DNA of 64,000 nt from Flavobacterium palustre (lineage in GTDB: Bacteria; Bacteroidota; Bacteroidia; Flavobacteriales; Flavobacteriaceae): NCBI RefSeq assembly GCF_014639535.1, contig NZ_BMGA01000002.1, positions 124,001-188,000 of the forward strand, given 5' to 3'. The position numbers and the translations under genes are program-made. Positions 1-64,000 of this stretch are shown one piece after another. Below the pieces are notes generated by a model. It was not told where the DNA came from, ran no database searches, and was given only the letters and a program-made list of their open reading frames with translations. Position 1 is the first letter of the stretch. The number at the start of each line of letters is the position of its first letter.

Positions 1-919
1 CCACGGCACCGTTTGCAGGATTTACAATTGCAATAGCGTCTTTTTGCCAAATATTAGCGTAGAATTTTCCATCAATCAATTCTAATTCGTTCACCGCTTT
101 AATTTTAGAACTTCCTGAATAAACATTAATGTAATCGATCATTTTTTGCGTTTCAGGATCCATTTTCCAAATTTTCTCCGTACCGTCTGACTGATAGATG
201 TATTTGCCATCATTAGTCATTCCCCAGCCTTCAATATCTTTGTCATAAGTGAATGTTTTTTCTAGTTTCCAAGTGTCAGCGTTATAGATAAACCCTGTTT
301 TTTCTTGATAAGTTATTTGGTAAATTTTGTTGTTTAAAACAGTCATTCCTTCGCCAAAATATTTAGTATCTAAGTCAACTTGTTTAAATACTTTTCCTGT
401 TTTGTAATCGTATTTTCTTAAAAAAGATTTGTATTTCTCTCCAGATGCTTTGGTTCCTGAACCAGTACTTTCATGCAAAGTATCTTTATAAAATTCAAAA
501 CCTTCAGTAAAAGCATTTGCATCGTGAGGATAGGTGTTTACAATTTTGTATTTTAATAATTTAGGAGTCACATTGGAAACTACTTCAATTCTTGTGGTAG
601 TTTCAGCATTTTCACTTTCAAAATAGACTAAAGCTTTGATGTTTTGGTAACCTAATTTTTGGTTTTTTAATTCAAAAGAAAGTTTTTCAAGACCTTTCAC
701 GGTTTTAATTTTAGTATCGTTAATGTAGTAAACAATACTGTCAACTGTTTTTGATTTTGGATTCAAAATAGTTAAATCGAGTGTCTCCTGAGGCTGATAT
801 TGTGCCGAAATTTTGGAAGAATCAAAATTAAATATACTATTTTCTCTATTTTTTGTATCTCCACAGTTAGAAAGTAGTGTTCCTAATAAAATGAAAGATA
901 GTAAGTTATGTTTTTTCAT
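1..919 (-). CDS. Glutaminyl-peptide cyclotransferase (glutamine cyclotransferase family), 3' end cut by window
   Basis: The minus strand encodes an uninterrupted protein from an ATG at 919 to the window edge, about 306 codons. It begins MKKHNLLSFILLGTLLSNCG, a lipoprotein-type signal with lipobox cysteine. The second half has the beta-propeller style repeats of the glutamine cyclotransferase family, including NTYPHDANAFTEGFEFY, ESTGSG, GEGMTVLNNKIYQITY and GWGMTNDGKYIYQSDG. Family members turn N-terminal Gln into pyroglutamate, here probably on exported proteins in the periplasm. Family proteins are about 350 residues, so roughly 40 residues are missing beyond base 1. It diverges from the SRP RNA gene. 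I am confident of the family; the true substrate is not visible. Confidence 0.85.
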   Translation of the reverse strand, partial: MKKHNLLSFILLGTLLSNCGDTKNRENSIFNFDSSKISAQYQPQETLDLTILNPKSKTVDSIVYYINDTKIKTVKGLEKLSFELKNQKLGYQNIKALVYFESENAETTTRIEVVSNVTPKLLKYKIVNTYPHDANAFTEGFEFYKDTLHESTGSGTKASGEKYKSFLRKYDYKTGKVFKQVDLDTKYFGEGMTVLNNKIYQITYQEKTGFIYNADTWKLEKTFTYDKDIEGWGMTNDGKYIYQSDGTEKIWKMDPETQKMIDYINVYSGSSKIKAVNELELIDGKFYANIWQKDAIAIVNPANGAV

Positions 920-974
920 GTTCTAAATTTTAAAAGTCCTAATATACAATGTTATTTTAAGCATGCAAAAGGGC

Positions 975-1004
975 TTGCAAAAATATAAAAAGATTGTATA
1001 TTTG
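975..1004 (+). promoter_or_regulatory. Bacteroidetes-type promoter of the SRP RNA gene
   Basis: A TTG at 975-977 is followed after 19 bases by TATATTTG at 997-1004. This fits the Bacteroidetes -33/-7 consensus TTG-N19-TAnnTTTG. Transcription would start about five bases later, at the first paired base of the SRP RNA near 1009, which supports both calls. Confidence 0.8.
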
Positions 1005-1008
1005 CACC

Positions 1009-1101
1009 GGCAAGTCCTACACGACCAGCTCCTGCAGACTCCCCCAGGATGGGAACATAGCAAGGGTAAGCGGTTGAGCGGTGCGATGTAGGTCGCTTGC
1101 C
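1009..1101 (+). ncRNA. ffs: Signal recognition particle RNA, small bacterial type (4.5S)
   Basis: This segment has the hallmark SRP RNA domain IV: a CCCCCAGG...GGGAACATAGCAAGGGTAAG-like core around 1041-1072, with both asymmetric loop strands recognised by Ffh. The ends pair as a closing helix, GGCAAG at 1009-1014 with CTTGCC at 1096-1101. The length is about 93 nt, typical of the short form. The RNA joins Ffh to deliver membrane and exported proteins co-translationally. The exact ends are inferred from the helix and the promoter. Confidence 0.9.
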
Positions 1102-1169
1102 ATTTTTTATTTAATCTGTTCTGTTCGCTAAGGCATACCAGATTCTTTTCTAAATTTTACCAAAAGTAG

Positions 1170-1198
1170 TCTTCCTTCGGGAGGATTTTTTTATTTTT
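1170..1198 (+). terminator. Intrinsic terminator downstream of ffs
   Basis: TCTTCC-TTCG-GGAGGA at 1170-1185 forms a 6-bp stem (one G-U pair) with a UUCG tetraloop, and is followed by seven T and a further T run. Confidence 0.7.
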
Positions 1199-1300
1199 GG
1201 CCCTTTGGAAAGTTATAGGTTAAGAGTTAAGTGTTTTAGGGGATAACTCAAATTTAAAATAAACTCGCACCTCATAACCCATAACCCATAACTTAAAAAT

Positions 1301-2104
1301 ATGAGTAAAGTAGTATTGATTACCGGAGGTTCTTCGGGAATAGGGAAATCTATCGGAGAATTTTTACACCACAAAGGCTTTATTGTTTATGGAACCAGCA
1401 GGAATCCTGAGCGGGTTGAAAATTCTGTTTTTCCATTAGTAGCTTTAGATGTTAGGGATACGGCAACTATTCATGATGCTGTTGCAAAAGTTATTGCCAA
1501 TACAGGAAGATTGGATGTGGTGATTAATAATGCAGGAGTTGGTATCACAGGACCTTTAGAAGAAATTCCAACAGCTGAAATCAAGAATAATTTTGAGACT
1601 AATTTTTTTGGTCCTATCGAAGTGATGAAAGCAGTGTTGCCACAAATGCGCCAACAAAAATCCGGATTAATTATCAATGTGACTTCCATAGCCGCTTATA
1701 TGGGATTGCCATACAGAAGTGTGTATTCGGCATCTAAAGGGGCTTTGGAGTTAATCACAGAAGCTTTGCGTATGGAAGTGAAAGATTTTGGGATTCATAT
1801 TACTAATGTAGCTCCGGGTGATTTTGCAACTAATATTGCTTCAGGGCGTTTTCATGCGCCTTTAATAGAAGGTTCTGCTTATGAAATTCCGTATGGTAAT
1901 ACGTTGAAAATGATGGACGAACATGTGGATAGCGGAAGTAATCCTAATGATATGGCTGTTGCTGTTTATAATATCATACAGACGAAGGATCCGAAAATCC
2001 ATTATAAGGTTGGGGTTTTCATGCAGAAATTCTCCATTGTATTAAAACGTTTGTTACCAGATAAAATTTATGAAAAAATGCTGATGAATCATTATAAATT
2101 GTAA
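1301..2104 (+). CDS. Short-chain dehydrogenase/reductase (SDR family)
   Basis: This 267-residue protein is a classical SDR. It has the cofactor motif TGGSSGIG at residues 8-15, NNAG at 76-79, and the catalytic Ser129, Tyr142 and Lys146 in YSASK. It will oxidise or reduce an alcohol/ketone with NAD(P)H in the cytoplasm; the substrate cannot be read from the sequence. There is no acidic residue clearly fixing NADH over NADPH. It is followed 82 bases later by the transaldolase gene, but probably as a separate unit since a small AT-rich hairpin lies between them. Confidence 0.85.
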   Translation: MSKVVLITGGSSGIGKSIGEFLHHKGFIVYGTSRNPERVENSVFPLVALDVRDTATIHDAVAKVIANTGRLDVVINNAGVGITGPLEEIPTAEIKNNFETNFFGPIEVMKAVLPQMRQQKSGLIINVTSIAAYMGLPYRSVYSASKGALELITEALRMEVKDFGIHITNVAPGDFATNIASGRFHAPLIEGSAYEIPYGNTLKMMDEHVDSGSNPNDMAVAVYNIIQTKDPKIHYKVGVFMQKFSIVLKRLLPDKIYEKMLMNHYKL

Positions 2105-2186
2105 ATTTGCAGACGTTGAATATTTTTAAGTGTATAAAAAACACTTTTGTATAAAAGAATCTAAAAACAATTAAATATAATAAATT

Positions 2187-2843
2187 ATGAAATTTTTTAT
2201 TGACACGGCTAATTTAGCTCAAATTAAAGAAGCACAATCTTTAGGTGTATTAGATGGTGTAACTACAAACCCGTCTTTGATGGCTAAAGAAGGAATTACT
2301 GGAAAAGACAACATCTTGAAGCACTATGTTGATATTTGCAACTTGGTTGACGGTGATGTAAGTGCAGAGGTAAATGCTTTGGATTTTGAAGGAATGGTAA
2401 GAGAAGGTGAAGAATTAGCTGAATTACACGAACAAATCGTAGTGAAATTGCCTATGACTAAAGAAGGAGTTCAGGCTGCTAAATATTTTTCTGACAAAGG
2501 AATTAAAACAAATGTAACTTTAGTATTCTCTGCAGGACAAGCTTTGTTAGCTGCTAAAGCAGGAGCTACTTATGTTTCTCCATTCTTAGGAAGATTAGAT
2601 GATGTTTCAACTGACGGATTGAATTTGATTCAGGAAATTAGAGATATTTATGATAACTATGGTTATGAGACTCAAATTTTAGCGGCTTCTGTACGTCACA
2701 CAATGCACGTTGTTAACTGTGCTAAAATTGGTGCTGATGTAATGACAGGACCTCTTTCTTCAATTTATGGTTTGTTGAAACACCCATTGACTGATATTGG
2801 ATTGGCTCAGTTTGTTGCTGATTTCGAAAAAGGAAACAAGTAA
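2187..2843 (+). CDS. tal: Transaldolase, small TalC/FSA-like type
   Basis: The 218-residue protein belongs to the small transaldolase / fructose-6-phosphate aldolase subfamily. It shows FIDTANL at the start, GVTTNPSL near residue 24, the Schiff-base Lys87 in VVKLPM, and SPFLGRLDD near 131. At the position where true fructose-6-phosphate aldolases carry Tyr (APYVNR) it has Phe133, as in transaldolases. That favours transfer of dihydroxyacetone between sugar phosphates in the non-oxidative pentose phosphate pathway. The substrate preference is an inference from this residue. A strong bidirectional terminator follows. Confidence 0.85.
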
Positions 2844-2863
2844 TATGTTGCTTTAAATTAATA

Positions 2864-2897
2864 AAAAAGTCCCATTTGAATTTCAGATGGGACTTTT
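2864..2897. terminator. Bidirectional intrinsic terminator between tal and fahA
   Basis: An AAAAGTCCCATTTGAA arm and a TTTCAGATGGGACTTTTT arm pair around a short loop, with A and T runs on the two sides. It can stop transcription from both convergent genes. Confidence 0.85.
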
Positions 2898-2918
2898 TGT
2901 TTGTTGTATTGTTGAGTT

Positions 2919-4202
2919 TTATTTTCTCACAAACGGAGGAAGTAATTTGCTTGAAACTTCTCCAAAACCAATGCGTACCTGGCTGTTTTCGCAAAAACCT
3001 TTGATAATAACGGTATCGTTGTCATTGATAAATTTACGTTCGCTGCCATCGTTAAGTTGAAGTGGTTTTTCGCCACCCCAGGTTAGTTCTAGCATAGAAC
3101 CGTAACTATCTTTTGTTGGTCCCGAAATAGCTCCTGATCCCATCATATCACCTGAATTAATACGGCAACCATTAGAAGTATGGTGTGTTAATTGTTGATT
3201 CATGGTCCAATACATGTATTTGAAATTGGATTTTGAAACTATGGTAGCTTCTGCTTTTTCAGGTTGGATAGCTACTTCCAGATTAATATCAAAAGAATGT
3301 CTTCCTTTTTGTTGTAAATAGGGTAATGGACTCGGATTTTGTTTAGGACTGGCTACTCTAAAGGGTTCTAAAGCGTCCATGGTTACAATCCATGGCGAAA
3401 TAGATGTAGCAAAGTTTTTGGACAACAAAGGCCCTAAAGGCATGTATTCCCATTTTTGAATGTCACGCGCTGTCCAGTCATTTAATAAAACCATTCCGAA
3501 AATATAATCTTCCGCTTCGCTGATAGGAATCATTTCACCCATAATGTTAGCATCGGTAGTGATGAATGCTGTTTCTAATTCGAAATCAACAGAACGGGAA
3601 GCTCCAAAAACCGGAGTGGTTGCATCAGGTGGCAAGGTTTGTCCCAAAGGACGGTGTACCGGAATTCCCGATGGAATTATTGTGGAACTTCTGCCATGAT
3701 AAGCAATAGGCATCTGTGGCCAGTTAGGTAACAAAGCATTTTCTTCGTTGCGAATCATTTTACCTACATTGGAAGCATGGATTTTACTGGAATAAAAATC
3801 AGTGTAATCGCCTATAAGGACAGGTAATTGCATTTCAACTTCATGGATATTGAATATGATAATACCTCTGTGTTCAGTATTGTCACGTAAACGAGGATTG
3901 TTTTCGTCAAAAATATCAGCAATACGATTGCGAACCAGTCGCCAGGTTTTTTTTCCGTCAGAAATAAAATCGTTTAAGGTATCCTGAATAAACATATCAT
4001 CGGTTAATTCAATACCTGAAAAGTACCCCAGTTGTTGTAAAGCACCTAAGTCAATAGCCGAATCACCAATACGGGTTCCTACTGTCACCACATTTTCTTT
4101 GGTTAAGAATACACCAAAAGGAATGTTTTGGATTGGGAAATCACTATTTTCAGGGACTTCAATCCATGATTTTCTTTTAGTATCGTTGGCTGATAATGGC
4201 AT
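2919..4202 (-). CDS. fahA: Fumarylacetoacetase
   Basis: The 427-residue protein matches fumarylacetoacetase along its length. It has an N-terminal domain with PIQNIPFGVF, then the catalytic FAH fold with AYHGRSSTI, GIPVHRPLGQ, the metal-ligand segment FELETAF, LLNDWTARDIQ and SGDMMGSGAISGP. It hydrolyses fumarylacetoacetate to fumarate and acetoacetate, the last step of tyrosine breakdown. Length is normal for the family. It is divergent from glyA, with 106 bases between the start codons. No other tyrosine pathway gene is in the window. Confidence 0.92.
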   Translation of the reverse strand: MPLSANDTKRKSWIEVPENSDFPIQNIPFGVFLTKENVVTVGTRIGDSAIDLGALQQLGYFSGIELTDDMFIQDTLNDFISDGKKTWRLVRNRIADIFDENNPRLRDNTEHRGIIIFNIHEVEMQLPVLIGDYTDFYSSKIHASNVGKMIRNEENALLPNWPQMPIAYHGRSSTIIPSGIPVHRPLGQTLPPDATTPVFGASRSVDFELETAFITTDANIMGEMIPISEAEDYIFGMVLLNDWTARDIQKWEYMPLGPLLSKNFATSISPWIVTMDALEPFRVASPKQNPSPLPYLQQKGRHSFDINLEVAIQPEKAEATIVSKSNFKYMYWTMNQQLTHHTSNGCRINSGDMMGSGAISGPTKDSYGSMLELTWGGEKPLQLNDGSERKFINDNDTVIIKGFCENSQVRIGFGEVSSKLLPPFVRK

Positions 4203-4275
4203 GTTTTGTTAATTTTTTGTTGAAAATTATATATCAAATATATTATAATCTAACTGTTTAACAAACGTTTTTTTG

Positions 4276-4283
4276 TATTTTTG
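4276..4283 (+). promoter_or_regulatory. Probable -7 box of the glyA promoter
   Basis: TATTTTTG fits TAnnTTTG and lies 25 bases before the glyA start codon. The -33 region (TTTA near 4257) is a poor match, so the call rests on one box. Confidence 0.45.
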
Positions 4284-4308
4284 CGCTAAATTATTTAAAA
4301 TCTAAAAA

Positions 4309-5583
4309 ATGCAACGCGACAAACAAATTTTTGAACTTATTCTTGAAGAACAAGACAGACAAATACACGGCTTAGAACTTATTGCATCTGAGAACTTTGT
4401 GAGTGACGAAGTAATTGAGGCTGCTGGTTCAGTTTTAACCAATAAATATGCAGAAGGATATCCTGGTAAAAGATATTATGGAGGTTGTGAAGTAGTAGAT
4501 GTTATTGAGCAAATTGCAATTGACAGAGCTAAAGAATTGTTTGGAGCAGAGTATGCTAACGTTCAGCCGCATTCTGGTTCTCAGGCTAACGCATCGGTAT
4601 TTCACGCTTGTTTGAAACCAGGTGATACAATTTTAGGTTTTGATTTATCTCACGGTGGTCACTTGACTCACGGTTCTCCGGTAAACTTCTCAGGACGTGT
4701 TTACAACCCTGTTTTTTATGGTGTTGATAAAGAAACAGGTCGTTTAGATTATGATAAAATTCAGGAAATTGCAACTAAAGAGCAGCCAAAATTAATCATC
4801 GCAGGAGCTTCGGCTTATTCTCGTGATATGGATTTTGCCCGTTTCAGAGAAATCGCTGACAGCGTAGGTGCAATTTTAATGGCCGATATCTCTCACCCGG
4901 CAGGTTTAATTGCTAAAGGTTTATTGAATGACCCAATTCCTCACTGTCATATCGTAACTACAACTACTCACAAGACTTTACGTGGACCTAGAGGTGGTTT
5001 AATCTTAATGGGTAAAGATTTCCCAAATCCATGGGGATTAACTACTCCAAAAGGAGAAATCAGAATGATGTCAGCTTTATTAGACTTAGCTGTTTTCCCT
5101 GGAAACCAAGGTGGGCCTTTAATGCACATTATCGCTGCTAAAGCGGTTGCTTTTGGTGAGGCTTTACAAGATGAGTTCTTTACTTATGCACGTCAGTTAC
5201 AAAAGAATGCTAATGCAATGGCTGATGCTTTCGTAAAAAGAGGATACAATATTATCTCTGGAGGTACTGATAACCACATGATGTTAATTGACTTAAGAAA
5301 CAAAGGGATTTCTGGTAAAGAGGCTGAAAATGCTTTGGTAAAAGCCGAAATCACTGTAAATAAAAACATGGTTCCATTTGATGACAAATCTCCGTTTGTT
5401 ACTTCTGGTATTCGTGTAGGAACTGCTGCAATCACAACTCGCGGTTTGGTAGAAGAAGATATGGAAACTATCGTTGCTATGATTGACAAAGTATTGACTA
5501 ATCATACTAACGAAGATGTTATCGAAGAAGTTGCTGAAGAAGTAAACGAAATGATGAGCGAAAGAGCTATTTTCGTTTTCTAA
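4309..5583 (+). CDS. glyA: Serine hydroxymethyltransferase
   Basis: The 424-residue protein is a full-length PLP enzyme of the GlyA family. It has LIASENFVS near residue 24, [11 protein letters not shown] near 84, and the PLP-binding Lys222 in [14 protein letters not shown]. It interconverts serine and glycine and charges tetrahydrofolate with a one-carbon unit in the cytoplasm. The C-terminus ends in an acidic helix and FVF. No glycine riboswitch is visible in the short leader. A terminator hairpin follows before the tRNA hydroxylase gene. Confidence 0.96.
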
Positions 5584-5609
5584 GAATAACTGATTCTAAA
5601 TTTTTAAAG

Positions 5610-5646
5610 TCGAAAGTCGAAAATCTAATTTTGACTTTCGATTTTT
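5610..5646 (+). terminator. Intrinsic terminator of glyA
   Basis: TCGAAAGTCGAAAAT pairs with TTTGACTTTCGA across a small loop and is followed by TTTTT. Confidence 0.75.
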
Positions 5647-5687
5647 GCTTTTATAACTCATAACTTTTAACTCATAACTTTTTAGAC

Positions 5688-6281
5688 ATGGGCGTATTAC
5701 GATTACAATTGCCAACCGACCCAAGATGGGTAAATATTGTAGAGAAAAATATAGAAGAAATCCTGACCGATCATGCCTGGTGCGAGCAAAAAGCGGCTAC
5801 CAATGCAATTACTATTATCACAAATAATTCGGAGCATCAGGATTTGGTAAAAGATTTATTGGCTTTAGCCAAAGAAGAAATTGATCATTTTGAACAGGTA
5901 CACAATCTAATCATCAAACGCGGATTGAAATTAGGTCGTGAGCGTAAAGATGATTATGTGAATGAATTGTACCAATACATGAAAAGAAGTGCCGATGGAA
6001 GTCGTGTTTCGGGTTTAGTTGAAAGATTGCTTTTTTCTGCAATGATTGAAGCCAGAAGCTGCGAACGTTTCAAAGTACTTTCCGAAAATATTCAGGATGA
6101 AGAACTGGCTGTTTTTTACAGAGAATTGATGGAAAGCGAAGCAGGACATTACACGACTTTTATCACTTATGCCCGAAAATACGGTGAAGGAATAGATGTA
6201 GAAAAACGTTGGAGAGAATGGTTGGAATTTGAAGAATCTATCATCTCTAATTACGGAAAGAACGAAACCATTCACGGTTAG
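5688..6281 (+). CDS. miaE: tRNA-(ms2io6A)-hydroxylase-like protein (MiaE family)
   Basis: The 197-residue protein is an all-helical ferritin-like di-iron protein. Likely iron ligands are the two ExxH motifs, EEIDH near residue 64 and ESEAGH near 147, with further glutamates in ILTDHAWCE and IEARSCERF. The MiaE family hydroxylates the isopentenyl group of ms2i6A37 in tRNA. The order and spacing of these motifs match the family. The exact tRNA substrate in Bacteroidetes is inferred. It lies alone after the glyA terminator and before a long repeat-containing gap. Confidence 0.82.
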   Translation: MGVLRLQLPTDPRWVNIVEKNIEEILTDHAWCEQKAATNAITIITNNSEHQDLVKDLLALAKEEIDHFEQVHNLIIKRGLKLGRERKDDYVNELYQYMKRSADGSRVSGLVERLLFSAMIEARSCERFKVLSENIQDEELAVFYRELMESEAGHYTTFITYARKYGEGIDVEKRWREWLEFEESIISNYGKNETIHG

Positions 6282-6362
6282 TATTTTAGATTTCAGAACA
6301 TAGACAGTTTGTAATCCTAGGTAAAGTTAAATATGACTATCCGATTTATAGTCCAAGCTCCA

Positions 6363-6497
6363 TTTTTAGCCACGAATTCACGAATTGCTCTTTTATAAAT
6401 TATTTTTAGATTACACTAATATTGACAAATTCAATTAGAATTTGTGAAATTTCATAAGATTTAATACATCCACAATTAGTGAATTCGTGGCTAAAAA
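6363..6497. repeat. Long inverted-repeat (fold-back) element in the miaE-guaC gap
   Basis: Two 25-base arms, 6363-6387 and 6473-6497, are inverted copies with one mismatch; the core is AGCCACGAATTCAC. Inside the loop is a second perfect hairpin, ACAAATTC-AATTA-GAATTTGT near 6424-6444. The rest of the 430-base gap holds degenerate CTTAGTGAACCTTTG-type sequence (about 6553-6600) and no gene. Confidence 0.75.
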
Positions 6498-6712
6498 GAG
6501 ATTAATACAAATAGCGGACAGTCATAAAGTTTAAAATTGTCAAATTAAAAATCTTGGCGTATCTCTGTGGAGTCTTAGTGAACCTTTGCGTAATTCTTGG
6601 TTAATATGTAGTTGATAAAACTAATTTTTGTTTGAATAATTCTCGCATAAAATTCATTACTTTTAGGAATAACAAAAGTTATTTTCCAATAACCAACTAA
6701 AAAGTGATAATT

Positions 6713-7753
6713 ATGCGAATAGAAACCGATTTGAAATTAGGCTTTAAAGATGTAATGATTCGACCTAAACGTTCTACGTTAAAAAGTAGATCAGAGGTTT
6801 CTTTAGACAGGGAATTTAAGTTTTTGCATAGTACAGCCAAGTGGAACGGGATTCCAATTATGGCTGCTAATATGGATACTGTGGGGACTTTTGAAATGGC
6901 AAAAGAATTAGCCAGACATAAGTTGTTTACAGCTATTCATAAGCATTATTCGGTTGCAGAATGGAATGATTTTTTAAAAGAGATTCCTATAGAATATTAT
7001 GATTATATCGCTGTCAGTACAGGAACAGGAAAAGAAGATTTCAAAAAAGTAATCGAAATTATTTCCGCTAATCCTTTATTGAAATTCATTTGTATTGATG
7101 TGGCTAATGGTTATTCGGAGCAATTTGTGAACTTTTTAAAACAAACCCGAAAACAATTTCCCGATAAGGTAATTATTGCCGGAAACGTTGTAACAGGCGA
7201 AATGGTCGAAGAATTACTTCTGGCCGGAGCCGATATTATAAAAGTAGGAATTGGACCCGGTTCGGTTTGCACCACCCGAATAAAAACAGGCGTGGGTTAT
7301 CCACAACTTTCGGCAATTATTGAATGTGCCGATGCTGCTCACGGTTTGGGCGGACATATCATCAGTGATGGCGGCTGTACGACTCCGGGCGATATAGCCA
7401 AAGCATTTGGTGCTGGTTCCGATTTTGTTATGTTAGGCGGAATGCTTGCCGGACATAGTGAAAGTGGAGGAGAACTACTGGAAATGAACGGCAAAAAATA
7501 CAAGCAGTTTTACGGGATGAGTTCTGCCACGGCTATGAATAAACACGTTGGCGGAGTTGCCGAATACAGAGCCAGCGAAGGAAAAACAGTCAAAATTCCT
7601 TTTAAAGGAGATGTGGTGGATACGGTTTTGGATATTTTAGGCGGTTTGCGCAGCAGTTGTACTTATGTGGGTGCTTCGCGATTGAAAGAACTGACAAAAA
7701 GAACCACTTTTATCCGCGTGAGCGAACAGGAAAACAGAATTTTTACCGAATAA
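6713..7753 (+). CDS. guaC: GMP reductase
   Basis: The protein is 346 residues from the ATG at 6713; an in-frame GTG nine bases upstream is less likely. With this start the catalytic cysteine in GPGSVCTTR is residue 186, the number used for the enterobacterial enzyme. It has a TIM barrel with AANMDTVG near 51, ISDGGC and [13 protein letters not shown]. It reduces GMP to IMP with NADPH and ammonia release, recycling guanine nucleotides. The absence of a CBS-domain insert separates it from IMP dehydrogenase. The GNAT gene follows seven bases after its stop, suggesting a shared transcript. Confidence 0.93.
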
Positions 7754-7760
7754 TTTAATA

Positions 7761-8255
7761 ATGATACATATAGTTAAAGCTATCAAAGCCGATTTAAAAA
7801 CAATTACCGAAATAGCCCATAAAACCTGGCCGATTACCTATGGCGAAATTTTATCTCCGGCTCAATTGGATTATATGCTCGATGCTTTCTGTTCGGAATC
7901 TGCCTTGCTGAAGAATATAGAAAGTGGACATGAATTTATTTTAGCTAAAGAAGCCAATACCGTTTTAGGTTTTGCTTCTTTCGAGTATCATTACCAAAAT
8001 AATCATACTACCAAAATCCATAAAATTTACATTCTTCCTGAAACACAAGGTAAAGGAATAGGCAAATTGTTGATTGACTCCATTGCTGAATTTGCGAAAG
8101 AAAATAATTCTGACAGGCTTTTACTAAATGTCAACCGTTTCAATAAAGCCCTGACTTTCTATCAAAAACTAGGCTTTGAAATAGTTGAAGAAATTAATAT
8201 TGAATTAGATCATGGTTATTTAATGGAAGATTATATAATGGAGAAAGGGATTTGA
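7761..8255 (+). CDS. GNAT family N-acetyltransferase
   Basis: The 164-residue protein has the GNAT fold. Residues near 89-113 (HKIYILPETQGKGIGKLL) contain the acetyl-CoA pyrophosphate-binding Q/RxxGxG/A motif, and NRFNKALTFYQKLGFE near 130 is the usual C-terminal signature. The substrate is unknown. It starts seven bases after guaC and is probably co-transcribed. Its 3' end is four bases from the end of the convergent small exported-protein gene. Confidence 0.85.
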   Translation: MIHIVKAIKADLKTITEIAHKTWPITYGEILSPAQLDYMLDAFCSESALLKNIESGHEFILAKEANTVLGFASFEYHYQNNHTTKIHKIYILPETQGKGIGKLLIDSIAEFAKENNSDRLLLNVNRFNKALTFYQKLGFEIVEEINIELDHGYLMEDYIMEKGI

Positions 8256-8259
8256 TGTT

Positions 8260-8679
8260 TTAAAAATCTATCTTTAAACAAAGTGAAGGTGGTGCTTTAA
8301 AAGTGACATTATAGTTTTGAGAGAGAAGGCTGTTTTGATTTTCAATGGTTATGGCTACAGCTAATTTTTTGTTTTTTGCGGCACTCACAAAGCAAGGAAT
8401 ACTTGCCAGTGACACAACACCTCCTCCAATAGCAATATAGGCTCCGGTAAAATCAAAATCAAAGCCGGAACCATAAGACGTTTGGTTCGAATGGGTTAAT
8501 TGAACAAGGCCACCAATAGCAGCTAATCCTAAACCGGTTCCTAGTATTATCCATGCTGTCTTTTTTTGTTTTTTACTTTTTTCTAAATAATAATCTTTTG
8601 TAAGTGGAGTAGTTGGTATTTGACCAAATGAATTTAGAATGAAAAACACCATCGATAGCGAAAGTAGCATTTTTTTCAT
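8260..8679 (-). CDS. Small exported or membrane protein of unknown function
   Basis: This 139-residue protein is not recognised. It starts with a clear signal peptide, MKKMLLSLSMVFFILNSFGQ. After a lysine-rich stretch (EKSKKQKKTA) come two glycine-rich hydrophobic segments, about residues 42-61 and 79-98, so it may sit in the inner membrane after processing. The C-terminus is polar. It is convergent with the GNAT gene. No family function can be named. Confidence 0.6.
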   Translation of the reverse strand: MKKMLLSLSMVFFILNSFGQIPTTPLTKDYYLEKSKKQKKTAWIILGTGLGLAAIGGLVQLTHSNQTSYGSGFDFDFTGAYIAIGGGVVSLASIPCFVSAAKNKKLAVAITIENQNSLLSQNYNVTFKAPPSLCLKIDF

Positions 8680-8893
8680 GACCTAAATAATTAATGCCTA
8701 CTCTTTCAATATGCAGTTTTCGGCTACTCTGATGTATTCGTTTTCGATTTTCAAAAAAAAATAAGGACTTGAATACAAGTATTAAATTAATGAAAAAAAC
8801 GATACGGAACTGTTTTTGAGTTGATTAAGTTTTTGATTAATAGCTGTTTTTGTTTGTCGGTTTTTATGGATTTATACACAGCGCCACAAACTT

Positions 8894-8921
8894 GTCATCC
8901 TGATGGAGGGAGGATTTTCGC
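8894..8921. repeat. Dispersed flavobacterial repeat (GTCATCCTGA...GGAGGATT type)
   Basis: GTCATCCTGATGGAGG and the following AGGATTTTCGC resemble the widespread GTCATnCnGA...GGAATC repeats; relatives are at 39281, 45779 and 52794. The remaining 300-base gap between 8680 and 8981 shows no gene or clear promoter. Confidence 0.45.
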
Positions 8922-8981
8922 AAGTTGTTTGCTCATCTTTGTGGGTACGGATTTAAGGTGAAAACGAGCGCAAGTGTAGTG

Positions 8982-10325
8982 TTATAACGCCAAACTGTTT
9001 AATAATTCAATAAGTTTGGGATCAGATGGTTTGGGAGCTTGTGCAGTTACAATATTGCCATTTGAATCAATTAAGATAAATCTGGGGATTGCTTTGATGT
9101 TATATTCTTTTATAAATTTCGAATCAAATTCTTTGTCTGCTAATAACTGAATTCCACTCATTTTTTTCTCGGTTATAAGCTTACTCCATCTTTCACGGTC
9201 TTTACTATTGTCAACAGAAATACTTACAAAAACAATGTTTTTACCTTTAAATTGTTCTTCCACTTTTTCAAGAGAAGGGATTTCCTGGCGGCAAGGACCA
9301 CACCAAGTTGCCCAAATATCAATATAAACATATTTTCCTTTCATACTTTCTAAAGAAGTTTCTCCTCCTTTGTGGTTTTCATAATTAAAAGAGGGAGACG
9401 GTTTGCCTGGTTCTACCGCTATGGTTTTATTATAGTTAGTCGTTAGGATTTCCTTAGTTTTTGGGTCATTTGTAATAGAAATGAACTCATTATATGTTTT
9501 TTTATAGTATGAATTTTCAATGTTAATATCATTGATGCCATTTAGAATTAATCGATTCTTAATACTTTGACTTTTTAGAGCCTTAATTTCAGGGATGGCA
9601 TTTTTTGCCGAAACAAAAAAACTTCCTTCATCGCCTTTAATATTTTCGAAAAATTTTGTCATTACAATGTCTTGATAATCTATAGAAAACAAAAAATCAG
9701 CTTCATTGTCTAAATCAATTTTTTTGTCATACTTCGGAAAATTTTCAGAAACCACATAATCATTTGTGGCGTTATTATGTAATCTATTATAATACAATAC
9801 ATTTTTTTGCTCTAAATAATGAAGATTTAAAGATTCTTTTTGTTTAAAGTAGTCATCCGAAAATTGAGTTGTTTCAAATAATCTTTTAACAGAGTTTATT
9901 GTTTTTTCAAGTTTTTTTAAAAAATCGGTTTCATTTAATTTATAATCTTCAAATGAAATTTCAGAAGTAATTATTGTTTTCTCAGCAATATACTGATTTT
10001 CGATACTTCCTTTACCGGTATATTTTAAAGTAGCACTAAAGTTCGAATCATCGGCAGTTATGCTCATTTTAGAATCTTTAGAAAAATAGATGGGCATCCT
10101 ATTCTTAGAGGTTTCAAGCGCATAAATTCCCTCGTAATTAATTGATAAGTTTTCAGAAAATGTTCCGTCGGGTTTTAAGTTGATTTCTTTTTCGAAGGAT
10201 TCTCCTTTTATCCAGATTTTTTCATCTTCCGTATTTGTGATTTTACCTGAAATAGTGATTGTTGCTTGTGGAGTTGTGTAAGAACAAAGTATTACAATTA
10301 ATAATAGAAGACTATATTTTTTCAT
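8982..10325 (-). CDS. TlpA-like thioredoxin-domain protein with DUF4369-like N-terminus
   Basis: From the ATG at 10325 the protein is 447 residues; a TTG start 15 bases further upstream is less likely. It has a signal peptide (MKKYSLLLLIVILCSYTTPQ), an N-terminal beta-rich segment of the GKITN...IYALETS kind seen in DUF4369 proteins, a helical middle, and a C-terminal TlpA/AhpC-TSA domain. That domain has YIDIWATWCGPCRQE with both redox cysteines and the cis-proline segment IPRFILID. It is probably a periplasmic thiol-disulfide oxidoreductase. Proteins of this build are numerous in Bacteroidetes and their partners are mostly unknown. A TATATTTG box lies just upstream on the minus strand (10345-10338), which also argues against the TTG start. 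Confidence 0.82.
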   Translation of the reverse strand: MKKYSLLLLIVILCSYTTPQATITISGKITNTEDEKIWIKGESFEKEINLKPDGTFSENLSINYEGIYALETSKNRMPIYFSKDSKMSITADDSNFSATLKYTGKGSIENQYIAEKTIITSEISFEDYKLNETDFLKKLEKTINSVKRLFETTQFSDDYFKQKESLNLHYLEQKNVLYYNRLHNNATNDYVVSENFPKYDKKIDLDNEADFLFSIDYQDIVMTKFFENIKGDEGSFFVSAKNAIPEIKALKSQSIKNRLILNGINDINIENSYYKKTYNEFISITNDPKTKEILTTNYNKTIAVEPGKPSPSFNYENHKGGETSLESMKGKYVYIDIWATWCGPCRQEIPSLEKVEEQFKGKNIVFVSISVDNSKDRERWSKLITEKKMSGIQLLADKEFDSKFIKEYNIKAIPRFILIDSNGNIVTAQAPKPSDPKLIELLNSLAL

Positions 10326-10472
10326 AGTATTTTTTATCAAATATATTAATTTGTAAGTAATTGTGGTGTTTTTTTAAAATTATAGTGAACTTTGGAACTG
10401 TAGATTTTCGACTAAGATAAAACTTCTTGTGAACCGTAAACGTGAATTTACCACAAAATTCGCAATTGCATG

Positions 10473-10641
10473 CTCTCTCTGGTGCTTGCCTGAGGCGAGT
10501 ACCTAATTTAAATTATGAAGACAAAAATAGCGTTTGCAACGCGGGTATTTTGTAACAATAATGTTTTTAACCGCGTTGCAAACGCTTCTATTTGTTTATT
10601 GAAGTAGGTAGGCACTCGTTGCAAACGAGCGCCAGCGGGAG
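10473..10641. repeat. REPIN-like palindromic element (two inverted REP-like ends and a central hairpin)
   Basis: The two ends are inverted relatives (24 of 35 positions match in my hand alignment). Each end holds its own hairpin: CTTGCC-TGA-GGCGAG at 10485-10499, and CTCGTT-GCA-AACGAG at 10615-10629. The stem sequences differ but the pairing is kept. Each is preceded, in its own orientation, by a CTGGYG motif. A central perfect 16-bp hairpin has arms at 10529-10544 and 10571-10586. The rest of the 10341-10753 gap contains no gene. Confidence 0.7.
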
Positions 10642-10753
10642 TTTGGGTTTATATTGCTCTGAACCTTTCCATTAAGACTTAAGCCAAATATACAAAAAGA
10701 TCATTCCATTAAACACTCTCGCCCAAATTTCGCAAAACCGCTGTTATGAGCAA

Positions 10754-12280
10754 TTATTGATTTTTTAATCTATCGTACAGACAAACTAGTTTCATGTAAT
10801 ACGATTTATTATTCTGGTCAGTGGTTAAATTCCAGTTTTCACGTAAAAATTTCTCTAATTCTTCCAGATTTAATTTTGCAGGTTCTATTAGAAGCATAAT
10901 TTTTATTGCTTTATCTGGAGTATTTTGCTCAATAATTTCAGCAATTGAATTATATGTTTCTTGAATAGTTTTTGCTTTATATGAATATGGATTTGCGTCT
11001 TTCCATAATGTAACATCTTTTGTTGCTGCAGCAACAATTTTCGCATCAATCTTAGATTTATTTTCAATTTGCTTGTAATATTTACAAACAGGCATCCAAC
11101 CATTAGCTTTTACTAATTTAGGAAGTGATTTGTCTATAAGTTCTTGTGCATCAAATCCTTTGTTGTCAAATACTACATCTTCAGCAACGTCAAATCTCGA
11201 AAATGTTTCGTAGGATTTTTCAGTAGATTTACCAGAAACTCCAACTCCAATAACAACATCAACTTTATCTAAATCGGTGTCTGTATTAAAGTCGACAACT
11301 GCAATTTTTCCTGAAGGGTCGTTAGTACTAACTAGTTCATAAATATGTTCTTTAATTTTCCTCAATAATGAAGCAGGAAACTTTTGATTTAATGATGCAA
11401 GAACTTGTAATATCTCTAAATATTCCTTTGTTCTTATTCTAGTTAATGGTAAAATAGAACCACCAATTTCAAATTCATATTTGTCAATTAACGGCTCACC
11501 TTTATGGTCATGAACGTATTCTATAAAAAACAAACGACTTGAAAGTTCGTTGACTTGTCCTTGGTCTAAGCATCTAATTATTGATGCTAAAATACCTCTA
11601 ACGTTAGTGTCAGAAATCGAATATCCCATGAAAATAGTTGGATGTTCTAGAAAAACGGTTAGTAACTTTGCGGCTAAATATGCGTTTTTTTCTTCAAACT
11701 CATGATAATCTTCAGCAGTGATTATTAGAGAATTTGGCTCACTACAGCAACCATGGATTTTATAAATTTCTCCAATTTCTTGAAGAGATGAAAAAATTAA
11801 TTCTTGTTGAGATTTATAAACTTTAAAATCTGGATAAATTGATTCACATAGCAAATCATAATTTGTAGTAATGATACCATTTATTTTTGCAGCCTTTAGT
11901 AGTTCAATGTCGGTTTTATGTCGGAGATCAATTTCTTTTTTTGAAACCTCTTTCAAATATTCAGAAATAGATACTTTTAGTGGACTCGAAAAATCGACCA
12001 TTTCGTGAAGATTTTTTTCTCGCTCAGTTTTAATAGCATCTGCATCAAACCAATAACCGTGATAATCATTTGCAATTAAAGTACCAACTTTTGGCCAGTT
12101 TCCACTTGCAAGAGAACGATATTTTTCGAATGGTATATTCATCATACCAGAGTATTTTCTTAGAAGGCCTTCCCATGTTTCAGTATTAATATATTTGAAT
12201 GAAAATCCAGAACCTATAAATAAGAAAGGTGATGAGGAAAATCCATCTAGTCTTTCGAAAAAATCTTCTTTAAAACTCAT
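10754..12280 (-). CDS. SIR2-domain protein, stand-alone; candidate NAD-targeting defence effector
   Basis: The 508-residue protein has an N-terminal SIR2-like domain of about 240 residues. Visible NAD-pocket motifs are FIGSGFS (21-27) followed by Trp36, TTNYD (138-142), KIHG with the likely catalytic His176, and FMGYSISD (217-224). The C-terminal 260 residues are not recognised; they hold a short Gly/Val segment (DVVIGVGVSGKST) and helices. SIR2 domains in prokaryotic defence proteins (Thoeris ThsA, DSR, SIR2-Argonaute partners) destroy NAD after infection. No HerA, Argonaute or TIR partner is next to it. The role here is inference from domain type and isolated placement. A TATTTTTG box at 12400-12393 gives a leader of about 105 nt. 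Confidence 0.75.
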   Translation of the reverse strand: MSFKEDFFERLDGFSSSPFLFIGSGFSFKYINTETWEGLLRKYSGMMNIPFEKYRSLASGNWPKVGTLIANDYHGYWFDADAIKTEREKNLHEMVDFSSPLKVSISEYLKEVSKKEIDLRHKTDIELLKAAKINGIITTNYDLLCESIYPDFKVYKSQQELIFSSLQEIGEIYKIHGCCSEPNSLIITAEDYHEFEEKNAYLAAKLLTVFLEHPTIFMGYSISDTNVRGILASIIRCLDQGQVNELSSRLFFIEYVHDHKGEPLIDKYEFEIGGSILPLTRIRTKEYLEILQVLASLNQKFPASLLRKIKEHIYELVSTNDPSGKIAVVDFNTDTDLDKVDVVIGVGVSGKSTEKSYETFSRFDVAEDVVFDNKGFDAQELIDKSLPKLVKANGWMPVCKYYKQIENKSKIDAKIVAAATKDVTLWKDANPYSYKAKTIQETYNSIAEIIEQNTPDKAIKIMLLIEPAKLNLEELEKFLRENWNLTTDQNNKSYYMKLVCLYDRLKNQ

Positions 12281-12309
12281 GTTATACGGTTTGTTGTTTA
12301 TAATTACTC

Positions 12310-12384
12310 ATAACTAGTATATATGCTCATAAATTGAACTAGTTATATCCTTTATCGGCATGTTATGCGCATTATTTTTTTAAT
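12310..12384. repeat. Inverted repeat and boundary repeat upstream of the SIR2 gene
   Basis: ATAACTAGT at 12310-12318 and ACTAGTTAT at 12338-12346 are perfect inverted arms in the SIR2 leader. TGTTATGCGCATTATT at 12361 onward resembles TGTTATGAGCAATTATT at 10742, which overlaps the 3' end of the same gene. The two could mark the ends of an inserted segment. Confidence 0.45.
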
Positions 12385-12440
12385 GTGCTTTACAAAAATA
12401 AAATTATTTCTTACATATCAAAAGAATAGATAAATAAAAA

Positions 12441-12470
12441 AACGGCTAAGGATTCCTTAGCCGTTTTTTT
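12441..12470 (-). terminator. Intrinsic terminator of the thr operon
   Basis: AACGGCTAAGGA and TCCTTAGCCGTT are perfect 12-bp arms around one base (12441-12465). There are runs of A on the left and T on the right, so it works in both directions. It lies directly after thrC. Confidence 0.9.
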
Positions 12471-12486
12471 ATTATTTTTTGAAAGT

Positions 12487-13776
12487 TTATCCTAAAAACG
12501 CTTTCAATTCATCATACGTTTTAATTTTAGTGCTTACTTTTTCTTTGTTTAATACGCTTTCTATTTGTGCAGGAATTGGTAAAGTAACTCCTAAAGCAGG
12601 TTCTACCACGTCTAAGAACTTGATAGGGTGAGCGGTTTCTAAGAAAACCCCAATAGCATTTGGATAATTTTCCAGTTCTTTTTTCAATCCTAAATAACCT
12701 ACTGCTCCGTGTGGTTCGGCAATGTAACCATCGGTGTTGTAAATGGTTTTCATAGCTGCCAGCGTTTCTGCGTCAGTATAGGTATAAGAAGAAAAGTCTT
12801 TTTTGAACTGCGCCAAATCATTTCCATACATTTCCTGAATACGGATAAAGTTACTTGGATTTCCTACGTCCATAGCATTCGAAATCGTAGCAATAGACGG
12901 TTTTGGATCGTAGATTCCGTTAACTAAGAATCTTGGTACCGTATCATTAACATTGGTAGCCGCTACAAAATGTTCGATAGGCAAGCCCATTTTCTTAGCG
13001 ATAATACCCGCACAAATATTTCCAAAATTCCCACTTGGACAAGAAAACACTAATGGTTTGTTTTGTCCTTTCAATGCTTTGTAAGCAAAAAGGAAGTAAA
13101 ACATTTGTGGCAACCAACGCGCAATATTAATTGAGTTAGCCGAAGTCAGGTTTTTATGAGCCAAAGTTTCATCTAAGAACGCTTTTTTAACCATGTCCTG
13201 GCAATCGTCAAAAACACCGTCCACTTCCAAAGCTTTGATGTTTTGTCCCAACGTAGTCAATTGTCTTTCCTGAATGTCACTTACTTTTCCGGAAGGATAT
13301 AAAATTACGACTTCAACTCCTTGAACTCCAAGAAAACCGCTAGCCACAGCTCCTCCTGTATCTCCGGAAGTAGCCACTAAAACGGTATTGGTATTGTCTT
13401 TTTTGTCTTTATTGAAATAACCCAGACAACGCGACATAAAACGTGCTCCAACGTCCTTAAACGCCATCGTAGGGCCGTGGAATAATTCCAGAGAATAGAT
13501 TCCGTTTTCAACAGGAACCACAGGAAAGTCAAAACACAAGGTTTCGGCAATGATTTGTTTTAGGGTTTCTGCTGGGATTTCGTCTCCTACAAATTGTTGA
13601 ATGGCTGTAAAAGCAATTTCCTCGTTGCTTAAGTTCTCAATAGTATCAAAAAAAGATTGCGGAAGCGCAGTGATGCTTTCCGGAAAATACAATCCTTTAT
13701 CGGCTGCTAATCCTTGTATTACGGCTTCCTGAAAAGAAACTTTTGGTGCGTTATGATTTAAACTGTAATATTTCAT
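12487..13776 (-). CDS. thrC: Threonine synthase
   Basis: From the ATG at 13776 the protein is 429 residues; further upstream in-frame codons read through a repeat and are rejected. It begins MKYYSLNHNAPKVSF, the usual start of bacterial ThrC. It carries the PLP Lys107 in GPTMAFKDVGARF, SGDTGGAVASGF and SCPSGNFGNICAG. It converts O-phosphohomoserine to threonine. It is the third gene of thrA-thrB-thrC on the minus strand and is followed by a strong terminator. The 121 bases between thrB and thrC hold two copies of an AACACAAAGTTCACAAAG repeat. Confidence 0.95.
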   Translation of the reverse strand: MKYYSLNHNAPKVSFQEAVIQGLAADKGLYFPESITALPQSFFDTIENLSNEEIAFTAIQQFVGDEIPAETLKQIIAETLCFDFPVVPVENGIYSLELFHGPTMAFKDVGARFMSRCLGYFNKDKKDNTNTVLVATSGDTGGAVASGFLGVQGVEVVILYPSGKVSDIQERQLTTLGQNIKALEVDGVFDDCQDMVKKAFLDETLAHKNLTSANSINIARWLPQMFYFLFAYKALKGQNKPLVFSCPSGNFGNICAGIIAKKMGLPIEHFVAATNVNDTVPRFLVNGIYDPKPSIATISNAMDVGNPSNFIRIQEMYGNDLAQFKKDFSSYTYTDAETLAAMKTIYNTDGYIAEPHGAVGYLGLKKELENYPNAIGVFLETAHPIKFLDVVEPALGVTLPIPAQIESVLNKEKVSTKIKTYDELKAFLG

Positions 13777-13801
13777 TTGATTGATGATTGCTTTTTTATT
13801 T

Positions 13802-13864
13802 AAACACAAAGTTCACAAAGGTTTTACTCTATTAATACATTAATAAAACACAAAGTTCACAAAG
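13802..13864. repeat. Two 19-base direct repeats in the thrB-thrC gap
   Basis: AAACACAAAGTTCACAAAG occurs at 13802-13820 and 13846-13864. It is of the same CTTTGTG...CTTTGTGTT type as degenerate sequences near 6553 and 48040. Confidence 0.6.
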
Positions 13865-13897
13865 TTTTTTCTGCTTTCTGTATCTGCCTTCTAATTT

Positions 13898-14839
13898 CTA
13901 AATCACTTTCATTCCTGTATCGTTCACTTTACACACATGGATTTCATAAGGTAAATTCATCTTATCGTAAACGGCACTCATGCCTTTGGCAATTTTTTCG
14001 GCGGTTTCTTTTCCTCTGCTTAAAGCAAAAATAGAAGGGCCTGAACCTGAAATTCCTGAGCCTAAAGCACCGTTTTCGTAAGCCGATTGTTTGATTAAAT
14101 CAAAGCCCGGAATCAATACGCTGCGTAACGGTTCTACGATTTCGTCATGCAAAGAACGCCCGATTAAATCGTAATCCTGAGTGTACAATCCCGCTACTAA
14201 TCCGCCCACATTTCCCCATTGCGTAATAGCGCTTTTTAGGGAAACGGTTTGTTTTAGTACCGAACGTGCATCGGATGTTTTTAGTTCAATTTGTGGGTGA
14301 ATTACCGTAGCAAATAATTCGTTCGGACTATCAATTTTGATGATATCCAAAGGATTCGAACTTCTTACCAATGTAAATCCCCCTAAAAGGGCAGGGGCAA
14401 CGTTATCGGCATGGGCATTTCCCGAAGCCAGTTTTTCACCCTGCATGGCAAATTTTACCAATTCTTTTCGGCTAAACGGATTGCCTAATAATTCGTTTGC
14501 ACCAAAAACCGCTCCAGCAGAACTTGCCGCCGAACTACCAATTCCACTTCCGGCCTTGATGTGTTTGTATATTTCGATTTCGAATCCGATAGCTATCGGA
14601 TCAAAATCGGCATTTGATTCTAGTTCTTCGAGCATTGCCAGTAAAGCAACACCTGCTACGTTTTTTTCGGCTTCCAAAGGTAAATTAGCACCCTCGATTT
14701 TAGTAATGCGAACTCCTTTTTCGGCTGATTTTCGAACAATCATTTCGTCACCTACATTGTCTAAACACAATCCCAAGACGTCAAATCCGCAGGAAAGGTT
14801 CGCAATGGTTGCAGGACAAAATACTTTTACTTCATTCAT
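13898..14839 (-). CDS. thrB: Homoserine kinase
   Basis: From the ATG at 14839 the protein is 313 residues and starts MNEVKVFCPATIANLSCGFD, the normal GHMP-kinase beginning. The ATP-binding GHMP motif GSGIGSSAASSAG lies near residue 95, and GSGISGSGPSIFAL near 260 is the C-terminal glycine-rich motif. It phosphorylates homoserine for ThrC. It is the middle gene of the thr operon, 80 bases after thrA. An 18-bp perfect palindrome (ATCCGATAGC and its complement) at 14584-14601 lies inside the coding sequence. Confidence 0.94.
   Translation of the reverse strand: MNEVKVFCPATIANLSCGFDVLGLCLDNVGDEMIVRKSAEKGVRITKIEGANLPLEAEKNVAGVALLAMLEELESNADFDPIAIGFEIEIYKHIKAGSGIGSSAASSAGAVFGANELLGNPFSRKELVKFAMQGEKLASGNAHADNVAPALLGGFTLVRSSNPLDIIKIDSPNELFATVIHPQIELKTSDARSVLKQTVSLKSAITQWGNVGGLVAGLYTQDYDLIGRSLHDEIVEPLRSVLIPGFDLIKQSAYENGALGSGISGSGPSIFALSRGKETAEKIAKGMSAVYDKMNLPYEIHVCKVNDTGMKVI
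14584..14601. repeat. 18-bp palindrome ATCCGATAGCTATCGGAT inside thrB
   Basis: The sequence is a perfect palindrome in coding DNA. The same 14-base core CCGATAGCTATCGG is the centre of the 36-bp palindrome at 45699-45734. Confidence 0.7.
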
Positions 14840-14919
14840 AAATTTATGTTGTTGGTTGTCAGTTGTTGGTTGTCGGTTGATTTTAGCTATCAACCATCAA
14901 CTAATAACTTTCAACTAAA

Positions 14920-17367
14920 TTATACATTTCCAATTCTAATTACATCGGCAAAAATTCCCGAAGCGGTAACCGCCGCACCGGCACCGGCACCTTTAATCAA
15001 TAAAGGCTGGTCCACATAACGATCGGTATAGAATAAAACAATATTGTCTTTTCCTTCTAAGTTGTAGAAAGGATGGTCTTTCGGGATGAATTGCAAACCT
15101 ACGCTCGCTTTTCCGTTTTCAAATTGAGCGACAAATTTCAATCGGCTGTCTTTTTGTTTGGCTTCCGCTAAAATACCTTCGAAATGGCTGTTGTATTCAA
15201 TCAAAGATTTGAAGAAATCTTCGTTGTTAGTCGTTGCCATACATGCAGAAGGCAGGAACGAATTGTTTTCAATATCTTCAATTTCCATTTTGTAACCGCT
15301 TTCGCGAATTAAAATCAGAATTTTTCTGGCAACGTCAATTCCGCTTAAGTCAATTTTTGGATCCGGCTCCGTAAATCCTTGCACTCCCGCTTCTTTAACC
15401 ACATCGTGGAACGAATTGTTTTCGTCAAAATTGTTAAAGATAAAGTTCAAACTTCCCGATAAAACCGCCTGAATTTTGTGTACTTTATCACCTGAAGCGA
15501 TTAAGTTTTTTACCGTATCGATAATTGGCAATCCCGCACCTACATTGGTTTCAAATAAGAAAGGAGCGTTGTATTGTCTTGATAATTTTTTCAGGTTTTT
15601 GTAATTGTCATAAGCCGAAGCACAGGCAATTTTGTTACAGGTTACCACGCCCACACTTTGTTTTAAGAAACGCTCGTAAATAGCTGCAACATCGGCATTG
15701 GCAGTGATGTCAACAAAAATGGAGTTACGTAGGTTTAAAGCTGCTACTTTTTCGATAAATAATTCTTTGTTAGCTGTTTCTCCATTTTCAAGAGCCGCTT
15801 GCCATGAATTTAAATCGATAGCATCTTCGTCAAAAAGCATTTTTCTTGAATTTGATAATGCAATGACACGAACATTAATTTTTAGATTTTCTTTTAAGAA
15901 TTTCTTTTGTTGGTGGATTTGCTCGATGAATTTTTCACCTACATTACCCACACCCATTACAAATAAATTCAATTGTTTTGTGTTTTCTTCAAAGAAGTTT
16001 TCGTGCAAAGTGTTCAAGGCTTTTTTAACGTCTCTTTCGTTAATTACAGCCGAGATATTTCTTTCGGAAGCACCTTGAGCAATCGCTCGGATGTTTACGT
16101 TATTTTTACCTAGAGTGCTAAACATTCTTCCGCTTAGACCCTGGTGATTTTTCATGTTTTCACCAACCAATGCAATGATACAAAGGTTTTGCTCCACAAT
16201 GCAAGGATCGATTTTGTTTTGAGCAATTTCGATTTCGAATGCTTTGTTGATGGCGTTTTCAGCAACTTCAGCATCTGAATTTAAAATTCCGATACAGATA
16301 GAATGCTCAGAAGAAGCCTGAGTAATAAAGATTACATTGATTCCTTCATTCGACAATACTTCGAAAAGTCTTTTTGAAGAACCTGAAACTCCAATCATTC
16401 CCGGACCTTCCAGTGTAATCAAAGTAATATTGTCAATATGGCTGATTCCTCTGGCCGGATTTCCATTGGATGTAGAAACATTAGAAATGTAAGTTCCTTC
16501 GGCTTCCGGTTCGAAAGTGTTTTTGATATGAATTGGAATATTTTTTCTTAAAACAGGCTGGATTGTTGGTGGGTATAAAACTTTGGCACCAAAATGTGAC
16601 AATTCCATCGCTTCCTGATAAGAGATTGAGGCAATTGGTTGGGCTTGTTTTACAATTTTAGGATTAGCAGTAAACATTCCGTTTACGTCAGTCCAGATTT
16701 CTAATTCGCTGGCATTTAAAGCTCCGGCTATAATTGCTGCAGTATAATCAGATCCACCGCGACCTAAAGTAGTATTGATTTCGTCTAAAGATGAAGCAAT
16801 AAAGCCCGGCATAACTACTACCTGAGAATCATTTGCACTGAAAAAGGCAGTAGTCAATAAGTTAGTAACTTCAAAGTTTACAGCTGCTTTTCCGTAATTA
16901 TTGTTAGTTTTAATCAACTCACGGCTGTCTTTGTAACTGCTGTTTTTAAGGTTTTGTTTTAAAGCTTCGGCAATGATGTATGATGAAAGTAATTCGCCAA
17001 AACTTAAAATAGTGTCAGATGTTCTTGCAGATAATTCGCCTAAAAGGAAACAACCGTCTAAAATAGTTTCCAGGTGGTTGATGATTCTTTTAATATGGCT
17101 CAATAAGCTGCTTTGTTCGCTTACAGGAATTAATTCTTTTAAAGCATCCAAGTGTTTTTTCTCGATTTCAGCAACGATTTCTTTGTAACTTTCGTCGTTA
17201 GCTGCCGCTTTTGAAGCCGCTAATTGCAATAAATCGGTTACTTTGCTAAGAGCAGAAACCACTACAATTAGTTTGTCTTTTTTAGCTTTGTTGAGAACGA
17301 TATCTAAAACCAGTTTTATATTTTTTGCATTGGCTACCGAAGTTCCGCCAAATTTTAATACTTTCAT
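14920..17367 (-). CDS. thrA: Bifunctional aspartokinase / homoserine dehydrogenase
   Basis: The 815-residue protein is a fusion. The aspartokinase half starts KFGGTSVANAKNI, has GRGGSDYTAA near residue 207, and is followed by paired ACT domains (LEGPGMIGVSGSSKRLFEVL, about residues 315-450). The homoserine dehydrogenase half starts with the Rossmann motif MGVGNVGEKF near 468 and ends with KGAGAGAAVTASGIFADVI. It supplies the first and third steps from aspartate to threonine. The ACT domains imply feedback inhibition, probably by threonine. It is the first gene of the operon and is preceded by a Thr-rich leader ORF. Confidence 0.96.
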   Translation of the reverse strand: MKVLKFGGTSVANAKNIKLVLDIVLNKAKKDKLIVVVSALSKVTDLLQLAASKAAANDESYKEIVAEIEKKHLDALKELIPVSEQSSLLSHIKRIINHLETILDGCFLLGELSARTSDTILSFGELLSSYIIAEALKQNLKNSSYKDSRELIKTNNNYGKAAVNFEVTNLLTTAFFSANDSQVVVMPGFIASSLDEINTTLGRGGSDYTAAIIAGALNASELEIWTDVNGMFTANPKIVKQAQPIASISYQEAMELSHFGAKVLYPPTIQPVLRKNIPIHIKNTFEPEAEGTYISNVSTSNGNPARGISHIDNITLITLEGPGMIGVSGSSKRLFEVLSNEGINVIFITQASSEHSICIGILNSDAEVAENAINKAFEIEIAQNKIDPCIVEQNLCIIALVGENMKNHQGLSGRMFSTLGKNNVNIRAIAQGASERNISAVINERDVKKALNTLHENFFEENTKQLNLFVMGVGNVGEKFIEQIHQQKKFLKENLKINVRVIALSNSRKMLFDEDAIDLNSWQAALENGETANKELFIEKVAALNLRNSIFVDITANADVAAIYERFLKQSVGVVTCNKIACASAYDNYKNLKKLSRQYNAPFLFETNVGAGLPIIDTVKNLIASGDKVHKIQAVLSGSLNFIFNNFDENNSFHDVVKEAGVQGFTEPDPKIDLSGIDVARKILILIRESGYKMEIEDIENNSFLPSACMATTNNEDFFKSLIEYNSHFEGILAEAKQKDSRLKFVAQFENGKASVGLQFIPKDHPFYNLEGKDNIVLFYTDRYVDQPLLIKGAGAGAAVTASGIFADVIRIGNV

Positions 17368-17427
17368 TTTGTTTGTTTTATTTTAAAAATGCAATATTTT
17401 ATATACACCCAACACCTTTCTTCTAAT

Positions 17428-17616
17428 AAAAAAGTATGTATCAATCAGGATTATATGTAATGATGAATACCCCTAAGGGGTAGTAGTAGTTGTAACAGAA
17501 ATTGAACCCCAAATTGGAGTTTTTATCGAAGAATGATATGTAGTTCTGTTGTTTGTCATAATAGTTCCCAAAAATACAGTTTTTTATAAAAAGCAAAAAC
17601 CTTTATGGGGTTTTTG
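17428..17616 (-). promoter_or_regulatory. Leader region of the thr operon with possible attenuation hairpins
   Basis: Reading the minus strand there are four candidate structures: a hairpin with 8-bp arms at 17616-17609 and 17601-17594; an AACTCCAA/TTGGGGTT hairpin at 17521-17505 inside the leader ORF; TACCCC-TTA-GGGGTA at 17482-17468 spanning the leader stop codon; and a weaker 10-base arm pair (17470-17461 with 17447-17438, one mismatch and one G-U). Six T follow the last at 17433-17428. The last two overlap by three bases and exclude each other. Two -7 boxes are possible, TATATTTG at 17645-17638 and TATTTTTG at 17576-17569. The switching logic is not resolved by eye. Confidence 0.55.
17473..17559 (-). 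CDS. Threonine-rich leader peptide of the thr operon
   Basis: A 28-codon ORF starts with ATG at 17559 and stops with TAG at 17475-17473, about 105 bases before thrA. The peptide starts MTNNRTTYHSS and ends SVTTTTTP. It holds nine Thr and three Ile, with five Thr codons in a row (ACA ACT ACT ACT ACC, 17493-17479) just before the stop. Leader peptides that stall ribosomes on the operon's product have this build, as in the enterobacterial thr leader. Its position directly before thrABC and the hairpin over its stop codon support the call. Expression has not been shown; the ORF is too short to rest on length. Confidence 0.7.
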   Translation of the reverse strand: MTNNRTTYHSSIKTPIWGSISVTTTTTP

Positions 17617-17830
17617 TGAATAATTTTAAAAAAAGAGCAAATATATGTTTTTACCGTCTTTAATTATAGTGATTCTTCTTTAAATTTTTTAAAACAGGCT
17701 GTTTTTTGTGAAAAATAATTGATGCCGAATGTGTTTTAGAACTTTGGATTTAATTCCTTGAATGATTGAAATGAAGTCACGGGTTTGATTTAATGCTGTT
17801 GAGTTAAGCTGTTAATGAAAATTTTAAAAG

Positions 17831-17989
17831 GGTTCTCGATACAAATTTTCAGAATAAGCTGTTCGCATTTTCTGAAAATTCACTCGAACTGACGTTTTGG
17901 ATAATTTCAGTTTAAGCATTTTACCGTCACTTCGAGTGATTTTAAATGATAATGCGATAGCTTTATCATTTAAAATTGTATCGAGAAGC
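17831..17989. repeat. Fold-back element with two inverted, covarying hairpin ends
   Basis: The ends (17831-17894 and 17925-17989) are inverted relatives sharing TTCTCGATACAA and CACTCGAANTGACG. Each contains a hairpin: an 11-bp stem at 17844-17854/17870-17880, and a 14-bp stem at 17939-17952/17963-17976. The stem sequences differ while the loops stay similar (AGCTGTTCGCA and AGCTATCGCA). The surrounding gap 17641-18143 otherwise shows only a short promoter-like site before the DUF47 gene. Confidence 0.75.
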
Positions 17990-18090
17990 TTTCCTGAAAA
18001 AAGTTATTGTTATCAACTGATTAAAATTGTCAGATTCGAACTATCAGAGAATAAAAAATACAATTTAGCAGGATTAATTTTTGAAATAAC

Positions 18091-18120
18091 TTTAACATGA
18101 AATAAAAAAAAGTATTTTTG
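18091..18120 (+). promoter_or_regulatory. Promoter of the DUF47-pit pair
   Basis: TATTTTTG at 18113-18120 is a good TAnnTTTG box. A TTT at 18091-18093, 19 bases upstream, is an imperfect -33 element. The start codon follows 24 bases after the box. Confidence 0.55.
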
Positions 18121-18143
18121 CTATCTAAAAAATAAAGTAAAAA

Positions 18144-18788
18144 ATGTCAATAAACAGTATTTTCCAATTTTTAGTACCAAAGGATAAAAAATTCTTTCCA
18201 CTTTTTGAAGAAGCTTCAAGTAATTTGATTGAGTTGGCTTCTAATTTGCACGAAGCAGTAAACCTTCCTTTAAAAGAAAGAGAAGTTCTTTTTCATAAAA
18301 TTGATGAATTAGAGCAAAGAGGAGAGGATATTACACGTCAGACAAATTTAGAATTGAGTAAAAACTTTATTACTCCGTTTGACCGTGAAGATATTCACTC
18401 ATTGGTAACTTCTATTGATAATGTTGCTGATCGTTTGCACGGTGCTTCGAGTATCATGCGTTTGTATCAGGTGGACAAGATTACTAAATCAATCAGAAAA
18501 TTGACAGAGATAAACCTTGAAGCTTGTCAGCATATTGAAATTGCAGTAAAAGAATTGAGAGATTTTAAAAACGCACATAAAATTAAAGCGGCTTGTGCTA
18601 AGATTTCTAAGTTAGAAAACAAATCTGACAATGTTTATAACAAAGCTGTTTTTGAAATTTTTGAAAACGAAACAGACGCTAAGAGCATCATTAAATACAA
18701 AGAAGTATTATCTATTCTGGAATCGGCTACTGATAAATGTAAGAGTGTAGCGAGTGTTTTAGAATCTATTGCGGTTAAACATTCTTAA
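18144..18788 (+). CDS. DUF47 family protein, PhoU-like partner of the Pit transporter
   Basis: The 214-residue protein is all helical and PhoU-like. It has VPKDKKFFPLFEEASSNL at the start, DIHSLVTSIDNVADRLHGAS near residue 90, and KLENKSDNVYNKAVFE near 152, typical of DUF47. Such proteins are encoded next to Pit phosphate permeases and are thought to regulate them. Here the pit gene follows 29 bases downstream. Acidic/histidine pairs may bind metal. The regulatory role is inferred from pairing. Confidence 0.88.
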   Translation: MSINSIFQFLVPKDKKFFPLFEEASSNLIELASNLHEAVNLPLKEREVLFHKIDELEQRGEDITRQTNLELSKNFITPFDREDIHSLVTSIDNVADRLHGASSIMRLYQVDKITKSIRKLTEINLEACQHIEIAVKELRDFKNAHKIKAACAKISKLENKSDNVYNKAVFEIFENETDAKSIIKYKEVLSILESATDKCKSVASVLESIAVKHS

Positions 18789-18817
18789 ATTTAATTATTC
18801 TTTTGAAGTAATAACGT

Positions 18818-20164
18818 ATGACTTTACTTATCACAATTATAGTTTTAGCACTTGTTTTTGATTACATAAACGGTTTTCATGATGCTGCTAATGCTATTGC
18901 AACAGTGGTTGCTACAAAAGTATTGACTCCAGTTCAGGCGGTTGTTTGGGCTGCTTTTTTTAATTTTCTGGCCTATTGGGTTTTTGGTTTGGGAGTGGCT
19001 AATACAGTTGCAAAAACTGCTGATGCCAGCCAAATTAATTTAACTGTAATTCTTGCCGGGGTTATTGCTGCCATTGTCTGGAATTTAATTACCTGGTGGC
19101 AGGGAATTCCTTCGAGTTCATCACACACTTTAATTGGAGGTTTTGCAGGAGCAGCGATTGCTCATGCGATCGCGATACACGGATTTTCAGATTATACTAT
19201 TATTGAAGATGGAGTAGAGCATACTAAACATTGGTATGATATTGTAAGCTGGTACAAAGCAGGGAAAGATGGAGGGATGCCTTCTGGGGTTGTTATCATC
19301 ATTGCTTTTATTGTTTTAGCACCTTTATTAGGGGTTTTGGCTTCTTATTTTTTATCGATTTGGTTGTTAAATGCTTCACGCAAAAAAATTGGACCAAAGT
19401 TATTTACAGTAGCTTTGATGATTGCAACTATCTGGTTTGTTAATGGTGAGTTAGTTTCTTTTGCTGATATCGAAAAACCTCGTTTCGAGTCACATTTTTG
19501 GAGTGTGGTATTTGAATCACACAATATAAAATGGTTTTTGGTAGCCTTTATTATATTGTCAATTTCAGCATTTGCTTTAGTTTTTAGTAGTTTAAATTTG
19601 CACAAATCTGAAGCCGTTTTGAAAAAAATGCAATTATTGTCTTCGGCAGCATTTAGTTTAGGTCACGGAGGTAATGATTCGCAAAAAGTAATGGGTATTA
19701 TTGCTGCTGCAGTTGCGGTTTATATCAAAACCAGTGGTGTTGATATTGTGACGCTACCGGATTGGTTACAAGTGGTGCTTCCGGATGACGATAAAGGAAT
19801 AAAAGGAACAATGCCGGAATGGATTCCGCTAGCCTGTTATACGGCTATTGCTGTTGGTACCTTAAGTGGTGGTTGGAAAATTGTAAAAACAATGGGTTCT
19901 AAAATTACCAAAGTAACTTCTTTTGAAGGGGTTGCGGCTGAAACTGCAGGGGCTTTGACACTTTATTTTACTGAACATTTTAAAGTACCCGTAAGTACAA
20001 CACATACCATTACAGGATCGATTATCGGAGTTGGTTTGACCAAACGTGTTTCGGCTGTAAGATGGGGAGTTACCGTGAGTTTGTTATGGGCTTGGGTGTT
20101 AACTATTCCTGTATCAGCACTTTTAGCAGCAATCTGTTATTATATATTAAATATTTTCCTGTAA
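18818..20164 (+). CDS. pit: Inorganic phosphate transporter, Pit family
   Basis: The 448-residue protein has about ten or more membrane segments. It carries the two inverted signature copies of the PiT family, DYINGFHDAANAIATVVATK near residue 16 and SLGHGGNDSQKVMG near 281. SSSHTLIGG and VSTTHTITGSIIG are the paired second motifs. It takes up phosphate using the ion gradient at the inner membrane. It forms an operon with the DUF47 gene and ends before a perfect terminator hairpin. Confidence 0.94.
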   Translation: MTLLITIIVLALVFDYINGFHDAANAIATVVATKVLTPVQAVVWAAFFNFLAYWVFGLGVANTVAKTADASQINLTVILAGVIAAIVWNLITWWQGIPSSSSHTLIGGFAGAAIAHAIAIHGFSDYTIIEDGVEHTKHWYDIVSWYKAGKDGGMPSGVVIIIAFIVLAPLLGVLASYFLSIWLLNASRKKIGPKLFTVALMIATIWFVNGELVSFADIEKPRFESHFWSVVFESHNIKWFLVAFIILSISAFALVFSSLNLHKSEAVLKKMQLLSSAAFSLGHGGNDSQKVMGIIAAAVAVYIKTSGVDIVTLPDWLQVVLPDDDKGIKGTMPEWIPLACYTAIAVGTLSGGWKIVKTMGSKITKVTSFEGVAAETAGALTLYFTEHFKVPVSTTHTITGSIIGVGLTKRVSAVRWGVTVSLLWAWVLTIPVSALLAAICYYILNIFL

Positions 20165-20189
20165 AATAGGAGTAGATTATAAGTATAGA

Positions 20190-20219
20190 AAGCCATCCGA
20201 CGCGTCGGATGGCTTTTGT
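20190..20219 (+). terminator. Intrinsic terminator of pit
   Basis: AAGCCATCCGACG and CGTCGGATGGCTT form a 26-bp perfect palindrome (20190-20215), followed by a T-rich stretch. Confidence 0.85.
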
Positions 20220-20244
20220 TTTTTAGTTGATTAAAGTTGGTTTT

Positions 20245-21093
20245 ATGTTGTCTTTGATATTGAGTGTTATTTGTAGTGTGGCTGTAGGGGTAATTTTTAA
20301 AATAGCCCGAAAAACTACTGCCAATGCAAAGCAAATAGTATTGTTTAATTACTTTTTTGCATTATTACTCTGTTATGTTATTTTTTCTCCTGATGTACAA
20401 ACAATCACTGCGGGAGCTCCAGTTTTGCTGTATGTAAGTTTGGGGATTTTATTGCCTGTGGTCTTTTTGTTTTTAATTGCTTCCATCAAAAATATCGGAA
20501 TTGTAAAGACGGATGCAGCTCAAAGATTGTCGTTATTCGTTTCGATTGTAGCGGCCTGGTTGTTCTTTAATGAAGTGTTTTCGGTTAATAAGCTAATCGG
20601 AATTACTATTGGATTTTTAGCTTTGTTTTGTGTTTTGAATAAAACCGCTGATTCAGATAAGTCTAATTTTAAATACCCGGTTTTGGTGTTTTTGGGCTTT
20701 GGAATTATTGATGTTTTATTCAAAAAAGTAGCTGCTTTTACAACAGTTCCTTATACTACTTCGTTGTTTGTTATTTTTTGTATTGCTTTCTTTCTTATGT
20801 TTTTGGTTGTGTTGTATGAAGTAATAATCCAAAAGAAAGGATTTGAAATTAAAAATATGACTTTCGGTTTCTTGGTGGGCTGTTTTAATTTTGGAAATAT
20901 CTTATTTTATTTAAAAGCACACCAGGCTTTCTCCGCAAATCCATCCACTGTTTTTGCAGGTATGAACATGGGAGTTATTCTGTTGGGAAGTATAGTAGGT
21001 GTGATTGTCTTCAAAGAAAAACTATCGAAATTGAATTATACAGGATTGGTTTTAGCCCTTTTTTCGATATTGTTTATTGTTCTTTCTGTTTAG
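20245..21093 (+). CDS. DMT/EamA-type membrane permease
   Basis: From the ATG at 20245 the protein is 282 residues; an in-frame TTG 18 bases upstream is less likely because hydrophobic sequence starts at [15 protein letters not shown]. It is nearly all hydrophobic with about ten membrane segments in two similar halves, as in drug/metabolite transporters. The second half ends with [24 protein letters not shown], the usual EamA-like last helices. The substrate is unknown. Its 3' end overlaps the convergent RimB-RimK gene by 20 bases. Confidence 0.75.
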
Positions 21094-22462
21094 ATGTTCC
21101 ATCTAATTTGAAATTCTTTTCAATAGCTTTAATCATTTCTCCGGCGATGTCTTTATTGGTTGCAGTTTCGATTCCTTCCAGTCCGGGAGAAGAGTTTACT
21201 TCGAGTAATAAAGGTCCTTTTGTGGAACGGATAATGTCTACTCCGGCTACTTTTAAATCCATTGCTTTTGCTGCTTTGATGGCAATTTTTTTCTCCTCAG
21301 AAGTTGCTTTTATAATCGAAGCTGTTCCGCCAAGATGAATGTTAGCTCTAAATTCGCCGGGCATCGCCTCACGCTGAATGGTGGCTACTACTTTTCCATC
21401 AACTACAAACAGACGCAGGTCTTTTCCGTTGGCTTCTTTGATAAATTCCTGAACCAGAATATTTGCATTTAAACTTTTGAAAGCGTTAATAACACTTTCG
21501 GCAGCTTTTTTTGTTTCGGCTAATACGACTCCTTTTCCCTGAGTTCCTTCTAATAATTTTACAACCAATGGAGGACCGCCTACCATTTTGATTAAATCAT
21601 CAGTATCTAGCGGCGAATTGGCAAAACCGGTTGTTGGGATTCCAATTCCGCTATGAAGCAGTAATTGTAAAGAAAAGAGTTTGTCTCTGGATTGGGTAAT
21701 AGCGGTTGAAGAGTTTAGACAAAATACATTCAAAGCCTCAAATTGACGTGTTAAAGCACAACCATAAAAGGTAACGCTTGGACGGATTCTGGGAATGATA
21801 GCGTCAAATTCATTCAGGATTTTTCCGCCGCGATAATGAATTTCGGGTTTTTTAGCGTCTAATTTAATGTAACATTCTTTGATGTTTAAGAAGTGCATTT
21901 CGTGACCACGCATTTCTCCGGCTTCCATGATTCTTTTGTTACTGTATAATTCAGGATTGCTTGCTAATAGACCAATGCGTAATCCGCTAGGTGCTTTTTC
22001 TGAATTTTTGTAGATTTCTTTTAGATTGTCATTGCTTGGTTGTCCCAGTAAGAATTGCTGTTCGGGATCAACTAAAAGTCTTCCGCTCATGGCTTCGCGA
22101 CCCAGCAACATTCTAAACCCCATAGTGTCTCTATTGGTTAGTGTTACTTCAATAGGCCAGATAGTATCTCCAATTTTAAGGTTAGTTTGAACAACATAAC
22201 GTTGCTCTCTAAAACCGCTGGAACTTTTTACTATTCGCTTGTCTATCAAAGGAGCTTCACAATGAATAATTGTTTTGGAGTTGTTTTGGATAGGATTAAT
22301 ATCAAATTTGACCCAATTCGTTTCGTTTTTGATAAATGGAGCGATATTGATAGCATGCAGGGCAGAGGTTTTTGCCCCCGAATCTACTCTGGCTTTTATT
22401 GTTGGAATTCCTAATTCAGGAAAAGAACACCATTCTTCGCTACCTACGACAACTTTATTCAT
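21074..22462 (-). CDS. Fusion of RimB-like retropepsin-type protease domain with RimK-like ATP-grasp ligase
   Basis: The 462-residue protein has two parts. Residues 1-145 are the ATP-dependent zinc protease (RimB-like) domain, with the aspartic-protease-like [12 protein letters not shown] and [15 protein letters not shown]. Residues about 160-450 are a RimK ATP-grasp ligase, with [57 protein letters not shown] and [14 protein letters not shown]. RimK adds glutamates to ribosomal protein S6 in proteobacteria and RimB is reported to act against it. Fusion puts the opposing activities on one chain. The true target in this organism is not known. Confidence 0.85.
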
Positions 22463-22549
22463 TGTTATTTTTTATTGAAATTTAGACTGATTTGTTAAAC
22501 GCCAAAAGTAGTTATTTGTTATTTAAAAAAAAGGAAATCGTGTTAAAAG

Positions 22550-22586
22550 AATAAACCCGTTAGGTTATGAAAACGTAACGGGTTTT
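22550..22586 (-). terminator. 37-bp hairpin repeat, copy 1, terminator of the cyclase-like gene
   Basis: AAACCCGTTA and TAACGGGTTT pair around a short loop with a T run. The whole 37 bases are identical to 23664-23700 on the other side of the next gene, in direct orientation. Confidence 0.8.
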
Positions 22587-22599
22587 ATTAAAAAATTTA

Positions 22600-23643
22600 T
22601 TATTCAGGTTTTTTTAGGGTTTCTAAAACTTCATTTAAATCATCAATTAACGGTATATGTGTGTTTAAAAAGAAAGGATATATTGTTTCGTTAATTGTTT
22701 CAAGTTCGGGAGTGTCATTTTTTAAGAATCCTAAAAAACCTTCTGAAAAACTATTATTTAGATAGCTTTTATTTTCGATTAAATTAATAATCTCTGGAAA
22801 GAGTTGTAAATTACCAGCCGGTATTGTATTGATTTCTCTAAAATAATATTTCTTTCTAAACAGTGTTACTTCGTTTAAATTTGAGATTGTGTATTTTGCG
22901 TAATTTGAAAAAGGTTTTTCGGTTTTTCCGTTAAAAACATCATCGATGTCTCTATCATAAATGAATTTAAGTAGTCCAATAGCACGTTTACAATAAGGAT
23001 TACCTCCTGCAATTTTTGCTACATTGTTTTCTAAATAACATTTATTACCTTCAAAACCATATTTGCTTCCCATTTCATTTACTTTGTAAGCATTTGAGAA
23101 GCTGAAATTAGCTGAAAAATAATCTTCTTTTTTATCTTTATTTCTGATGAACTTGTATCTCATACCAGAAGATATGACAGAACGACAACCGGGCATGTGT
23201 ATTTGTGATTCTTTATCATTAATATAATTATGAATTCTAGATACTATACCAATAAATTGACATAATTCAAAAGATAAATTTGAAAAGTGATTCTCGATTT
23301 CTTCTGATGATTTAGATTTTTTGGTGAGTAATCTATTTAGTGGTCCAAATGTTTGTCCTTGGTCTGGTTTTCCGATTGCTGGTAAAAAATCAGATTCAAT
23401 GTCCATTCCTAGAATTAATGCGTCATTAAATCTGGAAATACGAAAAGATTTAGAGAAAAATTGTGGGTTTTTAGATTGAGCAGTTTCAGTTAAATCTAAT
23501 GCTTCTTCTAATATTTTTAATCTTTCAATTGCTTCTTTTCCAATTTTAGTTCTAACATCATAGCTTGAAATTTCTAAGTGACTAGAAAATCCTAATAAAT
23601 CAATAAAAGCAGATATAGAGTAGATGTTATTCTTGTCTTCCAT
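22600..23643 (-). CDS. Orphan protein with class III nucleotidyl-cyclase-like motifs
   Basis: This 347-residue protein is not a known named family to me. Residues 13-20 (FIDLLGFS) match the first strand of class III cyclases, with the metal Asp15 followed by GF(S/T). Residues 72-78 (FNDALIL) match the second metal Asp74, and RSVISSGMRYKF near 156 matches the GIAxG strand. The rest is helical and polar, without membrane segments. It lies between two identical 37-bp hairpins and next to clpC with no obvious partner. It may make a cyclic nucleotide signal, as Pycsar cyclases do, but no effector gene is adjacent. The cyclase relation is a motif-level inference. Confidence 0.55.
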   Translation of the reverse strand: MEDKNNIYSISAFIDLLGFSSHLEISSYDVRTKIGKEAIERLKILEEALDLTETAQSKNPQFFSKSFRISRFNDALILGMDIESDFLPAIGKPDQGQTFGPLNRLLTKKSKSSEEIENHFSNLSFELCQFIGIVSRIHNYINDKESQIHMPGCRSVISSGMRYKFIRNKDKKEDYFSANFSFSNAYKVNEMGSKYGFEGNKCYLENNVAKIAGGNPYCKRAIGLLKFIYDRDIDDVFNGKTEKPFSNYAKYTISNLNEVTLFRKKYYFREINTIPAGNLQLFPEIINLIENKSYLNNSFSEGFLGFLKNDTPELETINETIYPFFLNTHIPLIDDLNEVLETLKKPE

Positions 23644-23663
23644 GTTTTTTAATATTAATCATA

Positions 23664-23700
23664 AATAAACCCGTTAGGTTATGAAAACGTAACGGGTTTT
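23664..23700 (-). terminator. 37-bp hairpin repeat, copy 2, terminator of clpC
   Basis: This is identical to 22550-22586. Its arms are AAACCCGTTA and TAACGGGTTT with a T tract, and it lies 24 bases past the clpC stop codon. Confidence 0.85.
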
Positions 23701-23723
23701 TGTTGTATTATGAGGGCTTTCGA

Positions 23724-26273
23724 TTATAAATTGGTAGCCTCTCCGGTTTTGTGAATCTTTACTGTTAATTCTTGAGAACCGTCTTCGATATCCATGAAAA
23801 TTTCATCTCCGGTGCCTATTTTTGAAGTGATGATTTCTTCGGCAAGTGCGTCTTCAACATATTTTTGAATCGCTCTTTTTAGAGGTCTTGCTCCAAATTG
23901 TTTGTCAAAACCTTTCTCTGCAATAAATGCTTTGGCTTTATCAGAAAGATTCAAATTGTATCCTAATTCAGCAATTCGGGCATATAGTTTTTTCAATTCG
24001 ATTTCGATAATCAAATCGATATCGCTTTTTTCTAAAGCATTGAAAACAATTACATCGTCAATTCTGTTTAAGAATTCAGGAGCAAATGTTTTCTTCAAAG
24101 CGTTTTCGATAATACTTTTCGAATTATCATCTGCCTGAGCTACTTTGGCTGCAGTTCCAAATCCTACTCCTTGTCCAAAATCTTTTAATTGTCTGGCTCC
24201 AACATTTGAAGTCATGATAATTATAGTGTTTTTGAAGTCAATTTTGCGACCTAAACTGTCAGTTAAGAAACCATCGTCTAGCACTTGTAATAACATGTTG
24301 AAAACATCCGGATGTGCTTTTTCAATCTCATCTAAAAGTACAACTGCGTATGGTTTTCTGCGTACTTTTTCGGTTAATTGTCCGCCTTCTTCGTATCCGA
24401 CATATCCCGGAGGAGCACCAATTAAACGGGAAATAGCAAATTTTTCCATGTATTCACTCATGTCAATACGTACTAAGGCATCTTCAGAATCAAATAATTC
24501 TTTCGCTAAAACTTTCGCTAATTGTGTTTTTCCAACTCCTGTTTGACCTAAGAAAATAAACGAACCAATTGGTCGGTTTGGATCTTTCAATCCGGCACGG
24601 TTTCTTTGGATAGAACGGGCAATTTTAACAACAGCCTCTTTTTGACCAATAACTTTACTTTCGATAAGTTCCGGTAGTTTAGCTAATTTGTTGCTTTCTG
24701 TTTGTGCAATACGGTTCACTGGAATTCCTGTCATCATCGAAACTACATCGGCAACATTGTCTTCAGTTACCTGAATTCTATTGCTTTTAGCATCTTCTTC
24801 CCATTGTTCCTGAGCAACGGCTAAGTCTTTTTCGATACGTTTTTCGTCATCGCGAAGTTTAGCAGCTTCCTCGTATTTTTGTTTTTTAACTACGGCATTT
24901 TTTAGTTCTCTGATTTCTTCTAATTGACGTTCCAGGTCAAGAATCTTTTTAGGAACTTCAATGTTAGTAATATGTACACGTGAACCTGCTTCGTCCATTG
25001 CATCAATAGCTTTGTCCGGTAAAAAACGCTCCGACATATATCGATTAGTTAATTTTACACAAGCCTCAATAGCTTCAGGAGTGTAAGTAACATTGTGGTG
25101 GTCTTCGTATTTGTTTTTAACATTATTCAAAATGGTAATTGTTTCTTCTACCGAAGTAGGTTCTACAATAATTTTTTGAAAACGTCTTTCAAGAGCACCG
25201 TCTTTTTCAATATACTGTCTGTATTCATCTAAGGTTGTAGCACCAATACATTGGATTTCACCTCTTGCTAAAGCCGGTTTGAACATGTTGGAAGCGTCAA
25301 GTGAACCTGTGGCTCCACCTGCACCTACAATAGTGTGGATTTCGTCAATGAAAAGAATGATGTCATCATTTTTTTCTAATTCGTTCATCACGGCTTTCAT
25401 ACGTTCTTCAAATTGTCCACGGTATTTTGTGCCGGCAACTAAACTGGCTAAATCTAAGGTAACAACACGTTTGTTGAATAAGATTCGGGAAACTTTCTTT
25501 TGGATAATTCGCAAAGCCAAACCTTCGGCAATAGCAGATTTTCCAACTCCGGGTTCACCAATTAATAATGGGTTGTTTTTTTTGCGACGACTTAAAATTT
25601 GACAAACACGTTCAATTTCTTTTTCGCGTCCTACAACAGGATCCAGTTTGCCTTCTTCGGCCATGTCTGTTAAATCTCTACCAAAGTTATCTAAAACAGG
25701 GGTTTTTGATTTTTTGTTAGACTTATTAGCAGGATTGTTGAAATTGCCTTCTTTTAAACTGTCATCTTGTCCTAAATCGTCATTGTAAGAGTCTGTAGCT
25801 CTTGGTAAGTTTTCTAAGAATTCTTCTTCGCTTGGTGTCATATTTAGATATTGTTCTTTGGCTACGTCGTAATCTATTTTAAGTTTATTCAATAGCTTGG
25901 TTGTAGGGTCATTTTCGTTTCTTAAAATACATAGTAATAGGTGTGCAGTACTGACTGACGGACTTTGGAAAACTTTGGCTTCCAGAAAAGTTGTCTTCAG
26001 TGCACGCTCGGCCTGGCGGGTCAAATGCAGGTTTTTCTTTTCTAAATTACTATCTATTCCTGGGATTGCAGGGCTTAGGATTTCTACCTTTCGTCGTAAA
26101 TGATCGAGGTCAATAGATAAACTGTTTAATATCTGTATCGCTTTACCATTACCATCTCTAAGGATACCAAGCATCAAGTGTTCTGTCCCAATGAAGTCAT
26201 GACCTAGTCGTAAAGCTTCTTCTTTACTATAGGTAATAACATCTTTTACCCTTGGTGAAAAATTATCATCCAT
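23724..26273 (-). CDS. clpC: ATP-dependent Clp protease ATP-binding subunit ClpC
   Basis: The 849-residue protein is a class I Hsp100. It has a Clp N-domain repeat pair (residues 1-145), AAA+ domain 1 with GEPGVGKSAIAEG near 236, a UVR-like linker (EEAAKLRDDEKRIEKDL, near 475), and AAA+ domain 2 with GQTGVGKTQLAK near 565 and MSEYMEKFAISRLIGAPPGYVG. It unfolds proteins for ClpP and contains the mid-sequence coiled coil expected of ClpC. The short C-terminus SQELTVKIHKTGEATNL is normal. Its upstream region shares an 11-mer with dnaK. Confidence 0.95.
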   Translation of the reverse strand: MDDNFSPRVKDVITYSKEEALRLGHDFIGTEHLMLGILRDGNGKAIQILNSLSIDLDHLRRKVEILSPAIPGIDSNLEKKNLHLTRQAERALKTTFLEAKVFQSPSVSTAHLLLCILRNENDPTTKLLNKLKIDYDVAKEQYLNMTPSEEEFLENLPRATDSYNDDLGQDDSLKEGNFNNPANKSNKKSKTPVLDNFGRDLTDMAEEGKLDPVVGREKEIERVCQILSRRKKNNPLLIGEPGVGKSAIAEGLALRIIQKKVSRILFNKRVVTLDLASLVAGTKYRGQFEERMKAVMNELEKNDDIILFIDEIHTIVGAGGATGSLDASNMFKPALARGEIQCIGATTLDEYRQYIEKDGALERRFQKIIVEPTSVEETITILNNVKNKYEDHHNVTYTPEAIEACVKLTNRYMSERFLPDKAIDAMDEAGSRVHITNIEVPKKILDLERQLEEIRELKNAVVKKQKYEEAAKLRDDEKRIEKDLAVAQEQWEEDAKSNRIQVTEDNVADVVSMMTGIPVNRIAQTESNKLAKLPELIESKVIGQKEAVVKIARSIQRNRAGLKDPNRPIGSFIFLGQTGVGKTQLAKVLAKELFDSEDALVRIDMSEYMEKFAISRLIGAPPGYVGYEEGGQLTEKVRRKPYAVVLLDEIEKAHPDVFNMLLQVLDDGFLTDSLGRKIDFKNTIIIMTSNVGARQLKDFGQGVGFGTAAKVAQADDNSKSIIENALKKTFAPEFLNRIDDVIVFNALEKSDIDLIIEIELKKLYARIAELGYNLNLSDKAKAFIAEKGFDKQFGARPLKRAIQKYVEDALAEEIITSKIGTGDEIFMDIEDGSQELTVKIHKTGEATNL

Positions 26274-26321
26274 AATATTTGTTTCTAGTATGTGTAAATT
26301 TAGTGAATTACTAATTGAAAA

Positions 26322-26356
26322 ACAAAAACCGTACCTAAGTACTTATGTCAGCTAAT
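26322..26356 (-). promoter_or_regulatory. Possible stress-promoter region of clpC: TGTCAGCTAAT site and GG-N10-GT element
   Basis: TGTCAGCTAAT (plus-strand 26346-26356) is identical to a site upstream of dnaK (37122-37132). On the minus strand a GG-N10-GT element (26335-26322) lies 48 bases before the clpC start and has sigma-54 spacing, but its sequence match is weak. Confidence 0.45.
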
Positions 26357-26529
26357 AGACAAAAAAAAAGACAAAAAAGCTTGATTTTGCCTTTAATTTA
26401 TTAAACAAAAGCGAATGTTAATTTGTTAATAAATCATTGAAATTAGTGCTCTGAAAAGCTTTCTAAAATTTCAGAAATCCGTATATTGGCACGTTTTGAA
26501 ACGAATATAATTTTTTAATATAACAACTT

Positions 26530-29172
26530 ATGTCAGAAGGAGAAAAGTTAATTCCTATTAACATTGAAGATGAAATGAAATCAGCTTACATTGACTATTC
26601 AATGTCGGTTATTGTATCAAGAGCACTTCCGGATGTTAGAGATGGTTTGAAACCTGTACATCGAAGAGTACTTTATGGAATGTATGATTTAGGAGTAACT
26701 TCAAGATCTGCTCACAAAAAATCGGCGAGAATTGTCGGTGAAGTTTTAGGAAAGTACCACCCGCACGGAGATACCTCTGTTTATGATGCTATGGTTCGTA
26801 TGGCTCAGGAATGGAGTATGCGTTATTTATTAGTTGATGGTCAGGGTAACTTTGGTTCTGTAGATGGTGATAGTCCGGCAGCGATGCGTTATACTGAGGC
26901 CAGAATGCGCAAAATTTCAGAAGAAATAATGGCAGATATCGAAAAAGAAACAGTTGATTTTCAATTGAATTTTGACGATACTTTGTATGAACCAAAAGTA
27001 ATGCCAACGCGTGTTCCTACTTTATTAGTAAACGGAGCTACTGGTATTGCGGTAGGTATGGCAACTAATATGCCGCCACATAATTTAACAGAAGTAATTA
27101 ATGGTACGTTAGCCTATATAGATAATAATGATATTGAGGTTGACGAATTAATGACGCATATCAAAGCACCTGATTTTCCAACCGGAGGTGTAATTTATGG
27201 TTATGAAGGAGTTCGTGAAGCTTTCAAAACGGGTAGAGGACGTGTAGTAATGCGTGCCAAAGTTAATTTTGAAGAAGTAGAAGGCAGAGAGTGTATTGTA
27301 GTTAGCGAAATTCCGTATCAGGTAAACAAAGCTGATATGATTAAGCGTACCGCTGATTTAGTGAACGAGAAAAAGATAGAGGGTATTGTTAATATTCGTG
27401 ACGAATCGGATAGAAATGGTATGCGTATCGTTTATATTTTGAAACGAGATGCAACGCCAAATGTGGTGTTGAATACTTTGTATAAATTCACCCAATTGCA
27501 ATCTTCTTTCAGTGTTAATAATATCGCATTGGTTAATGGTCGCCCACAAATGTTAAATCTAAAAGATTTGATTCATTATTTTGTAGAACACCGTCACGAT
27601 GTAGTTATCCGCAGAACGCGATTTGAATTGCGTAAAGCCGAAGAAAGAGCGCATATTTTAGAAGGTTTAATTATTGCTTCGGATAATATTGACGAAGTAA
27701 TTGCTTTAATCCGTGGTTCGAAAAATACTGAAGAAGCCCGTGAGAAATTAATCGAGAGATTCAATTTGTCTGATATTCAGGCCAGAGCTATTGTTGAGAT
27801 GCGTTTACGTCAGTTAACAGGTCTGGAGCAGGATAAATTGAGAGCGGAATATGAAGAATTAATGAAGTTAATTGAGCATTTGAAAGCTTTATTAGAAGAC
27901 GTTAATTTGAGAACTAATTTAATTAAAGAAGAATTAGAAGAAATTCGCGATAAATATGGTGACGAACGTCGTTCTACTATTGAATATTCAGGTGGTGATG
28001 TAAGTATTGAAGATTTAATTGCTGATGAAAATGTGGTAATTACGATTTCGCATGCAGGTTATATTAAACGTACTAATTTATCCGAATACAAAACGCAAAA
28101 CAGAGGAGGAGTAGGACAAAAAAGTGCAGGAACCAGAGATCAGGATTTCTTAGAGCACATGTTTGTGGCAACCAATCATCAGTATATGATGTTCTTTACT
28201 CAAAAAGGAAAATGTTTCTGGATGCGTGTTTATGAAATTCCGGAAGGAAGCAAAACGGCTAAAGGAAGAGCTATTCAGAATTTGATTAATATCGAAAATG
28301 ATGATAAGGTAAAAGCATTTATCTGTACTCAGGATTTAAAAGATCAGGATTACATTAAAACGCACAACCTGGTTATGGTAACTAAACAAGGTCAGGTGAA
28401 GAAAACATCTTTAGAAAAATATTCTAAACCTCGTGTAAATGGTGTTGCTGCAATTACAATTAAAGATGGTGACGAATTATTAGGCGCTGAATTAACTAAT
28501 GGTGAAAGCCAAATTATCCTGGCAGTTAAATCCGGTAAATTAGTTCGTTTTGAAGAAACTAAAACCCGTCCGATGGGAAGAACAGCTTCCGGAGTTCGCG
28601 GAATTACTTTGAAAGATGATACTGATGAAGTAATTGGAATGGTTACTGTTGATAAGAATGATATTAGCGATTCGCAAATTTTAGTGGTAACCGAAAACGG
28701 ATACGGAAAACGTACCAAGTTAGTTGATGAAGATGGCGAAGATGTGTACAGAATTACAAACCGTGGAGGAAAAGGAGTTAAAACTCTTAATATCACAGAG
28801 AAAACTGGTAAACTAATTTCGATAAGTGCTGTTACTGATGCTGACGACTTGATGATTATCAATAAATCAGGATTAACTATCAGAATGGCAATTGAAGATT
28901 TACGTGTAATGGGACGTGCTACTCAAGGTGTTAAATTAATTAACCTGAAAGGAAACGATTCTATTGCTGCTGTTGCCAAAGTAATGAAAGACGATGAAGA
29001 GCAAGTGGTTGTTGATGAAGATGGTAATGTTATCGAAGACGCAACAATCGAAAGAGTAAAACCGGTTTTGGAAGTTCTCGAAGATGAAGGAGTTGTAGAA
29101 GACGATGACGATGATGAAGAAGAAGCACCTGAAGATGACGAGGATGATTCAGAAGATGATGATGAAGCATAA
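26530..29172 (+). CDS. gyrA: DNA gyrase subunit A
   Basis: The 880-residue protein is full-length GyrA. The catalytic Tyr121 lies in [10 protein letters not shown] and the GyrA box QRGGKG-like element is represented by QNRGGVGQ near 523. The quinolone region reads [10 protein letters not shown], with Thr82 at the usual Ser83 position; this is a common Bacteroidetes state and not a resistance change by itself. The C-terminal 25 residues are almost all Asp and Glu. It introduces negative supercoils together with GyrB. It is divergent from clpC with a 256-base shared upstream region. Confidence 0.96.
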
Positions 29173-29214
29173 ATTGTAATTAAAGAGTATTTAAAAATTA
29201 AAAAAATAAATTTT

Positions 29215-30489
29215 ATGAAAGGTAAATATGTAATGTTAGCATCGGCCTTAATGCTGTCACTAGCGGCTTTTGCTCAGAAAAAAGAACTTAAAGCTGCTGA
29301 GAAAGCTGTAAAAGCTGGAGATGCAAAAGAGGTATTAACTCTTTTAAAAGCCGTTGAACCTGTATTAGCTAATGCTACTGATGAAGAAAAAGCACAGTAT
29401 TATTTTTTAAAAGCTAATGCTTACTTGGATTTGGTAGATAAAAAAGTAGATACAGATGCCAATATGGCAATAGCAGCTGATACTTACAAAGAGTTAATTG
29501 CTGCCGAAAAAGCATCAGGAAAATTAAAGTATTCTGCACAAGCGGCTACTTCGATTACTAAAATTAAAGGTTTATTAATCAACAGTGGAGTTGCAGCTAC
29601 AAAAGAAAATAATAATTTGGAAGGTGCTAAAAAATTATACGAAGCTTATCAATTGGATAAAAAAGATACTATCTATTTGTATTATGCTGCTTCAACTTAT
29701 GTAAGTGCTAAAGATTATGACAAAGCGATGGAGCTGTATAATGAGTTGAAAAAAATAAACTATTCAGGAAAGGGAACCGAGTATTTAGCTACCAGTAAAG
29801 TTAACGGTCAGGAAGTTGGATTTGCTTCAGCTGCTGAAAGAGACAGAGCGGTAAAATTAGGGACTCATGAAAAACCAAGAACTGAAGAAATTCCATCTAA
29901 AAGAGGAGAAATTTATAAAAATATGGCTCTGATTTTAGTAGATCAGGGAAAAATAGCTGAAGCAAAAAAAGCTGTTGCCGATGCCAGAACAACTAATCCC
30001 GATGATTCTTCTTTGATGTTGACTGAGGCTAATTTGTATTTACAAACTAAAGATTTTGACAAATACAAACAAATTATTACTGAAGTATTGGCGAAAAACC
30101 CTAATGATGCGGCATTGGTTTATAATTTAGGAGTAATTTCTGCTAATGCAAATGATAATGTGGAAGCTGAGAAATATTATAAAAGAGCAGTTGAAATTAA
30201 ACCGGATTATACAAATGCTTACATTAACCTGGCGGTTTTAAAATTACAAAATGAAAAAGCACTTATCGAAGAAATGAACAAATTAGGTACTTCTGATAAG
30301 GATATGAAACGTTATGATGTTTTGAAGAAGAAAAGAGAAGATTTATTTAGAAGCACATTGCCTTATTTACAAAAAGCTTATGAGTTAGATCCTGAAAACA
30401 CTGATATTGTTAAAACTCTTTCAGGTGTTTATGGTGCTTTAGAAATGACTGCCGAGAAAAATGCTTTAAAAGCTAAAATGAAAAAATAG
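29215..30489 (+). CDS. Exported tetratricopeptide-repeat protein
   Basis: The 424-residue protein has a signal peptide (MKGKYVMLASALMLSLAAFA). It is followed by TPR helices: EAKKAVADARTTNPDDS, NPNDAALVYNLGVISAN, EKYYKRAVEIKPDYTNAYINLAVLK and YLQKAYELDPENTDIVKTLSGVYG. It probably works as a periplasmic or outer-membrane-associated scaffold. It starts 42 bases after gyrA and may be co-transcribed with it. No enzymatic domain is seen. The partner is unknown. Confidence 0.82.
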   Translation: MKGKYVMLASALMLSLAAFAQKKELKAAEKAVKAGDAKEVLTLLKAVEPVLANATDEEKAQYYFLKANAYLDLVDKKVDTDANMAIAADTYKELIAAEKASGKLKYSAQAATSITKIKGLLINSGVAATKENNNLEGAKKLYEAYQLDKKDTIYLYYAASTYVSAKDYDKAMELYNELKKINYSGKGTEYLATSKVNGQEVGFASAAERDRAVKLGTHEKPRTEEIPSKRGEIYKNMALILVDQGKIAEAKKAVADARTTNPDDSSLMLTEANLYLQTKDFDKYKQIITEVLAKNPNDAALVYNLGVISANANDNVEAEKYYKRAVEIKPDYTNAYINLAVLKLQNEKALIEEMNKLGTSDKDMKRYDVLKKKREDLFRSTLPYLQKAYELDPENTDIVKTLSGVYGALEMTAEKNALKAKMKK

Positions 30490-30560
30490 CGCTGTCAAAA
30501 GTTTTTATCCTAAAAAATAATTTAGGATTCATATAAAGCTGTTATTGTATCAGCGATGTT

Positions 30561-30599
30561 AAAAAGTTATTTCCGATTTTTTCGGAAATAACTTTTTTT
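30561..30599 (+). terminator. Intrinsic terminator of the TPR gene
   Basis: AAGTTATTTCCGA and TCGGAAATAACTT pair around TTTTT and are followed by seven T. Confidence 0.85.
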
Positions 30600-30647
30600 A
30601 TTATCCATTTGTTTTTCAGTATGAGATAAAATTGGGACTTAGAGATG

Positions 30648-31877
30648 TTATTTGATAAGTCCGGTAGAACCTTCACTGGAAGGAATTAATTCAAAAACAG
30701 AATTGGGTGCTAAATTAGGTTCGATTCGGTGTGAGACATATACAATTGTCATATTGGATTCCTGCTTGAGCAAATTGATGAGTTGGCACACCATGGCTAC
30801 GTTTTCATCATCTAAACCTTCAACGGGCTCGTCTAAAATAACCAGAGGAGGATGTTTTAAAACTGAACGCACGATCATTGCCAGTCGCTGCTGACCAACC
30901 GAAAGACGCTTGAACATTTTGTTTTTAAGGTGTTTCATCCCGATTAAGTCCAGCCATTCATCGGCAATTTTCTTGTGTAGCGTAGTAGGTAGATCATACA
31001 AACCTATCGAATCGAAAAAACCGGAAAGAATCATTTGTTCCAAAGTGTGATTTCTTGTAAACAAACTGGTCATATTGGTAGCAAAATAACCGATATTCTT
31101 TTTGATATCCCAAACGCTTTCTCCGCTTCCTTTTTTTCGACCAAAGAGGTGTAAATCCTGTCCGTAACCCTTAGGGCTGTCACCGTTGATTAACGATAAA
31201 AGTGTACTTTTTCCGGAACCATTAGGGCCAATCAATTGCCAGAATTCGCCTTGTTGAATCGTCCAGTTGATGTTTTTTACAATAGGACGTTCTTCGTAGC
31301 TAACACATACATTATTCATCTGAACCAGTATTTTTTGATTGTATTCGATGGCATGTGCCGCATGCGGAATTCCCTGTTGGTTTATAATTTTTGTTTCGTG
31401 AGTTTCGTGCGAGATGTTTTCCAATACAAAATCATCTGAATTGATTTGTCTGTTATTCGAAATAAAAGGCAGCAAATCGGCATGGCGGTTGATAAGCTGT
31501 ATAATTTTGATTTCAGAAGCCATTGCTTCCATTGATTTTGCCAGCTCTATTCGGGAAGCCTGGTCTAAATGATCCATTGGATTGTCAAAAATGATAAAAT
31601 CAGGTTTTTGGTCGATACAATAGTGAAGAAATTTCTTTTTCCGTTGTCCGGAAGAAAAAGTACTTAGTTTTCTGTTTGAATCTACCGCTGTTAATTCGAG
31701 GTATTGAAATTCTTTTTGGATAAAATGGTCTATAGCTAAATCGGAAAAAAGGATGCCTTTTAATTCATTAAAAGAAGCTAATTCGCCAATGGCATTTCCG
31801 GAAAGAATTTTATCTATAAAGTCTTTTTTATTGATTTGATTGGATAATAAAATGTTCCAATGTGAAGCAGTAGTCAT
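30648..31877 (-). CDS. Tandem ABC ATPase, ModF-like, with degenerate first nucleotide-binding domain
   Basis: The 409-residue protein has two ABC-type ATPase halves and no membrane segment. The second is complete: Walker A GPNGSGKST at 217-225, signature LSVGQQR near 325, Walker B LVILDEP near 345. The first half keeps a signature-like SSGQRK (75-80) and Walker B FIIFDNP (94-100) but has no GxxGxGKS Walker A. Only one canonical ATP site can form. ModF-type proteins of this shape are linked to molybdate or to general ABC functions, but no transporter gene is adjacent. The substrate is unknown. Confidence 0.8.
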   Translation of the reverse strand: MTTASHWNILLSNQINKKDFIDKILSGNAIGELASFNELKGILFSDLAIDHFIQKEFQYLELTAVDSNRKLSTFSSGQRKKKFLHYCIDQKPDFIIFDNPMDHLDQASRIELAKSMEAMASEIKIIQLINRHADLLPFISNNRQINSDDFVLENISHETHETKIINQQGIPHAAHAIEYNQKILVQMNNVCVSYEERPIVKNINWTIQQGEFWQLIGPNGSGKSTLLSLINGDSPKGYGQDLHLFGRKKGSGESVWDIKKNIGYFATNMTSLFTRNHTLEQMILSGFFDSIGLYDLPTTLHKKIADEWLDLIGMKHLKNKMFKRLSVGQQRLAMIVRSVLKHPPLVILDEPVEGLDDENVAMVCQLINLLKQESNMTIVYVSHRIEPNLAPNSVFELIPSSEGSTGLIK

Positions 31878-31977
31878 GAAAAAGGTTCTGTTTTTTATTG
31901 GCTGTAAAGATAAGAAAAGAAGTTGGGTGTTAGAAGTTGGAAGTTGGAAGTTCGTTAACTGTAGAAAATTATAAGTC

Positions 31978-32748
31978 TTAAAACTGAATATCGAGTGCTT
32001 TGATTTGGTCTTCTAAAGTTAGTGCGTGTTGATAACTGTATTCGAAAATCTCGTCGGCATTTTTTAAGTTGTAAAGACTGTACTGGCTCATGTTAGGTGG
32101 TTCGAAGTACAGGTTACAACTATGGGTTTTTATCTCGACCGAACTTTTCATCGCCAAATGAAAACAACGGTCAAGAATGTTATTCATGCTTACTTTTTCG
32201 ACTTCTTTTTTGATAGAATTGACATAACTGCCAATGATGATGTCGCATTGTCCCATAAGGGGTTCGATAGGGAAATTGTTAATTACTCCGCCATCAACAT
32301 ATAAGGTGTTATTGTAATTTACCGGCTGGAACAACAGCGGCATGCAAGAGGAAGCCATTAAAACCTGAGATAAATTTCCGGATGAAAAATAAACTAATTC
32401 ACCTTTTAGGATGTCAGTAGTGGCTACATAAAGCGGAATTTTTAAATCTTCAAAGGAGTTGGTTGGGAAACATTCGAGATAAATATCATGAAATCCTTTC
32501 ATGGCAAATAAACCTTGTCTTTTGATTAAAAGATTAGAAAAACTAAAGATTTGTCCTTTTTTAAGAATTTTTAAAATATCTGTTACCGAATAGCCTGCGG
32601 CATAAAAAGCTCCAGCTATAGCTCCGGCGCTGGTTCCTGAAATATGTGTAGGTTTGATACCAAATTCCTCCAGGGCTTTTAGCATACCTAAGTGTCCAAT
32701 TCCTCGTGCGCCTCCACCAGACAATACAATTCCAATTTTAGTTTGCAT
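31978..32748 (-). CDS. Patatin-like phospholipase family protein
   Basis: The 256-residue protein has the full patatin catalytic set: oxyanion-hole LSGGGARGIGHLG near residue 9, nucleophile Ser in GTSAG (39-43), and the catalytic Asp in VDGGVINNFP near 150. It is probably an acyl hydrolase acting on lipids or acyl-esters. There is no signal peptide, so it is cytoplasmic or peripheral. It lies 35 bases after the thioesterase gene on the same strand, a possible pair. Confidence 0.9.
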   Translation of the reverse strand: MQTKIGIVLSGGGARGIGHLGMLKALEEFGIKPTHISGTSAGAIAGAFYAAGYSVTDILKILKKGQIFSFSNLLIKRQGLFAMKGFHDIYLECFPTNSFEDLKIPLYVATTDILKGELVYFSSGNLSQVLMASSCMPLLFQPVNYNNTLYVDGGVINNFPIEPLMGQCDIIIGSYVNSIKKEVEKVSMNNILDRCFHLAMKSSVEIKTHSCNLYFEPPNMSQYSLYNLKNADEIFEYSYQHALTLEDQIKALDIQF

Positions 32749-32783
32749 CTTGTTGTTTTGGTTTGTAGTTTAGGGTTTTCAGT

Positions 32784-33221
32784 TTAAGATTCTATAAAAT
32801 CATCGCTTTTTGGAATACTCGCTAAAGCCTTTATTGCTACTTCAGGAACCGGATCGGTTAATTTGCGCAATTTGGTGTCCATCCAGGCACCATCAACGGT
32901 TAAAGTGGCACAAAGTAAATTGTCTTCGGTACGAAATTCATGGGCTATTGACCATCGGGAGGCATCGGCTCTCATTTTAGCTACAGTAGTATGAATGTAA
33001 ACCGAATCGCCTTGCGTGATTTCTTTTCTAAACACACATTCTTCTCTGAAAAGTACCGGACCAAAATGCTGTTTTTGGAAAACTTTTAAGTTTAAACCCA
33101 AGCTGTCTAAGATTTCCATTCGGTGTTGCGCGGCACAATCATAATAGACACTATGTCGGACATGGAAATTAGGGTCTAAATCAGCCCAGCGAAAAGTGAG
33201 GTGTTTGCTAAAAGAGGTCAT
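32784..33221 (-). CDS. Acyl-CoA thioesterase, 4HBT hotdog family
   Basis: The 145-residue protein has a single hotdog domain. FRWADLDPNFHVRHSVYYDCAAQHR near residue 9 matches the 4HBT family motif with the catalytic Asp. The middle section (SVYIHTTVAKMRADASRWSIAH) is the usual strand pair. It should hydrolyse an acyl-CoA in the cytoplasm; the chain length is not deducible. It is upstream of the patatin gene on the same strand, suggesting a lipid-related unit. Confidence 0.82.
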   Translation of the reverse strand: MTSFSKHLTFRWADLDPNFHVRHSVYYDCAAQHRMEILDSLGLNLKVFQKQHFGPVLFREECVFRKEITQGDSVYIHTTVAKMRADASRWSIAHEFRTEDNLLCATLTVDGAWMDTKLRKLTDPVPEVAIKALASIPKSDDFIES

Positions 33222-33352
33222 GTTGTAGTATTAAAATGTTGTAGTTGTAAATTTAACAAAAATAAGCCAAAAAGAAAGAAAAGGACTCTTTATAGTTTTT
33301 TGATAAGTTTGGTTGTGTTTTCTTTCTAGTTAAGAATTGATATCTTTACAAA

Positions 33353-34195
33353 ATGAGATTTAAAGTAAGCAGTTTTTTGTCCTATGAAGTTTTTGCTACA
33401 ACGACCTTTATTTTTAATATTCAGGTTGCCCAATCGGCGAGTCAAGTAATTATTTCGGAGTCTCTTGCTATTACTCCCGAGATTAAGTACGAAGAATTTG
33501 TATTGCAAAATTCAACAACCCGTTTTATTAAAATGGTGGTAGCACAAGGAACTAATTTTACACTTAGTTATGAAGCCGAAGTTGATGTTTTATATGAAAT
33601 CATCGCTCCTGAACACTTGCCGCAATCTGTTTCTATTATTGATTTAGAAAACGAAACGTTGCCTTATATTTCTCCCAGCAGGTATTGTGAATCGGATAAA
33701 TTATTGGATTTTGCACATGAGCTATTTGGGCATTTGCCTAATGAATTTACTAAAGTCAAAGCAATAAACGAATGGGTTTTTAAAACCATAGCTTATAAAG
33801 CGGGAACTAGTGATTCCAATAGATCAGCCTGTGACGTTCTCAATTTAAAAGAAGGTGTTTGTAAAGATTTTGCTCATCTCGCTATTGCTTTGTGTCGCGC
33901 CTTAGATATACCGGCACGTTATTTTACGGGTTACGCTTATGCGTTGAATCCGCCTGATTTTCATGCTTGTTTTGAGGCTTATGTAGGAGGGAAGTGGTTG
34001 TTTTTTGACCCGACTAAATTAAGTATTGCTAATGGTTTAGTCAAAATTGCCAATGGTAAAGATACCAGCGAAGTAGCTGTGGCCAGTTTTTTTGGTGAAG
34101 TGAATTGTAATTATATGAAAGTAGATTGTAATCCTGTTTCAACTGATTTTCTTCCTTTTGATAAAGAAAAAAACACAGCTGTTTCTTATGGTTGA
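33353..34195 (+). CDS. Transglutaminase-like superfamily protein
   Basis: The 280-residue protein has an N-terminal beta-sandwich-like region (about 1-95) and a transglutaminase-like domain. The catalytic triad is visible as Cys in LKEGVCKDFAHLAIALCRAL (near residue 166), His in FHACFEAYVGG (near 205) and Asp in FFDPT. Such proteins in bacteria often act as cysteine proteases or peptide-cleaving enzymes. There is no signal peptide. It stands alone, with the convergent beta-lactamase-like gene 24 bases away. The substrate is unknown. Confidence 0.83.
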   Translation: MRFKVSSFLSYEVFATTTFIFNIQVAQSASQVIISESLAITPEIKYEEFVLQNSTTRFIKMVVAQGTNFTLSYEAEVDVLYEIIAPEHLPQSVSIIDLENETLPYISPSRYCESDKLLDFAHELFGHLPNEFTKVKAINEWVFKTIAYKAGTSDSNRSACDVLNLKEGVCKDFAHLAIALCRALDIPARYFTGYAYALNPPDFHACFEAYVGGKWLFFDPTKLSIANGLVKIANGKDTSEVAVASFFGEVNCNYMKVDCNPVSTDFLPFDKEKNTAVSYG

Positions 34196-34219
34196 AACCG
34201 CTGTGTTTTTTGATGCAGA

Positions 34220-35503
34220 TTAATCATCAATGGCTTGTTCTGCCAAAAGTTGAAATTTCCAGCCTGTATTATCGCTTGTTTTTTGTGTTTGTTTGAGGAT
34301 AATTCCGATGAGTTCTTCTTTAGGATCGGCAAAATATTGGGTATTGAAATAGCCTCCCCAGTTAAAAGTTCCTGCGCTTCCTTGTCCGCCCAAATCTTCG
34401 CCCATTTGGTTTAAAACTCTAAAACCTAATCCGTGACCGGCATCGGTTTTGCCCCAGGTTTCACCAATTTGGTTTGCCAACATAAACTGTACTGTCGTTC
34501 TGCTTAACAATCTTATACCGTTTAGTTCTCCTTTGTTTAAGAACATTTGCAGGAAAGTCGCATAATCTTTAGCGGTACTGGAAAGTCCGGCACCTCCTGA
34601 GAAAAAGCTTTTAGTACCTTTTATTGGATAATTGGTATCATAGAACGTATTTGGAAACGGAATCCATTTACCGTTTTCTTTTGTTTGCACCGTAACTAAT
34701 CGGTTTGATTTTGATTCCGGTAAATAGAAATAAGTGTCAGTCATTTCTAATGGTTCGAAAATACGGGTTCTGTAAAATTCGTCCATCGGCATTCCTGAGA
34801 TAACTTCGATAAAATACCCAATAACATCCAATCCTTCGCTATAAGTAAATTTCTCTCCCGGATTATGATGCAAAGGTAGTTTTGCCAGTTTTTTGACACT
34901 TTCGGAAATGGTGATTTTATCGGTTGTAAATAAATCGGTTACGCCGGCGTCTTTGTAGATTTTTTTAAAACGCGGGTCGCTATCAATTTGACCATAGCCA
35001 ATCCCGGAAGTATGGGTAATTAAATCACGAATGGTAATTTCTCTTTTGGCGGCTTTAGTAGTATATTTTCCATCAGGATAAACAGAATCTAAAACCTGTG
35101 CGTTTTTAAATTCGGGGATGTATTTCGCAATAGGGTCGTCCAGTTTGAATTTTCCTTCTTCCCAAAGCATCATGACAGCAGTAGTGGTAATGGCTTTGGT
35201 TTGGGATGCAATCCTAAAAATAGCATCGGTTTTTAATGTTTTTGAAGTAGTGTTATCTGCCATTCCGAAAGCTTTGAAATACACGATTTTTCCCTTGCGG
35301 GCTACAAGAGCTATGGCTCCCGGAATTTCCGAATCGGCAACTGCTTTATTGAGCATATTGTCAATTCGTGCCAGTCTTTCGTTGGACATGCCTACACTGG
35401 AAGGAGTGTCTTCGCTGAGTTTAGGAGAGTTTTTTATAGATTTAGTTTGGGCGTAATTGCCCAAACTGGAAATCGTAAAAAGTAAAATAAAAAGGTTTTT
35501 CAT
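34220..35503 (-). CDS. Serine hydrolase of the beta-lactamase / penicillin-binding class C family
   Basis: The 427-residue protein has a signal peptide (MKNLFILLFTISSLGNYAQ) and a beta-lactamase-like fold. Visible motifs are SxxK in ASQTKAIT (near residue 97), YSEG in the place of YxN, and HGLGF in the place of KTG. These substitutions are usual in esterase-like members, so it need not confer drug resistance. It probably acts on ester or peptide bonds in the periplasm. It is followed by a 320-base gap that contains a fold-back repeat. Confidence 0.83.
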   Translation of the reverse strand: MKNLFILLFTISSLGNYAQTKSIKNSPKLSEDTPSSVGMSNERLARIDNMLNKAVADSEIPGAIALVARKGKIVYFKAFGMADNTTSKTLKTDAIFRIASQTKAITTTAVMMLWEEGKFKLDDPIAKYIPEFKNAQVLDSVYPDGKYTTKAAKREITIRDLITHTSGIGYGQIDSDPRFKKIYKDAGVTDLFTTDKITISESVKKLAKLPLHHNPGEKFTYSEGLDVIGYFIEVISGMPMDEFYRTRIFEPLEMTDTYFYLPESKSNRLVTVQTKENGKWIPFPNTFYDTNYPIKGTKSFFSGGAGLSSTAKDYATFLQMFLNKGELNGIRLLSRTTVQFMLANQIGETWGKTDAGHGLGFRVLNQMGEDLGGQGSAGTFNWGGYFNTQYFADPKEELIGIILKQTQKTSDNTGWKFQLLAEQAIDD

Positions 35504-35629
35504 GGTTGGTTTTTTTTAGATTTAATCTGTGTTAAATCTGTTTGGTTGGTTTTATTAAAAGTAAAAAAACGTTTTAAAACTTTTCTTTTTTGCTTGATCA
35601 AAAAAGAAACAAAAAAAATCAAGTCTTAA

Positions 35630-35742
35630 GCTTCCTCCTCGGTCAAATTAGTTTTCGAATACTAAAAGAAAAGAACTCGCTGCGCTCAAACAGCTTTTCT
35701 TTTTAAGTATTCTTCAAACATTTGACACTCGACTGCGGAAGC
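35630..35742. repeat. Imperfect fold-back repeat in the 35.5-35.8 kb gap
   Basis: GCTTCC at 35630 pairs with GGAAGC at 35742, GTCAAAT with ATTTGAC, and GAATACTAAAAGAAAAG with CTTTTCTTTTTAAGTATTC around a loop with CGCTGCGCTC. This explains most of the 320-base gap, and I see no gene in it. A short TTTTTTG...CAAAAAA palindrome lies at about 35586-35606. Confidence 0.65.
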
Positions 35743-35823
35743 TAAGGACACTCGAATAGCAACGGTTAATTTTAATCTGTCGTAATCTGTCAGATCAGTT
35801 TTATCAGTGTTCCAAATATATTT

Positions 35824-36213
35824 TTACTCTGGAATTTTTTCAATCAGAATAGGATTTTCTGTGCTGTCATAATAAGTACAGGTCATTTCGATGATATCTA
35901 CACGCCATTTGGCAATACCACATTGGGCTGCATGTTGGCAAAAAGTAAAATAGTCTGTCTGTCCGTCTTGGTGCATGACCAGATATTCAATAAAGCGTTC
36001 TTTATTTGCTGAAGATGCGATAGTGATTGCGTCGTATTTTTTGTCGGTGCTGGCAGCAAAATCATTGTCACCATAATAGGAAACACTACCATCGGTCACG
36101 ATGGTGTCATAGCCTTTTACGCCCAGTTGGATAAGGTCTTGAATGTAATTAGGGAAATCAGCACCTGATTTTACTTTTTCATGTGCTGCTTTAATCTGGT
36201 CTATTGAAAACAT
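35824..36213 (-). CDS. DUF1398 family protein
   Basis: The 129-residue protein matches the DUF1398 (YbcV-like) family: IDQIKAAHEKVKSGADFPNYIQDL at the start, LGVKGYDTIVTDGSVSYYGDND in the middle, QTDYFTFCQHAAQCGIAKWRVD and MTCTYYD near the end. The function of the family is unknown. It is cytoplasmic, with no signal or membrane segment. Its 36-base upstream region is almost the same as that of the next gene on the minus strand. Confidence 0.82.
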   Translation of the reverse strand: MFSIDQIKAAHEKVKSGADFPNYIQDLIQLGVKGYDTIVTDGSVSYYGDNDFAASTDKKYDAITIASSANKERFIEYLVMHQDGQTDYFTFCQHAAQCGIAKWRVDIIEMTCTYYDSTENPILIEKIPE

Positions 36214-36246
36214 ATTTTAATTTTTTAGGTTTTCAAATATAGGTTA
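36211..36246 (-). promoter_or_regulatory. Upstream region of DUF1398 gene, near-copy of 37000-37035
   Basis: The 36 bases ending at the start codon match 37000-37035 at 34 positions. On the minus strand this copy contains TATATTTG (a TAnnTTTG box, plus-strand 36242-36235 region), while the other copy has it mutated. Confidence 0.6.
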
Positions 36247-36279
36247 AAAATTAAATGTGGTTTCTGTTTTTTGCCTTTT

Positions 36280-37002
36280 TTAGTGTTTGTATTTGCGGTT
36301 TAATAAAATCAATTTTAGTTTGATATTGTCATAAATCAAGCCGATAATTAGTGTCACAGCAGCAATAAACAATAGCTGTAGTTTTAGTTTGGTGTACAAA
36401 ATGCCTGCTAAAATTCCTCCAATGAAAAAGAAACTTATTATGGTTAATCGCAGTTTGATGGAAGCAAATAGTTTTGTTCTCTTTTCTGTTTCTTTGTAGA
36501 AAAATAACTGTGAAAGTTCAATTCCTAAATCGGTAAAAAGACCTGTTAAGTGAGTTGTTCGTACAGTTGCATTAGAAATTTTTGTCACCAACGAATTTTG
36601 TAATCCCATGGCAAATAATAAAGTGTAAGCAATAATATTTGGATTTTTAGTTATTAAATTTTGACCAGATAATCCAATCATGAACAATAACAGGATTTCT
36701 ATTGATGTGGGAAAAACATAAATGTTTCTTTCTGTTTTTCTGGAAAAGAGCTCAATTAAAAAGCCAGAAGTAAACGAACCCATGAAAAAGAAAAAGATGT
36801 ATAAAAAATAGACAAATCCGTTGTTAAAATTCAATTTAAAAAGTTCGTCCAGAAAGTAGGCAAAATGTCCGGTGACGTTGGTGGTTAATTTTTGAACCGC
36901 TAAAAATCCGGATACATTTACTATTCCTGCTACAAAGGATAATAAAGAAGCAATTTGTAAATTATGACTTAAAGTTCTATGTTTTCCCTGATGTCGAAAC
37001 AT
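36280..37002 (-). CDS. DUF1275 (YoaK-like) membrane protein
   Basis: The 240-residue protein has about six membrane segments. It carries the DUF1275 motifs LLSFVAGIVNVSGFLAV, TNVTGHFAYF and MGLQNSLVTKISNATVRTTHLTGLFTDLG. Function is unknown. It starts right after a region nearly identical to the one before the DUF1398 gene, and lies upstream of it on the same strand with 66 bases between. Confidence 0.82.
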   Translation of the reverse strand: MFRHQGKHRTLSHNLQIASLLSFVAGIVNVSGFLAVQKLTTNVTGHFAYFLDELFKLNFNNGFVYFLYIFFFFMGSFTSGFLIELFSRKTERNIYVFPTSIEILLLFMIGLSGQNLITKNPNIIAYTLLFAMGLQNSLVTKISNATVRTTHLTGLFTDLGIELSQLFFYKETEKRTKLFASIKLRLTIISFFFIGGILAGILYTKLKLQLLFIAAVTLIIGLIYDNIKLKLILLNRKYKH

Positions 37003-37067
37003 ATTTTAATTTTTTAGGTTTTTAATTATAGGTTATAATGGAATAAATTAGATGTCTATCTTTTGTA

Positions 37068-37196
37068 TGACAGCTATGTTTTAAATTTTAGCAAGCTGTC
37101 AGTTAGTGTAAAATGTCATCTTGTCAGCTAATTTATTATAATTTTATTAAATACTGACAATTTATAAAACCCTTTTATATTGGCACAAAGATTGAC
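37068..37196 (+). promoter_or_regulatory. dnaK promoter: sigma-54-like -24/-12 element with upstream TGTCAG half-sites
   Basis: TTGGCAC-N5-TTGA lies at 37180-37195 and has the GG-N10-G spacing of sigma-54 promoters; the -12 dinucleotide is GA instead of GC. Upstream are TGACAGCT (37068-37075), AGCTGTCA (37094-37101), ATGTCAT (37112-37118), TTGTCAGC (37121-37128) and CTGACAA (37154-37160). The 11-mer TGTCAGCTAAT at 37122-37132 is also before clpC. No CIRCE repeat is visible. Confidence 0.5.
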
Positions 37197-37249
37197 TTAT
37201 GCACGATGAGTTATTAAATAAGTATATTAAAAACTAAATATAAATAAAA

Positions 37250-39127
37250 ATGGGTAAAATAATCGGAATTGATTTAGGTACGACCAACTCTTGTGTTTCT
37301 GTAATGGAAGGTAGCGAAGCAGTTGTTATTCCTAACGCAGAAGGAAAAAGAACAACGCCATCTATCATCGCTTTTGTAGAAGGTGGAGAAATTAAAGTGG
37401 GTGATCCTGCAAAAAGACAAGCAGTAACTAATCCAACTAAGACTATTGCTTCTATCAAACGTTTTATGGGACATTCTTTTGCTGAAATTACAGAAGAAGC
37501 AAAAAGAGTTCCTTACAGTGTAGTAAAAGGTGACAACAATACGCCACGTGTGGATATTGACGGTCGTTTATACACTGCTCAGGAATTGTCAGCTATGACA
37601 CTTCAAAAAATGAAAAAAACTGCTGAAGACTATTTAGGTCAAACAGTAACTGAGGCAGTTATCACTGTTCCTGCTTACTTTAACGATGCACAACGTCAGG
37701 CTACTAAAGAGGCTGGTGAAATCGCTGGTTTAAAAGTAATGCGTATCATCAATGAGCCAACTGCTGCTGCACTTGCTTACGGATTAGATAAAAAAGGAAC
37801 TGATCAAAAAATTGCTGTTTACGATTTAGGTGGAGGTACTTTTGATATCTCTGTTCTTGAATTAGGTGACGGAGTTTTCGAAGTATTATCTACTGATGGA
37901 GATACTCACTTAGGAGGAGACGATTTTGACCACGAAATTATTGACTGGTTAGCTAATGAATTCTTAGCTGAAGAAGGAGTTGACTTGCGTTTAGACCCAA
38001 TGTCTTTACAACGTATTAAAGAAGCTGCTGAGAAAGCTAAAATTGAATTATCTGCTTCTGCTGAAACTGAAATCAACTTACCATACGTAACTGCTACGGC
38101 TTCAGGACCAAAACACTTAGTTAAAAAATTATCTCGTTCTAAATTTGAGCAATTAACTGATTCATTAGTTAAACGTTCTATGGCACCAGTTGCTAAAGCG
38201 TTGAAAAATGCTGGTTTATCAGTTTCTGATATCGACGAAGTGATCTTGGTAGGAGGTTCTACTCGTATCCCAAGAATCGTTGAAGAAGTTGAGAAATTCT
38301 TTGGTAAAAAAGCTTCTAAAGGAGTTAATCCTGATGAGGTTGTAGCTATTGGAGCTGCTATCCAAGGTGGTGTACTTTCTGGAGATGTAAAAGACGTATT
38401 GTTACTTGACGTTACTCCATTATCTTTAGGTATCGAAACTATGGGTGGTGTAATGACTGTTCTTATCGAAGCTAACACTACTATCCCAACTAAAAAATCT
38501 CAGGTATTCTCTACTGCTGCTGATTCTCAACCATCTGTTGAAATCCACGTATTGCAAGGAGCCAGAGCAATGGCTGCAGATAACAAAACTATTGGTCGTT
38601 TCCACTTAGACGGTATTCCACCAGCACCAAGAGGAGTTCCTCAAATCGAAGTTTCTTTCGATATTGATGCTAATGGTATTATCAAAGTTTCTGCTACTGA
38701 TAAAGGAACTGGAAAATCTCACGATATCCGTATCGAAGCTTCTTCTGGTTTAACAGCTGAAGAAATCGAACAAATGAAAAAAGATGCTGAAGCAAATGCT
38801 GATGCTGACAGACAAGCTAAAGAAAGAGCTGAAAAATTAAACGAAGCTGATAGTACTATCTTCCAAACTGAATCTCAATTGAAAGAGTTAGGAGATAAAA
38901 TCTCTGCTGAGCACAAAACAGCTATTGAATATGCTTTAACTGAATTAAGAATGGCTCACCAATCTCAGGATATTGCTGCTATTCAAAAAGGTTTAGATAA
39001 TGTAAACGCTGCTTGGAAAACTGCTACTGAAGCTATGTATGCTCAAGGTGAGCAAGGTCAGGCTGCTGCTGAGCCACAAGCTGAAGGTGATAACGTTCAA
39101 GACGTAGATTACGAAGAAGTAAAATAA
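37250..39127 (+). CDS. dnaK: Chaperone protein DnaK (Hsp70)
   Basis: The 625-residue protein is a full-length Hsp70. It starts with [14 protein letters not shown], has the phosphate-binding motifs [17 protein letters not shown] and [12 protein letters not shown], the linker [13 protein letters not shown] near 385, and ends in the conserved DVDYEEVK tail. It binds and folds client proteins with DnaJ and GrpE, neither of which is in this window. It is a single-gene unit with its own terminator. A sigma-54-like promoter precedes it. Confidence 0.97.
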
Positions 39128-39156
39128 GTATTAAGTAATTAGTATTAAGTATTAAG

Positions 39157-39187
39157 AAAACCGCTCCTGAAAAGGAGCGGTTTTTTT
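39157..39187 (+). terminator. Intrinsic terminator of dnaK
   Basis: AAAACCGCTCCT and AGGAGCGGTTTT pair around GAAA, followed by seven T. Confidence 0.9.
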
Positions 39188-39205
39188 GTTTTATATCAAT
39201 AAATT

Positions 39206-39384
39206 AAACCCGACAGGTTTTTAAAGTGTTCGGAAGACCTTAAAAATTTATTGTTTAAACAATCTATTAATCTCAAAGTATGTCATTCCGACGAAGGAGG
39301 AATGACAATATTCTGTAAAAATCAGCTGAATATTGTCTTGCTTGACTCTTCCGGACACTTGTGTTTTAGAAACCTGTCGGGTTT
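39206..39384. repeat. Composite fold-back element with nested hairpins
   Basis: The outer arms (39206-39237 and 39347-39384) share AAACCCGACAGGTTT and GGAAGA elements in inverse orientation. Within are a TGTCATTCC...GGAATGACA hairpin (39281-39306) and GACAATATTC...GAATATTGTC (39304-39337). It accounts for most of the 39128-39540 gap; I see no gene there. Confidence 0.7.
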
Positions 39385-39540
39385 GTTTTTAATTGAAATT
39401 ATTTTCAAAACATGATTTTTCTCATGAAAATTTATGGAGTTTCCAATTACTTTTGTCAGAGTTAATCTGTGTTTTTAAATTGTTAAGTTGTACTTTTTTG
39501 CCAAAAGTTTTTTGTAATATTACTGTTAAATGATTTTTGC

Positions 39541-40611
39541 ATGAGAAAAATAAAATATAAAAAGGCTAGAAAAGTCCATCCTAATCAATTAGTTTATACC
39601 GGAAAACACAAAAATCTGGAGTCAAAAATGCAGTTGTTTGTATATGACGACTTGGAGTTTACTGAATACCAGGATTTAGCAATTTCAGATTTTAAAGAAT
39701 GTATTGATACTGTAAAAACAAACTGGCTTAATTTACATGGTTTAAGTGATATTGAAACGGTAGAAGGAATTGGGGCTTTTTTTGATATTGATAATTTTCT
39801 GCTTTCGGATATTTTAAATACAGCGAGAAGAACGAAAATGGAAGAGTCCAGCAGTAGTTTGTTTTTTAATATAAAATCAATTTTGCCAACGGAAGACTCG
39901 GATAATATTAGTGTTGAGCAAATCAGTTTTCTAATTAAAGATGAAATTTTAATATCATTTCAGGAAAAAAGCAGTGATTTTTTTACGCATATCAGGGAAA
40001 GAATACGGACTCATTCGGGAGTGGTGCGAACTAAAAAGGCAGATTATTTACTGTCGCTTCTTTTAGATGCTGTGATGGAAAATTTTTACATTACCATTGA
40101 AAATGAGGAAGAAAATGTAGAAGAGTTAATTAATTTATCAAAAACAAGTACCGATCCGGATATTTTAGTGCGAATAGAGAAGCACCGTGATAATTTTAGT
40201 TTTTTAAAACGCTCCATTATTCCACTCAGGGATTCGTTATATGGTATTAAAACATTGAAAGACGATGTGGTTTGTAATGTAATTCAAATGGATTCCTATG
40301 TCTATTTTTCCCGGTTACATCAAAAAAGTTTAGAACTTTTAGAACAAATTGAATCTGATTTAGGAATGTTGGAAGGTGCTTCTAATTTCTTTTTTTCCTC
40401 TCAATCTCATAAGATGAATGAGATTATGAAAACGCTAACAATAGTGTCGTCAATATTTATTCCGTTGACGTTTATTGTTGGTGTTTACGGGATGAATTTT
40501 GAATACATGCCTGAATTAAAATATGAAAATGGTTATTATGCTGTCATTGCTGTAATGGTTTTGATAGGAATTCTGATGGTTTTTTATTTTAGAAGAAGAA
40601 GATGGTTTTAA
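39541..40611 (+). CDS. corA: Magnesium/cobalt transporter CorA
   Basis: The 356-residue protein has a large cytoplasmic alpha/beta and coiled-coil domain and two C-terminal membrane segments. The first (TIVSSIFIPLTFIVGVYGMNFEYMPEL) contains the family signature YGMNF and ends with the loop MPEL; the second follows at about 330-350. It forms a pentameric channel for Mg2+ in the inner membrane. The positively charged C-terminal FRRRRWF is usual for CorA. Magnesium-responsive leader structures are not visible. Confidence 0.93.
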   Translation: MRKIKYKKARKVHPNQLVYTGKHKNLESKMQLFVYDDLEFTEYQDLAISDFKECIDTVKTNWLNLHGLSDIETVEGIGAFFDIDNFLLSDILNTARRTKMEESSSSLFFNIKSILPTEDSDNISVEQISFLIKDEILISFQEKSSDFFTHIRERIRTHSGVVRTKKADYLLSLLLDAVMENFYITIENEEENVEELINLSKTSTDPDILVRIEKHRDNFSFLKRSIIPLRDSLYGIKTLKDDVVCNVIQMDSYVYFSRLHQKSLELLEQIESDLGMLEGASNFFFSSQSHKMNEIMKTLTIVSSIFIPLTFIVGVYGMNFEYMPELKYENGYYAVIAVMVLIGILMVFYFRRRRWF

Positions 40612-40677
40612 GGATAAATAGCATTTCTAGTGTCGGCAGTATTTTAGAAAAAAATGAAATAATAAAATCAAAATATA

Positions 40678-42771
40678 ATGAATAAAGCCATTTATATCGC
40701 AACTTCAGAGAGTAATAGTGGAAAATCGATTATTACGCTTGGATTAATGAGTATGTTAATTGGTAAAACAGCTAAAGTAGGCTATTTCAGGCCTATTATT
40801 GAGGATTTTGAAGACGGAAAATTAGACAATCACATCGAAACAGTGATTTCTCATTTTGGGTTGGATATCCGCTTTGAAGATGCTTTTGCTATTACAAAAA
40901 GTCAGTTAATCAAGAAAAAGAACAAGGGAAAAATAGGTGATGTTTTGGATTTGATTATCGAAAAATTCAAGCATTTAGAAGAGCGTTTTGATTTTGTTTT
41001 GGTCGAAGGAACCAGTTTTAGCGGTGAGGGAACGGCTATCGAGCTGGATATGAATGTGCTTATCGCTAAAAATTTAGGGATTCCAACGATAATTGTTGGT
41101 TCGGGTGTTGGGAAAACCCTAGAAGAGTTTTTAGACGGTGAATACCTTGCCTATGATTCTTTCAAGAATAAAGAAGTGGAGGTAATCGCTTTTATCGCTA
41201 ATAAAATCCAACCTGAGAATTTAAAATTAGCTGAGGATGGTTTACGAAGTGTTTTACCAAAAGAAGTTTTGGTGAGTGCTATTCCGGTGATTTCGAGTTT
41301 AAACAATCCTACTGTTAAGGAAATAGTGGAGGAATTAGACGCTAAGATTCTTTTTGGAAAGGAGTTTATTAATAACGAAGTAGGAAGTTATAGTGTGGGT
41401 GCCATGCAGCTGCGAAATTATTTATTACACCTTAAAGAAAATGCCTTGGTGATTACTCCAGGAGACAGAGCTGATATTATTTTAGGCGCTTTGCAGGCCA
41501 ATGAGTCAGTTAATTACCCAACGGTTTCCGGAATTATTTTGACGGGAAATATACTTCCGGAAGACAGTATTTTGAAGCTAATTGAGGGATTGAACAGTGT
41601 TGTACCTATTATTTCGGTGGATGGTGGTACCTATCGAATAACCAATAAAATAGGTTCTATTCAATCTAAAATTTATGCGGAGAATAAACACAAAATTGAA
41701 ACGTCGATAAGCACATTTGAAAAATATGTAAATTTAGATGAGCTTGCGGATAAATTAAGTGCATTCCATGCAGAAGGAATGACACCAAAAATGTTTCAGT
41801 ATAATTTGGTAAAAAGAGCCAAACAACACCGAAAACACATTGTGTTACCGGAAGGAAATGACGACAGAATTATCATTGCGGCTTCTCGATTATTAGCCAT
41901 GGATGTAGTTGATATTTCGATTATTGGGAACAAAAAACAGATTGAAAATAAAGTAGCCGAATTAGGAATAGCATTTGATTTTTCGAAAGTGACCATTGTT
42001 AATCCAATTGCTTCACCTAATTATGATGATTATGTAAATACCTATTATGAACTTCGTAAAAATAAGAACGTATCGATGGCTATGGCCAAAGATTTAATGG
42101 AAGATGTGTCTTATTTTGGAACGATGATGGTATATAAAGGTCACGCGGATGGTATGGTTTCCGGAGCAGCTCATACCACGCAACATACTATTTTGCCGGC
42201 TTTACAATTCATTAAAACCAAGCCGAATTCGAGTGTGGTTTCATCAATATTCTTTATGTGTTTGGAAGACAGAGTATCGATTTTTGGAGATTGTGCTATT
42301 AATCCGAATCCTACTGCGGAACAATTGGCTGAAATTGCTATTTCTTCCGCTGATTCGAGTTTGGCTTTCGGAATAGAGCCTAAAGTAGCTATGTTGTCTT
42401 ATTCGTCTGGTTCATCAGGAAAAGGAGACGAAGTTGAGAAAGTGCGAACAGCAACTGAAATTGTAAAGAAAAGACGTCCCGACTTAAAAATAGAAGGTCC
42501 AATCCAGTATGATGCGGCTGTGGATATGGAAGTAGGACAAAGTAAAATGCCTAATTCGGAAGTGGCAGGGCAGGCGAGTGTACTTATTTTTCCGGATTTG
42601 AATACAGGAAACAATACGTATAAAGCGGTGCAGAGAGAAACTGGGGCATTGGCAATTGGTCCGATGTTGCAGGGATTAAATAAACCGGTAAACGATTTAA
42701 GTCGTGGTTGTACTGTAGATGACATTATTAACACAGTTGTGATTACAGCAATTCAGGCACAGGGATTGTAG
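40678..42771 (+). CDS. pta: Phosphate acetyltransferase, long form
   Basis: The 697-residue protein is the three-domain form of Pta. The N-terminal P-loop-like domain (IYIATSESNSGKSIITLG, 1-210) precedes a DRTGG domain (about 215-330) and the catalytic PTA_PTB domain (370-690) with SGAAHTTQHTILPALQ and SGSSGKGDEVEKV. It converts acetyl-CoA and phosphate to acetyl phosphate. ackA follows 97 bases downstream, completing the acetate pathway. A palindromic repeat lies between them. Confidence 0.95.
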   Translation: MNKAIYIATSESNSGKSIITLGLMSMLIGKTAKVGYFRPIIEDFEDGKLDNHIETVISHFGLDIRFEDAFAITKSQLIKKKNKGKIGDVLDLIIEKFKHLEERFDFVLVEGTSFSGEGTAIELDMNVLIAKNLGIPTIIVGSGVGKTLEEFLDGEYLAYDSFKNKEVEVIAFIANKIQPENLKLAEDGLRSVLPKEVLVSAIPVISSLNNPTVKEIVEELDAKILFGKEFINNEVGSYSVGAMQLRNYLLHLKENALVITPGDRADIILGALQANESVNYPTVSGIILTGNILPEDSILKLIEGLNSVVPIISVDGGTYRITNKIGSIQSKIYAENKHKIETSISTFEKYVNLDELADKLSAFHAEGMTPKMFQYNLVKRAKQHRKHIVLPEGNDDRIIIAASRLLAMDVVDISIIGNKKQIENKVAELGIAFDFSKVTIVNPIASPNYDDYVNTYYELRKNKNVSMAMAKDLMEDVSYFGTMMVYKGHADGMVSGAAHTTQHTILPALQFIKTKPNSSVVSSIFFMCLEDRVSIFGDCAINPNPTAEQLAEIAISSADSSLAFGIEPKVAMLSYSSGSSGKGDEVEKVRTATEIVKKRRPDLKIEGPIQYDAAVDMEVGQSKMPNSEVAGQASVLIFPDLNTGNNTYKAVQRETGALAIGPMLQGLNKPVNDLSRGCTVDDIINTVVITAIQAQGL

Positions 42772-42828
42772 ATTGGTTATTAGAAGAAGTAATAGAAAAA
42801 TATTCACAAAGTAAATCCCGTTTAGTCT

Positions 42829-42847
42829 CCCTCTCCTTTGGAGAGGG
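42829..42847. repeat. Short palindrome CCCTCTCC-TTT-GGAGAGGG between pta and ackA
   Basis: An 8-bp perfect stem with a TTT loop lies in the 97-base pta-ackA gap, followed by GGGGAGAG. It is not followed by a T tract, so it is not a terminator. Confidence 0.6.
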
Positions 42848-42868
42848 TTGGGGAGAGGAAAAAAGAAA

Positions 42869-44053
42869 ATGAAAATAGTAATTATAAATTCAGGAAGTTC
42901 GTCTATAAAATACCAATTAATTGATATGCCGTCAAAAGAAGTAATTTGCAGCGGAATGATTGATCGAATAGGTCTGGAAACTTCAAATTTTAGTTATAAA
43001 ACCAATAAAGATTCATTGGAGGAAATTTTGCCAATTCCCAATCATAAAATTGGATTGGAAAAGATTTCTCAATTATTACTGGATGAAACTGTTGGTGTAA
43101 TTAAAAGTACTCAGGAAATTGAGGCAGTGGGACATAGAGTTGTTCATGGAGGAGCCAGTTTTTCGGATACGGTACTGATTAACGAAGAAGTAAAAGAAAA
43201 AATCAAACAACTTTTTGAACTCGCTCCCCTGCATAATCCGGCAAATTTAGAAGGAATCATTGTTGCTGAAGAAGTATTTCCTTCGGCTAAACAGGTGGCT
43301 GTTTTTGATACGGCTTTCCATCAAACGATGCCCGAAGTAGCTTATCGTTATGCAATACCAAATTACCTATTGACCGAAAACAAAATCAGGGCCTATGGTT
43401 TTCACGGTACTTCTCATAAATATGTATCGGAAAAAGCGATGGGGTTTTTAGAAAAAAGCAGTAAAATAATCACAGTTCATTTAGGAAATGGTTGTAGTAT
43501 TACTGCGGTGAAAGATGGAAAAAGTATTGATCATAGTATGGGATTTGGTCCTATGAACGGATTGATAATGGGAACCCGAAGCGGAGATATCGATCAGTCG
43601 GTGATTTTTTATATGGTGAATACTTTGGGTTATCAATTAAGTGAAGTCAACACCGTTTTGCAAAAACAAAGTGGCATGCTGGGGCTTACAGGTCATAGCG
43701 ATTTAAGGGATATTCAGGCGAATGCAGAAAAAGGCGATTTGAATTGCCAGTTGGCTCTGGATATGAATGTGTATCGCATTAAAAAATATATTGGTTCTTA
43801 TGCTGCGGTTTTAAACGGAATTGATGCCGTTGTGTTTACAGCAGGAATTGGGGAGAACTCGGCTTATATCAGGAAATCGGTTTGTGAGAATATGGGATTT
43901 TTAGGAATCGAATTAGACGAAGCTAAAAACGCAATCCGTTCTTCGGAAATTCGGGAAATAAATACAGCGAATTCTCAAACTAAAATTTTGGTAGTACCAA
44001 CTAACGAAGAATTAGAAATAGCCAATCAGGTCTATGATTTGATTTTAAATTAA
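42869..44053 (+). CDS. ackA: Acetate kinase
   Basis: From the ATG at 42869 the protein is 394 residues and starts MKIVIINSGSSSIKYQLID, the family start; upstream in-frame codons are in the repeat and rejected. It has GHRVVHGG near residue 85, AVFDTAFHQTMP, AYGFHGTSHKYV and HLGNGCSITA. It makes ATP from acetyl phosphate, paired with pta in substrate-level energy conservation. A strong terminator follows. Confidence 0.96.
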   Translation: MKIVIINSGSSSIKYQLIDMPSKEVICSGMIDRIGLETSNFSYKTNKDSLEEILPIPNHKIGLEKISQLLLDETVGVIKSTQEIEAVGHRVVHGGASFSDTVLINEEVKEKIKQLFELAPLHNPANLEGIIVAEEVFPSAKQVAVFDTAFHQTMPEVAYRYAIPNYLLTENKIRAYGFHGTSHKYVSEKAMGFLEKSSKIITVHLGNGCSITAVKDGKSIDHSMGFGPMNGLIMGTRSGDIDQSVIFYMVNTLGYQLSEVNTVLQKQSGMLGLTGHSDLRDIQANAEKGDLNCQLALDMNVYRIKKYIGSYAAVLNGIDAVVFTAGIGENSAYIRKSVCENMGFLGIELDEAKNAIRSSEIREINTANSQTKILVVPTNEELEIANQVYDLILN

Positions 44054-44060
44054 AAAAAGA

Positions 44061-44087
44061 AAACCTTCTCGTAAGAGAAGGTTTTTA
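44061..44087. terminator. Intrinsic terminator between ackA and the AI-2E family gene
   Basis: AAACCTTCTC and GAGAAGGTTT pair around GTAA, with T on the right and A on the left. Confidence 0.85.
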
Positions 44088-44090
44088 GTT

Positions 44091-45176
44091 TTATTCTTTA
44101 TCGTTTTGTTTACCATCGTCCAAAAGGATTGAAATTGCTTTTAGGCTTTCTGTGCGGTCTGCTATAAGTTTAATGATACTTGTAAACGGTATAAATAGTA
44201 TCATTCCTGCAGCTCCCCATAAAATCCCTCCTAAAGTAATCATGATAATGATAATAAGAGTATTGATTTTTAAACGATTTCCTACTACATAAGGAAATAT
44301 AATGTAAGCTTCCAAAATTTGTACAATCGAGAAAACGGCTATCACTCCAATTGGATACCAAATAGAATTAAAAGTAATCCACGAAATTGCAATAGGCAAA
44401 AGTGATGATACCATGATTCCGATGTAGGGGATAAACGTTAGAATTGCGGCAACAAAACCAAACATAAAAGGATGAGGAATTCCAATAATTAAAAGTCCGA
44501 TACTATTGAGTATTCCAACAATAAGATAAACCAAGAACATCCCTTTTATAAAATTATGGTAAGCATGTATGGTTTCTAAAAGAATTTCAAGAATTTTTTC
44601 TTTTTGGTTTATTGGAAAAAAATGGAGTAAAGCGTCCTTAAACATACTGCGATGAAAAAGTATAAGTGCCGAAAAAACAGGGATAATAATAATATAAAAC
44701 AGGGTTTGCGAAAGAGAGTAAAACGTAGTTTTTAGTATAGACAGCGCTTGGTTTTCAGAATGACTGATTAGGTTTTTAAGAAAAATAGCCTGTTCATTAT
44801 TGGTAATGTTGAAATACTGAAAAATAAAAAGACTCATTTGATTGATAGCTTCTATTATTTTTTCCTTAAAAGTATCCCATTCTAAAGCAAATTCTTTGAT
44901 TTGAAAAACAAGTAAGGATAAGATACTTACTATTATCAAAAAAACAATTGTTAAAGAAACGGCTATGGCTATAATTTGATTGATTCCTTTTTTCTCTAAC
45001 CATCGGCAAACAGGATAAAGTATAAAACTAATGAGAAGAGCAAATGAAAGCGGAATAAAAATTAGTCTTCCAAAATACAATACCACTGCTAATAAAACAA
45101 AATAGAGAAGGAATTCTACAGCTGAGATTTTTCTATTGGCATCAACAACTGTTGGGATTTTAGGAATAAGGCTCAT
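44091..45176 (-). CDS. AI-2E family transporter (PerM-like permease)
   Basis: The 361-residue protein has about seven or eight membrane segments, including VEFLLYFVLLAVVLYFGRLI and GVIAVFSIVQILEAYIIFPYVVG. It carries the AI-2E family block PHPFMFGFVAAILTFIPYIG...GGILWGAAGMILFIPF. Members export small molecules or act as ion antiporters; the autoinducer name does not fix the substrate. It is convergent with ackA. Confidence 0.85.
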   Translation of the reverse strand: MSLIPKIPTVVDANRKISAVEFLLYFVLLAVVLYFGRLIFIPLSFALLISFILYPVCRWLEKKGINQIIAIAVSLTIVFLIIVSILSLLVFQIKEFALEWDTFKEKIIEAINQMSLFIFQYFNITNNEQAIFLKNLISHSENQALSILKTTFYSLSQTLFYIIIIPVFSALILFHRSMFKDALLHFFPINQKEKILEILLETIHAYHNFIKGMFLVYLIVGILNSIGLLIIGIPHPFMFGFVAAILTFIPYIGIMVSSLLPIAISWITFNSIWYPIGVIAVFSIVQILEAYIIFPYVVGNRLKINTLIIIIMITLGGILWGAAGMILFIPFTSIIKLIADRTESLKAISILLDDGKQNDKE

Positions 45177-45273
45177 CTTATAAAAATTAGAAAGTTAATT
45201 TTTATACATAGTTAAGTCTTTTTTCGTAAAATTAATTTTATTTAGGTGTTTTTTTTAAATTCAGACAAAAACT

Positions 45274-45687
45274 CTAAATAAATTTGGATTTTAATTCAGG
45301 GGAAGGAATCATGCAATGCTCTTTTTTTCCGTACCAACGGTAGCGGTTTTTGGCAATATAATCATAAAAGGCATCGTTGATTTTTTGAGGTAAAATTTTG
45401 AAAACAGTAAGTAAGCTATAAAAAGAACCTAATTCGGAAGCGATTTGTAAAGCAGCTTGAGATTTGTAATAATAAGCAATTCCGGGTTCGTACAGAATAA
45501 TACTATCCGTTATTTTTGGGTTTACACCAATATAATGACAAATTTCTTTACCCAAATCAGATTGTAAAGCCACAAACCGAAAAACATCTTTTTTATCACG
45601 TTCAATTATAAACTGCACCGCCGAATCACAAAGATTGCAAACGCCATCAAAGAGAATGATTTTTTTGTTTTTGGGTAGGTTTTGCAT
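45274..45687 (-). CDS. DUF393 / DCC family thiol-disulfide oxidoreductase-like protein
   Basis: The 137-residue protein has the DCC signature: FDGVCNLCDSAVQFIIERDK near residue 14, with the CxxC pair, and FRFVALQSDLGKEI. C-terminal NRYRWYGKKEHCMIPSP is typical of the family. It is predicted to be a thioredoxin-like protein of unknown partner. Two palindromic repeats follow in the gap before mutS2. Confidence 0.85.
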   Translation of the reverse strand: MQNLPKNKKIILFDGVCNLCDSAVQFIIERDKKDVFRFVALQSDLGKEICHYIGVNPKITDSIILYEPGIAYYYKSQAALQIASELGSFYSLLTVFKILPQKINDAFYDYIAKNRYRWYGKKEHCMIPSPELKSKFI

Positions 45688-45698
45688 TTAGTTAAGTT

Positions 45699-45734
45699 AT
45701 TGCTTCGTTCCGATAGCTATCGGAACGAAGCAAT
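45699..45734. repeat. Perfect 36-bp palindrome
   Basis: ATTGCTTCGTTCCGATAG and its exact complement form arms of 18 bases with no loop. The centre CCGATAGCTATCGG repeats the palindrome inside thrB. There is no T run beside it. Confidence 0.85.
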
Positions 45735-45778
45735 CGCATTTTTCGGTTTTACATACTGTCATTTACTGATCTTAGTGT

Positions 45779-45802
45779 GATTGCTTCGTTCCTCGCAATG
45801 AC
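45779..45802. repeat. Dispersed repeat GATTGCTTCGTTCC...GCAATGAC
   Basis: This 24-base sequence is the reverse complement of the GTCATTGCGAGGAACGAAGC type, common in Bacteroidetes intergenic DNA. It shares TTGCTTCGTTCC with the palindrome 45 bases upstream. Confidence 0.65.
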
Positions 45803-45824
45803 ACCGAACACTGATTACTACAAA

Positions 45825-47990
45825 TTATTTCTTAACCGCTTCCACTAAATCCAATTCATCCAAACTTACCTTAGAAGTAAACAAACCATAGTTCACAGTA
45901 GCTTTGTTTTTCTCAATAGCATCAATACTTCCTACGGCTTTTCCGTCCAGCATTCGCACTCGGTCACCTACTTTTAGAATAGGTTTTGGTTTTTCTATGA
46001 CAGGTTTTAGTTTTTTCTCTTTCTTTTCCTTTCTGATTTCTTCAACCTGAACCTGTACTTCTTCAATGATTTCTTTTTTCTTGGCTACAATAGCTTTAGC
46101 TTCTTTTGGAGTTGCTTTTTTACGTTTCGAATTTTCGATTTCTACAATTTTCAAAAATTCGCCAATAAGCTCTTTTTTATTTTTGTTGTTGAAGTATTTC
46201 TCCGCAATATCTTCTATTTTCTGACCAATATAAATCGTTTTCTGATTACTGTCATACAATTCCTGATAGCTTTCCAGTTTTTGTTTGATTTTGGAATTAA
46301 TCGATTCCATTTTTTTGCTCTCTTCACGAGCTCGGGTTTCTTCTTCTTTTAAATTCAAAGAAGTTTTCTCCAGTTTAGAACGTTCTTTTTGAAGGTTGGC
46401 AATAGTTTTGTCAAAACGCACTTTCCCCACTTCAATTTTCTTTTTGGCGCGATTGATTAAGCCAAACGGAATTCCGTTTTTTTGTGCTACTTCAAAAGTA
46501 AACGAACTACCGGCTTGACCTAAAACCAATTTGTACATGGGTTCTAATGATTTTTCGTCAAATAACATATTGGCATTGGTGGCAAAAGGCAATTCGTTAG
46601 CCAGAATTTTCAAATTTGAATAGTGGGTTGTAATAATCCCAAAAGCTTCCCGATGGTAGAATTCTTCCAGGAAAATCTCTGCTAAAGCACCACCCAATTC
46701 AGGGTCAGAACCAGTACCGAATTCGTCAATTAAAAACATGGTTTTGCTGTTGCACTTCTTTAGAAAGTAGTTCATGTTTTTTAATCGGTAACTATAGGTG
46801 CTTAGGTGATTTTCAATAGATTGATTGTCTCCGATATCGGTTAATATCCTGTCAAATAAAAAAGTTTCTGAACGTTCGTGAACCGGAATCAACATTCCGG
46901 ATTGCAGCATCAATTGCAGTAAACCAACGGTTTTTAACGAAATGGTTTTTCCTCCGGCATTAGGTCCTGAAATGACAATAATTCGGTTTTGTTGTTGCAA
47001 TTCGATGGTTTGGGGATAAGTGATTTCCTTTTTTTGTTTATTAGTCAAATACAAAATAGGATGGTAGGCTTCTCTAAAATACAAACGACGTTCTTCAGTA
47101 ATATTAGGTAAGATTCCGTTAATTCTGTCGGCGTATTTGGCTTTGGCAGCAATAACATCCACATCACTTAAAAAGTCCTGATATTCTTTCAGCAAAGATA
47201 AAAACGGACGAATAGCATTCGATAATTGCTTTAAAATACGAGTGATTTCTTCTTTTTCTTCATATTCTAAATTGCTTAATTCCCGTGAATATTTCAGTGT
47301 CATTTCGGGTTCGATATACGCAATGCTTCCGGTTTTCGAACTTCCTAAAATGGTTCCTCTTACTTTTCGTCTGTACATTGACAAAACGGCAAGAACACGA
47401 CGATTTTGCACAAAACTTTCTTTGATATCGTCCAAATAACCTAATCCGTTGTATTGGGTTAAAGCAATTCCAAAACTCTGATTGACCTTACCGCGAACCA
47501 GATTCATATTTCTACGAATATCCGATAAAGTAGGTGAGGCATTGTCTTTTATTTCGCCATACTTATCAACTACAGCATCAATAAGTGTTATAATTTCTTT
47601 CGTGAGCTCTACTCTGGAAGCTCTGGCGTTGATATTAGGATAATAATCATCAAATTTTCTCAGGAAATTCAACAGAAAGTTTACCGTTGAAGACAGCGTA
47701 GCAATTTTTCTAAAACTGCCTACCTCCAGAAAACTGTCTTCAATAGCCAGAAATTTTATTTCGTTAGTTATTGCATCAAAACCGTGATTGGGAATCGCAT
47801 TATTATTTTGAAAAGAAGAAACATACTCAGAGGTTTGCATCAAAGCCTGCATCAAACTTTCCTTGTCTCTAAACGGACTTATTTTCAATGCTTTTTCTTT
47901 TCCGATTTCGGTATTGCATATCTCTGAAATAGTTTCGAGAATCGTTGGAAATTGAAGATCTTGTAATGTTTTTTCGGTGATGGATATCAT
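45825..47990 (-). CDS. mutS2: MutS2-family protein lacking the C-terminal Smr domain
   Basis: From the ATG at 47990 the protein is 721 residues. It has the MutS2 clamp-like helical region, then the ABC-type ATPase domain with ISGPNAGGKTISLKTVGL near residue 340, FLIDEFGTGSDPELGGALAE and ITTHYSNLK. A long coiled coil (about 510-660) and a KOW-like segment (PKPILKVGDRVRMLDGKAVGSI) follow. It ends at KVSLDELDLVEAVKK, where typical MutS2 continues with an Smr nuclease domain of about 80 residues. MutS2 acts on recombination intermediates and stalled ribosomes. The missing Smr may be normal for this lineage. Confidence 0.9.
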   Translation of the reverse strand: MISITEKTLQDLQFPTILETISEICNTEIGKEKALKISPFRDKESLMQALMQTSEYVSSFQNNNAIPNHGFDAITNEIKFLAIEDSFLEVGSFRKIATLSSTVNFLLNFLRKFDDYYPNINARASRVELTKEIITLIDAVVDKYGEIKDNASPTLSDIRRNMNLVRGKVNQSFGIALTQYNGLGYLDDIKESFVQNRRVLAVLSMYRRKVRGTILGSSKTGSIAYIEPEMTLKYSRELSNLEYEEKEEITRILKQLSNAIRPFLSLLKEYQDFLSDVDVIAAKAKYADRINGILPNITEERRLYFREAYHPILYLTNKQKKEITYPQTIELQQQNRIIVISGPNAGGKTISLKTVGLLQLMLQSGMLIPVHERSETFLFDRILTDIGDNQSIENHLSTYSYRLKNMNYFLKKCNSKTMFLIDEFGTGSDPELGGALAEIFLEEFYHREAFGIITTHYSNLKILANELPFATNANMLFDEKSLEPMYKLVLGQAGSSFTFEVAQKNGIPFGLINRAKKKIEVGKVRFDKTIANLQKERSKLEKTSLNLKEEETRAREESKKMESINSKIKQKLESYQELYDSNQKTIYIGQKIEDIAEKYFNNKNKKELIGEFLKIVEIENSKRKKATPKEAKAIVAKKKEIIEEVQVQVEEIRKEKKEKKLKPVIEKPKPILKVGDRVRMLDGKAVGSIDAIEKNKATVNYGLFTSKVSLDELDLVEAVKK

Positions 47991-48159
47991 TCTGTGTGCG
48001 TGCTTCTTTTTATGCAAAAATAGACAATAGTAAAGATTCTTTCACGAAGATTTTTAAAGTTTTCACAGAGATTCGTAAAGATTTGACAATAGTAAAGGAA
48101 ACTTAGTGTCTCTTTGTTTTTTCTCTGTGTATCTTTGTGGAATAAATTTATAGTCAAAT

Positions 48160-48834
48160 ATGCAAATCAATCTTAATCCGGAATGGCAGGCTGTTTTAGC
48201 TGACGAATTACAAAAAACATACTTTAATGATTTGATAACTACTGTAGAAAACGAATATCAAACCCATATTTGTTATCCACCAAAAGATTTGATTTTTTCA
48301 GCTTTTAATTATTGTGATTTTTCGAAATTAAAATTGGTAATCATCGGTCAGGATCCTTATCATGGGGAAGGAGAGGCTAATGGTTTGTGTTTTTCGGTTA
48401 ATGACGGAGTCAAAATCCCACCTTCATTGCGGAATATTTATCGTGAAATTAACGATGATTTGGATAATTTGCTGATGCCGGCTTCGGGGAATTTAGAACA
48501 TTGGGCAAAACAAGGTGTTTTGATGCTAAATGCTTCACTAACTGTTAGAAAAGACCAACCTAATAGTCACAAACATTTAAAATGGAATCTTTTTACTGAT
48601 GCAGTCATTCAAAAAATATCTGATGAAAAAGAAAATCTGGTGTTTTTACTCTGGGGGTCTTTTGCACAAAAAAAAGGAAGCAAAATTGACCGAAATAAAC
48701 ATTTGGTTCTCGAATCCGGACATCCTTCACCAATGAGTGCTAATCAGGGAAAATGGTTTGGAAACAAGCATTTTAGTAAAGCAAATACTTATTTAAAATC
48801 AAAGAATTTAGAAGAAATAGATTGGGTTTTATGA
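48160..48834 (+). CDS. ung: Uracil-DNA glycosylase
   Basis: The 224-residue protein is a family 1 UDG. It has the catalytic GQDPYHGEGEANGLCFSV near residue 63, NPHLP-like LMLNASLTVR, and HPSPMSANQGKWFG near 186. It removes uracil from DNA. It is divergent from mutS2. A TATCTTTG box at 48130-48137 lies 23 bases upstream of the start, in degenerate CTTTGTG-type repeat sequence. Confidence 0.95.
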   Translation: MQINLNPEWQAVLADELQKTYFNDLITTVENEYQTHICYPPKDLIFSAFNYCDFSKLKLVIIGQDPYHGEGEANGLCFSVNDGVKIPPSLRNIYREINDDLDNLLMPASGNLEHWAKQGVLMLNASLTVRKDQPNSHKHLKWNLFTDAVIQKISDEKENLVFLLWGSFAQKKGSKIDRNKHLVLESGHPSPMSANQGKWFGNKHFSKANTYLKSKNLEEIDWVL

Positions 48835-48853
48835 AGAGGAATAATGTATTAAA

Positions 48854-48902
48854 ACCGCAAATTCGCAAATTTAATTCAAATATTAATTTGCGAATTTGCG
48901 GT
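48854..48902. repeat. Hairpin with 18-bp arms between ung and the next gene
   Basis: ACCGCAAATTCGCAAATT at 48854-48871 and its exact complement at 48885-48902 enclose 13 bases. It may end transcription from both sides, but there is no clear T tract. Confidence 0.65.
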
Positions 48903-48914
48903 AATTTAAAATTG

Positions 48915-49292
48915 TTATTTCTTTATAATTTCTTCCAAAGTAGCTTTGCCTTCTTCGTTTTTTACTTTTAGAATAATTTCCTGACCTTTTAGCGTTTTGC
49001 CTTCAATGATGTAGATTTTTGTTTTTTTACCAAATTCCGTGTCGCTTTTGTCAAAATTAACATCGCCAAATTCAAGTGTGTTTCTTATATCTGCAATAGT
49101 AACCCAGGATTCACCTAAAACTTTATTTGCATTTTCTGAATAATGGAAAGGTTTGTTGCGAAGATCGTTGAGTACTCTGGCGTTTGGAAAATAATTGCAA
49201 CGGGTGTCTTTTCCGCTAAAAACAAGGGCTACAAAAAAGCAGCCTATTACTAAACCTACCAAATAATAGGCAAAACGTTGTACAAATTTCAT
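48915..49292 (-). CDS. Small membrane-anchored protein, possibly DUF4258 family
   Basis: The 125-residue protein has an N-terminal membrane segment (about 7-26, FAYYLVGLVIGCFFVALVFS), then a soluble domain with TRCNYFPNARVLNDLRNKPFHY and KTKIYIIEGKTLKGQEIILKV. This pattern resembles DUF4258-type proteins of flavobacteria, but I am not certain. Function is unknown. It is transcribed in the same direction as the downstream ald cluster partners but stands after ald on the minus strand. Confidence 0.6.
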   Translation of the reverse strand: MKFVQRFAYYLVGLVIGCFFVALVFSGKDTRCNYFPNARVLNDLRNKPFHYSENANKVLGESWVTIADIRNTLEFGDVNFDKSDTEFGKKTKIYIIEGKTLKGQEIILKVKNEEGKATLEEIIKK

Positions 49293-49327
49293 GAAATATT
49301 TTTTTGCAAAGGTAGTTGAAAGTTTAC

Positions 49328-50527
49328 TTAAAACACAATTAAATTGATGTCGTTATTAGGTAAGTCAAACCAGTCACCAATGGCTCTGTTGGTCAGAATT
49401 CCATGGTAAGTATAAATACCGTTTTTCAAGCCTTTATCACAGCGAATAGCACTTTCGATACCACCGTCTTCGGCAATTTTTAATAAATAAGGAGTGATAA
49501 TGTTACTAATAGAAAGCGAGGCTGTCTTAGAATAACGAGAAGGAATATTGGGAACGCAATAATGAAGAATATTGCTTTTTATAAACGTAGGTTTTTCGTG
49601 GGTAGTGACTTCAGAAGTTTCAAAACAACCTCCGGTATCAATACTGACATCGACAATTACAGCTCCTTTTTTCATGTGTTCGACCATGGTTTCAGTCACT
49701 ACTACCGGACAGCGTTCTAGGCCACGCATGGCACCAATGGCAACATCACAACGTCTTAGCGCCTTCATTAAAGCTTTTGGCTGGATAGTTGAAGTAAAAA
49801 TGCGTTGGTTTAAACTGTTTTGAAGTCGTCTTAATTTAGTAATCGAATTGTCGAAAACTTTGATATTAGCACCCAGACCAATAGCGGTTCTTGCTGCAAA
49901 TTCTCCTGCGGTTCCGGCACCCAGAATAACCACTTCGGTAGGAGGGACTCCGGTAATATTCCCAAAAAGAAGTCCTTTTCCATAGGAATTGGCAATCATC
50001 AATTCGGCTGCAATTAATATCGAAGCAGTACCTGCGATTTCGCTTAAAGATTTAACAATAGGATAGGTATCATCAACATCTTTGATGTATTCAAAAGCAA
50101 GAGCTGTGATTTTTTTCTTAGCCAAAGCTTCGAAATATTCTTTTTTCTTGGTTTTTAGTTGAATTGCCGAAATAAGTATTGCCTGATTGTTCATCATTTT
50201 GATTTCGGAAACGGTAGGCGGTTCTACCTTTAAAATCATTGGACAACCAAAGACTTTCTGAGTATCTTTAGTTACTTCAGCACCTACTTCAGAATATTCT
50301 TTATCGGAATAGCTGGCACTTTCTCCGGCACCTGATTCAATCATTACCCGATGCCCGTGACAAATTAACGAACTTACAGCATCCGGAGTCAGACAAATGC
50401 GACGTTCCTGATAGCTAGTTTCTTTGGGAATACCAATAAATAGTTTGCCTTTTTTTCTAGCTACTTCCAGCTTCTCTTCCTGAGGTAATAACTGTTGTTT
50501 GGTAAATGGAGTTATTGATATTGACAT
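49328..50527 (-). CDS. ald: Alanine dehydrogenase
   Basis: The 399-residue protein has the N-terminal catalytic half with IGIPKETSYQERRICLTPDAV near residue 31 and GHRVMIESGAGE. The NAD-binding Rossmann domain has VVILGAGTAGEFAART near 190, and IVDVSIDTGGCFETS is near 285. It should interconvert alanine and pyruvate with NAD. Related transhydrogenase alpha chains share the fold, but no beta chain gene is adjacent. It is followed by the small membrane protein gene on the same strand. Confidence 0.88.
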   Translation of the reverse strand: MSISITPFTKQQLLPQEEKLEVARKKGKLFIGIPKETSYQERRICLTPDAVSSLICHGHRVMIESGAGESASYSDKEYSEVGAEVTKDTQKVFGCPMILKVEPPTVSEIKMMNNQAILISAIQLKTKKKEYFEALAKKKITALAFEYIKDVDDTYPIVKSLSEIAGTASILIAAELMIANSYGKGLLFGNITGVPPTEVVILGAGTAGEFAARTAIGLGANIKVFDNSITKLRRLQNSLNQRIFTSTIQPKALMKALRRCDVAIGAMRGLERCPVVVTETMVEHMKKGAVIVDVSIDTGGCFETSEVTTHEKPTFIKSNILHYCVPNIPSRYSKTASLSISNIITPYLLKIAEDGGIESAIRCDKGLKNGIYTYHGILTNRAIGDWFDLPNNDINLIVF

Positions 50528-50732
50528 CGTTTTTGCTACAATTAAAAAGTAAAATTACACAAAAAGATTAAAAAAATAAGCTTTCAATTCTGATAAAAAC
50601 ACAAATGAATTTATTTATTAACATAAAGTTTGTTTTTTGAGGTTTTTATAGAAATATTTTGGCAGTCTTTTCGGAATTTCTTTTTAATAAATATTATTTA
50701 AAATACTGAATATCAGTAATTAAAAAACTTGT

Positions 50733-51140
50733 TTAATTTAGTTTCAAAAGGCGTTTTCCGTCCGAAAGTACTTCGATAGTAATGGTCGAATGTGTTTCAG
50801 GAATCAAACTGGCAATATTTTCGGCCCATTCGATAAAACACCAATTCCCGGAATACAAATAATCATCAACTCCCATATCGAGTGCTTCTGTTTCGTTTTT
50901 TAATCTGTAAAAATCAAAATGATAAATCAACTGATTGTTAGCTGCTTCGTATTCGTTAACTAAAGAAAAGGTTGGACTGGAAGTGGCATCGGTAACTCCC
51001 AGTGTTTTACACAATTGTTTGATAAAAGTGGTTTTTCCCGCGCCCATTTCGCCATTAAAAAGCAAAATTTTATTCGGCTGAGCCGCTACAATCAATTCGG
51101 CTACATTGCCTATTTCGTCTAATGAAAAAGTGATTTCCAT
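50733..51140 (-). CDS. tsaE: tRNA threonylcarbamoyladenosine biosynthesis ATPase TsaE
   Basis: The 135-residue protein is a compact P-loop ATPase. The Walker A motif is FNGEMGAGKTTFIKQLC near residue 29, with DATSSPTFSLVNEY, YHFDFYRL and FIEWAENI, the typical TsaE signature order. It works with TsaB and TsaD to make t6A37 in tRNA. It lies 67 bases after porX on the same strand. Confidence 0.94.
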   Translation of the reverse strand: MEITFSLDEIGNVAELIVAAQPNKILLFNGEMGAGKTTFIKQLCKTLGVTDATSSPTFSLVNEYEAANNQLIYHFDFYRLKNETEALDMGVDDYLYSGNWCFIEWAENIASLIPETHSTITIEVLSDGKRLLKLN

Positions 51141-51207
51141 TCTTTAAAAGTTTATAGTTTGTTGTTTATGGTTTTTTGTCAACAATAAACAACAAACCAT
51201 AAACATA

Positions 51208-52761
51208 TTATTTCGGATTAAATACCAGACAGGGAATAATCATTTCTTCGAGAGAAATGCCGCCATGCTGATAGGTATTTTTATAATAACTTACATAATG
51301 ATTGTAATTGTTGACATAAGCCAGAAACAAATCATTTTTTGCAAAAATATAAGAACTGCTCATATTTATGGCCGGTAAACCAATTTTTTTTGGGTCTTTT
51401 ACCGCATAAACATCTTTGCTTTCATAAGTCAGACTGCGTCCTGTTTTGTAACGCAAATTCAGACTGGTGTTTTTATCACCCACAACTTTTGATGGGTTTT
51501 TAACGTTGATGGTTCCGTGATCGGTGGTGAGGATTAGTTTGAAACCCAGTTTTTGCGCCTGCTGAATAATTTCCAGTAAAGGGGAATTTTTGAACCAACT
51601 CAGTGTTAATGAACGATAAGCTTTATCATCGGCAGCGAGTTCTTTGACTACATCCATCTCCGTTTTGGCATGCGAAAGCATATCGACAAAGTTATAAACG
51701 ATAGCAACCAAATCATTATCTTTTAATGTTTTAAAACTATCCAAAAGCTTTTTTCCTGAAGCCATATTGGTAATTTTAAAATAATCCGATTTGATGTTCA
51801 AACTCAAACGCTTTAACTGAGCTGCTAAAAATTCGGCTTCAAACAGGTTTTTTCCGCCTTCATCGGGATCGTTTTTCCATAAATCCGGATGTTTTTTTTC
51901 CATATCGGCAGGTAATAAACCGGAGAAAATAGCATTTCGGGCATATTGGGTTGCGGTAGGCAAAATAGAGTAGTAGGGCACTTCTTTTTCCAGTTTGTAG
52001 TAATCAGCAACCACGCTTTCAAAGGCTTTCCATTGATCGTAACGCAAATTGTCGATTACAATAAATAAAACCGGTCTTTCTTTTTTCTTCAATTCCGGAA
52101 CCACTAATTCCTTGAATAAAGTATGCGATTGAATTGGTGCTTCGGCTTTAGGTAAAAACCAGTCTTCGTAATTGCGTTCGATGTATTTTCCAAACTGCGA
52201 ATTAGCTTCCACTTTTTGTGATTCCAGGATTTCAATCATGCTCTGGTCGTTGATGTCTTCCAATTGTAATTCCCAAAACAATAATTTTTTGTACAATTCA
52301 ATCCAGTCTTCGTAGCTGTTGACCATGCCCATTTCCATGGCGATTTTGCGAAATTCCTTTTGGTAATCCAAAGTAGTTTTTTGGGAAATCAGTTTCGAAT
52401 TGTCGAGATTTTTCTTCAAACTCAGCAAAATCTGATTGGGATTCACGGGTTTAATCAGATAATCGGCTATTTTTGAGCCAATAGCTTCCTCCATGATGTA
52501 TTCTTCCTCGCTTTTGGTAATCATAATCATCGGGATAGCGCTTTTTTTCTCTTTCATTTCCGAAAGGGTTTCCAGTCCACTCATTCCGGGCATGTTTTCG
52601 TCCAGGAAAACAATATCAAAGTTCTCGTTTTCAAATATTTCAATAGCATCAAGACCATTATTACAGGTCGTGACTTCGTAATTTTTTTTCTCTAAAAAAA
52701 GGATATGTGGTTTTAGATAATCAATCTCATCGTCAACCCAAAGTATTTTTATTTTATCCAT
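51208..52761 (-). CDS. porX: PorX-type response regulator with PglZ (alkaline-phosphatase-like) domain
   Basis: The 517-residue protein starts with a receiver domain (about 1-120): Asp10/Asp11, phosphoacceptor Asp54 in VFLDENMPG and Lys104 in YLIKPVN. A helical linker follows, then a PglZ domain with FIVIDNLRYDQW near 225, YNFVDMLSHAK, ILTTDHGTINV and HGGISLEEMIIPCL near the end. This architecture is PorX, which controls type IX secretion genes with PorY and SigP in Bacteroidetes. No T9SS structural gene or PorY is in the window. It probably shares a transcript with tsaE. Confidence 0.9.
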   Translation of the reverse strand: MDKIKILWVDDEIDYLKPHILFLEKKNYEVTTCNNGLDAIEIFENENFDIVFLDENMPGMSGLETLSEMKEKKSAIPMIMITKSEEEYIMEEAIGSKIADYLIKPVNPNQILLSLKKNLDNSKLISQKTTLDYQKEFRKIAMEMGMVNSYEDWIELYKKLLFWELQLEDINDQSMIEILESQKVEANSQFGKYIERNYEDWFLPKAEAPIQSHTLFKELVVPELKKKERPVLFIVIDNLRYDQWKAFESVVADYYKLEKEVPYYSILPTATQYARNAIFSGLLPADMEKKHPDLWKNDPDEGGKNLFEAEFLAAQLKRLSLNIKSDYFKITNMASGKKLLDSFKTLKDNDLVAIVYNFVDMLSHAKTEMDVVKELAADDKAYRSLTLSWFKNSPLLEIIQQAQKLGFKLILTTDHGTINVKNPSKVVGDKNTSLNLRYKTGRSLTYESKDVYAVKDPKKIGLPAINMSSSYIFAKNDLFLAYVNNYNHYVSYYKNTYQHGGISLEEMIIPCLVFNPK

Positions 52762-52793
52762 ATTGTGTAAAAATATTTTATCGTTCTTAAATT

Positions 52794-52825
52794 GTCATTC
52801 CGAAGAATGAGGAATCTCACGAAGC
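52794..52825. repeat. Dispersed flavobacterial repeat GTCATTCCGA...GAGGAATCTC
   Basis: The repeat is GTCATTCCGAAGAATGAGG followed by AATCTCACGAAGC. It is of the same type as 39281 and 45779. The remaining 52826-53129 stretch holds only a promoter-like TATATTTG at 53092-53099. Confidence 0.55.
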
Positions 52826-53129
52826 ATTGCTAAAGTTGCGTAAGCGTTCCAAAACTCGAACAATCCTGAACGTATTTATTTAAAATTAGTTATTGAAGTC
52901 AAACGCAAATAACACCACTTCATTGTGCAAATTACAGATTTTATATGCTCCATGTTCCTAATATTATGATAAAATTTCTTTCTTAAGATTGAAAGACGAA
53001 AGAAAAAAGAAGCAAGAAAATAGAAAAGAGACTAACAACTATTACTTTAAAGTTGTTGATAACTTAGGATTTTCGTTGTGATGAATTATCTTATATTTGG
53101 TTTTTGTGTTTTACAAAAATTTAGACAAG

Positions 53130-54678
53130 ATGGCAAAAGTATATTTAGATGCATTATTACCAAGAGAAGATTTTGATATAGATGAATCTCAAAATTCAGC
53201 TAAGAAAAAAGAATCTTTTTCTATTTCAGATTTAAGAGAAGATGATTTTTTTTTATTCAACATTACGTAAACCCGATTTTCAAAGGGAAACAAACGAATG
53301 GACTCCAGAAAAAGTTTGTGAATTAATTAAAAGTTTTATAAATGGTGAATTAATACCAGCAGTTATTTTATGGAGAAGTAAAGGGGGATATAACTTTGTA
53401 ATTGATGGTTCTCATAGAGTGAGTTCATTAATTGCTTGGATAAATAATGATTATGGGGATGGACCAATTTCAAAATTAGCATTTGATGGTTTAATTCCAG
53501 AAGAACAAATTGAAATAGCAAATAAGACTAGAAAATTAATTGAAAAAGAAATTGGTAATTATTCAGATTTTCAATTGGCTATAAAATATCCAGAAAAAGT
53601 ACGAAATGATATTGTAGTAAATGCTAAAAATTTAGGAGCAATTGCAGTACAATTACAATGGGTTGAAGGAGATGCAGATGTTGCTGAGGCATCTTTTTTT
53701 AAAATCAATCAGCAAGCTGCCAAAATTGATCCGACTGAATTAAAGTTAATTCAATCAAGAAAAAAAGCAAATGGTATTGCTTCAAGAGCAATTATAAAAG
53801 GAGGAAAAGGACATCAATATTGGTCGAAATTTAATCAAGAAAATATCACTAATATTGTAAAATTATCAGACGAAATAAATAAAGTTTTCTTTTTACCTAA
53901 ACTTAGAAACCCAGTAAAAACCCTTGATTTACCTATAGGAGGTAAAGGTTATTCCTCTCAAAGTCCTTTATTGATTTTTGAATATGTGAATTTGGTTAAT
54001 AAAAATAATGCAAACATTACAAAGGATGATTTAGATGGAAGTTATACATTTGAAGCATTAAAAAGAAGCAGAAAAATTGCTTATTTAATAAATGCAAATC
54101 ATATTTCATCACTTGGACTTCACCCAGCTGTTTATTTCTATTCAAAAACGGGTCGACACAAAACAGCTTCTTTTTTCGCTATTACAGATTTTGTGATGGA
54201 ATTAGAAACTAAAAGTAAATTAAAAGATTTTATTAAAATTAGAGAGAAATTTGAAGATATTTTAATTGATTATGATTTTGCGGTTCAACAAATTTTAAGA
54301 CATTATAGAGGTTCAACAAATGCATTGCCACATATTAAAAATTTCTATTTAAGTTTAATGGATGAGCTTTTGAGAAATAAAAACGATAAAGAATTATCGG
54401 TAAAAAATGTATTAGGAAAAGAAGAATTCAAATTTGTAAAAATTAGTGAATCAGATGATATTTTAATTACGTCAAGTAACTTCTCAGATGAAACTAAATC
54501 TTCAGTATTTATAACGGAAGCTTTAAATAATGCTTTGAGATGTAAAATATGTAATGCAAGAATTCATACTAACTCTATTTCGTTTGATCATAAACAAAGA
54601 AAAGAAGATGGAGGAATAGGAGAAGCTGATAATGCTCAATTGACACATCCATATTGTAATTCGGCAATAAAAAACTGA
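53130..54678 (+). CDS. DUF262-HNH nuclease, interrupted by a frameshift at a T9 tract
   Basis: Two frames join at nine T (53246-53254). Frame one starts at ATG 53130, in good distance from a TATATTTG box at 53092, and reads MAKVYLDALLPRED...SISDLREDD before stopping at 53268-53270. Frame two starts inside the junction (ATG 53242) and runs 478 codons. With eight T the frames join as LREDDFFYSTLRKPDFQRE, the expected start of a DUF262 domain. Frame two then shows VIDGSHRVSSLIAW (DGxxR motif) and an HNH motif at the C-terminus (CKIC, SFDHKQRKEDGG, DNAQLTHPYC). Relatives include modification-dependent restriction enzymes of the GmrSD type. It has no partner gene here. Whether the tract is real, phase-variable or a sequencing error is not known. 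Confidence 0.7.
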
Positions 54679-54729
54679 TTACTCTATATGAATTTATTAT
54701 AATATTTTAACAAAATTCATGATCATAAA

Positions 54730-55209
54730 ATGAACCCCAAAATCACCACACTTTTAGAAAAAAAATTAATTGGTTGTAAGCAAAACATGAATTATGCGGC
54801 TTATAATCCGGTTCCGTTGTGGCAAAGTTTTATGCCTGTAAAACGGGAAATTACAAATGCGGTGAGTACTGATTTGTTTTCGTTACAGCAATTTTCGGCG
54901 GGTTTTTGGGAGCAATTTAATCCCAATACTAACTTTGAAAAATGGGCAGCGGTTGAAGTAAGTGATTTTGATACTATTCCCGCAAATATGGATTCCTTAG
55001 TAATTCCGGCTGGCAGCTATGCGGTTTTTGATTACAAAGGAGATGGCAGTGATGCGGCGACTTTTTTTGAAGCTATTTTTACTGACTGGATTCCTAATTC
55101 AGATTATGTGGTGGATGACCGACCTCATTTTGAAATTTTAGGAGAAAAATACAAAAAAGGAGATCCTAACTCAGAGGAGGAAATCTGGATCCCTGTTCGA
55201 TTAAAATAA
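54730..55209 (+). CDS. GyrI-like small-molecule-binding domain protein
   Basis: The 159-residue protein has the effector-binding fold of the AraC/GyrI family: KKLIGCKQNMNYA near the start, AAVEVSDFDTIPANMDSLVIPAGSYAVFDYKG in the middle, and HFEILGEKYKKGDPNSEEEIWIPVRLK at the end. It has no DNA-binding domain. Such proteins bind small molecules or act as hydrolases. It follows the DUF262 gene by 51 bases and may be read with it. Confidence 0.82.
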   Translation: MNPKITTLLEKKLIGCKQNMNYAAYNPVPLWQSFMPVKREITNAVSTDLFSLQQFSAGFWEQFNPNTNFEKWAAVEVSDFDTIPANMDSLVIPAGSYAVFDYKGDGSDAATFFEAIFTDWIPNSDYVVDDRPHFEILGEKYKKGDPNSEEEIWIPVRLK

Positions 55210-55289
55210 TCATCTCGGTTTTTATGGAACAAGGATAAACTGATTTAAGCAAATATCAACGGATTTTGTAGTGTTATTTTATGGATGAT

Positions 55290-55356
55290 GGCTTTAGCCA
55301 AACTTAAAATTTGGTTAAAACCATTTGTTTATAATTACTTGCATCAGGCTAAGGCC
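55290..55356. repeat. Imperfect inverted repeat GGCTTTAGCC / GGCTAAGGCC
   Basis: The two 10-base arms at 55290-55299 and 55347-55356 pair with one G-U, and AGCCAAA...TTTGGTT nests between them. It lies in a 274-base gap where no gene is seen. Confidence 0.5.
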
Positions 55357-55483
55357 CGACTCAATTGATGTTTGAAAAAGAATTAAATAACATGATTTAC
55401 TTTCTTATGAAACAGATTATGTTTATTTTTATATGATTGACTTTTAGTTAGTTGTATTCTTGTAAACTTAAAAACGTTTCAAA

Positions 55484-56527
55484 ATGAAAAATCAAACGAA
55501 TCAGCCTTCTCCGGCAGTTATTATGCAAATTGGTTCCGGATTTTGGGCTTCTAAAATTTTACTTGCTGCAGTAAATTTTGAACTATTTACTCATTTGGCT
55601 AGAAAAGAAAGTATGTCTGCCAGGGAAATTAAGGACTTACTGAAATTGAATTGTACTGACAGGCATTTATTTGACTTTTTAGATGCTTTATTTTGTTTTG
55701 GTTTTTTAAAGCGTGATGGCTTTTTAGAAACAGCACAATATTCTAATAGTCTCGACACTGGAACTTTTTTGGACAAGGAAAAAACCAGTTATATGGGAGG
55801 AATGCTCGAAATGATGAACAATCGGCTTTATGGTTTTTGGGGTAATCTGGAAGAAGGTTTAAAAACGGGATTGGTTCAAAATGAAGCTAAAAATGGGGGA
55901 GAACCTATATTTGAGAGTTTGTACAAAGATCCGAAGTTGTTAAAAGGTTTTGTGAATGCTATGACGGGAATCCAAATAGGTAACTTCATGGCTTTGGCAC
56001 AGAAGTTTGATTTTTCAAAATACAAAACTTTTCTGGATGTGGGTGGTTCAGCGGGGATTTTATCTACGATGGTTGCCAAATACAATTCGAATATGAGTTG
56101 CACTACTTTTGATTTACCGGCAGTGGAAGCTATGGCTAATGAAACGATTCAAAAATTTGAAGTTTCTGCTCAGGTAAAGGCCGTTAGTGGTGATTTTTTT
56201 ACTGATTCATTCCCTAAAGCCGATGTAATTACAATGGGAAATATATTGCATGACTGGAATGAAGAAAATAAATTAATGCTGATGCAAAAAGCTTATGATG
56301 CTCTTCCCGATGGCGGCGTTTTTATTGCAATTGAATCAGTAATTGATAATGAAAGGAAACAAAATGTTTTTGGGCTAATGATGAGTCTTAATATGTTGAT
56401 TGAAACAGCTGATGGTTTTGATTATACATTTGATGATTTTAATAAATGGGCTAAACAAATAGGGTTTAAATCTACTTCATCATTAGGTTTGACAGGTCCT
56501 ACAAGTGCTGTAATTGCTTATAAATAA
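55484..56527 (+). CDS. O-methyltransferase family protein (SAM-dependent, Methyltransf_2 type)
   Basis: The 347-residue protein has an N-terminal dimerisation domain (winged helix-like, about 10-100) and a catalytic domain with FLDVGGSAGILSTMVAKY near residue 184, DVITMGNILHDWNEENK near 240 and GGVFIAIESVID. This is the plant-type/acetylserotonin O-methyltransferase layout. The substrate is unknown. It stands alone with a terminator downstream. Confidence 0.87.
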   Translation: MKNQTNQPSPAVIMQIGSGFWASKILLAAVNFELFTHLARKESMSAREIKDLLKLNCTDRHLFDFLDALFCFGFLKRDGFLETAQYSNSLDTGTFLDKEKTSYMGGMLEMMNNRLYGFWGNLEEGLKTGLVQNEAKNGGEPIFESLYKDPKLLKGFVNAMTGIQIGNFMALAQKFDFSKYKTFLDVGGSAGILSTMVAKYNSNMSCTTFDLPAVEAMANETIQKFEVSAQVKAVSGDFFTDSFPKADVITMGNILHDWNEENKLMLMQKAYDALPDGGVFIAIESVIDNERKQNVFGLMMSLNMLIETADGFDYTFDDFNKWAKQIGFKSTSSLGLTGPTSAVIAYK

Positions 56528-56547
56528 TGATAAAATATCAGAATCAA

Positions 56548-56587
56548 AAAAGCCATCTCGTTTTTTGGAACAAGATGGCTTTTTTTG
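56548..56587 (+). terminator. Intrinsic terminator of the methyltransferase gene
   Basis: AAAGCCATCT...AGATGGCTTTTTTT with matching inner arms GTT and AAC; T run follows. It also has an A run on the left, so may serve the convergent efflux operon. Confidence 0.8.
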
Positions 56588-56611
56588 AATAATAACTAAT
56601 TTTAAATAAGA

Positions 56612-58012
56612 TTACTGCCAACCTCCGCCTAAGGCTTTGTATAGCTGAATAATGGCTTTGTATTGCTGAAATTTATTGTCAACCAAACTCAATTCGGCAT
56701 TCAGAGCATCGTTTTTAGAGGTCAGCACTTCCAGATAATTGGCTAAACCATAAGTCAGTAATTCATCCGAAAAGTTAGCCGCTTTTTTTAACGCATCAAC
56801 TTGTTTTTCGCGAACAGTGATTTTGTAGGTTTCATTATTGTACTGTGCCAGTGCATCCGAAACTTCTTTTCCTGCCGTTAAAAGCGATTGTTCAAACTGG
56901 ATATAGGCTTTTTCCTGATTGGCTTTGGCAATTTCGTATTTGGTTTTTAACTGCCTCTGATTGAAAACAGGCTGTGTCAAACCGGTAATAATATTGGCAA
57001 AAATAGAATTAGCACTAAACCATTCGTTGAGATGAATAGTTTGTAATCCGCCGGTAGCCGTGATTTTAAACGATGGATAAAAACCGCTTTTAGCAACGTT
57101 TGTCAGCTCAAAATTGTTGATTAAATTGTATTCGGCAGCAATTACATCAGGACGGTTGCGCAATAAATTTGCGGGAACGCCAAGGGTAATTTGAGGCTGG
57201 ATTTTTTGCGATTCAAAAGTGCTGCGTTCTATTTTTTTAGAAGCTTCGCCTAAAAGAATATTCAGGGTGTTTTCCAGCAAAATAGCGTTGTTTTTCAAGT
57301 CGGCAATAATCAACAGCGTGGCATATTTTTGCGCCTCGGTTTGTTTAACACCTACTTCGGTCACGTTTCCGGATTTTTTAAGTTGTTTGATGGTTTCAAC
57401 ACTTTGCTCCCGGTTAATTAAGGTAGCTTCGGCCACTTTTATTTGCGAATCAATAGCCATCAACTGGTAATAAGTGGTCGCAATCGAAGCAATTAATTGG
57501 GTTTTTATAGCTTGATTAGCGGCAGAAGTCTGTAAAAAAGCAGCATTGGTTGCTCTTTTATTGCTTCGTATTTTGCCCCAAATATCGGCTTCCCAGGACA
57601 AAGTTCCGGTTAGTTGGTACTGATCGGTACTTCGGTTTTGTACAATCGCACCAAACTGACTGTTTTTTGACAATTCCTGATGTGTCCAGTCGGCTCCGGC
57701 AGAAAGAGTGGGGAAGTAGCCCGCTTTTCCTTGTTTCATGGTAGCCTCGGCAGCAGCCAGATTTTGCATGGCGATTCTGATATCCAAGTTGTTGGTCAGT
57801 CCTTTTTTGATGTAGCCCTGCAAAAGCGGATCGGTAAAAATTTTGTCCCAGGATACATTAGCAAATGAAATAGTGTCGGTTGACACTACTTCATTGCGAT
57901 ACAAATCGGCTGTTTTAAATTCCGGCCTTTTATAGTCTTTGGCTACAAAGCAGGATTGCAATACGGCCGCAGTTACCGCTAATAGAGCGATTTTATAGAT
58001 ATTATTTTTCAT
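56612..58012 (-). CDS. Outer membrane efflux protein, RND-type (TolC/OprM-like lipoprotein)
   Basis: The 466-residue protein starts with a lipoprotein signal ending LQSCF. It has the internal OEP repeats (YQLTGTLSWEADIWGKIRSN, RPDVIAAEYNLIN, YLEVLTSKNDALNAELSLVD) of the NodT/OprM type. It is the exit duct of a tripartite pump. It overlaps the RND gene by 11 bases and is the last gene of the operon. Confidence 0.93.
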   Translation of the reverse strand: MKNNIYKIALLAVTAAVLQSCFVAKDYKRPEFKTADLYRNEVVSTDTISFANVSWDKIFTDPLLQGYIKKGLTNNLDIRIAMQNLAAAEATMKQGKAGYFPTLSAGADWTHQELSKNSQFGAIVQNRSTDQYQLTGTLSWEADIWGKIRSNKRATNAAFLQTSAANQAIKTQLIASIATTYYQLMAIDSQIKVAEATLINREQSVETIKQLKKSGNVTEVGVKQTEAQKYATLLIIADLKNNAILLENTLNILLGEASKKIERSTFESQKIQPQITLGVPANLLRNRPDVIAAEYNLINNFELTNVAKSGFYPSFKITATGGLQTIHLNEWFSANSIFANIITGLTQPVFNQRQLKTKYEIAKANQEKAYIQFEQSLLTAGKEVSDALAQYNNETYKITVREKQVDALKKAANFSDELLTYGLANYLEVLTSKNDALNAELSLVDNKFQQYKAIIQLYKALGGGWQ

Positions 58013-61000
58013 TTTCTTCTTCTAAAGATTCAATATTAGATTCATCAACCGGAATTGGAAGTGGTTTTGTCGAAATTTTTTCCTGTAAATTTTGGAAAAC
58101 AATAAACAAAATCGGAATTACAAATACTCCCAGAATAGTACCTACAAGCATTCCTCCAATAGCTCCCGTTCCAATGGCTTTGTTTCCTACAGCACCGGCT
58201 CCTTTGGCCAACATTAATGGCAATAATCCAAGGATAAAGGCGAAAGAAGTCATCAAAATAGGACGTAAACGCGCTACAGCACCCTGTACAGCCGCCTGCG
58301 AAATACTCAAACCTTTTCTTCTGGCATCGGCAGCAAATTCGACGATCAAAATGGCATTTTTGGCGAGTAATCCAATAAGCATAATGAGTGTAATTTGAAG
58401 GTAAATAGTATTACTTAATTTGAACAAATAAGCAAAAATAAAGGTTCCCGCTAAACCAACCGGTAATGATAATAATACGGCGAAAGGAAGAATGTAACTT
58501 TCGTATTGGGCTGCCAATAAGAAATAAACAAACACCAGACACAATAAGAAAATGTATAAGGTTTGTCCTCCTGCACTAATTTCTTCACGGGTCATTCCTG
58601 AGAATTCGTATCCGTAACCTAAAGGTAAATTTTGAGCCGCAACTTCTTCAATTGCTTTAATGGCATCACCTGAGCTGTATCCTTCTTTTGGTGCTCCGGT
58701 AATTTTTACCGAAGTAAACAAATTAAAACGCTCAATAGCCTGTGGACCAAATACCTTTTCTAATTTTACATATTCAGAAATAGGTGCCATTTGTCCGCTG
58801 CTGTTTCGAACCAAAACTTTGTTTAAAGATTCTGGATCGGTTCTAAACTGAGGTTCGGATTGGTACATCACACGGTATTGTTTTCCGAATTTATTGAAAT
58901 TGGAAGCGTAAACACCACCGTAATAACCTTGCATTGTTCCTAAAATATCCGTAACGCTAAGTCCTGATTTTTTGATGGCTGCTACATTCAAATCAATTCG
59001 GTATTGCGGGAAATTAGGCGAAAATGAAGTAGCGGCATACTGAATTTCGGGACGACTGTTTAAAGCTGCCAAAAATTGACTGTTTACAGTACTTAATTCC
59101 TGAATTGTTCCTCCTTTTTGATCCTGTAATTGGAATTCGAAACCATTAGAATAACCAAAACCAACCAAAGTAGGACGTGCAAAAAACAATACTTTGGCGT
59201 CTTTAACAACTGCAGCACGCTTGAATAATTCCTGTACAACAGCGGTAATCTCCTGATTTGCATTTTTACGTTCGGCCCATGGTTTTAATTTTACAATTAC
59301 CATTCCGTAGTTACTTCCTGTTCCACTAATCAGACTTCGACCTGAAATACGCAGTACTTCCTGAATTTCAGGCATGTCTTTTACCTGATTTTCAATTTGG
59401 ATTAATACTTTTTCTGTTTTTTCCAATGAAGTTCCAGGTGCTAAAGAAACATCCGACAGAATGGCTCCGGTATCTTCACTAGGTACAAACGCTTTTGGTG
59501 TAGTAGTAGTCAATAAGATAAAAAGTCCTGCAAAAACGGCAATTCCTAAGAATGCGAGCCATTTTCGTTTTACTAAAAATTCAATCGCTCTTTTGTATTT
59601 TGAAGTTGTAGAATCAAATCCGGCATTGAAAGCGGTATAAAAACGATCTAAAAATCCTTTGTTACTTTTTTCTCCGTGATTTTTTAAGAAAATAGCACAC
59701 AAAGCCGGCGATAATGTCAAGGCGTTAATTGCCGAAAGTACAATAGCAATGGCTAAAGTCAATCCGAATTGTTTGTAGAATACTCCGGCAGAACCACTAA
59801 TAAAAGAAACCGGAATAAATACCGCCGACATTACCAGGGTAATCGAAATAATAGCACTACTGATATCGCCCATAGCACTATGAGTCGCTTTTTTAGGATC
59901 GTGTTCACCGGCTTCCATTTTGGCATGAACGGCTTCGACAACCACAATGGCATCATCGACCACAATACCAACGGCTAACACCAATGCAAAAAGAGTCAGT
60001 AAGTTAATCGTAAATCCAAACAAACTCAGGAAAAAGAAGGTTCCGATAATAGCTACCGGAACAGAAATAGCCGGAATTAATGTAGATCTCCAATCTTGTA
60101 AGAAGATGAAAACAACAAGGAATACTAATATAAAGGCTTCTATTAAAGTGTGAATTACTTTAGATATTGATTCTTCGAGAAAATCATTAGCATTAATTAA
60201 GGTAGTGTATTTAACTCCTTTCGGGAAATTTACTACCGACTGATCCATTACTTTCAATGAGCCTTCAATCACTTCCTGTGCATTAGATCCTGCGGTTTGC
60301 GCAATAGCAATTGCTATTGACTGATTGCCGTTAGTAAACGATTTGCTGGCATAATTTACTGCTCCGAGTTCGATTCTGGCTACATCGCCTAATTTTAGTA
60401 CTTCACCGCTTGGAGTAGAACGCACGATAATTTCTTCAAACTCTTTGGTGCTTTGCAAACGTCCTTTGTATTTTAAGGTATATTGAAAAGACTGGTCGCC
60501 GCTTTCTCCTAGTTGCCCCGGTGCCGCTTCAATATTTTGTTCAGCTAATAAGGCTGAAATATCCGACGGTACTAAGCCGTAAGCACCCATTACATCAGGC
60601 TTCAGCCAGATACGCATGGAATAATCCCTTTGACCAAATATCATTGCTTCTCCAACTCCCGGAACACGCTTGATTTTGGGTAAAATATTGATGTTGGCGT
60701 AGTTTTGAAGAAAAGTAATATCATAATCCGGATTTTCACTGTATAGTGACAAAATCAGGATGTTATCACTTTGTTTTTTGGATGTGGTAACCCCGGCTTT
60801 TGTTACTTCCTGCGGTAATAATGAGGCAGCACGTGCCACACGATTTTGCACATTTACTGCCGCTAAATCAGGATTAGTTCCTAATTTGAAAAAGATGTTA
60901 ATTGATGCTGAACCATCATTATTAGAGGTAGAAGTCATATAAGTCATGTCTTCTACACCGTTGATTTGTTCTTCTAAAGGAATAACTACCGAGTTCATTA

Positions 61001-61169
61001 CTACTTCGGCACTGGCCCCTTGATAATTAGCAGATACGGTTACGGTAGGAGGTGCAATTTCGGGATATTGTGAAACGGGAAGAGAAATCAACCCTAATAT
61101 TCCCAGTATGACAATGATAATAGAAATTACCGTTGACAATACGGGTCTGTCAATGAATTTTGAAAACAT
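58002..61169 (-). CDS. RND multidrug efflux pump, HAE1 (AcrB/MexB-like) family
   Basis: The 1055-residue protein has the full RND build: two sets of six membrane segments and two large periplasmic loops. Motifs are FSKFIDRPVLSTVISI at the start, AVGIVVDDAIVVVEAVHAKM near residue 395 (TM4 Asp-Asp), PVGLAGTFIFAYLF and GLLAKNAILIVEFA in TM10. It exports drugs or other amphiphiles using proton flux. It forms an operon with the adaptor and outer membrane protein. The substrate range is not visible. Confidence 0.95.
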   Translation of the reverse strand: MFSKFIDRPVLSTVISIIIVILGILGLISLPVSQYPEIAPPTVTVSANYQGASAEVVMNSVVIPLEEQINGVEDMTYMTSTSNNDGSASINIFFKLGTNPDLAAVNVQNRVARAASLLPQEVTKAGVTTSKKQSDNILILSLYSENPDYDITFLQNYANINILPKIKRVPGVGEAMIFGQRDYSMRIWLKPDVMGAYGLVPSDISALLAEQNIEAAPGQLGESGDQSFQYTLKYKGRLQSTKEFEEIIVRSTPSGEVLKLGDVARIELGAVNYASKSFTNGNQSIAIAIAQTAGSNAQEVIEGSLKVMDQSVVNFPKGVKYTTLINANDFLEESISKVIHTLIEAFILVFLVVFIFLQDWRSTLIPAISVPVAIIGTFFFLSLFGFTINLLTLFALVLAVGIVVDDAIVVVEAVHAKMEAGEHDPKKATHSAMGDISSAIISITLVMSAVFIPVSFISGSAGVFYKQFGLTLAIAIVLSAINALTLSPALCAIFLKNHGEKSNKGFLDRFYTAFNAGFDSTTSKYKRAIEFLVKRKWLAFLGIAVFAGLFILLTTTTPKAFVPSEDTGAILSDVSLAPGTSLEKTEKVLIQIENQVKDMPEIQEVLRISGRSLISGTGSNYGMVIVKLKPWAERKNANQEITAVVQELFKRAAVVKDAKVLFFARPTLVGFGYSNGFEFQLQDQKGGTIQELSTVNSQFLAALNSRPEIQYAATSFSPNFPQYRIDLNVAAIKKSGLSVTDILGTMQGYYGGVYASNFNKFGKQYRVMYQSEPQFRTDPESLNKVLVRNSSGQMAPISEYVKLEKVFGPQAIERFNLFTSVKITGAPKEGYSSGDAIKAIEEVAAQNLPLGYGYEFSGMTREEISAGGQTLYIFLLCLVFVYFLLAAQYESYILPFAVLLSLPVGLAGTFIFAYLFKLSNTIYLQITLIMLIGLLAKNAILIVEFAADARRKGLSISQAAVQGAVARLRPILMTSFAFILGLLPLMLAKGAGAVGNKAIGTGAIGGMLVGTILGVFVIPILFIVFQNLQEKISTKPLPIPVDESNIESLEEENEK

Positions 61170-61187
61170 ACTGTATTTTATTCGATG

Positions 61188-62300
61188 TTAGTTAATGGCT
61201 TTTTTATCAGCAGAAATGATGGTTGCATAATCTACTAATTCCGGTTTTATTGCTGTTCCTTCGGCAACAATTCCCACACCTTCAATAAGAATTTTATTGG
61301 TGCTGTCTAATCCTTTATCCACTACAAAATATTGTCCTCCTGGTACAGCACGTACTTCAACGGGAACAAATTTTACTTTGTTGTCTTTGTCAGCAACCAG
61401 TACAATTCGTTTGTCCTGCATTTCTAAAGTAGCATTTTGCGGAATTAAAATTACATCTTTTAAATTGGTTGGAATCTGGATGGTTCCGCTTCCGCCGGAG
61501 CGCAATACTTTATTGGCATTAGGGAAACTGGCTCTTACGTTAAACGAACCTGTTTGTGTATTAGCCTGTCCGCTAAAAGTTTCGATTTTTCCTTTTAAAT
61601 CGTATTGCATTCCGTTGCTCAGAATCAAATTTACCGCAGGCATTTTAGTGATTTTTTCCTGAAACGTTTTTCCGGCTGTTTGCATAGTAATGTCTAATTG
61701 CTGTTTTTCGTTCATTGAAAAATAAGCATAAATGGTACTTACATCCGAAATTCGGGTTAGAGGTTCGGCAGTTTGACTGCTTACATAACTTCCCAGTCTT
61801 AAAGGCAAAGTTCCTACGATTCCGTTTACCGGACTTTTAATTGTAGCATAATTAATGCGTTCCAGAATACTTTGATACGTACTTTTGGCACTGGCTAAAT
61901 TAGCTTTGGCTGTTTCCAGTTGGACATCGCTGATAATGTTGCGCTCTACCAATGGTTTTAAACGATTTACTTCTACCTGAGCAGCAGCTACTTTTGCTTT
62001 TGCGGCGGCAGCTTCCTGATTAGCGGTTTGGGTTTCCAGTTTAAAAAGCAATTGTCCTTTTTTGACTTCCTGACCTTCCTGAACGTATATTTTTTCGATA
62101 TAACCATCTACTTTGGCACGAATATCTATATCAGTGATACCCTCTAAAGTTGCAGGATATTCGGCTAATAAAGTAGTATTCGATTTTTCTATTTGAATTA
62201 CTTTGTACGGAATTACAGTTGGTGCTGCTGCCTGTTCTTCTTTTTTTCCACAAGCTGCTAAGAGCAGGGCACTTATAAGGGTTAATGAAAGTTTTTTCAT
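61188..62300 (-). CDS. RND efflux periplasmic adaptor (membrane fusion lipoprotein)
   Basis: The 370-residue protein has a lipoprotein signal (LLAACGKK), then barrel-sandwich lipoyl halves (VDGYIEKIYVQEGQEVKKGQLLFKLE near 65, IKSPVNGIVGTLPLRLG near 150) around a helical hairpin rich in Ala/Glu. It links the pump to the outer membrane channel. It follows the regulator by nine bases and precedes the RND gene by 18 bases. Confidence 0.94.
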   Translation of the reverse strand: MKKLSLTLISALLLAACGKKEEQAAAPTVIPYKVIQIEKSNTTLLAEYPATLEGITDIDIRAKVDGYIEKIYVQEGQEVKKGQLLFKLETQTANQEAAAAKAKVAAAQVEVNRLKPLVERNIISDVQLETAKANLASAKSTYQSILERINYATIKSPVNGIVGTLPLRLGSYVSSQTAEPLTRISDVSTIYAYFSMNEKQQLDITMQTAGKTFQEKITKMPAVNLILSNGMQYDLKGKIETFSGQANTQTGSFNVRASFPNANKVLRSGGSGTIQIPTNLKDVILIPQNATLEMQDKRIVLVADKDNKVKFVPVEVRAVPGGQYFVVDKGLDSTNKILIEGVGIVAEGTAIKPELVDYATIISADKKAIN

Positions 62301-62309
62301 TGAGACTAA

Positions 62310-62804
62310 TTATTTATTATTGTTGTTATTAATTTCTATTTTTTTGAACTCGTTGATTGTTTTAGAAAACACTTTTCCAACTTCTATAATATGGGTTCTG
62401 TAGGCTTTTACATTTTCTAAATTGCATTTTTCTTCAGGACAGGAAGCGGTAACTTCTCTGTAATTGACTAGTCGGTCAATGATGAGCATTTCAGAATCAA
62501 TGAGTTTGATGATATTGCTGAGACGTTCACTTAAATTGGCTGGTTTAAAATATTTCTTGCGATCTCCTGATTTAGTGAAATAAGATATTTTTTCCATTTT
62601 TAAGAGTAAGTTCAGATTAGTGGAAATTGAACTTTTGCTGGCACCGAGTTTTTCGACTAAAGATTCAAATGTGAGTCCTGTTTTGCATCCGTCAATAATT
62701 AGTGTCCCTAATATTCGTGCTGCAAGTGGCGAAATGTTATAGAGTTTTTCGAAATAATTCCCGTACAATTCTATAATTTCTTCTCTTTCTTTTTTAATGT
62801 CCAT
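62310..62804 (-). CDS. GbsR/MarR-like transcriptional regulator of the efflux operon
   Basis: The 164-residue protein has a winged-helix domain: ISPLAARILGTLIIDG near residue 24, TFESLVEKLGASKSSISTNLNLLLKMEKI (recognition helix SKSSIST) and YFTKSGDRKKYFKPA as wing. This is the GbsR-type MarR layout. The C-terminal helices include a CPEEKCN pair. It is the first gene of the regulator-adaptor-pump-channel operon. A 24-bp inverted repeat in its upstream region is a likely operator, so it probably represses itself and the pump. The ligand is unknown. Confidence 0.85.
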   Translation of the reverse strand: MDIKKEREEIIELYGNYFEKLYNISPLAARILGTLIIDGCKTGLTFESLVEKLGASKSSISTNLNLLLKMEKISYFTKSGDRKKYFKPANLSERLSNIIKLIDSEMLIIDRLVNYREVTASCPEEKCNLENVKAYRTHIIEVGKVFSKTINEFKKIEINNNNNK

Positions 62805-62828
62805 GACAATTTTTTTGCAAATTTAGAG

Positions 62829-62860
62829 TTAGTTCGCAAAATACCGAACTAACCGAACTT
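62829..62860 (-). promoter_or_regulatory. Likely operator of the efflux-operon regulator
   Basis: TTAGTTCG (62829-62836) and CGAACTAA (62845-62852) are perfect 8-bp inverted arms with 8 bases between. A third half-site CCGAACTT follows at 62853. On the minus strand they lie just upstream of TAAATTTG (62825-62818), a TAnnTTTG box, and would cover the -33 to -7 spacer. Confidence 0.6.
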
Positions 62861-63034
62861 AATTTTGTGTTAATTTTTAGTAAACATTATTTCTGTGATT
62901 TACAATTCGTTCAGTTAAAACAATCAAAATCAATTGGTAAGCAGTTTTATTTATAAAAAGAATTAGTTCTGAAAAAATGCTTAATATTGGAAACGAATAA
63001 TTTAGAATTGTTAACCAAGTCAATACATTTAACC

Positions 63035-63826
63035 ATGAAATTTAAAATTTTGAAGCAATCGTTTTTATTGATTCTCTTATTTTCTGTCGCAACTGTGGCT
63101 CAGCATAAATTTGTGAATACTCCGCCGGAAGTTTCTCCAATGCCTATGAAACCCGAAATGACTGAAATTTGGGAGCCTGAAGTAAAAATAGTTACAGCGG
63201 CTAAAATTTCCGGTAATGCACCTTCGGACGCAATGATCCTGTTTGACGGGAAAAATTTAGATCAGTGGGTGAGTAAAAAAGATACGAATAAGCCTGCAGC
63301 ATGGAAAATTGTTCCCGGCGATTATATGGAAGTTGTTCCCGGTTCGGGTGATATTCAAACAAAAATGGTATTTGGAGATTGTCAGTTGCATTTGGAATGG
63401 AGCACACCTGACGAAGTTGTAGATGGAGGACAGGCAAGGGGAAACAGCGGTGTGTTTTTTCAAAACAGATATGAATTGCAAATTTTAGACTCTTATAATA
63501 ACCGAACCTACAGAAATGGTCAGGCAGGTAGTATTTATAAGGATCATGCGCCATTAGTAAATGCTGTAAAATCACCATTGGAGTGGAATGTTTATGATGT
63601 TATTTATACAGCGCCACGATTTAAAGCTGATGGCAGAATCGATGCTCCTGCCAGAATTACTGTTTTTCTAAATGGTGTTTTGATACAAAATAATGCAACG
63701 ATAAATGGCTTAACACTTTATACAGGTTTGCATAATTATCCATCTTCTCATGGGGATGATGTTATTTCGCTTCAGGATCACGGAACTAAAAATCAATTCA
63801 GAAATATCTGGATTAGAAAACTTTAA
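63035..63826 (+). CDS. DUF1080 / 3-keto-disaccharide hydrolase family protein
   Basis: From the ATG at 63035 the protein is 263 residues with a signal peptide (MKFKILKQSFLLILLFSVATVAQ); a TTG start 48 bases upstream is rejected. The domain of the DUF1080 family shows ILFDGKNLDQWVSK near residue 70, GNSGVFFQNRYELQILDSY near 130, and GLHNYPSSHGDDVISLQDHG and IRKL at the end. Members act on sugars in the periplasm. It is monocistronic in this window. Substrate is inferred from the family only. Confidence 0.88.
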   Translation: MKFKILKQSFLLILLFSVATVAQHKFVNTPPEVSPMPMKPEMTEIWEPEVKIVTAAKISGNAPSDAMILFDGKNLDQWVSKKDTNKPAAWKIVPGDYMEVVPGSGDIQTKMVFGDCQLHLEWSTPDEVVDGGQARGNSGVFFQNRYELQILDSYNNRTYRNGQAGSIYKDHAPLVNAVKSPLEWNVYDVIYTAPRFKADGRIDAPARITVFLNGVLIQNNATINGLTLYTGLHNYPSSHGDDVISLQDHGTKNQFRNIWIRKL

Positions 63827-63921
63827 AAAGAATGTCAAAAAGTATCTTAGAAAAGCATTTTCTGGTTTGATAAAGCCAAATCAGAATAAGTATTTTTACT
63901 GGTTTTAAAATCTAATTTACT

Positions 63922-63929
63922 TATATTTG
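63922..63929 (+). promoter_or_regulatory. -7 box before the HD-domain gene
   Basis: TATATTTG lies 23 bases before the GTG start at 63952. The -33 element is not clear. Confidence 0.5.
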
Positions 63930-63951
63930 TCAACCTAAAATTCAAGTTCTA

Positions 63952-64000
63952 GTGACGCAAATCAATAAGCTTAAAATATTCAACGATCCTATATATGGAT
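63952..64000 (+). CDS. HD-domain (dNTPase-like) protein, only the first 16 codons in the window
   Basis: A GTG start at 63952 begins an ORF that reads MTQINKLKIFNDPIYG before the window ends. This opening is like that of flavobacterial HD superfamily phosphohydrolases (KIFNDPIYGF). The 49 bases are too short to prove the family. GTG is chosen because the phrase starts directly with the conserved part. Confidence 0.55.
   Translation, partial: MTQINKLKIFNDPIYG

Follow-up and report, generated by a model that had tools for sequence, protein, structure and literature searches.

A cyclase-like gene between duplicated hairpins behind clpC in Flavobacterium palustre, with a history apart from that of its flanks

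The locus, its paired hairpins and the empty sites

The locus lies in a window (the whole stretch of DNA that was analysed, 64,000 nucleotides) of Flavobacterium palustre contig NZ_BMGA01000002.1, where the minus strand carries, in order, a gene that we take to be clpC, a hairpin, a gene for a protein of 347 amino acids, an identical hairpin and a rimK-like gene. The features are:

23724-26273, minus strand: presumed clpC, resident, the gene whose end-hairpin is duplicated
23664-23700, minus strand: hairpin copy 1, downstream of clpC, with the start codon of the inserted gene 20 nt further on
22600-23643, minus strand: cyclase-like gene, 347 aa, a single-gene insert with D15 and D74; modelled core at about residues 1-215
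22550-22586, minus strand: hairpin copy 2, between the inserted gene and the rimK-like gene
22503-22552, minus strand: 50 bp beside hairpin 2, upstream of the rimK-like gene, nearest to F. pokkalii among the relatives compared
21074-22462, minus strand: rimK-like gene (Zn_protease and RimK ATP-grasp domains), the resident right neighbour

The cyclase-like gene is the sole open reading frame of at least 80 amino acids within the insert, no recombinase being found among frames of this size, and no effector gene adjoins it, its neighbours being clpC and the rimK-like gene, which are also present at all of the 20 empty sites described below. Its GC content is 28.1%, versus 33.8% in a sample of the contig. 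Promoter-like matches of the sigma-70 type number 10, against 7.0 ± 2.8 in shuffled sequences, and are thus close to background, but, since Bacteroidetes use a different consensus, the scan says little.

The original prediction, a note made from the letters of the sequence, had claimed a perfect direct repeat of 37 bases (22550-22586 and 23664-23700), and the repeat was exact on re-check. Its 33-bp core, with up to three mismatches allowed, occurs at two places only in the 3.97-Mb genome, both at this locus, the reversed core, taken as a control, giving no match in the same genome. Of the 14 direct-repeat pairs of at least 22 bp, spaced 0.3-6 kb apart, in 480 kb of the contig, two lie outside open reading frames, and the pair beside clpC is the longer of these. 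The repeat folds into a 10-bp stem with a 3-bp inner stem at about -15 kcal/mol. The hairpins were also described as of terminator type: the fold bears out the hairpin, but a terminator rule that asks for a loop of 3-8 picks out nothing within 22400-23800, so that the label 'terminator' rests on position and shape.

Among 299 genomes of the genus (253 of them at least 90% complete), the protein has a match at E 0.001 in its own genome alone, the other 298 having none. The hairpin, within 3 mismatches of 33 and with its loop included, is present in 55 of the 299, in two copies in F. palustre and in one copy in each of the other 54. Twenty sites, a non-random choice from these 54 genomes, all have a single hairpin separating clpC from the rimK-like gene and lack any match to the inserted gene, which is the arrangement that the prediction had anticipated downstream of clpC in relatives. 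The duplicated hairpin thus consists of the resident end-hairpin of clpC, as had been proposed for one of the copies, and of one extra copy, and the one-hairpin empty sites support the view that an insertion or duplication at a terminator left the extra copy at the far end.

Conservation of the clpC end-hairpin in 55 of 299 genomes perhaps exceeds the needs of a plain terminator. A palindrome pattern, used as a hot-spot test, matches 98 of the 299 genomes; F. palustre has two close copies and, among the matches listed, G075, G154, G245 and G281 have two copies each, on different contigs and with different loops, while G209 and G244 likewise have two.

A second carrier and the history of the insert

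A scan of genome contigs, which reaches close relatives only (39 stretches, one relative), gave a second carrier, Flavobacterium pokkalii (NZ_NASZ01000019.1), a species that the tree places among genomes of the same genus. There the gene occupies the same site between two hairpins, one of them with a single change, the genome holding two hairpin copies in all. This copy is damaged, its first metal Asp being replaced by Asn (D15N) and its frame being lost near codon 303; hence, the gene may be dispensable. Over the 303 codons before the frame is lost, the two copies give a dN/dS of about 0.17 (0.015/0.088), a value suggestive of earlier selection at the protein level.

Between the two species, identity is 97.0% for the inserted gene, 89.3% for clpC and 82.4% for the rimK-like gene, and differences at fourfold sites amount to 5/98, 118/298 and 84/162, respectively. 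The dS of the gene (0.088, 303 codons) is about eight times lower than that of clpC (0.685). In a joint clpC and rimK-like tree of 20 of the 21 loci L012-L032 (L019 was excluded, its clpC match being in two pieces), L015 is the partner of the window (0.997), and F. pokkalii groups with L013 and L018 (1.000); none of these three relatives has the inserted gene. With the rimK-like gene alone, the window joins L026 (support 0.164) and not L015, still apart from F. pokkalii. As judged from these comparisons of sequence, the gene is taken to have moved between the two lineages, or to have reached both from another one, and the insert seems to have entered two species by horizontal transfer, separately from its flanks. 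Since it seems to have come to both of them without the surrounding genes, it has the look of a transferred accessory gene.

On the left side, the likeness to F. pokkalii stops at hairpin 1. In the 50 bases beyond hairpin 2, the window and F. pokkalii differ at 3 positions, the fewest of 21 pairs among seven relatives (the next-lowest pair has 6; F. pokkalii differs from L013 at 10 and from L018 at 11), after which the likeness falls. These 50 bp probably belong to the transferred tract. Few as the sites are, they are suggestive of an exchange in which donor DNA reaching the region upstream of the rimK-like gene would have been taken up, with the conserved hairpin as left anchor.

The protein, its family and its possible role

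Family searches leave the protein unnamed: Pfam has no family for it (best E 0.2, below its cut-off), PF00211 is unmatched up to E 10, PADLOC gives no family up to E 10, its filters dropping most weak ones, the best E in PHROGs is 0.14 and NCBIfam gives none. Plasmid and phage collections hold no match at E 0.01 (at E 10, the plasmid collection gives two weak places only), no cyclase is among the matches listed from sequence searches of the PDB, and viral scans with the protein alone, or with alignment A1, return no relative. Two PDB matches, Ika8 and Tako8 (E 5e-6 to 7e-5), cover a short stretch only and were taken as chance. Across 394 genomes of the order, strong matches occur in F. palustre itself and in G388, so that the subfamily is rare; a doubtful match in G847, over 67 columns of the C-terminal part, was also ascribed to chance. 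The relative in G388 (L033) is remote, with 28% identity to the protein.

Genome searches also gave more ordinary cyclase-like proteins (L035, L051 and L052), with which 22 viral loci were found; 16 of them are in alignment A4, three being duplicates (L065, L066 and L069) and three being excluded for long extra parts or a late start (L073, L079 and L082). From the 12 loci L033-L044, L033 and L035 were retained and the other ten dropped, among them L036, L037, L040 and L044, with E near 1e-5 in a tiny uncorrected comparison; L036 is presumably a glutamyl-tRNA reductase. L053, broken by a stop yet with cyclase-like motifs, and L054 were left out as well.

A model of the 16 viral rows, built without the protein, gives it 19.2 bits (E 2e-5), the controls (background open reading frames, 423 extracted, and 200 shuffles) reaching at most 6.4 bits. 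L033 scores only 5.7 bits with the same model, and its link to the family therefore rests on the 347-aa protein; in a profile-profile comparison, the protein and L033 match the 16 rows with a P of 5.7e-7 over residues 1-224. PHROG 23933, a family of unknown function, is matched by 16 of the 17 rows, the 347-aa protein being the exception, with no match at E 0.01, and the matching rows share both metal Asp with this protein. PF00211 is matched weakly by two of the 17 rows (best E 0.005), and PADLOC yields two weak matches among them, one to NsnC (E 0.008) and one to JetB (E 0.017).

The metal motifs of class III cyclases had been noticed from the outset, and both residues, Asp 15 (in FIDLLGF) and Asp 74 (in FNDALIL), are invariant in all 17 rows, i.e. 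the protein and its 16 viral relatives. In the predicted model, of moderate confidence, the elements follow the class III order and the two Asp stand at the expected metal positions, in agreement with the cyclase-like fold that had been foreseen. The alignment used for folding was the cyclase-like family itself, mean pLDDT is 60 and residues 92-108 and 224-336 fall below 50. In a structural comparison, all 50 matches listed have the class III fold, at 6-15% identity. Thus, the protein is predicted to have a class III nucleotide cyclase core. Compared with the class III adenylyl/guanylyl cyclase catalytic domain, PF00211 (for example in Rv1264, Rv1625c and soluble guanylate cyclase), which is among the closest known systems, it has an Asp spacing of 59 (the range across the 17 rows is 45-65), an insertion of about 40 residues after strand 3 and ahead of helix 3, and additional sequence at the C-terminal end; where 15 of the 17 rows have an RG pair, this protein has RS.

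The cyclases of Pycsar offer a comparison. These class III enzymes produce cUMP or cCMP and work together with a receptor protein (PMC11224242), and PycC shares with the 347-aa protein the class III core and two metal Asp. EaPycC and AnPycC also have Phe two residues before the first Asp, as here, but their Asp spacing is 44 rather than 59, and the other specificity positions of PycC differ, being S70, F72 and I77 in the F. palustre protein (PMC11224242). In Pycsar the cyclase lies beside a cyclic-nucleotide effector gene, whereas the F. palustre gene has no adjoining effector and no PADLOC match. No PycC entry is among the 50 structural matches listed, which excludes nothing.

The protein may instead have the fold of a cyclase without its role, as a nucleotide-binding regulator or sensor or as a catalytically weak relic, a reading that we find the less probable one, though by no means negligible. 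Two Asp are, alone, no proof of activity, and the RS pair, the insert before helix 3, the low-confidence C-terminal part of the model and the loss of D15 in F. pokkalii are all in keeping with it; against it stand the retention of both metal Asp in F. palustre and in 17 of 17 rows and the low dN/dS between the two copies. On the preferred assignment as a cyclase, the enzyme would most likely make a cyclic nucleotide, which may serve as an accessory, perhaps anti-phage, signal. Our best guess is, then, an accessory signalling enzyme, possibly anti-phage, whose responder is unlinked or missing.

The neighbours of the viral cyclase-like genes were inspected by eye at 19 loci, five of these open reading frames being scanned with Pfam, and no shared neighbour was recognised except for a ParA-like gene at three of them, a pattern that would be in keeping with accessory cargo. 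In the three (L070:2912-4627, L071:2931-4687 and L072:496-2297, on viral contigs), the cyclase-like gene lies directly behind a ParA/AAA_31-like gene, assigned with Pfam for L070 and by eye for L071 and L072, and the two could form a two-gene unit. At L068:2020-4738, a TIR-domain gene is followed by the cyclase-like gene about 1.2 kb behind on the same strand. At L076:505-2558, the gene is flanked by what we take to be HsdS and HsdM parts of a restriction-modification system.

Origin of the insert and related arrangements

The hairpin is duplicated around the gene, relatives have empty sites with one hairpin, and the history of the gene is apart from that of its flanks. The explanation that we favour, with somewhat better than even confidence, is that the gene was inserted at the clpC hairpin, was carried between species by recombination and encodes a class III cyclase with an accessory role. 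A promoter-poor single gene would have been inserted at the conserved hairpin behind clpC, leaving a hairpin copy on each side; movement between species would follow from recombination of donor DNA, with the conserved hairpin as the left point of exchange and either the hairpin or the region upstream of the rimK-like gene as the right one. With its start 20 nt behind hairpin 1, the gene is probably transcribed by read-through from clpC, and hairpin 2 would act as its own terminator.

The identity of the hairpin-to-hairpin boundaries in the two species would also be expected of a site-specific mobile element or integron-like cassette, in which gene and hairpin form a circle and a recombinase acts in trans with the hairpin as attachment site; a promoter-poor gene followed by a hairpin is also what integron cassettes look like. 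We regard this as unlikely, the cyclase-like gene being the sole insert frame of at least 80 amino acids, the hairpin copies only two in each carrier genome, a second cargo gene at the hairpin not being seen among the genomes listed and the shared tract seeming to run about 50 bp past hairpin 2. Rather more speculative is a general form of the favoured insertion and recombination, in which conserved terminator hairpins would be points of landing and exchange for promoter-poor single genes, each passing between species with a hairpin of its own as a complete transcription unit, and the orphan cyclase would be one such cargo and a new class III clade with an unlinked effector. Descent of an old vertical gene with repeated loss, for which the empty state of the nearest relatives compared and the clean deletion that a 37-bp direct repeat permits can be adduced, is very improbable, vertical descent being rejected by a gene dS of about one eighth that of clpC in the same two genomes and by carriers that are not sisters in the tree.

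Segments flanked by repeats have been described before: Touzain et al. 2010 (PMC2884548) report repeats, mostly of less than 30 bp, on either side of 10-18% of variable segments, so that the arrangement beside clpC is of a known kind. As with the small variable segments in that text, the insert is short, present or absent among relatives and has a direct repeat at both ends, but those segments vary within species, while the repeat here is of 37 bp and forms a hairpin, and the same unit occurs in two species (PMC2884548). The locus offers a clean case of a single gene that two non-sister species carry at one shared intergenic position and whose history differs from that of its neighbours, and the hairpin, which recurs in conserved form across many genomes of the genus, is a concrete anchor that could explain this. 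It also draws attention to a class III cyclase-like group filed in PHROGs as of unknown function, the product and target of which are directly testable.

A second repeat-flanked gene is found in the same window, where a DUF1275 gene (36280-37002, minus strand) lies between two 26-bp direct repeats (36208-37022), the repeats being the leader and start codon of a DUF1398 gene (35824-36213). In G051, G031 and G005, the DUF1398 gene has one near-identical copy of the leader and there is no DUF1275 match; in G074, G045 and G613, both genes are present, at different places.
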